Both the position numbers and the translations under genes were made by a program. Below, one piece after another: positions 1-37,338 of a stretch of 37,338 nucleotides of DNA. How positions within the stretch are numbered: position 1 is the first letter of the stretch; every line of letters starts with the position of its first letter. The notes beneath the pieces are model-generated. The model made no database searches and was not told where the DNA came from. It worked only from the letters and a program-made list of their open reading frames with translations. The DNA is from a virus. The stretch is taken from the IMG/VR virus record IMGVR_UViG_3300035703_000219, positions 1-37,338 of that record. One strand, given 5' to 3'.

Positions 1-127
1 TTTTTTTTTATCTTGTTGTGCTATCCAATATTATAAGGTGTTTATTGTAGCAGATTTCGAGACAAAAGTCAATGTTTATTTTTACTTTGTTGTAAAAAAG
101 TTACATAACATCGTCCTTCGCAATGCT
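1..127. repeat. Left copy of the 127-bp terminal overlap
   Basis: Positions 1-127 are identical to 37212-37338. The sequence therefore closes on itself, either as a circular assembly of a circularly permuted or terminally redundant genome, or as a real short direct terminal repeat. A length of exactly 127 is the maximum k-mer commonly used by de Bruijn assemblers, so an assembly overlap is the simpler reading. The segment contains the leftward promoter at 44-72. Confidence 0.95.
44..72 (-). promoter_or_regulatory. Strong sigma70-type promoter for the leftward (structural) arm
   Basis: Read on the minus strand: -35 TTGACT (72-67), a 17-bp spacer, then -10 TACAAT (49-44) preceded by TGC, which gives an extended -10. 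Each box matches consensus at 5 of 6 positions. In the circular molecule this is the same element as 37255-37283. Transcription would start near 37247 and run into the terminase small subunit gene after a leader of about 185 nt. No phage RNA polymerase gene is present, so host RNA polymerase should use it. Confidence 0.75.
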
Positions 128-813
128 TGTTGTTGGTCAACATTGCCCTTCGCAATACACATTTAGCTTAATTATTTATTAGCACCTAATATTACCAGTA
201 TAATCAATAACATATAGTGTTACAAAATTACTCTCTTTTTTATTAATTTAGTATCGTATTTTTACTTTTGTAAGTTGAAGTTGGTTCAACAAAATTATCA
301 CAACCATCGTTACCCCCTCCCCCGTCTATGTTAGTTAGCACTGACTTACATAGCTAGGTTAGTTTACATAATGTGGTGATAGTAAGCGCACACTACTACA
401 TCTAGTACTGTTAGTGAGCATTCACTACTATATATAGTACTGGCCAGTGAAGTGTAAAGTTGGCATGAATGTTGCAGCGGGACCACTATAGAGCATCAAT
501 GTCCAGCACAATCTATGCCAGTCAGTGTCCACTAACATACGATATTGCCCTGGAACGGCTTGCCACTGTATCTAAGGGTTTTCCCTAGGGTATTCCTGAC
601 TATATTACTATGGCATTGTATGTCATTGATTTTATAGCGTTATCGAGTTTTATAGGCCTGGAATAATAACCCTACAATATTTCAGGTATGATTTTCTTAC
701 ATATATATTATGAAAGGGTCAGTTTTATATGCCCTAGGGTTTGTCCTAATAGATTTATCTGAACCACTGTCGTATACTGTACTCATAGTAGTTAAACAAC
801 CATAGGAGGCTTT
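128..813. other. Non-coding control region between the divergent arms
   Basis: No convincing gene is seen across this 686-bp stretch. It holds: a direct repeat of ccttcgcaat (115-124 and 147-156) around an imperfect hairpin (about 120-146); a hairpin GTTGAA/TTCAAC (274-279/285-290); a C5-T-C5 tract (313-323) in otherwise AT-rich sequence; two tandem near-palindromes (391-450); and two copies of the palindrome CCCTAGGG (583-590 and 732-739). A rightward -10-like TATAAT is at 199-204 with only a weak -35 (TTATTA, 176-181). Another -10-like TATACT is at 773-778. The region probably contains the early rightward promoters and possibly the replication origin, but I cannot assign either. Confidence 0.7.
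391..450. repeat. Two tandem near-palindromic sites, candidate operators or iterons
   Basis: Copy 1 starts at 391 and copy 2 at 423, 32 bp apart, about three helical turns. Both follow the pattern CACTACTA, four variable bases, TAGTACTG, a 2-3 base gap, AGTGA. The first 20 bp of copy 1 (391-410) pair at 8 of 10 symmetric positions. The first 20 bp of copy 2 (423-442) pair at 9 of 10. Repeated, helically phased palindromes in a divergent control region suggest binding by a dimeric protein. No phage repressor gene is seen, so the ligand could be a host protein or an unrecognised early protein. Confidence 0.6.
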
Positions 814-1029
814 ATGAAGTTTTTTCGTGGTGAAGCGCATTTCGTTCACAGTAACTGGTCTGTGACGGTTTATCGCTCCAGGATTGGCAACAGAATGGAC
901 GGCTTTCGGTACTACTACTCGTTTGAAGCCACTCAATGCGAACCACAGGGTGACGGCTATGTCATCACGAACAGGGTGCGCGGCAATGGCGGTAAGCGAG
1001 AGGCTTTAAACGCAATTCAACAGGCATAA
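814..1029 (+). CDS. Small early protein of unknown function
   Basis: This 71-residue protein is the first gene of the rightward arm. It has a strong ribosome binding site (AGGAGG, 804-809) just before the ATG. It is rich in aromatic residues and arginine and ends in a short helix-like ALNAIQQA. No membrane segment, cysteine pair or known motif is visible. Its position matches that of host-takeover genes in T7-like phages, which is a positional inference only. An opposite-strand reading frame over its start has no ribosome binding site and was discarded. Confidence 0.7.
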   Translation: MKFFRGEAHFVHSNWSVTVYRSRIGNRMDGFRYYYSFEATQCEPQGDGYVITNRVRGNGGKREALNAIQQA

Positions 1030-1054
1030 CTAACACACTAAGGAGAATTACACC

Positions 1055-1366
1055 ATGGAAATTAAAAGCAACCTTTGCAGCAACGCTACACGTAAGATCG
1101 GCCTGCTCATCACCGCAGCTAGTGACTTAGGCATGGACATTTCAGGCTATGGCTTTGCAGATGAGAATCAAAACTCTGGCAATGTATACCTTTGGCTAGA
1201 AGATTATCCGTTCACACTCTATATCGGCCTAGGATCTGATGACATCTATGCGTCATGGTCTAACCCTGAGAATGGCGACGAAGAAGAAATAGCCATTGCA
1301 GGGATGTCTCTAACTGATCTTGATGCCTGGGCAACAGATCTTTACAACAGAGTCGAGGAGGCATAA
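1055..1366 (+). CDS. Small acidic early protein of unknown function
   Basis: The protein is 103 residues, acidic, and probably soluble and folded, with many alternating hydrophobic and aromatic residues (for example VYLWLEDYPFTLYIGL). The start is set by AAGGAG about 10 bases before the ATG at 1055. The C-terminal part (SLTDLDAWATDLYNRVEEA) looks like an amphipathic helix. I recognise no family. It is the second gene of the presumed early operon and is followed three bases later by a small membrane protein gene. Confidence 0.7.
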   Translation: MEIKSNLCSNATRKIGLLITAASDLGMDISGYGFADENQNSGNVYLWLEDYPFTLYIGLGSDDIYASWSNPENGDEEEIAIAGMSLTDLDAWATDLYNRVEEA

Positions 1367-1368
1367 CC

Positions 1369-1530
1369 ATGCAACGCAACAATAAGCACTATCACGACCC
1401 TATCGATGACTTCGTAGAGTCTGCCATGTCGCATCCTGTCTCTGCCGTTCTGTTCTGTCTGTTCTGTGCCATAGGTTTCTATGGCATAATCTGGCTGCTG
1501 TTAGCTGGTGGAATTATGTTGGGTCTTTAA
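1369..1530 (+). CDS. Small single-span membrane protein
   Basis: This 53-residue frame starts two bases after the previous stop. The upstream GAGGAGG (1355-1361) serves as its ribosome binding site. Residues 1-22 are polar and His/Asp-rich. Residues about 23-52 are hydrophobic (including FCLFCAIGFYGIIWLLLAGG) and form one or two tight membrane spans. The function is unknown. Its 3' end lies within the first copy of a duplicated 28-bp leader (1523-1550). Confidence 0.6.
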   Translation: MQRNNKHYHDPIDDFVESAMSHPVSAVLFCLFCAIGFYGIIWLLLAGGIMLGL

Positions 1531-1550
1531 TCTTAATCAATCTAGGAGAA
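1523..1550 (+). repeat. 28-bp leader repeat, copy 1 (copy 2 at 2230-2257)
   Basis: An identical 28-bp string starting gtctttaatcttaatc and ending taggagaa occurs at 1523-1550 and 2230-2257. In both places it ends in the ribosome binding site AGGAGA, 7 or fewer bases ahead of a small gene (ATG 1557 and ATG 2262). Exact duplication of a non-coding leader in early genes points to gene gain by leader-mediated recombination or to a shared regulatory RNA element. Confidence 0.8.
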
Positions 1551-1556
1551 TTGAAA

Positions 1557-1925
1557 ATGATATTAGTAGACAAAACTTTTGAAATCGTCACCCATGAAAG
1601 CGCCGAAAACGGGGACATAGAAGATAGTGGGTTTTCTAGCGTCAATGAGTCTATGAGTTTTAGGGAACTAGTTGATGCCTTAAAACGAGAGTTTATACAT
1701 GCTTCGCAGTCACCAGTCACCAGATCCACAACGGTATGGTTTACTACCGAGTCTGAGCAAGACTATAGGACTGGTGAATACCGTAATGAGTCAATCCACT
1801 TTAGTCGTTCCAACCCGGCCAGAAAAGCAAAGTATTGGATCAAGGCAATGCAGACTGCGGGATACCGCATATCCAAAGACCACAATATTGTGTCCAATCC
1901 ATTTCACCCATTCGCAAGGGGTTAA
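1557..1925 (+). CDS. Early protein of unknown function
   Basis: The protein is 122 residues if it starts at ATG 1557, seven bases after the AGGAGA of the duplicated leader. A TTG six bases upstream is in frame but too close to the ribosome binding site. The N-terminal half is acidic. The C-terminal half is basic and aromatic (FSRSNPARKAKYWIKAMQ, then a HNIVSNPFHPF tail), with a probable helix at about 88-103. No family is recognised. The stop lies inside AAGGGG, which also serves as the ribosome binding site of the next gene. Confidence 0.65.
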   Translation: MILVDKTFEIVTHESAENGDIEDSGFSSVNESMSFRELVDALKREFIHASQSPVTRSTTVWFTTESEQDYRTGEYRNESIHFSRSNPARKAKYWIKAMQTAGYRISKDHNIVSNPFHPFARG

Positions 1926-1928
1926 ACC

Positions 1929-2204
1929 ATGAAAAACACTAGAGACCAATTTAAGGCTATCAGGCGGTCTTATAGGCTAGCCCGGAAAGTATCACCTCTA
2001 GCCCATGAAAACGCTGTTGCGGTTTATATGTCTACCGTATCGGCACTGCGCAGCTTTACTGGAAAGTGGGATTGTTGCGAGCCCATAAACCTAGCCAGCA
2101 CCTACGAGCAAGGGAGAAAACGCGGTAACCATTGGTCTAGATCGCTTCACGTTTCCCTAGCTTGCACTCGTTTCTTTAAGGGGTTAAACCATGCGACGAA
2201 GTAG
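1929..2204 (+). CDS. Small basic early protein of unknown function
   Basis: This 91-residue protein is strongly basic, with N-terminal RRSYRLARK and a C-terminal stretch rich in Arg, His and Ser. That would suit nucleic-acid binding, but no motif proves it. The ribosome binding site AAGGGG (1916-1921) overlaps the previous stop. Its own 3' end repeats the 16-base start region of the gene (1916-1931 repeated at 2178-2193). The ATG in that second copy opens only a six-codon frame (2191-2211), which looks like the remnant of another duplicated start. Confidence 0.6.
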   Translation: MKNTRDQFKAIRRSYRLARKVSPLAHENAVAVYMSTVSALRSFTGKWDCCEPINLASTYEQGRKRGNHWSRSLHVSLACTRFFKGLNHATK

Positions 2205-2229
2205 AGGTTAGTCATGCTTATTTGGTAGA

Positions 2230-2257
2230 GTCTTTAATCTTAATCAATCTAGGAGAA
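2230..2257 (+). repeat. 28-bp leader repeat, copy 2
   Basis: Identical to 1523-1550. It provides the ribosome binding site AGGAGA for the membrane protein that starts at 2262. Confidence 0.8.
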
Positions 2258-2261
2258 AACA

Positions 2262-2432
2262 ATGCTTATTGTTTACAAACTTATGTCTCTAGTAGTGTTT
2301 CTTATGTCTGCGCTTGCGCTGGTCTTTATTCATGTCTATTCGTTCTTTAGCGCAGCACAGGCGATTGTACTTAGTGCAGGCTTTGTCGTGTCTTTGGTTT
2401 ATGGTGTTATTGGTTCTGTGAGGAGCAAGTAA
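2262..2432 (+). CDS. Small two-span membrane protein
   Basis: The 56-residue frame begins five bases after the AGGAGA of the second leader copy. Residues 8-26 (about MSLVVFLMSALALVFIHVY) and 31-51 (AAQAIVLSAGFVVSLVYGVI) are two clear membrane spans with a short loop between them and a basic C-terminus (RSK). Its size and topology resemble small phage inner-membrane effectors or holin-like proteins. It lies far from the lysis genes, in the early arm. The function is unknown. The next gene starts one base after its stop. Confidence 0.6.
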   Translation: MLIVYKLMSLVVFLMSALALVFIHVYSFFSAAQAIVLSAGFVVSLVYGVIGSVRSK

Positions 2433-2433
2433 A

Positions 2434-2601
2434 ATGACTATACATATGAATGTAAGTAGCATTGTGTCAATCAACATCAGCCAGGAAAAAGGCAGCTATT
2501 ATCTGCCGTTCAGGGTGATCACTTTGGTGGACAAAGACGGCAAAGAGCATACGATTTATGTGTTCGGTACTTTTACCAGTGAATTGACTGTAAGCCTTTA
2601 G
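2434..2601 (+). CDS. Small protein of unknown function
   Basis: This 55-residue frame has AGGAG (2421-2425) eight bases before its ATG. It shows alternating hydrophobic and polar residues (for example YYLPFRVITLVDKDGKEHTI), which suggests a small beta-rich fold. No motif was recognised. It is followed by a 165-bp gap containing a long hairpin (2615-2654). Confidence 0.55.
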   Translation: MTIHMNVSSIVSINISQEKGSYYLPFRVITLVDKDGKEHTIYVFGTFTSELTVSL

Positions 2602-2614
2602 AACCGCTTACACG

Positions 2615-2654
2615 GCCTTGTCTGTGCTATCTAATGGGGTAGCATAGACTAGGC
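2615..2654 (+). promoter_or_regulatory. Long intergenic RNA hairpin
   Basis: Left arm 2615-2629 pairs with right arm 2640-2654: a 15-position stem with 13 Watson-Crick pairs, one G-U wobble and one T-T mismatch, and a 10-base loop. No U tract follows, so it does not look like a standard intrinsic terminator. Similar short strings (aagccttta followed by gaaccg or gaccg) lie on each side at about 2592-2606 and 2661-2676. Possible roles are an RNase III processing site, an mRNA-stabilising element or a leader for the following operon. Confidence 0.6.
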
Positions 2655-2766
2655 TGCTGGAAGCCTTTATAGACCGTTTTAGACCCATTACTGAGGATTC
2701 CACGATACCAGCAACATAGTCATGTTGATAATGTTGCCAGTATCACTCGAAAGGATTTTAGACGCC

Positions 2767-2916
2767 ATGATGCACTATAAGGGGTATTTTATACACTACG
2801 GAAGCACTGGTGCTGTCTTTGTCACTAATAAACGACACGAAACGATATTAGTGTGCAACAGTGTAAAGTCTGCTAAAATGCGGATTACTAAGTTAGGAAA
2901 GGAAATCTCACTATGA
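2767..2916 (+). CDS. Small protein of unknown function
   Basis: A longer frame opens at ATG 2722, but that ATG has no ribosome binding site. AAGGA (2751-2755) sits 11 bases before ATG 2767, so I choose 2767, giving 49 residues (MMHYKGYFIHYGSTG onward). The fold looks like a small beta hairpin followed by a basic helix. The upstream DNA at 2711-2737 contains overlapping inverted repeats of GCAACAT and ATGTTGC. Its stop overlaps the next ATG by four bases (ATGA). Confidence 0.55.
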   Translation: MMHYKGYFIHYGSTGAVFVTNKRHETILVCNSVKSAKMRITKLGKEISL

Positions 2917-3143
2917 GATGCTTATCATGTGACGGTATACTGTCTGATTATGAATCTTCGAGAAAGTCCATATTTTCTGGTGAATACATACAAATGTGTA
3001 GTATATGCTTCAAAGACATCAAAGGTGATTGTCTAGCCATTGGTAACACTTCTCTAATGGAAGAAGACGAAACTCACACAGAAGACTATGAGGACGATAT
3101 AAACGATCTATCAGATTATGACGATTACTGGGAGGAAAGATGA
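2913..3143 (+). CDS. Small zinc-binding protein with acidic tail
   Basis: The protein is 76 residues. Cysteine pairs CLSC (residues 3-6) and CSIC (29-32) form a probable zinc knuckle of the type common in small phage proteins. Residues 48-76 are extremely acidic (many Asp and Glu). Acidic tails of this kind are often DNA mimics or protein-interaction segments, but no specific role can be assigned. The gene is coupled to both neighbours through four-base ATGA overlaps. Confidence 0.65.
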   Translation: MRCLSCDGILSDYESSRKSIFSGEYIQMCSICFKDIKGDCLAIGNTSLMEEDETHTEDYEDDINDLSDYDDYWEER

Positions 3144-3343
3144 CTTACAACGGAAGATGTATCTTTGGCATGGTTTTTGCTAATGTAATAACATTACTAA
3201 TGTTACTGATGATAGTGATGTTACTGATAGTAATATCATTACCAAAAGTAATTAATAAACAACATACAATGTATTATAACTATTATGATAACTTAGTTAC
3301 TGATGTTGACGATAGTAACTTAGTTAAGAAAGGTAAAGAATGA
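3140..3343 (+). CDS. Small single-span membrane protein
   Basis: The protein is 67 residues. A hydrophobic span (about 9-34, FGMVFANVITLLMLLMIVML) is followed by a polar tyrosine- and aspartate-rich tail. The ribosome binding site GGAGGAAAG lies just upstream, and there are ATGA overlaps at both ends. The coding DNA is low-complexity, with three copies of gttactgat (3202-3210, 3220-3228, 3296-3304) and related gatagtaa strings, so slippage may have shaped it. The function is unknown. Confidence 0.6.
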   Translation: MTYNGRCIFGMVFANVITLLMLLMIVMLLIVISLPKVINKQHTMYYNYYDNLVTDVDDSNLVKKGKE

Positions 3344-3573
3344 ATTATAGTGAATTGTCTACTAACAATAGTGAAAGATGTTTTTACTTTGCCATTGGTG
3401 ACCTTGCAACATTGATAGAACAAAAAGAAACTGATGTTCTGTCTATTCTCAAGGTTCTGTCTTCCAGCTTGCGGCAATGTGACCAGCGTCAGCGTGAAGA
3501 CATCGAAACCGCAATGTCTGTACTTTTAGCAAGAAAGGCCGAAGATGCTTACTATGACCAAAAAAGAATCTAA
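3340..3573 (+). CDS. Small helical protein upstream of primase
   Basis: The 77-residue protein is predicted to be mostly helical (residues 16-70). It begins at an ATGA overlap and ends 29 bases inside the primase-helicase gene. AAGAAAGG near its end serves as the ribosome binding site of the primase. No family is recognised. Confidence 0.6.
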   Translation: MNYSELSTNNSERCFYFAIGDLATLIEQKETDVLSILKVLSSSLRQCDQRQREDIETAMSVLLARKAEDAYYDQKRI

Positions 3574-5158
3574 GTTTTTAAAACACATACCTTGCTCTGC
3601 CTGTGGGTCTTCTGATGCGAATTCACTCTATGATGATGGTCACCAGTATTGCTTTAACTGTGAAAACTTCGTAGAAGGCTCTGTAGAGGCTTCAAAGCCA
3701 TTGGTGATACCTCGGTTAGTACCGAAGGCTACAAAGCCCACTGAGAGCGTTTTAGACCCCTCTACGGGGATGTTCCAGGCAATAACTGACAGGAATATTA
3801 CCGTAGACACCTGCCGACACTATCAAGTCAAGGTTTCTGACGATGGTGCAAAGCATTACTACCCTTACGGCAACGATGTTTATAAGGTCCGTAATGTTGC
3901 AGAGAAACAATTCCATTGGCAAGGCAAGCCTGAGTTACCACTGTTCGGAATGGACAGATTCACCAGTGGTGGCAAGGCAGTTACCATCGTAGAAGGTGAA
4001 TTAGACGCCTTGGCAGGGTTTCAGATGCTAGGGTCGAAGTATCCTGTGCTATCGATTAAGAGCGGTGCTAGTGGTGCGTTGAAGGACTGTAAGGCAGCGT
4101 ATGAATATTTAGATGGGTTCGATAGTATTGTCATATGCTTTGATGCTGATGAACCTGGACAAAAGGCAGCACAATCCGTTGCTGAGCTTTTTGGTGCTAA
4201 GGCTAAGGTATTCAAGCACAAGGCAGATATGAAGGATGCCTGCGATTACCTTAAAGCCAACGATGCCGCTACCTTTGTAAGCCTGTGGTGGAAGTCAGAG
4301 CAATATGTACCTGATGGTATCGTCAAAGGTACTGACTTACACGACATGGTGATGGCTCCATTGGCAAAGTCAATTGCAGATTATCCTTATGATGCGTTGA
4401 ATAAGACCACTGGTGGTATCAGAGGCCAAGAATTGATTGTGATAACTGCTGGATCTGGGCTTGGTAAGTCACAATTCCTTCGTGAGATTATCTTCCGTCT
4501 TCTTAATACAACATCAGACAACATCGGTCTTATGTTCCTGGAGGAATCAGTAAGGAAAACTGCATTGTCTTTAATGTCTTTGGCAGCGAATAAGCCTTTA
4601 CATTTGGCAGAGGTTGATGCTACCATTGAAGAGAAGGAACTAGCATATAAGCGCACTGTTGGCACTGGTCGTATGTTTTTATACGATTCTTTCGGTAGTA
4701 ACTCCATTGACAACATCTGCAACCGTGTGCGTTACATGGCAAAGGGGTTAGACTGTAAATATGTTTTCTTGGATCACATCAGCATCGTTGTTTCTGACCA
4801 ATCGAATGGTGACGAAAGGAAAGCATTGGATGAAATAGTAACAAAACTTCGCATGATCGTGCAAGAAACTGGCATAGCATTGTTTGCAGTGTCTCACCTT
4901 AAGCGACCAGAGGGTCGTGGTCATGAGGAAGGCGCTGCTACTTCGCTGGCACAGTTGCGTGGCTCAGGTAGTATTGGACAACTTGCCGACATTGTGCTAG
5001 GGTTGGAGCGTCATGCGCAAGCAGATGACCCTATCGAAAGGAACACCACCAGGATTAGAACCATCAAGAATCGGTATAGCGGCGAGACAGGGCCATCAGG
5101 GTCGGTCTTATATGATAAATACACTGGTCGTATGACAGAGATTGTGGATACACTATGA
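3545..5158 (+). CDS. Bifunctional DNA primase-helicase (T7 gp4-like)
   Basis: At 537 residues it is close to the 566 of T7 gp4. The protein lays RNA primers and unwinds the replication fork. Residues 17-39 hold a four-cysteine zinc-binding module (C17, C20, C36, C39). A TOPRIM primase core follows, with VEGELDA near residue 147 and the acidic motif FDADEPG near 198. The RecA-like DnaB-family helicase has Walker A GSGLGKS at about 303-309, Walker B VFLDHIS, a SHLKRPEGRGHEEG loop and a terminal arginine-finger region. ATG 3545 follows AAAGG; a second in-frame ATG at 3554 is an alternative. It should work with the polymerase at 7364 and the SSB at 9219. I am sure of the family. Confidence 0.96.
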   Translation: MLTMTKKESKFLKHIPCSACGSSDANSLYDDGHQYCFNCENFVEGSVEASKPLVIPRLVPKATKPTESVLDPSTGMFQAITDRNITVDTCRHYQVKVSDDGAKHYYPYGNDVYKVRNVAEKQFHWQGKPELPLFGMDRFTSGGKAVTIVEGELDALAGFQMLGSKYPVLSIKSGASGALKDCKAAYEYLDGFDSIVICFDADEPGQKAAQSVAELFGAKAKVFKHKADMKDACDYLKANDAATFVSLWWKSEQYVPDGIVKGTDLHDMVMAPLAKSIADYPYDALNKTTGGIRGQELIVITAGSGLGKSQFLREIIFRLLNTTSDNIGLMFLEESVRKTALSLMSLAANKPLHLAEVDATIEEKELAYKRTVGTGRMFLYDSFGSNSIDNICNRVRYMAKGLDCKYVFLDHISIVVSDQSNGDERKALDEIVTKLRMIVQETGIALFAVSHLKRPEGRGHEEGAATSLAQLRGSGSIGQLADIVLGLERHAQADDPIERNTTRIRTIKNRYSGETGPSGSVLYDKYTGRMTEIVDTL

Positions 5159-5208
5159 GCTTTTTGATCGGTTTACTATCTTTTGTTGCTGTGTTGATAA
5201 GGAAATAA
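5155..5208 (+). CDS. Possible 17-residue hydrophobic mini-protein
   Basis: An ATGA overlap with the primase stop opens a frame encoding MSFLIGLLSFVAVLIRK. It is almost entirely hydrophobic with a basic C-terminus, like a minimal membrane peptide. It ends just before the next gene's start and includes that gene's AAGGAAA ribosome binding site. It may act only as a translational coupler. Confidence is low because of its length. Confidence 0.3.
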   Translation: MSFLIGLLSFVAVLIRK

Positions 5209-5210
5209 CA

Positions 5211-5393
5211 ATGGAAGAACTAACACAATTCTTGAAGGATCTTAGTCACCCAGAGCAATACGGATGGGCAGTATCACCAGAGGTACGAAAACAAGCACTG
5301 ATACTACTCTGCAAGATCGATGGTAAAATGTTAGTAACACCATACACCAAAGCAGTTTTGGACAGTCGTGAAGCAATGAATGAAAGGAATTGA
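5211..5393 (+). CDS. Small protein of unknown function
   Basis: The protein is 60 residues starting at ATG 5211, with AAGGAAA about seven bases upstream. The longer open frame back to 5142 lacks a ribosome binding site and overlaps primase. The product is helical (MEELTQFLKDLSHPE, then VRKQALILLCKI). No family is recognised. It lies between primase and a short DNA-metabolism accessory group. Confidence 0.6.
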   Translation: MEELTQFLKDLSHPEQYGWAVSPEVRKQALILLCKIDGKMLVTPYTKAVLDSREAMNERN

Positions 5394-5394
5394 T

Positions 5395-5634
5395 ATGACA
5401 GATAGATTTGACTTGGAACAGGCAATAATGAATGTGTGGATGGTTAAGGATGACATTGGTACACTGCATTGGCTCTACATTGATGGCCCAGAGGGGCCGA
5501 TGTCAGATGACCAAGTGTGTAATCACCTGATGGCATTAGAGTATACCCTAGAGTTAAAGATGCAAAAGTTGTGGGATACTTTCTGTGCGGTAAACAAGAT
5601 CGATAACCATCGTAAATCTACTGATAGTGAATAG
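5395..5634 (+). CDS. Small acidic protein of unknown function
   Basis: The protein is 79 residues from ATG 5395, chosen because AAAGGA (5383-5388) is six bases upstream; an ATG at 5380 has no such site. It is acidic, with WMVKDDIGTLHWLYID and a later helix (about 45-65). The function is unknown. It starts one base after the previous stop codon. Confidence 0.6.
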   Translation: MTDRFDLEQAIMNVWMVKDDIGTLHWLYIDGPEGPMSDDQVCNHLMALEYTLELKMQKLWDTFCAVNKIDNHRKSTDSE

Positions 5635-5644
5635 GAACTAAACA

Positions 5645-5761
5645 ATGGGAATGTATAAAGAGCGTATCGAAGAATTCGACTATCTTGACCTCATGGCGTA
5701 TGATGAAGGCAACGAAGACGAAGAAGATGATGAGGATGAGTCAGAGGAGGATGAAGAATGA
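5645..5761 (+). CDS. Very acidic 38-residue peptide
   Basis: The frame begins with MGMYKERIEEFDYLDLMAY and ends with about 18 residues that are nearly all Asp or Glu. AGGAAC precedes the ATG. The stop overlaps the next ATG (ATGA), and the GAGGAGGAT of the acidic tract doubles as the next gene's ribosome binding site. It could be a DNA mimic or a tail-like interaction peptide, but no evidence decides this. Confidence 0.5.
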   Translation: MGMYKERIEEFDYLDLMAYDEGNEDEEDDEDESEEDEE

Positions 5762-5982
5762 CCGAACTACGCCAAGCGGCAGAGCAGGCGTTGGAGGCTT
5801 TGGAATCTTTGGATTGTGGGGATACTTACAAAACACACAACGCAGCATCAGCACTACGTCAAGCACTAGCACACGAGGCATTGGACAGAATGGTGGCTGA
5901 GAATCAGCGACTTGGTTTGTATGAAGAGAAGCCACCAAAGCGTGACAACTTGTCATGGGTTGAGGAGAATAACAATGGTTAA
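5758..5982 (+). CDS. Small helical protein upstream of thyX
   Basis: This 74-residue protein has an amphipathic helical N-terminal half (AEQALEALESLD, then ASALRQALAHEALDRMVAEN) of a type often found in phage genomes as short proteins without assigned function. A strong ribosome binding site (GAGGAGG) precedes it, and it overlaps the ThyX start by eight bases. Confidence 0.6.
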   Translation: MTELRQAAEQALEALESLDCGDTYKTHNAASALRQALAHEALDRMVAENQRLGLYEEKPPKRDNLSWVEENNNG

Positions 5983-6637
5983 AGTATCTGGTGTACCTTA
6001 CGAAGTAGAATTAGAACTGCCTAATGTTAGCCTTGTCTGGGCAACAGAAGGCATGGAAGGCTACATTGCAGCGATGGCACGAGTATCCAACCCTGAGAAC
6101 CAGGATAATCCTGACTATGAAAGATTGATTCGTTACCTAATCAAGCATCAACATTGGTCACCATTTGAGATGGTTAATGTCTGCATGGAGATTAACTGTA
6201 CTAGGGACATAGCACGACAGATATTGCGTCATCGCAGCTTTACCTTCCAAGAGTTTTCACAGCGTTACGCTGAGGCACAGCAGTGGGATATATCAGAGGC
6301 AAGGATGCAAGATAATAAGAATCGTCAGAACAGCCTAGAAACCGCTGATAAGGATACACAACGCTGGTGGCAAGAGGAGCAACAGAAGGTGCTTAAACAG
6401 GCTAAAACAGCCTATAGCAATGCTTTAAAGTTAGGGATAGCCAAGGAAGTAGCAAGGAAGGTGTTACCAGAAGGATTAACAATGTCCAGAATGTATATGA
6501 ACGGAACATTGCGCTCTTGGGTTCATTATGTTACATTAAGGTCTGGCAATGGTACACAGAAGGAGCATCGACTTATCGCTGAACAATGTAAAACTATATT
6601 GACAGACTTATGTCCAACAGTTATGAACGCCCTGTAA
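5975..6637 (+). CDS. thyX: Flavin-dependent thymidylate synthase
   Basis: At 220 residues this is the usual size of the family. ThyX methylates dUMP to dTMP using methylenetetrahydrofolate, FAD and NADPH. The signature RHRSFTFQEFSQRY is at about residues 85-98 and contains the family motif RHRx7S. The C-terminal EGLTMSRMYMNGTLRSWVHYVTLR fits the active-site and tetramer region, with the expected Arg and Ser residues. The start at 5975 is supported by AGGAGA (5963-5968); earlier in-frame starts overlap the previous gene. Together with the class II RNR at 12503 it supplies dTTP for phage replication independently of host ThyA. Confidence 0.96.
   Translation: MVKVSGVPYEVELELPNVSLVWATEGMEGYIAAMARVSNPENQDNPDYERLIRYLIKHQHWSPFEMVNVCMEINCTRDIARQILRHRSFTFQEFSQRYAEAQQWDISEARMQDNKNRQNSLETADKDTQRWWQEEQQKVLKQAKTAYSNALKLGIAKEVARKVLPEGLTMSRMYMNGTLRSWVHYVTLRSGNGTQKEHRLIAEQCKTILTDLCPTVMNAL
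6599..6627 (+). promoter_or_regulatory. Candidate sigma70 promoter inside the 3' end of thyX
   Basis: -35 TTGACA (6599-6604, perfect), a 17-bp spacer, and -10 TATGAA (6622-6627, four of six). It would drive the gene at 6681 and those after it. It lies in coding sequence, so the match may be chance. Confidence 0.35.
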
Positions 6638-6680
6638 CACCATGCACTAATGAGTGCGATTACGATAAGGAAAAGCAAAT

Positions 6681-6884
6681 ATGTCTGACTTGCCTAAGAA
6701 CAAAAGAGGATCTAACAAAGTGGTCAAAGATGACCAACCAGCAGAGGTTACAAAGGATGAAGGAGTTACAGAGCCTTTCAAGATTGTGAGCATCACTGGT
6801 GATCGGAACGGTAACATCATTGGGCTAGGTAATGATGGTAGGGTGTATGCTCACTTTAACGGTGTGTGGACGAAATACCAATAA
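6681..6884 (+). CDS. Small protein of unknown function
   Basis: The protein is 67 residues, starting after AAGGAAAA. The N-terminal half is charged and disordered-looking (KNKRGSNKVVKDDQPAEV). The C-terminal half resembles a single beta-propeller-like or WG-type repeat (SITGDRNGNIIGLGNDGRVY, then WTKY). Its function is unknown. Confidence 0.6.
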   Translation: MSDLPKNKRGSNKVVKDDQPAEVTKDEGVTEPFKIVSITGDRNGNIIGLGNDGRVYAHFNGVWTKYQ

Positions 6885-6894
6885 AGGATTTAAA

Positions 6895-7356
6895 ATGCCA
6901 TTACGAATTGTTCCTGTTGAATTAAAAGAAGCAAATGAATTTATCGGTGCTTTACATAGACACCATAAACCAGTACAAGGACATCGGTTTAGTATTGGAG
7001 TAAAAAAAGACGGTAAGTTGGTTGGAGTTGCTACCATTGGAAGACCAGTTGCTCGTTTAACCCCCGCAAAGGAAGTGTTAGAAGTTACACGACTTTGTAC
7101 AGACGGAACTAAAAACGCTTGTTCTGCTTTGTATAGCGCTGCTGCTAGAATAGGAAAAGAAATGGGATATCTTCAAATACAGTCTTTTATACTCGATTCT
7201 GAAAATGGTGCTAGTTTAAAAGCAAGTGGATGGGTTTTTGTTAGTATTAGTCCAGGTGGTCAGTGGAAACATACTGATGGGAAACCTAGAAGAACAGACC
7301 AACCAACCTGCCCAAAACATAAGTATGTTAAAATTTTAAATCAAAATATTGAGTGA
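6895..7356 (+). CDS. GNAT-like protein of the XF1762 family
   Basis: The protein is 153 residues from ATG 6895 (AAAGGA at 6883-6888); the longer frame to 6832 is in the previous gene. The N-terminus (PVELKEANEFIGALHRHHKPVQGHRFSIGV) and the later LEVTRLCTDGTKNACSALY, ENGASLKASGW and PGGQWKHTDG match my memory of the XF1762 family. That family is found in phages and bacteria and probably has an acetyltransferase-type fold. The target is unknown; modification of nucleic acid or protein is possible. Hand counts over four lines give about 35% GC, against about 47% in thyX and polymerase on either side, so the gene looks imported. Confidence 0.75.
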   Translation: MPLRIVPVELKEANEFIGALHRHHKPVQGHRFSIGVKKDGKLVGVATIGRPVARLTPAKEVLEVTRLCTDGTKNACSALYSAAARIGKEMGYLQIQSFILDSENGASLKASGWVFVSISPGGQWKHTDGKPRRTDQPTCPKHKYVKILNQNIE

Positions 7357-7363
7357 AATATGA

Positions 7364-9010
7364 ATGAAAAGGTTAATCTTCCTGGACATAGAGACTGACA
7401 CAAAGCAGTCTGTGATATGGTGCTGTGTAACTAAATGTGACGGTGAGGTGAAGGTATGGAAGGAAGCAGAAAAGTTGAGAGGTTATCTAAGGAAGGACGA
7501 TGTGTACGTTATGCACAACGGCATTTCGTTCGATGCGTATCATCTGAATCGGCTCTGGAATACGAAGATTCGATTGAGCCAGTGCGTGGATACTCTGATC
7601 ATGTCAAGACTGCTGAACCCAAACAGAGAAAACGGCCACAGCCTCGCATCATTCGGAAACCAGATAGGGTTGAGCAAAATTGATTTCAAGGACTATGATG
7701 CTGGCCTATCGGATGAAATGATAGAGTACTGCATCAGGGATGTTGAACTACTGGAAAAGGTATATGACAAACTACTCAAAGAAAAACAACAGTACGGATT
7801 CTCTGACCGATGTTTTGAAATCGAACATAAAGTTGCTGCACTCATTACAAAGCAAGAGCGAAGAGGTTTTAAACTCGATGTGCCTAAATGTATGGTATTA
7901 CTGGCAGGATTTTCTGACAGAATGGGCAGAATCGAGCAAGAGCTTCAGCAGGTATTCCCACCTATCACAACAGAACGATACAGCGAAAAAACAGGAAAAC
8001 GACTCAAAGACGATGTAGAAGTATTTAACCCTGGTAGTCGGCAGCAGATAGCCAAAAGACTTATGTCACTAGGCTGGAAGCCTACAAAGAAGACTGAGAA
8101 AGGATCGGTGATCGTTGATGAAGGAACACTTGACGGAGTTGATATTCCAGAAGCTAAACTTATTGCCGAGTACCTTATGCTTCAAAAACGGTACGCTCAA
8201 GTTAAATCATGGACTGATGCTGTTGAAGAAGATGGGCGTGTGCGTGGTAAGGTCATCACCAACGGAGCAGTGACAGGTAGAATGACACACCATAGCCCTA
8301 ACATGGCGCAAATACCATCATCGTCCAGTCCTTTTGGTCGAGAGTGTCGCGACTGCTGGACTGTTAATGAAGGTTACAAACTTGTTGGTGCTGATGCTAG
8401 TGGCTTAGAGTTACGGATGTTGGCTCATTACATGAAGGATAAAGATTATGTTAAAGAAGTCATTGAGGGTGATATTCATACCAAAAACCAGATTGCAGCA
8501 GGTCTTCAAACACGACCGCAAGCCAAAACCTTTATCTACGCATTCCTATATGGGGCTGGAGCAGCTAAGATCGGGTCAATTGTGGGTGGCGGCTCAAGGG
8601 AAGGGGAAACGCTCATTAAGTCTTTTCTGGATAACACACCGGCACTCAAGGCACTTAGGACAAAGGTTGAGAGGATGGCAGAGAAAGGCTACTTACCAGG
8701 ATTGGACGGTAGGAAACTTTTCGTTCGTTCCGCACACTCGGCACTTAACACGCTGTTGCAGGGTGCTGGTGCGATAGTGATGAAGCAGGCAATGATTATC
8801 TTAGATGGTAAGATACGCAAAGAGAAACTTGATGCACACTTTGTTGTTAATGTACATGACGAATGGCAATTAGAAGTGTTGGAGAAAGACGCTGAAAGGG
8901 TAGGACAGTTAGCAGTAGAGGCTCTTGAAGAAACAACAAAAGAGCTTGATCTATTCTGTCCTTTGACTGGTGAATACAAAGTTGGATCAACATGGGCAGA
9001 CACACACTAA
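7364..9010 (+). CDS. Family A DNA polymerase with 3'-5' exonuclease
   Basis: At 548 residues it is shorter than T7 gp5 (704). It copies the phage genome. The exonuclease domain shows DIETD (D8, E10), an Exo II-like region HNGISFDAYHLNRLW and Exo III YCIRD. The polymerase domain has motif A GADASGLELRMLAHY (about 343 on), motif B near QAKTFIYAFLYGAGAAK and motif C VHDEW (about 497-501), all with the expected catalytic aspartates. The ribosome binding site is weak: the gene starts eight bases after the preceding AT-rich GNAT-like gene with only a GAGTGA nearby. Another ATG at 7360 leads to a short frame. Shortening relative to T7 is in loops and the thumb, as in many aquatic podoviruses. Confidence 0.96.
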   Translation: MKRLIFLDIETDTKQSVIWCCVTKCDGEVKVWKEAEKLRGYLRKDDVYVMHNGISFDAYHLNRLWNTKIRLSQCVDTLIMSRLLNPNRENGHSLASFGNQIGLSKIDFKDYDAGLSDEMIEYCIRDVELLEKVYDKLLKEKQQYGFSDRCFEIEHKVAALITKQERRGFKLDVPKCMVLLAGFSDRMGRIEQELQQVFPPITTERYSEKTGKRLKDDVEVFNPGSRQQIAKRLMSLGWKPTKKTEKGSVIVDEGTLDGVDIPEAKLIAEYLMLQKRYAQVKSWTDAVEEDGRVRGKVITNGAVTGRMTHHSPNMAQIPSSSSPFGRECRDCWTVNEGYKLVGADASGLELRMLAHYMKDKDYVKEVIEGDIHTKNQIAAGLQTRPQAKTFIYAFLYGAGAAKIGSIVGGGSREGETLIKSFLDNTPALKALRTKVERMAEKGYLPGLDGRKLFVRSAHSALNTLLQGAGAIVMKQAMIILDGKIRKEKLDAHFVVNVHDEWQLEVLEKDAERVGQLAVEALEETTKELDLFCPLTGEYKVGSTWADTH

Positions 9011-9204
9011 TGGAAAAACCAATGACAGAAGAGCAGGTCAAACATGGCGTGTTTGTCTATGAAACCCATGAAGGCCAACTTATGATCGGTATCTCTGATA
9101 ACCTTATGAACAGAAAGGAAATAGCCTACAAACTATTGACAGAAGCGTTAGATGTTGTTACACTTGATCTATTGCAAGACAAATTACCAACCAATATCCA
9201 CTAA
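9010..9204 (+). CDS. Small protein of unknown function
   Basis: This 64-residue protein starts in a TAATG overlap with the polymerase stop. ATG 9022 is an alternative start. It has a mixed alpha-beta look (HGVFVYETHEGQLMIGISD followed by two helices). No family is recognised. Its 3' half contains a candidate promoter for the SSB gene. Confidence 0.55.
   Translation: MEKPMTEEQVKHGVFVYETHEGQLMIGISDNLMNRKEIAYKLLTEALDVVTLDLLQDKLPTNIH
9136..9164 (+). promoter_or_regulatory. Candidate extended -10 promoter upstream of the SSB gene
   Basis: -35 TTGACA (9136-9141, perfect), a 17-bp spacer, and -10 TACACT (9159-9164, four of six) preceded by TGT, an extended -10. It would start transcripts about 50 bases before the ssDNA-binding protein gene. 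It lies in coding sequence, so I hold this loosely. Confidence 0.4.
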
Positions 9205-9218
9205 CGAAAGGGTTAATA

Positions 9219-9635
9219 ATGGATACAGCAAAGCCAATCAAGGTTAAAGCAGAAGTAATGTGGTGTTTCCACAATAAACTAAACGAGATGACCAACAAGT
9301 ACAGTGTTGATCTTTGTAACCTATCTCCAGGAGCGATCAAAGCCATTGAGAGTATGGGTATCGAAGTTCGTACACGCGATGATAAGCCAGAGAAAGGTAA
9401 CTTCATCACTTGTAAGAGTTCTATACCTATTAAGGTATTTGCTGCTGACGGTGAGGATCTATCCAATGTTGCTATTGGCAACGGCAGCAAAGCAGTAGTG
9501 TTGCTTTCCTCTTATGAGTGGAAGTACAAGAATAAGAGTGGAGTATCCCCAAGCATCAAGAAGATGGTAATTGAGGAACTTCAATCTTATGATTCACCAG
9601 AAGACGGTGATGATGACGACGATGACGTACTTTAA
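9219..9635 (+). CDS. Probable single-stranded DNA-binding protein
   Basis: This 138-residue protein has a central beta-rich part (about 20-105) consistent with an OB-fold, then a C-terminal tail of consecutive aspartates ending in VL. An acidic tail ending in a hydrophobic residue is the hallmark of phage SSBs such as T7 gp2.5, where it contacts polymerase and helicase. Its position between polymerase and 5'-3' exonuclease supports this. Sequence similarity to a named SSB family is not obvious by eye, so the call is by architecture and context. The ribosome binding site is AAAGGG. Confidence 0.7.
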   Translation: MDTAKPIKVKAEVMWCFHNKLNEMTNKYSVDLCNLSPGAIKAIESMGIEVRTRDDKPEKGNFITCKSSIPIKVFAADGEDLSNVAIGNGSKAVVLLSSYEWKYKNKSGVSPSIKKMVIEELQSYDSPEDGDDDDDDVL

Positions 9636-9644
9636 GGAGAAAAT

Positions 9645-9806
9645 ATGTATATCGTAAAAAAAGCAAACAAGCGACTTACTTCTAAGATGTTTAAGAGTGG
9701 GTTTGCTTCTTATGAACAAGCCCGTAACGCAGTGCGTAAGTATCTGCGTAGCCTAGGCTTGGATCGTAACCTCAATACTAATGCAATCAGTATTGTGAAA
9801 GCCTAA
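9645..9806 (+). CDS. Small basic protein of unknown function
   Basis: This 53-residue protein has a strong ribosome binding site (AAGGAGA) seven bases before ATG 9645. It is rich in Lys and Arg (MYIVKKANKRLTSKMFK, then ARNAVRKYLRSLG). Its beta-hairpin plus helix pattern could bind DNA, but no motif is proven. It lies between SSB and exonuclease, two bases ahead of the latter. Confidence 0.6.
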   Translation: MYIVKKANKRLTSKMFKSGFASYEQARNAVRKYLRSLGLDRNLNTNAISIVKA

Positions 9807-9808
9807 AC

Positions 9809-10489
9809 ATGATAGCCCTCATAGATGCCGATGTTGTGGCATACCGCATGGCCTTCGGTACAGAAGATGAACCAGAAAAGGTAGCGATTCAGAAGACATC
9901 AGAGTTCCTTGAGGATTTAATTTTTACCTACACTGAAGTTGAAGACTGTGAGGGCTATCTAACTGGCAAGAGTAACTTTAGGTTTGACATTGCCAAAACA
10001 GCACCATACAAAGGCACTAGAGTAGCAGAGAAGCCTAAGCATTTAGGTATCATTCGGCAGTACATGATTGATGCCTGGGCTTTCTCTGTCCAAGAAGGTC
10101 AAGAAGCTGATGACGCTATTGGAATCCGTGCATACGCTCTTGGTGAAGAAGACTACATTATCTGCTCTATCGATAAGGATCTGGATAACTTGAGAGGACA
10201 TCACTACAACTTTGTCAAGAACATTCGTTACTATGTCACTGAAGACGAAGCAATAAAGAACTTTTATATGCAGGTGCTTACTGGTGACAGGGTTGACAAT
10301 GTTCCAGGACTGAAGGGTGTTGGTCCTAAGAAAGCAGAAAAGATTCTGTCGGAGGCAAAGACAGAGACGGAGTTATTCAACGCAGTGTTAGCAGCGTATG
10401 ATGGTGACATTGACCACATGACTGAGATGGCACAGTTACTGTGGATACGACGAAAGGAAGGTGAATTGTGGCAGCCACCAACAAGTTAG
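9809..10489 (+). CDS. 5'-3' exonuclease, FEN/T7 gp6-like
   Basis: The protein is 226 residues. It removes RNA primers and may resect DNA ends or degrade host DNA. Metal-binding acidic motifs of the FEN superfamily are present: DADVVAYR at the N-terminus, QEADDAIG near 101, SIDKDLDNL and TGDRVDNVPGLKGVGPKKA. The last is followed by the helix-three-turn-helix DNA-binding element. It overlaps the next gene by 22 bases. Context with primase, polymerase and SSB supports a replication role. Confidence 0.92.
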   Translation: MIALIDADVVAYRMAFGTEDEPEKVAIQKTSEFLEDLIFTYTEVEDCEGYLTGKSNFRFDIAKTAPYKGTRVAEKPKHLGIIRQYMIDAWAFSVQEGQEADDAIGIRAYALGEEDYIICSIDKDLDNLRGHHYNFVKNIRYYVTEDEAIKNFYMQVLTGDRVDNVPGLKGVGPKKAEKILSEAKTETELFNAVLAAYDGDIDHMTEMAQLLWIRRKEGELWQPPTS

Positions 10490-10791
10490 TCTATATACAC
10501 TGGGTTGATGCTTGTAGTGTAGACTCTTGGACAACGCTATCAAACATTGCACCAGTACTTATGGAGACTTATACTGTTGGGTATCTAGTGGCAGAAAGCA
10601 AAGAAGGTATAGCGATAGCAAGTACCATTAATGAGTCAAATGACGCTTGCTGTATCATTAATATACCAAAGAGATGGATCAAAGCAAAAGGAACACTAAA
10701 CATTGAAACCAAGCAGCGCAAAAGCAAAAGGCCGAACATTCCAGCAGTGGGTTCGGGATCAGATCATAGCGAAGTTCAATCTGGAGACTGA
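10468..10791 (+). CDS. Conserved-looking phage protein, GTG start
   Basis: The 107-residue protein starts at GTG 10468 behind a good AAGGAAGG ribosome binding site. The N-terminal segment (VYIHWVDACSVDSWTTL), a middle TVGYLVAESKEGIAIAST and IPKRWIKAKG give it the look of a small phage family of unknown function, which I recall only vaguely. The last 30 residues are encoded in DNA that also codes, in another frame, for the start of the nuclease at 10703. Confidence 0.65.
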   Translation: MAATNKLVYIHWVDACSVDSWTTLSNIAPVLMETYTVGYLVAESKEGIAIASTINESNDACCIINIPKRWIKAKGTLNIETKQRKSKRPNIPAVGSGSDHSEVQSGD

Positions 10792-11053
10792 TGATGTTAG
10801 AAGCGTTTCGATGGGGGCCGGAGGTGAAGACATCCTACTCTCGCCAACAGCAAGAAGCAGATGCCCAATTTCTGTGGAATGTAAGTCAAGGGATAGAATT
10901 GCCGTATACGGCTACTATGAGCAAGCGGAAACAAACGCAAAAGGCAAAGGAGAGCCAGTTGTCTTTATTAAGCAAAATCGAGCCAAGCCCCTTGTAGTCG
11001 TCGATGCTGAATTCTTTATTACTCTACTTAGCAAAGGATCTAAAGATGAATAA
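10703..11053 (+). CDS. PD-(D/E)XK nuclease, TTG start
   Basis: The protein is 116 residues. The core reads SMGAGGEDILLSP, then PISVECKSRD. The acidic residues and the ECK triad fit the PD-(D/E)XK active site (D in GGEDI, E and K in ECK). The following YYEQAETNAKGKGEPVVFIKQNR completes the fold. The conserved N-terminal helix (AKGRTFQQWVRDQI) requires a start before any ATG, so TTG 10703 with AAGGAA (10687-10692) is chosen. Likely roles are Holliday-junction or branched-DNA cleavage during replication or packaging, as T7 gp3 does; the exact substrate is unknown. It overlaps the previous gene by 89 bases out of frame. Confidence 0.78.
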   Translation: MKPSSAKAKGRTFQQWVRDQIIAKFNLETDDVRSVSMGAGGEDILLSPTARSRCPISVECKSRDRIAVYGYYEQAETNAKGKGEPVVFIKQNRAKPLVVVDAEFFITLLSKGSKDE

Positions 11054-11345
11054 ATATACATTAAAGTTTGAAGAGCTTGATGGCGGTGAGCCTACCACTG
11101 GTTATGCCAGTAATCGTACCTTTATACATACTTTTTTTGTTGATGACGCTGATGTCTGGGATGTACCCTTGAAAGGTTTAACTGACTTCCTTAGTGCTAT
11201 CTACGGCTACGATGTTTCTGAAAAGATTAGTGTAGAGAGTATCTTTGATAACGGTATCTTCAAGCATATTCCTAAAGACAATGAAATGGCTGAGCGTGTT
11301 CGTGATGCCTTCAAAGAGTTTGATGAGGAAGACGATCTGAAATGA
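11046..11345 (+). CDS. Small acidic protein of unknown function
   Basis: The protein is 99 residues from ATG 11046 with AAAGGA (11034-11039). It overlaps the nuclease by eight bases and the next gene by four (ATGA). The N-terminal half is beta-like (KYTLKFEELDGGEPTTGYAS, FIHTFFVDD) and the C-terminal helix is acidic (AERVRDAFKEFDEEDD). It has no recognised family. Confidence 0.6.
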   Translation: MNKYTLKFEELDGGEPTTGYASNRTFIHTFFVDDADVWDVPLKGLTDFLSAIYGYDVSEKISVESIFDNGIFKHIPKDNEMAERVRDAFKEFDEEDDLK

Positions 11346-12112
11346 AACACCTAATCATACCTGATTGTCAAGTCAAGGACGGTGTTCCCCTTGATCATCT
11401 GGATTGGATAGGTAACTATATTGTAGCAAAACAGCCTGATGTAATAGTCAACATTGGTGACTTTGCAGACATGCCTTCACTATCTTCATATGACAAAGGT
11501 ACAAAATCATTTGAAGGTAGGCGGTATAAGAAGGATGTTGAAGTTACCAGGGAAGCTATGCAAAGGCTGCTAGCACCGATGAAGGAGTACAATGCAAGAG
11601 CAAGACGAAACAAAGATAAACAATATAGACCTAGAATGGTTCTCACGCTTGGCAACCACGAAAACAGGATCATCAGAGCCATTGAAAGCGATCCTAAACT
11701 CGACGGAACTCTTGACATTGATGATCTCGGATACAAAGAGAGTGGTTGGGAGGTGTTTGATTTCCTTGAACCTATTATTATTGACGGTGTGGTTTATTGT
11801 CATTACCTTGTATCTGGAGTGATGGGACGACCAGTAGGAACAGCATCAGCAATGGTGTCTAAGGTTCACCAGAGTTCTGTGGTAGGACATCAGCAAGGTA
11901 GGCAAGTTGCCTATGGTCGTAGGGCTGATGGTAGTAACATCACTTGTATCATCGCTGGATCTTGCTATCTCCATGATGAAGATTACATGGGACATCAAGG
12001 TAATAAGCATTGGCGTGGTATACTAATGCTTCACGAAGTCAACGATGGTCACTTCGATGAGATGTTTATTAGCTTAGATTTCTTAAGGAAAAAGTATGAC
12101 AAACCTAGGTGA
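11342..12112 (+). CDS. Calcineurin-like metallophosphoesterase
   Basis: This 256-residue protein has the metallophosphoesterase motif series in order: IPDCQ (D8), NIGDFAD (about 37-43), GNHE (104-107), then HY and GHQQG (about 182-186). These residues bind two metal ions and hydrolyse phosphoesters. Phages often carry such enzymes beside replication genes, with roles suggested in nucleotide or RNA-end processing; the substrate here is unknown. It is coupled to the gene before it by ATGA and overlaps the next by 17 bases. Confidence 0.88.
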   Translation: MKHLIIPDCQVKDGVPLDHLDWIGNYIVAKQPDVIVNIGDFADMPSLSSYDKGTKSFEGRRYKKDVEVTREAMQRLLAPMKEYNARARRNKDKQYRPRMVLTLGNHENRIIRAIESDPKLDGTLDIDDLGYKESGWEVFDFLEPIIIDGVVYCHYLVSGVMGRPVGTASAMVSKVHQSSVVGHQQGRQVAYGRRADGSNITCIIAGSCYLHDEDYMGHQGNKHWRGILMLHEVNDGHFDEMFISLDFLRKKYDKPR

Positions 12113-12350
12113 AATATTAAAAAAGAAGTTATCAGAAGACGCAATCAACCCCGAACACTATAAGATAGGAGGCATAGAAGCAATTGACTACATGAGGGCC
12201 AAGAGCAGCAACGAAGAATATCGTGGATACCTACGATTGTCTGCATTGAAGTACCTTAGTAGAGCAGGACACAAAGATGACGCAGTACAGGAATATGAAA
12301 AGGCACAATGGTTTATCAATCGGTTGATAGAAGACCATAAGAAAGGATAA
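12096..12350 (+). CDS. DUF3310 family protein
   Basis: The protein is 84 residues. INPEHYKIGGIEAIDYM, then LSALKYLSRAGHKDDAVQEYEKAQWFINRL is the classic DUF3310 pattern, seen in T7-like and many other phages. It is sometimes labelled a nucleotide kinase without good evidence. It is helical and soluble and may bind nucleotides. It begins inside the phosphoesterase gene. Confidence 0.88.
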   Translation: MTNLGEILKKKLSEDAINPEHYKIGGIEAIDYMRAKSSNEEYRGYLRLSALKYLSRAGHKDDAVQEYEKAQWFINRLIEDHKKG

Positions 12351-12351
12351 T

Positions 12352-12510
12352 ATGGCATACACTTTGCGAGATATAATTAGTAAACTTAGTCAGTACGATG
12401 AGTTAATGTTGTTGGAAATGTTGAACATATCCGCAGAGGAACTGCTAGAGAGATTCATAGACAAAGTTGAAGATCGTTTCGAACTATTAGAAAAGGAATT
12501 ACATGACTAA
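12352..12510 (+). CDS. Small phage helical protein
   Basis: This 52-residue protein starts after AAAGGA one base past the DUF3310 stop. Its sequence (LRDIISKLSQYDELMLLEML, then ISAEELLERFIDKVED) matches a pattern I have seen in many podoviruses as an unnamed small acidic protein. It is two helices, probably dimeric. It overlaps the RNR start by eight bases, and AAAAGGAA near its end is the RNR ribosome binding site. Confidence 0.65.
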   Translation: MAYTLRDIISKLSQYDELMLLEMLNISAEELLERFIDKVEDRFELLEKELHD

Positions 12511-14404
12511 GATGGACACCTACTCGCAATTCATTAGTAAATCACGTTATAGCCGTTATCTGCCAGAGAAGCGTCGTCGTGAGAACTGGAATGAAACTGT
12601 TGCACGGTATTTTAACTTCATGGAAGATCATCTGCTCAAGAACAACAACTATGCTCTTACGCGTGACCTTCGTAACGAACTAGAACAAGCAGTAGTAAAC
12701 CTGGATGTAATGCCTTCCATGAGGGCTATTATGACCGCTGGTAAGGCTTTGGAGCGTGATAACACAGCAGGGTACAACTGTAGTTATCTGCCTATTGACG
12801 ACCCTAAAGCATTTGATGAGGCTATGTACATCCTGCTCTGTGGAACTGGAGTAGGTTTCTCCGTGGAGCAACGATATGTTAATCAGTTACCTGAAGTCCC
12901 TGAGCAGTTGTTTGATAGTCAGACTACTATCGTTGTTGCCGACTCCAAAGAAGGTTGGGCAAAAGCACTACGACAGTTGGTGGCTCTTCTATATTCTGGT
13001 GAGATTGCAAAATGGGATTTATCCAAGGTACGTCCAGCGGGTCAAAGACTTAAAACATTTGGTGGACGAGCCAGTGGACCAGGACCGCTTGAGGAGTTAT
13101 TTAAATTCACAATATCCAAGTTCAAAGGTGCGGCTGGTCGTCGTCTCTCATCAATCGAGTGCCATGATATTCTCTGCAAGATCGGCGAAGTTGTTGTCGT
13201 TGGTGGTGTTCGCCGTTCAGCAATGATTTCCTTGTCTGACCTGCAAGACGATAAGATGCGTAATGCTAAGTCAGGTTCGTGGTGGGAACAGAATGGTCAA
13301 CGAGCCTTGGCTAACAACTCTGCTACCTATGAGCAGAAGCCTGATACATCACAGTTCCTTCATGAGTGGACTAGTCTGTATGATAGCCACAGTGGTGAGC
13401 GTGGTATCTTCAGTCGTGAAGCATCAGTAAAGCAAGCAGCTAAGAATGGTCGTCGTGATCCTAACTATGAGTTTGGTACAAATCCGTGTAGTGAGATCAT
13501 CCTTCGTCCTTACCAATTCTGTAATCTTTGTGATGTTGTTATTCGTGCTGAAGATACTTTTGAAGATGTTGCAAAAAAGGTTAGAATAGCCACTATCATG
13601 GGTACTTTCCAAGCTACACTGACACATTTTCCTTATTTGCGTAAAGTATGGAAAAAGAATACCGAAGAAGAGCGTTTGCTTGGTGTGTCTTTGACTGGTA
13701 TTTTTGATAATGAATGGATGTCTACTATATGCGACGATACAAAGGAGAAACTTGAAAAACTACGACAATTGTCTGTTGATGTAAATAAAGAGTTTTCTGC
13801 TTTAATTGATATACCTCAATCAGCAGCCATAACTTGTATTAAACCAAGCGGAACAGTTAGCCAGCTTGTTGACTGCGCTTCTGGTATCCACACACGCCAC
13901 AGTCCTTATTATATTCGTCGTATTCGTGGTGATAAAAAAGACCCTCTTACTAAGTTTTTAATAGATGCTGGAATACCAGCAGAGGATTGTGTCATGAAGC
14001 CTGATAATACAACTGTTTTTTCTTTTCCTAAGAAAGCACCGGATGGGGCAAGAACAAGAGAAAATCTAACAGCCATTCAACATCTTGAAACATGGCTGAT
14101 GTATCAAAGACATTTCTCTGAACATAAGCCTTCAGTAACAATTTCTGTCAAAGAAGATGAGTGGATGGATGTTGGTGCGTGGGTTTGGAGGAACTTTAAC
14201 GAAATCAGTGGAATCAGTTTTTTGCCTTATGCTGATAGCAGTTACCGACAAATGCCTTATGAAGATTGTACAAAAGAGCAGTATGAAGAACTACTGTCTA
14301 AGATGCCAAAAGAAATAGATTGGGATTCTTTGGTTGAATACGAAGATAATGTAGAAGGCGCTCAGATGCTCAGTTGCACAGCAGGATCGTGTGAAATAGT
14401 TTAA
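12503..14404 (+). CDS. Adenosylcobalamin-dependent class II ribonucleotide reductase, monomeric type
   Basis: This 633-residue enzyme reduces ribonucleotides, probably triphosphates, to deoxy forms using B12. It fits the Lactobacillus leichmannii RTPR type. The active-site set appears complete: N327, C329 and E331 in NPCSEI (thiyl-radical cysteine C329), the redox pair C93 (YNCSYL) and C340, and the C-terminal shuttle pair C625/C630 five residues apart, as in RTPR. It is shorter than the 739-residue Lactobacillus enzyme. GC drops from about 47% (13021-13200) to about 34% (13681-13860) by hand count, starting close to the active-site codons. Together with ThyX it feeds phage DNA synthesis. The host must provide cobalamin. 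Confidence 0.94.
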   Translation: MTKMDTYSQFISKSRYSRYLPEKRRRENWNETVARYFNFMEDHLLKNNNYALTRDLRNELEQAVVNLDVMPSMRAIMTAGKALERDNTAGYNCSYLPIDDPKAFDEAMYILLCGTGVGFSVEQRYVNQLPEVPEQLFDSQTTIVVADSKEGWAKALRQLVALLYSGEIAKWDLSKVRPAGQRLKTFGGRASGPGPLEELFKFTISKFKGAAGRRLSSIECHDILCKIGEVVVVGGVRRSAMISLSDLQDDKMRNAKSGSWWEQNGQRALANNSATYEQKPDTSQFLHEWTSLYDSHSGERGIFSREASVKQAAKNGRRDPNYEFGTNPCSEIILRPYQFCNLCDVVIRAEDTFEDVAKKVRIATIMGTFQATLTHFPYLRKVWKKNTEEERLLGVSLTGIFDNEWMSTICDDTKEKLEKLRQLSVDVNKEFSALIDIPQSAAITCIKPSGTVSQLVDCASGIHTRHSPYYIRRIRGDKKDPLTKFLIDAGIPAEDCVMKPDNTTVFSFPKKAPDGARTRENLTAIQHLETWLMYQRHFSEHKPSVTISVKEDEWMDVGAWVWRNFNEISGISFLPYADSSYRQMPYEDCTKEQYEELLSKMPKEIDWDSLVEYEDNVEGAQMLSCTAGSCEIV

Positions 14405-14413
14405 AAAAAAACA

Positions 14414-14442
14414 TTGACATCCTTAATTGAATCGTGTATAAT
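14414..14442 (+). promoter_or_regulatory. Perfect-consensus sigma70 promoter for the HNH gene
   Basis: -35 TTGACA (14414-14419), exactly 17 bp, then -10 TATAAT (14437-14442). Both boxes match consensus at all six positions. It lies directly after the RNR stop codon. The expected transcription start is about 14449, so the RNA begins in the loop of the hairpin at 14415-14474 and lacks its left arm. Confidence 0.85.
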
Positions 14443-14474
14443 TCAAATGTTACATAAATCAATTGAGGATGTCA
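14415..14474 (+). promoter_or_regulatory. Inverted repeat that masks the HNH ribosome binding site
   Basis: 14415-14430 pairs with 14459-14474: 16 consecutive pairs, of which one is a U-G wobble (14424 with 14465), around a 28-base loop. The right arm contains the GAGG ribosome binding site (14465-14468) and the A of the ATG. RNA that reads through from the RNR gene would fold and hide the start. RNA from the promoter in the loop would not. Confidence 0.8.
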
Positions 14475-14926
14475 TGTATAAAAACAGACAAGGATATAAA
14501 GTAAGCGATACTCATCGGGAGTGTACTAAATGCGGCTCTATTTTTGAAATTACTAGTGCAATGACTTTGTGTAAAATTTGTAATAGTAATAGGGTTAAGA
14601 GCCTAACTCCAGAATGGAAAATGCATCAGAGAGCAAAACAAAGAAGCAAGGAAAACGGAAGGGAGTTTAATATCCTTGTTTCTGATATTGTTATCCCAGA
14701 TAAGTGTCCAATACTTGGTATAGAGTTAAATATGAATTCTGGTAAATCAGGAGCGTACAGAAACTCACCGTCTTTAGATAGAATAGATAATTCAAAAGGG
14801 TATATAGAAGATAACATCCAAGTAATTAGCCAACTCGCTAATGCAATGAAGTGCCATGCCTCAAATGAGGAGTTACACGCGTTTGCTAAGTGGGTTATAA
14901 ACAATGTACCAAAGAAACAGATTTGA
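14474..14926 (+). CDS. HNH endonuclease, probable free-standing homing enzyme
   Basis: The protein is 150 residues from ATG 14474 (GAGG five bases upstream). An in-frame ATG at 14447 lies at the predicted transcript start and has no ribosome binding site. A four-cysteine zinc ribbon (C17, C20, C33, C36) precedes the nuclease core, whose PSLDRIDNSKGYIEDNIQVIS and ANAMK segments are typical of small phage HNH enzymes. It probably nicks or cuts DNA in related phages so that its own gene is copied in. Location beside the RNR gene is usual for such elements. About 35% GC, like the 3' half of the RNR gene and unlike the genes around them. Confidence 0.88.
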   Translation: MYKNRQGYKVSDTHRECTKCGSIFEITSAMTLCKICNSNRVKSLTPEWKMHQRAKQRSKENGREFNILVSDIVIPDKCPILGIELNMNSGKSGAYRNSPSLDRIDNSKGYIEDNIQVISQLANAMKCHASNEELHAFAKWVINNVPKKQI

Positions 14927-14967
14927 TTGAGTAAAATCACTCACTATATTGAGTAAAGGGAGGTACT

Positions 14968-15102
14968 ATGAGTTTATCAATGATCATCATCACCGGTATT
15001 ATGTTTGGTGTAGAGTATTCAGAGATGGAGGATGAAGAAGGTGTGTTCAACAATGTCATCATCGACATTGGCTTTCTTAGGTTTGTGGTACAATGGGAAT
15101 AG
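14968..15102 (+). CDS. Small protein at the end of the rightward arm
   Basis: The 44-residue frame has a near-perfect ribosome binding site (AGGGAGGT) five bases before ATG 14968. A hydrophobic N-terminus (SLSMIIITGIMFGVEY) is followed by an acidic turn and a hydrophobic strand (VIIDIGFLRFVVQW). Its form resembles small unnamed phage proteins that sit between replication and late genes. The function is unknown. It is the last gene before the shared terminator. Confidence 0.6.
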   Translation: MSLSMIIITGIMFGVEYSEMEDEEGVFNNVIIDIGFLRFVVQWE

Positions 15103-15123
15103 TGGTGTTCGTGGTGTAGTAAT

Positions 15124-15154
15124 TAAAAAGCCCCAATTAAGGGGCTTCTTTTTT
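15124..15154. terminator. Bidirectional intrinsic terminator between converging arms
   Basis: Stem aagcccc (15128-15134) pairs with ggggctt (15141-15147) around a six-base loop. On the plus strand it is followed by a run of six T (15149-15154). On the minus strand the complement of aattaaaa supplies a T-rich tail. It ends the rightward arm after 15102 and the leftward arm just past the endolysin stop. Confidence 0.9.
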
Positions 15155-15527
15155 AGTAACTCCAGAGTGCCGGCCTAGTTGATCCTTTACCAACATCTAA
15201 GTGTATGAACCTACCAGTGCCTTTCTGTTGGACACCAATGCCTGTAAAACCAAGCCCAATGGCTTTGTGAAGCAATTCTATAGCAGCCTCACCTTGGATG
15301 CCAATATCGGCAGCAAGACCTTCTGCGTGTGTTCCAGGCACACTCTTCTTCCGCTCCACAGGATGCAGTGGGCAACGATAGCCAGAGGTGATCACCATTG
15401 GCTTACCGTAGGCAGTCCTAAGTTCTTGTAACTTTGCTACCAACTCTTCTCTGATGCCTTCAGAGCCACAATGTTGACAAGCAAACTCTGATCTTTTGAA
15501 GTTAGGATATTTACCCCAATCAATCAT
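15153..15527 (-). CDS. Endolysin, M15-type peptidase
   Basis: The protein is 124 residues, a single catalytic domain of the peptidase M15 (D-Ala-D-Ala carboxypeptidase-like) family. It should cut peptidoglycan cross-links for host lysis. The zinc ligands H67 and D74 (GTHAEGLAAD) and H109 (FIHLDVG) are present, with SGYRC near 48-52. There is no signal peptide, so it needs a holin. The start is supported by AAGGAG before the ATG. It overlaps the holin gene by four bases. Confidence 0.92.
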   Translation of the reverse strand: MIDWGKYPNFKRSEFACQHCGSEGIREELVAKLQELRTAYGKPMVITSGYRCPLHPVERKKSVPGTHAEGLAADIGIQGEAAIELLHKAIGLGFTGIGVQQKGTGRFIHLDVGKGSTRPALWSY

Positions 15528-15919
15528 TTAGTCACTCCTTTATATTTCTCAAATGTTCTTAACCCACCCAGTCCTAGCATACCCATCAACACAGTCATTA
15601 GCGATGCCATGTCAAACTCAGGTAAGTCTGGGACTGCAAAACCAATGTAAGTCATAACAAAGATCAGCACTGGTTGTAGTACAAAGTGGTAGGCAAAAGC
15701 AGCGCCGCAAGTCCAACCGATGAACGGTCTCCATCCACCTTTGAATATACTATCACTAGATGCTTCTTCTTTATTTACCTCGATCTGCGCCATTGCAATT
15801 TCATGCGCATTTTTCTGTGCCATTGTAGCAATTTCATGCGCTAATTTCTGTCGCTCAGTGGCATCAGGAATGAATTTACTTAGGATATTAGATACTGAGG
15901 TTACAAGTAGTTCTATCAT
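15524..15919 (-). CDS. Holin of the 3-TM (GTA-type) family
   Basis: The protein is 131 residues from ATG 15919 with GGAG eight bases upstream; an earlier in-frame start is inside the preceding gene. A charged amphipathic N-terminal part (residues about 15-50) is followed by KGGWRPFIGWTCGAAFAYHF and two or three membrane spans (about 62-92 and 100-120). The GGWRP motif is typical of this holin family. It lies between the membrane protein at 15916 and endolysin, so the three form a lysis cassette. Confidence 0.85.
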   Translation of the reverse strand: MIELLVTSVSNILSKFIPDATERQKLAHEIATMAQKNAHEIAMAQIEVNKEEASSDSIFKGGWRPFIGWTCGAAFAYHFVLQPVLIFVMTYIGFAVPDLPEFDMASLMTVLMGMLGLGGLRTFEKYKGVTK

Positions 15920-16377
15920 TGATACTCCATAGTTAAGTATACAGCACCAACAACACACCCAATAACAACCATTATCAATACAAGAATCCAGAAGGTAAGT
16001 AACATATCCTGTATTATTCTGTCACGCTTTGCCTTCTTGTCTAACTTATCCTTTAGTTGTTGTCGATGCTCTGCTTCTCGTTGTTGCCTTGCTTTGACTT
16101 GGAAGGACTGCCAATCATCCCATAACCCAGGTCTACCACAATAAATCATTAACTGCCTTAACTCTTGTTCTTGTTGCTTTAACTGCTCTAGTGCCAGAAA
16201 CTCTTCAAGATCATTACGCTTATGTTCTGGTTTACTCTCTACCTTTTCTTGTAACTTTGATTTGTTGTTGAAGTATTCAAGTAATGCTTGACCAGCACTG
16301 ACTATCTCGCCTCCATTCTTGATGGCAGTCTTGATTACTTGAAAGGCTGCATTGGCTGCTGCCAGTTCTACTAACAT
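15916..16377 (-). CDS. Coiled-coil membrane protein in the lysis region
   Basis: The protein is 153 residues. A helical N-terminus (LAAANAAFQVIKTAIKNGGEIV) is followed by a long charged, Gln/Lys/Glu-rich coiled coil (about 40-120) and one C-terminal membrane span (about 125-148). Proteins of this shape are common upstream of the GTA-type holin in podoviruses. A spanin-like or virion role has been guessed elsewhere but is not shown here. The stop overlaps the holin start by four bases. Confidence 0.7.
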   Translation of the reverse strand: MLVELAAANAAFQVIKTAIKNGGEIVSAGQALLEYFNNKSKLQEKVESKPEHKRNDLEEFLALEQLKQQEQELRQLMIYCGRPGLWDDWQSFQVKARQQREAEHRQQLKDKLDKKAKRDRIIQDMLLTFWILVLIMVVIGCVVGAVYLTMEYQ

Positions 16378-16397
16378 GGGATCTCCAAGACATAGGG

Positions 16398-18098
16398 TTA
16401 TTCAGCTTCCGTGGCTATATTGTATTGCTCAAGCAATCCTGCTCCTGCTGTCGCTCCTACCGGCGTTGCTGCTTTGGTAACAGCCTCTCCTGTTTTACGC
16501 ATTAGAGGCGTCCTAGCCCTTAGAATCAAGTCTGCAATGTCTTGACCCATATCACTGTATAACAAACGAGTGCTACCGGTTAGCAACGCTGCTGATGTTG
16601 GATCATAACCAAACATACCTAACAAAGCACCGCCTTTGGCAAGACCAGCAAGACGACCTTCCAACACAGCACCAGGGGTTTCACCAATCATCTCTAAAGC
16701 CGCCTCAGCCTCTTTCTGACCCCTTGCCTTACCTTCAGCAAACCGAGTCTTACGACGAGACTGATCCATCTGCCTAACTGCTTGTTGATACTGTTTAGGA
16801 GTAAAAACACCACTCATAGCACCTGTGTTAGCAGCAGCCATCTTCATAACCGCAAGATCACCGTAAGCACTGTCAATACGGCGAAGTTGGGGTGTTAGTT
16901 TCTGGTTCTGATCATAGATGTTCTTTTTAAGTTCACGCAACACTAACTGTAGAGCATCACCGATAGTACGGTCGTTTTGAGTAGAACTGTTTATGTAACC
17001 AATCGCTTGTTTCCTTAGATCAGACTCAATACCTTTGATGTCTTGGCCTGAGATAACACCGGAAGGAGGAAACTTATTCAACACTACTGAGTTTAAAATA
17101 CCCTCAACCATTTGACGCTGTGCTGGTGAAGGTAAATTTGCTTTGTTCAGTGCGTTAAGAATATCGCTACTAACAGTGTTGTTAAAAGAAAAACTCATCT
17201 TAGATAAAACATCATCATAAGCCTCGTCTACCCTGTCAGTAGCAAACTGAACAGCATCACGACCAATAGCGTCTGCTGGTAGTTTAATATTTATTTTATC
17301 TAAGGCTTTGTTGATAACTGCTTTGTTGAAATCGTAAAGAGTTCTTTCTCGTTGGTTTTGAATAGCAGTACCAACAATAGGAAGATTCTGTGCAAACTCT
17401 TCTAATGCCTTGACTGGCTCACCTAACTTTTGACCAACAGTGCCTTTGATGCCAAGGTCACGCATTGTTTGCTCTGCTTTGCTTAACAAAGGATTCAAAG
17501 CAGCGCCAGCGCCTTCAAATACCTTTTGACCAGCAACACCGAAAGCAGCACCACCGGCAACCTGCTTTGCTTTCTCAGTAGCAAAGTCTTCTTCAGTACC
17601 TTGAGTAACTGGTTGTAATGCGGCTGTAGCACCGCCACCAACAGCAGCACCTCTTAGACCAGTACCAGCAATCCTAGCGGCAGCAACGCCAGGAATAATC
17701 CCGCTAACAACACCACCGCCTAGACGAGCAAGATCAAAACCCTCTTCACCCCTTTCCTTTCTACCAGCCTGATACGCTTGTTCTTCTTCTCGTACCATTT
17801 GGCTAACACCACCTTCAGGTAACTTAGAGACAAGACCATATTCAGCCAAAATGTCATTTAGTTTGTTAACTTGCTTGACAACAGGTTCGGGAAGAATTTT
17901 TTCAAGTAACTGTGCGCCACCACTGATAGGATCTTTCAAACCCATCAAGAAACCAGAAGTGGGAGCAGTGGCTTGCTGTTGAGCAGGTGTAGCAGGAGCA
18001 GAAACAACACCAAGATCAGCAGCGATCTCTTCTATCTGCTCATCTGATAGTGGTTGTTGAGTCTGAATCCTCTTACCACCGATAACATAAGTAGGCAT
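16398..18098 (-). CDS. Internal virion or DNA ejection protein
   Basis: The protein is 566 residues. The N-terminal region (PLSDEQIEEIAADLGV) is followed by a long Gly/Ala-rich hydrophobic stretch (about 125-200) of the kind that can enter membranes, then a helical region and another Gly/Ala-rich part. This pattern and its position between ejection-type proteins and lysis genes fit the internal core proteins that podoviruses inject to form a DNA channel. No enzymatic motif is seen. The leader aggactaattATG is shared with the gene before it. Confidence 0.7.
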   Translation of the reverse strand: MPTYVIGGKRIQTQQPLSDEQIEEIAADLGVVSAPATPAQQQATAPTSGFLMGLKDPISGGAQLLEKILPEPVVKQVNKLNDILAEYGLVSKLPEGGVSQMVREEEQAYQAGRKERGEEGFDLARLGGGVVSGIIPGVAAARIAGTGLRGAAVGGGATAALQPVTQGTEEDFATEKAKQVAGGAAFGVAGQKVFEGAGAALNPLLSKAEQTMRDLGIKGTVGQKLGEPVKALEEFAQNLPIVGTAIQNQRERTLYDFNKAVINKALDKINIKLPADAIGRDAVQFATDRVDEAYDDVLSKMSFSFNNTVSSDILNALNKANLPSPAQRQMVEGILNSVVLNKFPPSGVISGQDIKGIESDLRKQAIGYINSSTQNDRTIGDALQLVLRELKKNIYDQNQKLTPQLRRIDSAYGDLAVMKMAAANTGAMSGVFTPKQYQQAVRQMDQSRRKTRFAEGKARGQKEAEAALEMIGETPGAVLEGRLAGLAKGGALLGMFGYDPTSAALLTGSTRLLYSDMGQDIADLILRARTPLMRKTGEAVTKAATPVGATAGAGLLEQYNIATEAE

Positions 18099-18100
18099 AA

Positions 18101-19264
18101 TTAGTCCTCTATAACTTGGTACTTGATTCCACTTTTAGTTGATCTTTCAACAGAAGGTTTAGTAGTTGGTGGCGGTAACGGTGGTGCTTTACCTTGACGA
18201 ACTGCTTGGCCTTTAGCGGCTGTTCTTTCAATACCTTTGTTAATTTTTCTAATAGCGCTTTTAAGATTACGTTCAATTGCGTTTTTTTCTAGTGTTGTAT
18301 CACCACCAACAAGACGTTGCAAGAACTTCAACTCTTCGTTAGAGTCGTTCCCTCCAAACTCTTGCAGTAACGGAATAACATTAGAATTTACTTCTGTAAG
18401 GAATACTTCTGTGTTCTCAACACGCCTTAAGTCACCAACAGCACCAAATGTCTTTTTGGCAAGTTCTTTTTGAAACTCTCCGTAAGAACCTGTATAAATT
18501 CCATCATTAAGAATGCCTAATGCTACATTAAGACTCTCTACTGATTGTTGTTTACCTTGTATAGCAGCAAGATCAAGACCAAGTTTCTTTGCCTCTTCTT
18601 CACTAGCTTTCTTGCTAAACACCTCACCAAGACCAGTTAAATCAACTCCTTTTGGTGACTGTATCTTCACTACTTTTTCCAAGGCAGTCAACTCGGCAGT
18701 TTCTTGAGGCGTGAGTCCATCAGTATTCTTTTTCATTTCAAGAGTAACAAGACGCTCTGCCAACGAAGTCTTTCCACTTTCCTTACCTTGAGCAATAACA
18801 TTCCTTGCTGATTCAAACATCGCGACTTGTTCAGGAGTCCGTTGATCAGGAGGAATCTGACCAATATTAAGCATAATAGACTCCGCCTGCTTCTTTGGGT
18901 CCATAGGCGCTGTAACACGCTTTTTAGACTCTTCTCCTAACTGCAAAGCAACATCAGTCAAACCGGCGTTAGAGAAATCCAAAGCCATTCTACGCAAAAT
19001 ATCAGGGTCATTAATATCCTGCCCCTTATACTTATCAACAATGGCTTGAGTAGTGGTAGCCCTACGCAATGCTGGGTCTTGTGCTTCAGGGAACAAACCT
19101 TGTGCAAGAGCATTGATGCCAGTCTGTGATAGACCACGACTAGCAGCGTACAGTGGTGCAAAGACACCAAAGGCTTCTGCTTCTTTGTTAATTGCTTCTT
19201 GACGACGAAGATCCCTTGCTGCAAGAAGTTCGTCTGCTGTTACACCAAATAGTGACTGTGCCAT
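18101..19264 (-). CDS. Internal virion protein, helical
   Basis: The protein is 387 residues, almost entirely helical and charged, with no signal peptide or obvious enzyme motif. It lies between two ejection-type proteins, as in podovirus operons that encode three internal proteins. The N-terminus (SLFGVTADELLAARDLRRQ) is followed by long coiled segments, and the C-terminus has a proline-rich turn (APPLPPPTTKP). The role is inferred from position. Confidence 0.62.
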   Translation of the reverse strand: MAQSLFGVTADELLAARDLRRQEAINKEAEAFGVFAPLYAASRGLSQTGINALAQGLFPEAQDPALRRATTTQAIVDKYKGQDINDPDILRRMALDFSNAGLTDVALQLGEESKKRVTAPMDPKKQAESIMLNIGQIPPDQRTPEQVAMFESARNVIAQGKESGKTSLAERLVTLEMKKNTDGLTPQETAELTALEKVVKIQSPKGVDLTGLGEVFSKKASEEEAKKLGLDLAAIQGKQQSVESLNVALGILNDGIYTGSYGEFQKELAKKTFGAVGDLRRVENTEVFLTEVNSNVIPLLQEFGGNDSNEELKFLQRLVGGDTTLEKNAIERNLKSAIRKINKGIERTAAKGQAVRQGKAPPLPPPTTKPSVERSTKSGIKYQVIED

Positions 19265-19277
19265 AATTAGTCCTTAA

Positions 19278-20516
19278 TTAGAATACACCGTAACCTGTGG
19301 TACCTGGGGCCATACCAACCCCGCCTCCACCAAATGACGGAAAGCCACTAAACAAACCACCAATACCTTGTTGAATTTGTTTATTCCCTAACAAATCCTG
19401 TAAAGCACCGTAACGAGCAGAGGACGACATTACATCACCAAGTAAGTTAGTCTTTGCCGCTCCTAGGCCGCCTGCTAGTAACGATTCTCCAACCTGAGCG
19501 CCAGCAGTAGCGGTTCTACCACCCAACTGTGCGCCAATGTCAAGAGGTTGTTGACCAAGGTTCTCAATCGTCTGAGCAAGACCAAGTTGAGTTTGGAACG
19601 GAGCCATTGCCTGAGTCTGGTACTGAGGAATAAGACCAAGCAACGATGCGCCTGTACCAAACAACCCTGTACCAAGTTGAATATCTTCAGCAAGCCTAGC
19701 CCTAGCAAGATTCTCTGCTTGTTGACGAGCAGTGATACCAGCAGCACCCAACTGAGTACCAAGGCCAATATCCTGTTGCAACTCTTGCCTTGCTCTCTCA
19801 CGAGCCTGTGCAGCCAATGCCATATCTTGTTGACCACGGGCCTGTGCCAGTGTGAACAACTCTGGTTGACCCATATCACCAACACTAAGACCGGCCCTAC
19901 CACGACCAAACACTGACGATGCTAGACGCTGTTCTTCACGCTGACGGACAGGATCTAACATTGCTTGCTGTTCATTAAAGTAACTCTGAGCAGCGGCAGT
20001 AGGATCATATGATGTCGGTGTTACCTGCTGGCCTAACATCCCTAGTCGCTGTGCGTAAGCAAGTTCCTCTGGGGATGCTTGCCTTGCTGCTGATGTTGGT
20101 AACAGTTGTCCACCAAGGTTGAATAGCCCTGGCACAGCGCCTCTGATAGCACTTAACTCAGCGCCAGCACCAAGAGCAGTTTCTAATGACCCTGGAGCAA
20201 CACCGAGTAGCCTCTCCTGTAATGCTTGTAATTCAGGCGAGACTGTGTAACCAGCGCTGGTAAGCCTACCCTGGTCATCAAAGCCAAATTGACTTTGACC
20301 AAATCGGGTTGTTATACCTACTGGTCTGAATCTGGCTTCTTGAGCAGCAATTTGCGCTGCTGCAGTTTGAGCATTAGCAGCAGTACCGGCGGCTCTTTCA
20401 GCAGCCCTACCAGCATCAATAGACCCACCTAAAGAAGCACCTGCTAGCGCTCCTGCTGGTCCCCCTAATAGGAAACCACCAACACCGCCTAAAACAGAAC
20501 CTACACTCTTACCCAT
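19278..20516 (-). CDS. Internal virion or ejection protein, Gly/Ala-rich
   Basis: The protein is 412 residues. It begins with a glycine-zipper-like segment (GGVGGFLLGGPAGALAGASL), then an Ala/Gln-rich helix, a long Gln-rich middle and a Gly/Phe-rich C-terminus. A glycine-zipper start and Ala/Gln richness are typical of phage ejection proteins that cross the envelope. It is the first of the three internal-protein genes. Confidence is moderate because the assignment rests on composition and place. Confidence 0.65.
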   Translation of the reverse strand: MGKSVGSVLGGVGGFLLGGPAGALAGASLGGSIDAGRAAERAAGTAANAQTAAAQIAAQEARFRPVGITTRFGQSQFGFDDQGRLTSAGYTVSPELQALQERLLGVAPGSLETALGAGAELSAIRGAVPGLFNLGGQLLPTSAARQASPEELAYAQRLGMLGQQVTPTSYDPTAAAQSYFNEQQAMLDPVRQREEQRLASSVFGRGRAGLSVGDMGQPELFTLAQARGQQDMALAAQARERARQELQQDIGLGTQLGAAGITARQQAENLARARLAEDIQLGTGLFGTGASLLGLIPQYQTQAMAPFQTQLGLAQTIENLGQQPLDIGAQLGGRTATAGAQVGESLLAGGLGAAKTNLLGDVMSSSARYGALQDLLGNKQIQQGIGGLFSGFPSFGGGGVGMAPGTTGYGVF

Positions 20517-20798
20517 TTAAATACTCCTATTATAAATTTTGTATACATTACCGTCAACACCAACACTATCAGTAACATATTTAAATTTTAAAATATTTCC
20601 AAATTTACCTAGCTTGTCATTATCTACTAAGCCATAAATAGGAGCATTAAGTAGTGACTGCATTGTGTCTAAATCTTTTATAAACTTATTCTTTACTTCT
20701 TTAGTCCATCTAAACACATCGGCGTGTAGCCAATGGATGTTAGCGTAATACTCTAGATATATAACATAGTCTTTATTCTGTACTACTGGTATTTTCAT
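20517..20798 (-). CDS. Small protein of unknown function in the tail-fibre region
   Basis: This 93-residue protein is rich in aromatic and basic residues (YVIYLEYYANIHWLHADVFRW). In size and residue pattern it resembles small unnamed phage proteins located by internal virion genes. An acyltransferase-like fragment is one possibility, but no catalytic motif is visible. It abuts both neighbours with no spacing. Confidence 0.55.
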   Translation of the reverse strand: MKIPVVQNKDYVIYLEYYANIHWLHADVFRWTKEVKNKFIKDLDTMQSLLNAPIYGLVDNDKLGKFGNILKFKYVTDSVGVDGNVYKIYNRSI

Positions 20799-21110
20799 TT
20801 ACCAAGGAAGCCCGTCAGCAGTTTGTATCTTTTGTTTAGCAATGTTTTGTTTCAATCCCTGCTCTATTTGATTCAATCGCTCAGGGGTTTGTTTACTCTG
20901 AACCCATGCAACAGTTTCAGCCTCTGTCAGTTGATCAAAAGGTATAAATGAAGGATCTGATGGGTCTTTATAAGATACTTTTTGATAAATATCTATGTTA
21001 GCAGTATATCCACCGTCAGTCATAGATACTTTGCAATAGACCATCGTAACCACACCTTCTGGTACTGTTCGTACTAAGTTATAAACACTCCATACCATTT
21101 GGTTATCCAT
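20799..21110 (-). CDS. Small virion-region protein of unknown function
   Basis: This 103-residue protein has a beta-rich N-terminal half (MVWSVYNLVRTVPEGVVTMV, then YTANIDIYQKVSY) and a helical C-terminal half (LTEAETVAWVQSK, LNQIEQGLKQNIAKQK). Small proteins of this form follow tail-fibre genes in several podoviruses and cyanophages and have no assigned role. It overlaps the fibre gene by eight bases. Confidence 0.62.
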   Translation of the reverse strand: MDNQMVWSVYNLVRTVPEGVVTMVYCKVSMTDGGYTANIDIYQKVSYKDPSDPSFIPFDQLTEAETVAWVQSKQTPERLNQIEQGLKQNIAKQKIQTADGLPW

Positions 21111-22248
21111 TTACTTTCTCCTTAAGCGCTTCTACTTCTGCTCTTAGTTTTTGAATCTCTTTTAGCATCGGTGATATTAGTTGTTCGTAATTGATACCAG
21201 AAACTTTACCATCTACAAACACACAAAGTTCAGGACGAATGTTAGCAACATCATCAGCGATAAGACCAAACTCTGTGTTGGGATTAACTTCCTCAGTATA
21301 ATTACCTTTACTATCTTTCTTTCGACGATTGTAAGATACCGGCTCTAAAGACATAATCCAGTTTGTATCTGCAATCGGTGTTATGTTTGCTTTAGATTCT
21401 CTAGTAGAAGACAAACCACCGATGTCTCCGGTGCTATCTATGTAAAGCGTTCGGTTGGTTGCGCCTACGGTATTCCCATAACTATTAGCAAATTTAACCC
21501 TACCATCTGCGCTTAATGAATATGTACGACCGTTAGCATTGACATTTAATGATGTATTTACATCAGTAGCAGCGTTAATTGCTACTTCACCAGTTGGGTC
21601 TATGAGAATCCTAACACCGCCGCCGTTAAAAATTCTTAATGGTAAATAAGATCCGCTTCCCCATATGCTTCCATTTAATGAACACTCGTCATCGTCAACA
21701 TAAATAGCTGTAAAGGTAGCGTTAGTTGGGTTTGAATTGTTGTTTACAATAAACGAGCAACCTTGAGCAGTGCCGTTAGGGATTGCTCCTACAGAAGTTG
21801 TACCATTAGTAGTGCTTGTTTGAAGAAGTGTTCTATTGTTTAGAGTTGCTGTGTCAAAATTACCTTGTAATCTTCGCGCATTTCCACTAAGAACCAAATT
21901 AGCTGCTACTGTTTGGTTAGCAGTAAAAGTCTGTGCCTCTTCTAAGAAAGCAAAAGTGCTATTACCAGCAACAGCAGGCACTGTCAATGTACGGGCAGCG
22001 TTGGTTGAATAGTTAATTGTTGCTTTACTTGCTTGAGATCCTACCACTAACGAATTAGCAGTGACGCTACCAGTAACAGTAAAGTTACCAGACAGAGTAG
22101 GGCTAGTAGCATCTAACTTAGAACTAATAGCAGAGGCGATGTTATTAAACTCAACATCAATCTCTGTGCCTTTAACAACCTTTGCTGGATTACCTGTGGT
22201 TAAAGAATCCTTAACAGCAAAGTTCGTACTTTTAACATAGTCTGCCAC
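21103..22248 (-). CDS. Tail fibre or spike with C-terminal S74 chaperone domain
   Basis: The protein is 381 residues starting at GTG 22248, right behind AAGGAGAATTAA. The middle is beta-rich, with repeated Asn/Thr/Ser strands. The C-terminal 110 residues (TRESKANITPIADTNWIMSL, then FGLIADDVANIRPELCVF and a final coiled coil) match the intramolecular chaperone of endosialidase family (peptidase S74). That domain helps the fibre trimerise and usually cuts itself off. The Ser and Lys of the RESKANI stretch fit the expected cleavage region. It probably binds the host surface. Confidence 0.85.
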   Translation of the reverse strand: MADYVKSTNFAVKDSLTTGNPAKVVKGTEIDVEFNNIASAISSKLDATSPTLSGNFTVTGSVTANSLVVGSQASKATINYSTNAARTLTVPAVAGNSTFAFLEEAQTFTANQTVAANLVLSGNARRLQGNFDTATLNNRTLLQTSTTNGTTSVGAIPNGTAQGCSFIVNNNSNPTNATFTAIYVDDDECSLNGSIWGSGSYLPLRIFNGGGVRILIDPTGEVAINAATDVNTSLNVNANGRTYSLSADGRVKFANSYGNTVGATNRTLYIDSTGDIGGLSSTRESKANITPIADTNWIMSLEPVSYNRRKKDSKGNYTEEVNPNTEFGLIADDVANIRPELCVFVDGKVSGINYEQLISPMLKEIQKLRAEVEALKEKVNG

Positions 22249-22258
22249 TTAATTCTCC

Positions 22259-23866
22259 TTAAATAACTATTTTGCCGATCTTAGATGCCACATCTATTTT
22301 CTGTATTGAGAAAGGATTACCACTAATTTCTGTCTCTAATCCTATCTGAACAATAGTACCAGCACCAGTAACATTAACAAAAAATCTTTCTAAGATTATA
22401 CCACCAAAGTATTCTGCTATGTTATACTCTGCGATACCATACTCATAGGCAGAACCACCAGCAAGTATCTTAGTCTGTGATAAGTAATTATCTTCGTAGT
22501 CAAAACCATACTTAACTGCTACTTGTGCACCACCACCACCAATGACAATAAACCCAATCTTTTTTAGTATCTTTAGTGTTGTAGGATTATCAAAGTCAAA
22601 ATGGTTTGTATAGTACGACAAACGGTAGGTAGTTCCATTATCATAGAAGCCAGAGTATTTACCAATGTATCCTGGCCTGCCTATCAAAAGTTCCTTTGCT
22701 TGATTAACAAAGAAAGCCTTTGGATCAATACTGTTCCAAGTAGTTACCCTTGCTGCGCCATTCTCTAATGCTGTTCTTGTATCAAAACAATAAACTACAC
22801 CTGTTGTTGGTAATGATAACAAATAGAAAGCATCACGATCATAGTAAACTGCTTTAATGTTCGTTGCTGTCTCTGATGCTACATTCTGCATTACCTCATC
22901 ACGGACATTCTTAGACATATCCCTGAATGGTAACGACTTCTCAATAATCACTCGTTGCAGACTACGGACACCAGCATCAGACAAGAAGATAACATCAGTA
23001 CCTGTGGTAGCAATACTATCCCTAGATATACAACCAATGTTAGGAATAAAATCTATTAATGTAAGCTGAGTAACATCTATAGGATTACCATAGATAGCAA
23101 TATTGTTCCTACCAAAGATAATTAAGAAACCATTATGTGCAGCAAGACCAACAATCTTATCGTTACTAGGAAAGACAGCGTTAAGTGACAGAGAACCACT
23201 ATCACCACCACTGAAGTCAGAACCATCTAACAACCTACTAAAATAAACTGTTTGGATGTCACCAACAATATCAGCCATCCATATACGACCATACGCTGCT
23301 AATGCACAGTTAGGCTTAAATGTAGATGTTGAATACCCTGCCGGTAATGAACCAACATCACCTAGTCGTTGGAATCCATAAGATCCATCGTGGTTATGTC
23401 CAGAACTGCTTAGGTTATGAAACACCAATACTTCATGTGCAGATTGTACAAGGTAAGCATGAGGCAATGCAGCAGAACCATCACCAAAAGGCAACGCTGC
23501 TGCTTGCCAATTATTAGCAGTGATGGTATAAGTTAAGTTACCGCTGTTAGTAGAGTTACGAACAGCAGCCGTGGTCATTGTGGTAGTACCGGTAAACAAT
23601 TTATTATTACCACCACTGATTAGTACATTGTTACCAGGAATGATAACTTCAAACAGAAACTGTACAGGGTTAGCGCTACCGAGATCAGTGTTGACTGTGG
23701 TGTTTACAGGAACCCATCCACGCCTAGCACCGATACGACCATATCTATCGATAACACAATTCTCTGCCTTTAATGCATACCCTGAAGATAGTTGTACACT
23801 GCTTTCTTGGCTGTTTAGACCAAGGAATCCTGGCGCACCGATGGAAGCAGTCTGTAACGGTCTCAT
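22259..23866 (-). CDS. Tail tube or stabilisation protein (P22 gp10 / T7 gp12-like)
   Basis: This 535-residue protein is rich in beta strands with repeated Gly/Asn turns, as expected for a propeller-like tail nozzle subunit. The N-terminus has GAPGFLGLNSQESSVQLSSG and AENCVIDRYGRIGARRGW, a pattern frequent in podovirus tail stabilisation proteins. It is coupled to the adaptor gene by a TAATG overlap. The exact T7 or P22 counterpart cannot be fixed without structure comparison. Confidence 0.75.
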   Translation of the reverse strand: MRPLQTASIGAPGFLGLNSQESSVQLSSGYALKAENCVIDRYGRIGARRGWVPVNTTVNTDLGSANPVQFLFEVIIPGNNVLISGGNNKLFTGTTTMTTAAVRNSTNSGNLTYTITANNWQAAALPFGDGSAALPHAYLVQSAHEVLVFHNLSSSGHNHDGSYGFQRLGDVGSLPAGYSTSTFKPNCALAAYGRIWMADIVGDIQTVYFSRLLDGSDFSGGDSGSLSLNAVFPSNDKIVGLAAHNGFLIIFGRNNIAIYGNPIDVTQLTLIDFIPNIGCISRDSIATTGTDVIFLSDAGVRSLQRVIIEKSLPFRDMSKNVRDEVMQNVASETATNIKAVYYDRDAFYLLSLPTTGVVYCFDTRTALENGAARVTTWNSIDPKAFFVNQAKELLIGRPGYIGKYSGFYDNGTTYRLSYYTNHFDFDNPTTLKILKKIGFIVIGGGGAQVAVKYGFDYEDNYLSQTKILAGGSAYEYGIAEYNIAEYFGGIILERFFVNVTGAGTIVQIGLETEISGNPFSIQKIDVASKIGKIVI

Positions 23867-24528
23867 TAGTAATCAACCCAAGTGATTTCATCAGGATAAC
23901 GGTTAGCCTCAGCAGCGATGTGGTCTGACAGCGACTGAAGATACAACTGATATGCTTCAGTGCTGTTGATACCAGAGTCCTCACCACGCTCTAACAATGC
24001 CTTGGAATAGGCCAAAAACTCGATAGGTTCGGCTGGTACAATAATTTGATCTGTGCTAGCAGACAAAGGTAGCGTAGGCTTGATGACGTTAAAATACAGG
24101 TTGTAGACACCATCAGGAACAGGATAGACATCTACCAGTGTATCACCATCAGCAGTAACACCGTTAAAGTTAAATAACTCTGGAGCACCACGCTGTACAG
24201 GGTTACCAGCGTTAAGAAACAACTCGTTCATAGCCGTTGTTGTTTCCATCGTCATTGTCCAGTTACTTTGCTCATTGATGACATCAATAAGACGAAAGCG
24301 CTGACCAATACCTTGTAAAGAGTAAGTAAACAAGTCAGCAGTGGTTTGAACAGGAATAGTCTCTGATAGAGCGTTCCAATTATAAGCATCTTCTACTTGA
24401 CGCTTTGCATCATTGACAAACCTACCAATCAACTTAGAGTAGGAAGTGTCAGTAACAGCAGTAACTTCGTTCTCACGAAGCCTGATCAATACATTATTAA
24501 CTGTTTCAAGATAAGTTTGGTTAGCCAT
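23866..24528 (-). CDS. Tail adaptor protein (T7 gp11-like)
   Basis: The protein is 220 residues. The N-terminus (TYLETVNNVLIRLRENEVTA, then YSKLIGRFVNDAKRQVEDAYNWNAL) is the signature helical part of podovirus head-to-tail adaptors that join portal and nozzle. Its place directly ahead of the nozzle protein supports this. It starts three bases after the preceding small gene. Confidence 0.8.
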   Translation of the reverse strand: MANQTYLETVNNVLIRLRENEVTAVTDTSYSKLIGRFVNDAKRQVEDAYNWNALSETIPVQTTADLFTYSLQGIGQRFRLIDVINEQSNWTMTMETTTAMNELFLNAGNPVQRGAPELFNFNGVTADGDTLVDVYPVPDGVYNLYFNVIKPTLPLSASTDQIIVPAEPIEFLAYSKALLERGEDSGINSTEAYQLYLQSLSDHIAAEANRYPDEITWVDY

Positions 24529-24774
24529 TTAGCAGTCCCATTTCTTTAGTGCCAGTGCCTTCCTTGTAGGTCTGCCTTTCTCGTCCTTCATTGGACCAGA
24601 CACACCTGACATCCTTGCACAGAATGATTTCCTTCGTTTAGCAGCAGTGGGTGACTTTGCTGCTTCCTTGGCTGATACTGGTGGTTTAAGATTAGCACCT
24701 TCAGTACGCTTGAAGTAATCTCGACCCTTCTGGTTCAAACCACCTTCTTTGTTCTGATATGCCTTCTTAACCAT
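24529..24774 (-). CDS. Small basic protein with conserved phage pattern
   Basis: This 81-residue protein is very basic. The C-terminal half RRKSFCARMSGVSGPMKDEKG then GRPTRKALALKKWDC is a conserved pattern I have seen in many aquatic phages (a DUF-type family of unknown role). It lies among several tiny basic genes. Its positive charge would suit DNA contact inside the virion, which is inference. Confidence 0.7.
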   Translation of the reverse strand: MVKKAYQNKEGGLNQKGRDYFKRTEGANLKPPVSAKEAAKSPTAAKRRKSFCARMSGVSGPMKDEKGRPTRKALALKKWDC

Positions 24775-24968
24775 TATGTTTGATCCTTTTTACTGATAGG
24801 AAGACAAACACCTTCAATCATGTCTACATCTACTTCTGATTCAATCTTATGTATAGCCCTCATAGCAACGGCTTGACACTCTCGTTCGCTGTAGAAGTTT
24901 TCATCAGACTTCCAGAAGGCACATTGACCATCAATACAGAAAACAACCACAGCGATAAAGAATTTCAT
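24774..24968 (-). CDS. Small secreted or membrane-anchored protein
   Basis: The 64-residue protein has a short N-terminal hydrophobic segment ([18 protein letters not shown]) like a signal sequence, then a charged helical body with cysteines at about 11, 16, 31 and 55. It may act in the periplasm. The family is not recognised. It starts in an overlap with the preceding gene and ends in a TAATG overlap with the next. Confidence 0.6.
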
Positions 24969-25099
24969 TTCTTTTTCTTAGCCTTTCTTGCCGTTGATAA
25001 GGCAATGGCAATTGCTTGCTTCTGAGGCTTCCCTGACTTCATCTCTTTACGAATGTTCTCAGAGATAGTCTTCTTAGAGTAACCTTGCTTCAGTGGCAT
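24965..25099 (-). CDS. Tiny Lys-rich phage protein (DUF6496-like)
   Basis: This 44-residue frame ([20 protein letters not shown], then a helix [18 protein letters not shown]) matches a widespread small phage protein of unknown role. It is about 30% Lys or Arg. It was too short for ordinary gene finding, but couplings on both sides (TGATG-type overlaps) and a conserved pattern make it real. Confidence 0.75.
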
Positions 25100-25257
25100 T
25101 ACTTCTTCCTTTTCTTTGCTGTGTTAGCAGCGTCCTTGAAGTCTTGTGCCGATGGTGCGCCTTTGCTACCTACCTTACGCATACGCTCACCAGAACCCTC
25201 AGCAATGCGCTTACGCTTGGCTTGAATGTTAGCGTATAGTCCTGGTTTAGTAGCCAC
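25099..25257 (-). CDS. Tiny basic phage protein, GTG start
   Basis: The protein is 52 residues from GTG 25257. The sequence [20 protein letters not shown] then [20 protein letters not shown] ends in Lys/Arg. I have seen this pattern ([19 protein letters not shown]) in many podoviruses beside the protein above. Its function is unknown. It overlaps the gene before it by 11 bases. Confidence 0.75.
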
Positions 25258-25357
25258 GTTTAACCTTCTTCTCTTTCATACCACCATTCTTCTTCATACA
25301 CTTACCAGCTTTCTTACATTTTGCAGGACTAGGACAACCAGGGCAAGGTTTAAACAT
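25247..25357 (-). CDS. Tiny Cys/Lys-rich protein
   Basis: The 36-residue frame has a strong ribosome binding site (AAGGAG) seven bases before ATG 25357. Four cysteines (CPGCPSPAKCKKAGKC, residues 5-20) suggest a metal-binding knuckle, followed by a Lys-rich tail. It is typical of the small basic proteins that lie between tail genes in aquatic podoviruses. Its function is unknown. Confidence 0.65.
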   Translation of the reverse strand: MFKPCPGCPSPAKCKKAGKCMKKNGGMKEKKVKRGY

Positions 25358-25367
25358 AGTAACTCCT

Positions 25368-25721
25368 TTAGGTATTAAACTGAACTGCTAACTTAGGATC
25401 TAACTCTAGTGATACAATGAAGGTAAAAGTAGTAAGGTTATCTTGTTGCTCTACTCGTATCTCATCACCTTCTTCTAACACTACATACTTACCATCACCA
25501 CCCCACTCTACTCCAGTACCAGCGTTGAATGAAGCATTAACTATTCCATATTCTTCGTTGGTAGAAGCATCATACCAATATACTGTTGCTGTCTTGTTGT
25601 TAGCACCGATGTTAGCAACATACAACAATGTCCACAATGCTGTCTGGTGCGTAGGAACAGTATAGATAGTTTCCTTAGCAGCAGTGGCTTTAGTCTTGCC
25701 TTTACTAATCTTTCTTGACAT
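25368..25721 (-). CDS. Small beta-rich virion-region protein
   Basis: The protein is 117 residues. The N-terminus is basic (MSRKISKGKTKATAAKET). The rest is beta-rich, with VPTHQTALWTLLYVANIGAN, then ATVYWYDAS and LEEGDEIRVEQQ, similar to small tail or neck-associated proteins found in marine and freshwater phages. The role is unproven. It overlaps the holin-like gene before it by 17 bases. Confidence 0.6.
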   Translation of the reverse strand: MSRKISKGKTKATAAKETIYTVPTHQTALWTLLYVANIGANNKTATVYWYDASTNEEYGIVNASFNAGTGVEWGGDGKYVVLEEGDEIRVEQQDNLTTFTFIVSLELDPKLAVQFNT

Positions 25722-25893
25722 TGTTCTTTCCTAACCAGCCTCTTACTGTTTCCGTTTCGAATATACGAAATAAAGTCCACACAATCGTTAGTAAAGCCGC
25801 TATAGCCGGTAACACTTCTGCTAGTGTTCCTACCACAGTTACCAGTGATACTGCATCACCAGCAGCTTTAGCAGTTTCATGTTGCATTGCCAT
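25705..25893 (-). CDS. Small holin-like membrane protein
   Basis: This 62-residue protein has a hydrophilic N-terminus (MAMQHETAKAAGDAVS), then hydrophobic segments from about 17 to 45 (VVGTLAEVLPAIAALLTIVW), and a charged C-terminus. The pattern AVS.VTVVGTL then LPAIAALLT.VWTL.RI.ET.TV fits small phage proteins usually labelled class II holins, like T7 gp17.5. A second, different holin candidate lies at 15524. Its location next to a separate promoter suggests expression could be set apart from the main lysis cassette. Confidence 0.65.
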   Translation of the reverse strand: MAMQHETAKAAGDAVSLVTVVGTLAEVLPAIAALLTIVWTLFRIFETETVRGWLGKNNVKKD

Positions 25894-25895
25894 AC

Positions 25896-26948
25896 TTAGC
25901 CCTTTGTCATCTCTAGTAGGTTGGTTTGTAGTCTAGGATCATCAGGGGAGAACTCTAACGCTTTCTTGCACAGTGCAATGGCTTGATCTTTGTAACCAAG
26001 ATTCCATGCCGCTATGCTGGCTAGGTCGTATGGCTTTGCTCCCCATACACTTGGGTCCATTGTGTAGACCTCTTCTTTTTGGACAATCTCTAATGCTTTC
26101 ATGGCAGACGAATAACAATCTAGCCACTGTTGTTTCATGTAACAACTTAACGATAACTCAACCCAAGGCTCTCTAGTGTTAGGTGCTTCAGCACAGGCCC
26201 GACGATACCACTGGATTGCTGTATCACCCTGGCCTAGTTCATCGTAACACTTACCTAGTAAACGCATTGCATAGCAACGCTCATTAGGCCATGTAGCCTC
26301 TGGCATACTTAGGTATTTGTTCAGTGCTTCTATCGCTTCCTGCCACTTACTATAGAATGTCAGTTCTCTAGCATAGTAAAAGGCATTGCGAGGACACCGT
26401 GGATCTTCTGTTACCGCTACCTTCAGTAAGTCTAAATACTGCCCCCTAGACTTAGTAGGATCAGGCATATGAACAACTAATAACTTATCTGTCCATGCCC
26501 ATACTTCGTTAGTTCTTATATCTGGTACTGGATACTCATGACAAGGATGATGCCAGTGATACCCTTTCCTATGGTGTATCTTTTCATAGTAGAAGGCAAT
26601 ACCACAACCCCAGTCAAACTTGTATCGTAACCTAGTGGTGTCGTCCTTCCAGACTCTTTCAATTTCTTCACGCCACCCAGGTTGCAATACTTCATCTAAA
26701 TCTAAACTAACACAAACATCAACATCAGAAGGTATTAGTGCTAGTGCTGCATCCCTGGCTTTATCAAACCTCCAAGGATTTATACATATGTTATATACCG
26801 TTGCTCCACACTGCTTTGCTAGTTCAACAGTATTATCAGTAGAACCTGTGTCTGCTATCAGTATTACATCAGCATCTTTGGCAGATTCACAAAAACGCTC
26901 TACAAACTGTTCTTCATTCTTACTGATTGCATACACTGCTATTTTCAT
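25896..26948 (-). CDS. Glycosyltransferase (GT2-like) with TPR repeats
   Basis: The protein is 350 residues from ATG 26948 (GAGG six bases upstream); the ATG at 26954 abuts the ribosome binding site and is less likely. The N-terminal GT-A domain begins KIAVYAISKNEEQFVERF, followed by ADTGSTDNT and the metal-binding DLD (about 83-85). The C-terminal part (about 190-350) has TPR-like helical pairs (AIEALNKYL, LLGKCYDELGQGDTAIQWYRRA). This two-part form occurs in phage and bacterial sugar transferases. It may glycosylate a virion protein or the host surface. It has its own promoter, which is unusual inside a tail operon. Confidence 0.88.
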   Translation of the reverse strand: MKIAVYAISKNEEQFVERFCESAKDADVILIADTGSTDNTVELAKQCGATVYNICINPWRFDKARDAALALIPSDVDVCVSLDLDEVLQPGWREEIERVWKDDTTRLRYKFDWGCGIAFYYEKIHHRKGYHWHHPCHEYPVPDIRTNEVWAWTDKLLVVHMPDPTKSRGQYLDLLKVAVTEDPRCPRNAFYYARELTFYSKWQEAIEALNKYLSMPEATWPNERCYAMRLLGKCYDELGQGDTAIQWYRRACAEAPNTREPWVELSLSCYMKQQWLDCYSSAMKALEIVQKEEVYTMDPSVWGAKPYDLASIAAWNLGYKDQAIALCKKALEFSPDDPRLQTNLLEMTKG

Positions 26949-26971
26949 AGGCATCCTCTAAAATAACTATC

Positions 26972-27000
26972 AGGATACCAAATTTTTACTACTTTGTCAA
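26972..27000 (-). promoter_or_regulatory. Sigma70-type promoter upstream of the glycosyltransferase gene
   Basis: Minus strand: -35 TTGACA (27000-26995, perfect), a 17-bp spacer, -10 TATCCT (26977-26972, four of six) preceded by TGG, an extended -10. It sits in the gap between the fibre-assembly gene and the glycosyltransferase gene, one of the few gaps in this arm. Confidence 0.65.
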
Positions 27001-27004
27001 GTAT

Positions 27005-27451
27005 TTAATCAATGTTTCCTGAAATAATTTGTTCTGGTGTTGCAGGTAACTCAACATTAGGGAAGTTAGGGTCTTGAGGGAGATTACGCAATGCTTGACG
27101 ATAAGCAGCCCAAGCAGTACGATCAACAGGTGCATCTAATACCTGTGTCCAGTCACTATTCATCAGAGCAATATCACGCTGTCTACGCAACTGTGCTGCT
27201 TTGGTATCAACTTCAGCAGCAAGGTCTTCTGCTGTTTTGTCAGCAACCTGTACCACATAAGCCCAACCATTCTGAATGTAAGGCTCGGTTGGTACTAGCT
27301 TCTGTGTCTCACGGTTATGCGGTATAAAAGCATTAACTTTATACGCACCTTGCTCTTCTAAGAACTCATTACTAGGACCAGTAGCAGAGAAAGATACTTG
27401 AGGAAACATATCCTTGTAATGAGCGATAACACCATCTTTGTAAATCTGCAT
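27005..27451 (-). CDS. Tail fibre assembly chaperone (Phage_tail_APC-like)
   Basis: The protein is 148 residues. The C-terminal part (QLRRQRDIALMNSDWTQVLD, then WAAYRQALRNLPQDPNFPNV) is the clear signature of phage tail-assembly chaperones, which help fibres fold and attach. The N-terminal half is variable. It follows the LamG-like and collagen-like fibre genes, consistent with service to those proteins. Confidence 0.88.
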   Translation of the reverse strand: MQIYKDGVIAHYKDMFPQVSFSATGPSNEFLEEQGAYKVNAFIPHNRETQKLVPTEPYIQNGWAYVVQVADKTAEDLAAEVDTKAAQLRRQRDIALMNSDWTQVLDAPVDRTAWAAYRQALRNLPQDPNFPNVELPATPEQIISGNID

Positions 27452-27460
27452 TGTTTACTC

Positions 27461-29542
27461 CTATTGATCAGGGAATTCTTTAGTAGGCGCAGTAAAGTTA
27501 GCGGTGTATCTCGCCACGCCCTTGGTAATACGAAGATCGTCGATGTAGCCGTTGAATGGAAAATAAAGGCCAGGAGCGCCACCGGCGCTATAGTTGGTAA
27601 TTCCAACAAGGGTTAATGGCTGCGATTTATACGTTGACAGACTAACAGTTCCGCTTGCTGATCCGTTAATATAAAACGTCAAGGTTCCGCTGCTTCTTAC
27701 CCAGGCAACATGATTCCATGTTTGCCCAGATATAGTTGATGTTGCGTCATCTGATGTGGCAGCAATACCACCATTTAAGACTGCCGAGGAAAAAACCGCA
27801 TAAACAGTTCCTGACTTTTGAACCGCAAAAACTGCTATTTCTGTTGTTGATGCGTATTTTTGTATTCTTGGCGTGTATGTCCCTGCATCGGTCATATACA
27901 ACCAAGCCTCTACCGTAAAATCTTCACCAACATTAAAGTTAATCGCATCTGGGAATTTCAAATAATCCCCAGTCCCATCAAACTTCATCGAGCCGGTGCC
28001 GAACTTCTTGACGCTGGTATCTATCTGAGCATTGCCGACTGTCTCTAGGTTGTTCTTGGCGGTGCTGTCTAAGATGCCAGCGTTGGTGAAGTTGCAGAGG
28101 AGGCTGGTGTTGGTGATGGCTGTGAGGGGTGCTGTTGGTCCACCGGCGGGAGGCGTTACCGCTGTGCCTTTGACAATACGAACATTTGATAAATACCCTG
28201 TTATTGGTAATTGAGATGTTCCAGTAGTTGTAGTACCAGTAGCGCCAACAAACAAATTGTTTCCATTATTTACTGTTCCAGACAGTGTTCCTGTTGCCCT
28301 AGAAACACCATTTACATAAACAGTAACAGTGGTTGATGACCTTACTACAGCAATATGATTCCATGAGTTTGGAACCCAAACACTACCAGCAGTAGTGGCA
28401 ACAGCTGTGTTTCCAACATAGAAAACAACATCACCTGCGTTTGTAACAGAAGTACCAATACCCCATCCATTTGTAGATGATATATAGTTACCAATAAAAT
28501 CCTGCCTAGAAGAACTTGATGTTAAATAAATCCATGCTTCAATAGTAAAATTAGCATCAAAAGAAAAAGCAGCGTTGTTAGCTAGGCTTAAGGTATCACT
28601 AGTCCCATCAAAATACCCACTCCCGCCATTAGTGCTTGCAGAGTAAGCAGCAGAGGGTGCGAAAGGACTGAAGGGGGTTACACGCACATCACCGTTGCGA
28701 GTGATAGCAAATGCGTTTGTGCTGTTGTCTACAAATCGATTGGATTGGCAGGTGAGTAGGGAAGTGTTGGTGATGTTGGTGAGGGGTGTGGTTGGCGGGG
28801 TAAAAATCGTCGCCCCTACAGTTGTACTTGAAGTTGAATAAGCAGAAACAACAGAACCTTTTACTAATCTTAGGTTAGATATGTACCCAAAAAACGGATT
28901 GACGAAAGTGCCACTTGTATAACCAAGAATGCCGATAGTCAATACCTGTGCGTTGTCGCTTAGACTTATTGAACTTGTTGCGGTTGCTTCTAAAACACCA
29001 TTCAAAAACAAACGAAATGTAGTTCCCGATCTAGTTACCGCAACGTGATGCCAGGTATTTGAAGCAACCGTTGTTGGCCCAGAGACATCTATATCCCAAG
29101 TGCTTCCAGAAGAAAACAGCATTCCAAGTTTATTAGTATTTCTTATTTGAACAGCAAAAGCGCCTTCCCCGCCAGCAGTATCTCTATCACTTTTTGCGAC
29201 AATCAATCTGTTTGTTGAATCTGCGGTTGCGTACACCCAAGATTCAATCGTGAAATCGCCACTACCAAATTCAAAAGCAGCATTATCCGCAAGCGTCAGG
29301 TAATCACCCGTACCATCAAAATAATTACTCCACTCCCCCGCACCTACACTAAATGGGCTAAACGTGCCTTGGGTGGTGTTGCCATTGCGGGTAATGGTGA
29401 AGTTGTTGGTAGAGGAGTCTAGGAAAGTGTTGTTCTGTGCGCCGTTGGTTCCATCGCCGTGGAGGAGTAGGACGGTTTGCTTGAAGTTGGGGTCAGTCTC
29501 TGCTGCCCCTCCTCTAGCCAATGCTTTTAATACATTACTCAT
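27461..29542 (-). CDS. Triple LamG/concanavalin A-like fibre protein
   Basis: This 693-residue protein contains three related jelly-roll lectin-like domains, at about 20-240, 250-460 and 470-690. Each has the same elements: a DGTGDYL or DGTSDTL strand, FTIE.WVY or FTVEAWLY, W.H.A..RS, and a GYI.NLR.VKG or GYIDDLRITKG C-terminal strand. Linkers repeat PLT.ITNTSLL. Such proteins bind sugars on host surfaces. The DNA encoding the linkers is GC-rich, while the domains are AT-rich. Tandem, divergent lectin domains suggest domain swapping. It starts at an overlap with the collagen-like gene. Confidence 0.88.
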   Translation of the reverse strand: MSNVLKALARGGAAETDPNFKQTVLLLHGDGTNGAQNNTFLDSSTNNFTITRNGNTTQGTFSPFSVGAGEWSNYFDGTGDYLTLADNAAFEFGSGDFTIESWVYATADSTNRLIVAKSDRDTAGGEGAFAVQIRNTNKLGMLFSSGSTWDIDVSGPTTVASNTWHHVAVTRSGTTFRLFLNGVLEATATSSISLSDNAQVLTIGILGYTSGTFVNPFFGYISNLRLVKGSVVSAYSTSSTTVGATIFTPPTTPLTNITNTSLLTCQSNRFVDNSTNAFAITRNGDVRVTPFSPFAPSAAYSASTNGGSGYFDGTSDTLSLANNAAFSFDANFTIEAWIYLTSSSSRQDFIGNYISSTNGWGIGTSVTNAGDVVFYVGNTAVATTAGSVWVPNSWNHIAVVRSSTTVTVYVNGVSRATGTLSGTVNNGNNLFVGATGTTTTGTSQLPITGYLSNVRIVKGTAVTPPAGGPTAPLTAITNTSLLCNFTNAGILDSTAKNNLETVGNAQIDTSVKKFGTGSMKFDGTGDYLKFPDAINFNVGEDFTVEAWLYMTDAGTYTPRIQKYASTTEIAVFAVQKSGTVYAVFSSAVLNGGIAATSDDATSTISGQTWNHVAWVRSSGTLTFYINGSASGTVSLSTYKSQPLTLVGITNYSAGGAPGLYFPFNGYIDDLRITKGVARYTANFTAPTKEFPDQ

Positions 29543-30561
29543 TATGGCTTACCAACTTCAGTTGCGTAGATAGTGGTGCTAACTTTCCATAACAGAATCC
29601 AAGTATAGCCAGTGGTAACTAATGTTGGTGCTGAACCAGTGCCACCTACCTTAACCCAAGTAGGATTAACAGTAGACCAAGTAATAGTATATGCAGTACC
29701 ATCATCAATACCAAGCAACACTATCTGACCTGCTTCAAAGTTAGTCGCTGCTGGTGTACGGTTAGCACCTAGAGTTACAATCTGAATTGAACCATTAGCA
29801 GGATCAATCTCAAATGCAGCACCGTCAGTGATGGTATGAACAGTATCTTTTAGTTCTTTGAAGGTTTGCTGTGCTGTGAATGATTGTGCTACATCTAGTT
29901 TAGCAGTGTCAACATCGTACGCTTGAACAGTAACACCAATAGCAGCAGGAGCAAGATAATCAGTGCCAGCAGTAGCAGTTGTAATAGCACTAGATCCGTT
30001 ACCTTTCAACAACGCACCAGCAGTAAACGAAGCAGCGCCAGTACCACCATAAGGCACAGTAATCTCTGTACCTTTCCACACACCAGTGGTTACTTCACCA
30101 CTATCGTTCACAATTAGTGAACTATTTTGAATTATTTTACCAGTGGTGCTATCAAACCTAGCAACCGCATTATCAGTGGATGACGCTGGTCCTAAAACAT
30201 CGCCAGTACCGCTACCACTAGCCCCAGTAGGACCGGTAGGGCCAGCAACAGTAGAAGCAGCCCCTGTTGGTCCTGTAGGGCCGGTCGGTCCTGTTGGTCC
30301 TGCTACATTAGAAGCAGCGCCAGTAGGTCCAGTAGGACCAGTAGAACCAGTAGCGCCTGTTGTTCCAGTAGCGCCAGTAGAGCCTGTGGGACCGGTTGGG
30401 CCTATAGCCCCTGTTGGGCCTGTTGGTCCAGGAGGACCGCCGCTAGGACCAGTAGCACCAGTTGGGCCTGTTGGACCTGATCCAGTAGGGCCAGTAGGTC
30501 CGTTTGGGCCTGTTGGACCTGAAGGTACACCATAAATTGTTTCGCCGCGAAATATCGACAT
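29542..30561 (-). CDS. Collagen-like tail fibre
   Basis: The protein is 339 residues. From about 15 to 118 it is built of Gly-X-Y triplets, mostly GPTGPTG and GATGATG, a phage collagen helix that forms a rigid trimeric rod. The C-terminal 220 residues are non-repetitive and beta-rich (GTDYLAPAA, then [20 protein letters not shown]), a common tip fold in phage fibres. The N-terminus ([15 protein letters not shown]) may attach to the tail or to a decoration protein. It follows a terminator (30607-30630), so its expression may differ from that of the capsid. Confidence 0.9.
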
Positions 30562-30606
30562 TTAGTTTTCCTTTTACAGTTTTCTTAAATACTCTCAACG
30601 AAAACA

Positions 30607-30630
30607 CTTAAGAAAAGCCCCCGAAGGGGC
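30607..30630 (-). terminator. Intrinsic terminator with UUCG tetraloop
   Basis: Minus strand: stem GCCCC (30630-30626), loop TTCG, stem GGGGC (30621-30617), then TTTTCTTAAG. The stable UUCG loop and T run make a textbook terminator for leftward transcripts, just past the decoration-like gene and before the fibre genes. The U run is short, so some read-through is likely. No clear promoter follows it. Confidence 0.85.
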
Positions 30631-30634
30631 AACC

Positions 30635-30958
30635 TTACACCAACTTACCTACAACAACTGTAAAGGTAGCAGATCCGAGGTTGATTGCATCACCACTAAG
30701 GTTGTTAGCACGAATGGTAACAGTGTTAGCAGCAGTAACATCAGCAGTCACAACCAAACCACCAGCACTGATGCTAGAAGTAACACCAATAACCATATCA
30801 CCCAGAGCAACACCAGGAATAGCAATGGTATCAGATGCAGAAGCACCGTTGGCGATAGAATCAAAATCCTTAACACCAGATGCTACAGTAATATTAGAGA
30901 ACACGCCAGGGAACTGCTGACGCGCATTAGACTTAATTGATACAGAAGAAAGTGCCAT
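30635..30958 (-). CDS. Decoration-like or minor head protein
   Basis: This 107-residue protein is beta-rich with many Ala, Ser, Thr and Val residues (SISAGGLVVTADVTAANTVT, then GSATFTVVVGKLV), like small capsid decoration proteins. It is next to the capsid gene and before a terminator. The assignment is by position and composition. Confidence 0.55.
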   Translation of the reverse strand: MALSSVSIKSNARQQFPGVFSNITVASGVKDFDSIANGASASDTIAIPGVALGDMVIGVTSSISAGGLVVTADVTAANTVTIRANNLSGDAINLGSATFTVVVGKLV

Positions 30959-30983
30959 GATAGATTCCTTTTAAGTTAAAATA

Positions 30984-31007
30984 GGGATGACCCTAATGAG
31001 CCATCCC
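30984..31007 (-). promoter_or_regulatory. Intergenic hairpin between capsid and decoration-like genes
   Basis: GGGATG (30984-30989) pairs with CATCCC (31002-31007) around a 12-base loop. On the minus strand it is followed by tattttaac, which is only weakly U-rich. It may be a partial attenuator that keeps capsid RNA levels above those downstream, or an mRNA 3' stabiliser. Confidence 0.5.
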
Positions 31008-31018
31008 CGTGACGGATC

Positions 31019-31936
31019 TTAGGCAGGTACCGCAATTGCTACACAAGACTTGTCCCTCAACTCGCCAACACCATATAGCGTATCAGCGGTGAGCAGCGTT
31101 GCAAGGTACTCTTGCTTGTATTGAGTCTGAACACGAACACCAAGTTGCTCAACCAACACAGCAAACTCAGGGTGTGCCATCACAGCAATACGAGCACCAC
31201 CAGTAGCAGTAGCACAGTTGGTAGAGACATATACCTTAACACCGTATACATCACCAATCTGACCATTGCGGATAGAGTCGCCAGAGCCAACAAAGGCTTG
31301 CTCAGTAAAGCGGCTAAGACCAAGCAGAGTGTTACGAGCAACAGGAGGAATGATCATGAAACGACCATCCATCGGTACATCCTGGTCATCAAGCGTCTGA
31401 ATTACTTTACGAATACCAGCGTCCGTAAGCGCAGAAGCGTTGTTAGCACCAGAGGTGTACGCAGTCGTGCCATCACCACCGATAACAGCAGCGTTGTACG
31501 CAGCCGTACCGTTACCACCCTGAGCCTTAGCAGCTTGGGCAAGAACATCGGTGTCGATGCGGGTCGACAGAGCATAACCAGCATCATCAGTGTAGAAGCG
31601 ACGCAGCGAAGACTGTGCCTGAACTTCCGTGATGTCCTCAATCAGACGACTATACTCATAATGCTGGTCAATCGACACAGACAGCGAAGTGCCAGATTCA
31701 GCAATCAGAGTCACCTGTGCTTGAGCAGTCTTGCTCTTTGCAGAAGCAGAACCACGAACAGGAGCAGGGAAGTAGACTTTATCGCCTTTCTTACCCTTAA
31801 AGTTCATCTTCTTGATGAGGTTAGCGGCAACAAGATTCTTCTTGTAAGCAGCAATGATTTCATCAGACCACACCTCTGGCACAAAGCCAGCGGTTTTAGC
31901 CTGTCCAACTAGAACGTGATCGGTACCCATACCCAT
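31019..31936 (-). CDS. Major capsid protein
   Basis: The protein is 305 residues. Features typical of HK97-fold coat proteins in podoviruses are present: a helical N-terminal arm (TAGFVPEVWSDEIIAAYKKN), KKGDKVYFPAPV, a long spine helix with YALSTRIDTDVLAQAA, then PPVARNTLLGLSRFTE and the C-terminal GVKVYVSTNCA with QLGVRVQTQY. It follows the scaffold gene. The ribosome binding site is AAAGGA. A 266-residue frame on the other strand is only its shadow. Confidence 0.9.
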   Translation of the reverse strand: MGMGTDHVLVGQAKTAGFVPEVWSDEIIAAYKKNLVAANLIKKMNFKGKKGDKVYFPAPVRGSASAKSKTAQAQVTLIAESGTSLSVSIDQHYEYSRLIEDITEVQAQSSLRRFYTDDAGYALSTRIDTDVLAQAAKAQGGNGTAAYNAAVIGGDGTTAYTSGANNASALTDAGIRKVIQTLDDQDVPMDGRFMIIPPVARNTLLGLSRFTEQAFVGSGDSIRNGQIGDVYGVKVYVSTNCATATGGARIAVMAHPEFAVLVEQLGVRVQTQYKQEYLATLLTADTLYGVGELRDKSCVAIAVPA

Positions 31937-31964
31937 GATAATATCCTTTATGTAAAGTTAAATT

Positions 31965-32753
31965 TTATCGGACCCTCCCGTCTCGATAAGCGCTCATGAT
32001 TTCAGGTTGAAGAGCATCATAACGATCAGGATCGGTCTGCATCAGTTTGATAATATCCGCACGACGATAGATCTTCTTAGAAGGTGCTTCATCACTTCCT
32101 TTTGCCGTAGTAGCAGTAGCGCTCTTAAGAACTCGTTCACGGTCTTGCTTTTCAGCCTTGACTGTAGCATCAGCAACTTGCTTGCGCTCTTTCCAAATCG
32201 TAAGTAACTCATCAGCGGCATCAAAGTCATAGTTATTCGCTGCTGCAAACAATTGTACTCGTACCTTAGACGACTTTACCCACTCTTGGAAAGATGTGTC
32301 ACCAGCAATATCCATAAAGTCTGGATGCTTCTGCTTCAACATCGATACCGTTTCTGCGATTCGCATCTGAAGGGCAGCTTGTTCAGCTTGCTTGATCTTC
32401 GGATGGTTCTCAATTGCTTTTGATACTGCTTTTTCGGGATCAGCAAAGAAGTCAACTTCTTCGACAGGTTCCTGCGGTTGCTGTTTACTTAATGCTTGGG
32501 CCTTGATAAAGTCATCAACAATCTTGCGTAGTTCACCAACTTCAGAGCCTTGACGACCGATTAGCTTCTCAGCTTCTTGGTGCATCCTGGCAATGTCTTT
32601 GAGGCTTTTGCCCTTATACTTCTCAGGAACCTCATCTTCTTCTGGTGCTTCAGTGTTATTCTCAGGTACAATCTCTTGCGCCTGCTCTAACTCCTGAACT
32701 ACTTCACCTGATTGTAATGTCTCTTCTTGACCTTCATCAATAAATTCAGCCAT
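31965..32753 (-). CDS. Scaffolding protein
   Basis: This 262-residue protein is acidic and helical, with a Glu/Gln-rich N-terminus (FIDEGQEETLQSGEVVQELE), a central helical part and a basic C-terminus (KKIYRRADIIKLMQ, then AYRDGRVR). That layout and the position directly before the capsid gene are typical of phage scaffolds that leave the head before packaging. The basic tail would bind coat protein. Confidence 0.85.
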   Translation of the reverse strand: MAEFIDEGQEETLQSGEVVQELEQAQEIVPENNTEAPEEDEVPEKYKGKSLKDIARMHQEAEKLIGRQGSEVGELRKIVDDFIKAQALSKQQPQEPVEEVDFFADPEKAVSKAIENHPKIKQAEQAALQMRIAETVSMLKQKHPDFMDIAGDTSFQEWVKSSKVRVQLFAAANNYDFDAADELLTIWKERKQVADATVKAEKQDRERVLKSATATTAKGSDEAPSKKIYRRADIIKLMQTDPDRYDALQPEIMSAYRDGRVR

Positions 32754-32822
32754 ATTAATTCCTCTGAGCGTTTAGCTTTATAGAAAGAATACTATTACTA
32801 CTTACGGAGATTCCTTTATCCG

Positions 32823-33056
32823 CTACCTTCCGGTCTTTCTTTCCCACTTGATGTGAGATTCCCTGCGTTGTTCCCACTTTGCAGCGGCTCCAGGGAAGTG
32901 TCCAGTAATACCTTCTAGTGATATTACCGGCGTACTAATGATTCTGGAAGCATCATTACCGCAATGAGGGCAAGTAATAACTCTTTCAGACTCATCAATA
33001 TACTTTTCTGAGGTGTGTCCTTTGACACAGGTAAACTCAAAGATTCTTTTCGCCAT
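32823..33056 (-). CDS. FmdB-like zinc-ribbon protein
   Basis: The protein is 77 residues. It carries a zinc ribbon resembling FmdB: C10 and H14 in CVKGH, then C29 and C32 in CPHCG. The first pair has His in place of the usual second Cys. The rest is a helical, basic tail (AAKWEQRRESHIKWERKTG). Such proteins lie by portal and scaffold in many podoviruses, function unknown. It overlaps the previous gene by 20 bases. Confidence 0.75.
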   Translation of the reverse strand: MAKRIFEFTCVKGHTSEKYIDESERVITCPHCGNDASRIISTPVISLEGITGHFPGAAAKWEQRRESHIKWERKTGR

Positions 33057-33282
33057 CTATTATCTCCTGATATACTTGCTCGGATAGTTGGTGCAAGTTC
33101 AGAATATAATCAAGAACCTCTATCTTACCTTTGGCTTTCCAGAGATCCTCAACGCTGTTGATAATATCAACTCTAGCGTATTCGTCCCTAGCCTCTTTTA
33201 AATCATCCATCAGATCTTTCCAACCAACTGATGTACAAAGATCAAACCTATTCTCGTAATACTTCTGTATCTGTTCGTCCAA
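33037..33282 (-). CDS. Small helical protein downstream of portal, TTG start
   Basis: The protein is 81 residues from TTG 33282, eight bases after GGAG. It is helical and acidic (YYENRFDLCTSVGWKDLMDD, then KGKIEVLDYILNLHQL). It is similar in size and position to unnamed proteins near portal genes in other podoviruses. The leader GGAGATAAT is repeated before the next gene. It is the first gene after the promoter at 33323-33351. Confidence 0.6.
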   Translation of the reverse strand: MDEQIQKYYENRFDLCTSVGWKDLMDDLKEARDEYARVDIINSVEDLWKAKGKIEVLDYILNLHQLSEQVYQEIIDGEKNL

Positions 33283-33322
33283 GCATTATCTCCAAGTGAG
33301 TGCTTACTAACTTAATACTAAC

Positions 33323-33351
33323 ATTGTACCATTTTTTTATTAACTTGTCAA
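33323..33351 (-). promoter_or_regulatory. Strong sigma70-type promoter for the head-gene unit
   Basis: Minus strand: -35 TTGACA (33351-33346, perfect), a 17-bp spacer, -10 TACAAT (33328-33323, five of six) preceded by TGG, an extended -10. It sits in the 87-bp gap after the portal gene and would drive the small gene, zinc ribbon, scaffold and capsid. The structure is nearly the same as the promoter at 44-72. Confidence 0.82.
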
Positions 33352-33369
33352 TACCTTTTTAAACTATTT

Positions 33370-35313
33370 TTATCGTTGTTTAGATGCAATCACCTGTAGA
33401 CGAGCAATATCGGCCTTGGTATCAATATCTTTGTTCTTCAATGCCAAGTCTGCTATCTTCATCCGACGATCAAACTCTTTGTTAGGATCAGCAGCGTCAC
33501 CAAGGTACTTAGATGAGGCAGCAGCGATTTTTGCCTGTAACTCTGCTGGTGCAAGTTGAATATCAACAAGCTCTTTCTGTGCTTTTGCTTGTTTGAGTTG
33601 AACATCAGCTTGTTTATCAGCCATATCCAACTGTACTGCTTGCATCTGCATCTGCTGCATCTGTTGTTCTTGCTCTGAAGGCTGGTTTACCTGTTGTAAC
33701 TGCTGAATCAGTTCTTCACGATTCTCTAAACCACTGTTTTCAATGATGGCAGACAGAATAATAGGAGCAATCTTGGAATCAGGGCCGAGTGTCTTCAACA
33801 AGTTAATAAATTGTACTTGTTCAAACTCCCTTGCGATGATGCCAAGGTGACTGGTAGGAATAAATACAAAGTCTTGGACAGGATAACGCTCAGGGTCAAA
33901 CTGCATATACCGATGAGCAGCTTTGGTAATAAAAGGAATCAAGAATTGCTCTTGGAAGTTTACCAAAGTACGCTTAGATTTCTTGATAATAGCCATCAGA
34001 GCAGGGTTAGTACCATAAGACTCTGGTGTACCTGCTGGCGCACCGTAAGAGGCGCTATCAATGGTTCCAGTGGCTTGCAGGAGCATCCGTTCAAACTCTT
34101 TAGCCGTGGCTAGGTTGGCAGGATCTAGGTTACCAAACTTAAATGGTTGTAGAATCTCTGCTGGATTACCGTTGGTAAGGATAGTTTTACCAGGACGAAC
34201 CTCAAACTTAGCACCACGAGGCAACCTTGTGGCATCCATAGCCATCATAGGCACGGTGGTAAGAGCAAGGCTATCTAAGTGAGCGCGAACTTGTGCGTCT
34301 ATAGCCTTCTGCATGTTGTAACCCTTCTCAGCGATACCACGACCCCAGAACCGATTAGGCATGGAGTCATTCTGGAAGGCAACAACAGGACGATCCTTCA
34401 TCATGTAAGGATTCTCTTCTGCCTTAAGAAGTGTACCATCGTTAGCAATTACAACAATGGCCTCAACCAACTCCGAAAACTCAGCCATTTCGTTAGATTC
34501 ATCGTCGCCTGCCTTAGAGAACAGGTCTACATACTTGTCACTATCGACATTATCAAGCAACTCTTTCGGTACTAAGCCGTAATAACGCAGTAACTTTACC
34601 TTGTCTTGCTGATAATCGACTTCTTCCTGTGTTGGTTCAAGTTCAGTATCACTGGCAGCAGGGCCAATATTAGCCTTCTTGTAGGTTCCATTCTCCATTG
34701 CCTGTACTACGCTATGGATAGAGACGAAATCCTCTACAGCACAGCCTAAAGCCTCTGCAATAGTGCTTGCATTAGGGTCAATAAGGAAGTTTCGTGGGTT
34801 TACTGGTCGTAACTCAACAGCAACACGGTCTTTTTCAGTGACACCGATAGCAGCCAAACCCATGTTAGGCATTGGTTGCGTTGTTGGAATCAACTCTGTC
34901 TTCTTGGTAAGGACGATTTCACCGATACCAGTACCATAAACAGCAGCAAGTAGGACAATATCAGAGACAGACTTGCGTACTTGATCCTTCTTGAAGTCTT
35001 TGGTAAGTAACTTTTTCATTACTTCTACATCTTGAGGGGTGTCATCCTCATCAACGATGTCAAAGAACTTCTCACCACGACCAAAGATAGCTTCATCAAT
35101 CTCAGCAGAGAAGGTTTCAATAGCTTGTTGTAGCATCGGTGTGACGATCCTGGCACGCTCAGACTCACGGGTACGGTCTTCTCCAGACCAAATACCTCGC
35201 CAGAGACGCTCATACCTGTCCCAGTCTTCCATATAGTTAGTTTCTTTATGGCTGCGCCACTGCTCACAACGCGCTGTTACCCACTCTACCAGTTGATTAT
35301 TGGTTTGTGCCAT
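33370..35313 (-). CDS. Portal protein (podovirus type)
   Basis: This 647-residue protein forms the dodecameric ring through which DNA enters and leaves. The N-terminal region (NYMEDWDRYERLWRGIW, then ARIVTPMLQQAIETFSAEI) and the central beta-rich part fit the P22/N4-like portal class. The C-terminus is a long Gln-rich coiled coil (from about 540), as in podovirus portals with an extended barrel. It follows terminase large subunit, the usual order. The ribosome binding site is AAGGAA. Confidence 0.9.
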   Translation of the reverse strand: MAQTNNQLVEWVTARCEQWRSHKETNYMEDWDRYERLWRGIWSGEDRTRESERARIVTPMLQQAIETFSAEIDEAIFGRGEKFFDIVDEDDTPQDVEVMKKLLTKDFKKDQVRKSVSDIVLLAAVYGTGIGEIVLTKKTELIPTTQPMPNMGLAAIGVTEKDRVAVELRPVNPRNFLIDPNASTIAEALGCAVEDFVSIHSVVQAMENGTYKKANIGPAASDTELEPTQEEVDYQQDKVKLLRYYGLVPKELLDNVDSDKYVDLFSKAGDDESNEMAEFSELVEAIVVIANDGTLLKAEENPYMMKDRPVVAFQNDSMPNRFWGRGIAEKGYNMQKAIDAQVRAHLDSLALTTVPMMAMDATRLPRGAKFEVRPGKTILTNGNPAEILQPFKFGNLDPANLATAKEFERMLLQATGTIDSASYGAPAGTPESYGTNPALMAIIKKSKRTLVNFQEQFLIPFITKAAHRYMQFDPERYPVQDFVFIPTSHLGIIAREFEQVQFINLLKTLGPDSKIAPIILSAIIENSGLENREELIQQLQQVNQPSEQEQQMQQMQMQAVQLDMADKQADVQLKQAKAQKELVDIQLAPAELQAKIAAASSKYLGDAADPNKEFDRRMKIADLALKNKDIDTKADIARLQVIASKQR

Positions 35314-35325
35314 CTTAGTTCCTTA

Positions 35326-36585
35326 TTAATATGCGGATTCTACGTCCAGGGGATGCCAATCTTCTTCTCGGTCCATCTCTTCTACACTAACTGTGTTTGC
35401 TATTTGAGAAATATATGCTAATGCGTCAATGGTGTCATCATGAACCTGCGTCGAAGGAAACATTAAATATTGATCTATGAATTCTGACCAGTTTTGATCT
35501 TTGTTAAGAATAATACGACCATGCTCGAAATTACCTTGGAGAGACCACATTATCCTGTCAGTCTTCTTCTGGTTACCGTGTGTTAGTTCCATCACATGAA
35601 AGTAAGTATTGTACTCACGCATCAGCTTCTCTAATGGGCCTAACACCGCCTGCCTTGCCATTCCTTTTTCTAACCCAACAGCGACAGGTTGATACTCATT
35701 CACATTCTTGATGATACGCATGGCAGTTTCATCAATACCCCATCTACCATACTCTATCTTCTCAACAAACCAAGTACCATCATCAGTAGCCTTCACAACA
35801 CAGATAGCAGATTGGTCTAACCTCTTATCAGCAGCAGAGGTAGCGTTATTAACTTCCTTGAATCCAGCAAGGTCAATAGCGATATACCAGGAACCATCAG
35901 CAGGTTCTGTTCCATACTTTAACCATTCTTCTTTGAATAACCCAGTACCACTGTTGGTAAAGGATGCTAGAAACTCTTGGTTAAAGTGGAATGTACTTAA
36001 TGTCTTCTTTGCTGCTTCAATCTCTTCTGGGTCAATGGTGGGGTTGTCTAGCGTGGTTAGATGCCATGCTTTCCAATCCTTACTTCGTCCACTCTCACCA
36101 GTCTTATACGCATCATAGAACCAGTTACGCCCATCAGGGGTACTGATCAACACTGCTTCACCTTTTAAGTCTGCCAATGCTGGTCTTATGATCTTGGTGA
36201 ACAAGTCTTCCTTAACGAAAGCAGCCTCATCAATAACAGCAAAGTATAACTTCAATCCACGCAATGTATCTGGGTTTTCACCAGACCTGATATGTATCTT
36301 CCTACCAGTGACCAGTGTTATGTCCATCTGGTTCACATGTGCTTGCTTAATAACACTCCTACCTTGCGTTAAAAGAGCATCCCAGGCGATCTGCCTTGCC
36401 TGTCCTAGGGTAGGTGCTACATACACCACAGCAGAGCCTTCAGGAGCCTCTAAAGCCTTTGCAAGAAGCATCTTGATAGCAAGGTTACTCTTACCACATC
36501 GACGACCAGCAGCAATAACTTTAAACCTAGACTTGTCCTGCCAGACCTCTATCTGCCAAGGAAGTAAAGACCAATTAAGCTCCAT
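35326..36585 (-). CDS. Terminase large subunit
   Basis: The protein is 419 residues from ATG 36585 (GAGGAAAG upstream inside the small-subunit gene); TTG 36603 is in frame but unlikely. It is the packaging motor. The ATPase has Walker A GRRCGKS (27-33) and Walker B VIDEA (D119, E120). The nuclease part has IAIDLAG and HDDTIDALAYI, whose aspartates fit the RNase H-like site. It overlaps the small subunit by 11 bases. Confidence 0.95.
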   Translation of the reverse strand: MELNWSLLPWQIEVWQDKSRFKVIAAGRRCGKSNLAIKMLLAKALEAPEGSAVVYVAPTLGQARQIAWDALLTQGRSVIKQAHVNQMDITLVTGRKIHIRSGENPDTLRGLKLYFAVIDEAAFVKEDLFTKIIRPALADLKGEAVLISTPDGRNWFYDAYKTGESGRSKDWKAWHLTTLDNPTIDPEEIEAAKKTLSTFHFNQEFLASFTNSGTGLFKEEWLKYGTEPADGSWYIAIDLAGFKEVNNATSAADKRLDQSAICVVKATDDGTWFVEKIEYGRWGIDETAMRIIKNVNEYQPVAVGLEKGMARQAVLGPLEKLMREYNTYFHVMELTHGNQKKTDRIMWSLQGNFEHGRIILNKDQNWSEFIDQYLMFPSTQVHDDTIDALAYISQIANTVSVEEMDREEDWHPLDVESAY

Positions 36586-37063
36586 TATCTTTACTTTCCT
36601 CAACGTCTATAACATCATCACTTGTCTGTATCTGTGGTGCAGTGATGCCTGAGATGTTAATAGTGATTCCTTGTCCACCAGCACTTCCAGGTTCTTTGTT
36701 CTCAAAGTAACTTAGAGGTAATGATCTATCGAGACACATCTTCAAAGCAGCTATTTGATTAGGATGCCCATCTGTAAGCGCCATCTTAATCAAGGTATTT
36801 AACATTCTGTCTCCTTCAGAGACAAGCATCCTTGCACATAGTTCTCTTGCTTTTGTAAAGTCACCTACTGGACGACCACGTTTACCAGGTTTTAACTTCT
36901 CAACGATTTCACCCTTCTTTGGACGACCTGGGCCACGTTTAGAAGGGACATCACCAACAGTGGTTAATACTTCTTTCTTCCACTGTTTTTTCGAGATAGG
37001 TTCTAAGACAGGTGGTCCTGATTCAGAGACAGGACTGTCTGTCTTGATATGTTGTTCGTCCAT
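36575..37063 (-). CDS. Terminase small subunit (probable)
   Basis: The protein is 162 residues. Near the N-terminus it has two AT-hook-like motifs (RGPGRPKKG and GKRGRPVGD) for minor-groove DNA binding, then a helical region (FTKARELCARMLVSEGD, NTLIKMALTDG) and an acidic tail. Position directly before the large subunit, and DNA-binding features, suggest the small subunit that selects packaging sites. It is the first gene of the leftward arm. Confidence 0.75.
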   Translation of the reverse strand: MDEQHIKTDSPVSESGPPVLEPISKKQWKKEVLTTVGDVPSKRGPGRPKKGEIVEKLKPGKRGRPVGDFTKARELCARMLVSEGDRMLNTLIKMALTDGHPNQIAALKMCLDRSLPLSYFENKEPGSAGGQGITINISGITAPQIQTSDDVIDVEESKDNGA

Positions 37064-37110
37064 AAAAATTATCTTCTTAGAAGGTTTTTTGTTTGAGTAC
37101 TACTTTATTA

Positions 37111-37150
37111 GTGCTAAGTTATATTAATAGTATCTTAATATTATTAGCAC
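37111..37150 (-). promoter_or_regulatory. AT-rich hairpin in the leader of the leftward arm
   Basis: GTGCTAA (37111-37117) pairs with TTAGCAC (37144-37150), and inside it a nine-base AT-rich arm pairs at eight positions, with a one-base bulge. It lies about 100 nt downstream of the promoter at 37255-37283, within the 5' leader of the terminase mRNA. No U run follows. It may protect the RNA from decay or set translation of the terminase. Confidence 0.55.
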
Positions 37151-37211
37151 CGCCCAGATAAGGGTTGCGTTAAAACTTAATTCCGAAGGAATAATCTTCT
37201 TCTTTAAAACT

Positions 37212-37338
37212 TTTTTTTTTATCTTGTTGTGCTATCCAATATTATAAGGTGTTTATTGTAGCAGATTTCGAGACAAAAGTCAATGTTTATTTTTACTTTG
37301 TTGTAAAAAAGTTACATAACATCGTCCTTCGCAATGCT
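37212..37338. repeat. Right copy of the 127-bp terminal overlap
   Basis: Identical to 1-127. It contains a second copy of the leftward promoter (-10 at 37255-37260, -35 at 37278-37283). Preceded by a T run (37211-37220). Confidence 0.95.

Follow-up and report, generated by a model that had tools for sequence, protein, structure and literature searches.

A leader with an internal promoter, a hairpin over the ribosome binding site and a probable operator precedes a putative free-standing homing endonuclease gene behind a phage ribonucleotide reductase gene

The window, meaning the whole 37,338-nucleotide stretch analysed (IMG/VR virus record IMGVR_UViG_3300035703_000219), carries an exact 127-nt direct terminal repeat (1-127 and 37212-37338) and is for that reason taken to be a complete genome with about 37.2 kb of unique sequence. 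Its plus strand encodes an uninterrupted class II (nrdJ-type) ribonucleotide reductase (RNR) (12503-14404; PHROG 367, E = 2e-187; PF21995, B12-dependent RNR insertion domain) that ends with the stop codon TAA (14402-14404). Downstream on the same strand are an HNH endonuclease gene of 150 aa (14474-14926), a small gene of 44 aa (14968-15102) and an intrinsic-terminator-like hairpin (15128-15147) that closes the rightward operon. Because about 14-15 relatives (tblastn; about 14 at E < 0.01), which lack the HNH gene, have the small gene directly 3' of RNR, we interpret the HNH cassette (about 14405-14960) as an insertion with the small gene as its right flank. Among the proteins scanned, a subset of the open reading frames, there was no phage RNA polymerase or sigma factor, as the earlier note on this DNA had also observed. 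Elsewhere the genome encodes a Mom-like DNA modification protein (6832-7356; phrog_1384, E = 5e-41) and, near the tail and virion genes, a minus-strand gene (29542-30561) with a nine-nucleotide repeat array (30217-30528) coding for GPxGPx collagen-like repeats.

The HNH protein matches the PHROG families phrog_3322 (endonuclease, E = 2e-33) and phrog_1035 (endonuclease VII, E = 3e-18). The sole significant fold match of its AlphaFold model (pLDDT 92) is PacI (PDB 3ldy; E = 4e-4, probability 1.00, 15% identity, TM 0.43), and this confident model together with the phrog_3322 match assigns the protein to the HNH, or beta-beta-alpha-metal, fold. Pfam support for HNH is weak (HNH_5, E = 0.12, one of eight members), an NCBIfam search returned weak zinc-ribbon matches only, a sequence search of solved structures gave no match, and a genome-collection scan with A3 found no relatives. 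Most of the nearest HNH relatives, 65-83% identical, are carried by group I introns, which interrupt RNR at window codon 340|341. Group I introns of Rfam family RF00028 stand directly upstream of the HNH gene in loci L082, L084, L085, L092, L093, L095, L096, L098-L101 and others, and in most intron-bearing relatives the insertion point corresponds to 340|341 of the window RNR. The family has relatives in introns at one conserved site (340|341), and the window HNH gene lies beside RNR. The RNR gene is the probable homing target of the HNH family and the HNH product probably a free-standing homing endonuclease. The RNR genes of L099 and L100 have a second group I intron beside the HNH-bearing one.

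No RF00028 match to a group I intron core was found in the window, where RNR is uninterrupted, so the HNH gene is not an intron ORF there. Other free-standing relatives are found right behind RNR-type genes (L097, L102, L110, L122, L189, L192 and Streptomyces phages) or, at L123, before one. Leader length was counted from where the Rfam intron match ends up to the start of HNH, and called long at 50 nt or more and short at 40 nt or less; L094, a cut contig that has no Rfam match, was assigned to the long class because of its leader. The tree places the window with the intron-encoded genes of L092-L094 (support 92/94, below the strict threshold), all long-leader loci adjoining or inside a split RNR, which makes descent from an intron-encoded gene the simplest reading, short of proof. 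The cassette would then derive from HNH genes of group I introns at RNR codon 340 and would have become free-standing behind an uninterrupted RNR with its leader kept. Such a probable origin inside RNR formed no part of the earlier note's reading.

The gap between RNR and HNH begins with an A-tract (14403-14411) at -46 to -38 relative to the predicted transcription start, which we take to be the position of a proximal UP element. The perfect sigma70 promoter that had been described just after the RNR stop codon is present to the base, with TTGACA (14414-14419) and TATAAT (14437-14442) separated by 17 bp and a start predicted from the spacing at a G, 14449. This is the sole exact 12/12, 17-bp-spaced site in the window, with 0.01 expected in shuffles. 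An inverted repeat had likewise been reported as 16 bp, and it lies at 14415-14430 and 14459-14474 as claimed, except that one of the 16 pairs is G-U. The 15 Watson-Crick pairs are the most of any stem genome-wide (runner-up 13); when G-U pairs were allowed, 12 shuffled genomes had longest unbroken stems of 13-16. As the note had it, the right arm includes the Shine-Dalgarno sequence (SD) GAGG (14465-14468) and the A of the ATG (14474). The -35 box is in the left arm by its bases 2-6, and the -10 box and predicted start are in the loop, although that loop is not a plain one: pairing extends into it (29-nt arms with 79% complementarity). When the proposed fold of 14402-14500 was computed, the structure was strong (-28.2 kcal/mol, z -7.4), and none of 200 shuffles was as good.

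The same DNA could also act on the opposite strand, where the A-tract reads as nine T directly after the stem (within 14403-14480; minus-strand fold -22.2 kcal/mol, z -4.3). An intrinsic terminator here could keep leftward transcription of the structural operon out of the rightward operon, and the two operons do converge at 15.1 kb. However, 15128-15147 already holds a terminator, the stem is rich in A and T and its loop is 28 nt long, and other long leaders have no such A-tract before the stem. Termination would also leave the placement over the SD and start codon unexplained, and we consider it quite improbable as the function of the hairpin.

Computed accessibility instead follows the position of the RNA 5' end. 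For RNAs starting from 14300 to 14421 the SD has an unpaired probability of 0.001-0.003, and for starts from 14424 on it is 0.41-0.80, reaching 0.80 at 14449. The HNH start region ranks lowest in accessibility among 46 genes of the phage (0.02; next 0.27, median 0.48). Translational coupling from RNR termination was considered and rejected; when everything up to 14417 was masked to mimic a ribosome on the RNR stop codon, the SD was still closed (0.001). The earlier note had proposed that read-through RNA folds and blocks translation, and that RNA from the gene's own promoter lacks the left arm and is open. The computation supports both predictions: the SD and start codon are predicted to be sequestered in upstream-initiated RNA (SD 0.001), the predicted start lies downstream of the left arm, and the shorter RNA is predicted to be open (SD 0.80). 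The same pair of values supports its view of a switch between operon read-through and independent expression. A consensus sigma70 promoter alone gives no late timing, so the switch would separate these two sources of RNA and not early from late expression.

A long stem right after the RNR stop codon could alternatively be an RNase III site or a 3'-end stabilizer of the RNR mRNA. The equivalent leader of relatives is inside introns and not behind RNR, however, and the comparison that the note had suggested, with the same gap in HNH-less relatives, found no such stem after RNR; this role is very improbable.

Leaders of relatives also contain promoters and stems. Promoters of the TTGACA-like/TATAAT-like type with 17-bp spacing were found in long leaders of L082 and L094 (12/12), L185 (11/12), and L092, L093, L096 and L184 (10/12), with a weaker one in L179, whereas short leaders generally had no 17-bp-spaced pair. 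Stems were assessed by pairing of -80 to -25 with -20 to +12 against shuffles, using segments picked after a first look. Among long leaders the pairing exceeded that of shuffles (15 loci, the window not among them; Fisher p = 1.4e-6), which it did not in the short-leader controls (14 loci; p = 0.998), the combined p-values being too small because the relatives are not independent; a Mann-Whitney test gave p = 2e-5. Column covariation was unusable, since the MAFFT leader alignment fits inner half-sites and not the outer arms, and an arm-swap test was used alongside the shuffles. Pairing was better with the arm of the same locus than with an arm taken from another locus (permutation p < 5e-5, window left out). 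Examples of own arms are those of L093 (TTGACTAAC/GTTAGTCA), L179 (GACTCCTA/TAGGAGTT), L184 (CCAGCAA/TTGCTGG) and L082 (TCTTGTTCATG/CATGAATAAGA). The pairing that the earlier note expected to persist in homologues is kept by both tests, with arms that differ in sequence and are complementary within each locus.

A clean computed accessibility switch occurs only in the window and in L179, where SD unpaired probability goes from 0.00 to 0.65. The computed change is small or absent in L092, L093, L094, L096, L098 and L184, the start codon of L082 is paired in both RNAs, and the long leaders L103, L115, L111 and L196 have no clear promoter or stem. A parallel case of its own is seen in five Streptomyces phages (L088, L086, L197-L199), which carry HNH right after RNR, with a start-codon hairpin built from several different stems and a -10-like box 6 nt before the ATG, from which a leaderless HNH RNA is predicted. 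In the same RNR-HNH gap (L088:2250-2340; L086, L197-L199) a second conserved hairpin immediately precedes the -10 box. L102 has a free-standing HNH gene behind a different class II-like RNR, and there (2880-3000) an intrinsic-terminator-like hairpin with the -10 box in its loop is nested in a 10-bp stem covering the ribosome binding site (RBS).

Spanning the promoter/start region of the relatives' leaders there are also common inverted half-sites, TTATGTAA-N10(11)-TTACATAA, and these match a site in RNR. A 12-bp matrix built from ten relatives' leaders, window excluded, was run over about 74,400 positions of the window genome. Its top match was the RNR site at 13515-13526, AATTCTGT|AATC, which is the core of the site of intron insertion and probably of homing (junction 13522|13523), and its third-ranked match was the HNH leader at 14448. 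The leader match is an operator-like half-site, TGTTACATAAAT (14448-14459, plus strand), which covers the predicted transcription start and aligns with TTACATAA of the relatives' leaders; the window keeps this one clear operator half, and the left half is absent. In 53 intronless RNR genes the top match of the matrix fell on the junction in 79%, versus 0.9% for column-permuted matrices, and 0 of 2000 permuted matrices reached 79%. An operator test with an 18-nt homing consensus was weak at most loci, and the matrix test was decisive. An alternative in which these are guide sequences of the intron is less probable, since the likely guide (GCAGAA, close to the 5' end of the intron) lies elsewhere. 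The motif TTACATAA has 7 copies in the window (2.1 expected; 0 of 100 shuffles had as many), including 99-110, 344-373 and 14450-14457, with copies both within the terminal repeat and within the left leader region.

The simplest reading of the motif match is that the RNR site and the leader half-site both serve as cores recognized by the HNH protein, in the manner of the I-TevI operator (PMC2988022). Since the half-site over the transcription start resembles the probable RNR target, repression of the promoter by the enzyme itself is probable, as for I-TevI. The earlier note contained no such element; the leader copy of a probable recognition core suggests autorepression. PacI acts as a dimer on a palindrome, and a PacI-like fold, as modelled, would fit the inverted half-sites and the target in L093, which is the palindrome TTCTGTAA-TC-TTACAGAA. 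Only the first half is kept in the window RNR, where 13515-13540 reads AATTCTGT|AATC and then AATCTTTGTGATGT (NLCDVV), versus AATCTTACAGAAGT (NLTEVV) in L093; L002, which has no HNH gene, reads like the window at the insertion site. Half-sites stand 2 bp apart in the L093 RNR target and 10-11 bp apart in the leaders, and this spacing might set binding without cutting. The free-standing copy would be self-immune because the window RNR has lost the second half-site (AATCTTTGTGAT). A PacI-like HNH family outside T4 with the full three-layer control of I-TevI, cleavage withheld by spacing and a self-immune free-standing member is a further reading, to which we give somewhat less than even weight.

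Conserved half-sites with a fixed 10-11 bp spacing over relatives' promoters, matching the RNR target, might mean that the dyad serves chiefly as the DNA operator of a repressor, be it the HNH protein or a different one, with the RNA hairpin arising as a side effect of symmetric sites. The half-sites nevertheless fall in the inner part, outside the 16-bp outer arms; those arms vary in sequence yet remain complementary within each locus, and in the clearest cases the right arm lies on the SD or start codon. We judge it unlikely that the dyad is chiefly an operator, though this is the strongest of the competing explanations. The loss of the left operator half, together with the lack of an intron in the window, could instead indicate that the leader is a functionless relic of an intron ancestor. 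The rationale known from T4, protection of splicing, does not apply where there is no intron, and the hairpin could for that reason be a relic even though it is the strongest of the set. A perfect-consensus promoter with an A-tract and the longest stem of the family are unlike decay, and we give the relic very little credence.

We therefore favour, as the probable explanation of the whole, a leader (14403-14474) that controls a homing-endonuclease cassette of intron origin by a read-through block, its own promoter and probable autorepression. In read-through mRNA from the RNR operon both arms would be present and the 16-bp stem would bury the SD and start codon, so that little endonuclease is proposed to come from it. 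RNA from the sigma70-type promoter of the cassette would start at about 14449 with the left arm absent and be translatable. The hairpin itself was probably inherited from the intron-borne ancestor, given the probable origin of the gene in group I introns of RNR. In the open-access papers searched we found no report of this HNH leader, of a group I intron at the nrdJ 340|341 site, or of such an operator in the HNH family. Short-leader intron, long-leader intron and free-standing copies form a natural series for asking what the hairpin does when there is no intron to protect, and sequence comparison gives access to the target and operator of an enzyme family that is otherwise uncharacterized.

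In the textbook case, the homing endonucleases of T4, read-through is blocked by an RBS hairpin, coupled with an internal promoter and an operator for autorepression. That an HNH family unrelated to them has the same layers, in phages apparently dependent on host polymerase, suggests a general way to carry a toxic nuclease in an essential operon. The results support T4 homing-gene logic outside T4, with an internal promoter of host type, an RBS hairpin, probably an operator, and a free-standing derivative. The hairpin and promoter logic is shared by T4 I-TevI, I-TevII, I-TevIII and segB and by Aeh1 mobE, and I-TevI also has an operator (PMC2988022). As in I-TevI (td intron), I-TevII and I-TevIII, the endonuclease gene lies within a longer transcript with an internal promoter, and its RBS is predicted to be hidden by RNA structure only in upstream-initiated RNA; the homing-site-like operator over the promoter of I-TevI (PMC2988022) may have a counterpart in the half-site of the window leader. 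The precedent cited in the earlier note was well chosen, extending to mobE, an HNH gene inside the RNR gene nrdA of Aeh1 with an RBS-sequestering hairpin (PMC2988022). Both mobE and the window gene are HNH genes beside or within an RNR gene and have an RBS hairpin, but mobE, in a T4-like phage, interrupts its host gene with no intron involved, and the window HNH gene stands behind an intact RNR. T4 genes e, soc and 49 have an RBS hairpin in early read-through RNA that is open in late-promoter RNA (PMC3014915); they are not homing genes and use late promoters, and the product of gene 49, endonuclease VII, is remotely related to the window HNH protein by PHROG. PacI resembles the predicted HNH structure in fold, and it is a restriction enzyme, not a homing enzyme. 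Unlike the T4 I-Tev genes, which use phage middle or late promoters, the window has a perfect host sigma70 consensus, a PacI-like HNH family, a class II RNR, a non-T4 phage and a free-standing copy. Given this promoter and the lack of a polymerase or sigma factor among the scanned proteins, the leader works like the T4 type and is not filed as a member of it. The T4 hairpin protects splicing and delays expression; the window copy has no intron left and a host-type promoter, and its benefit may be to limit the dose of the nuclease.
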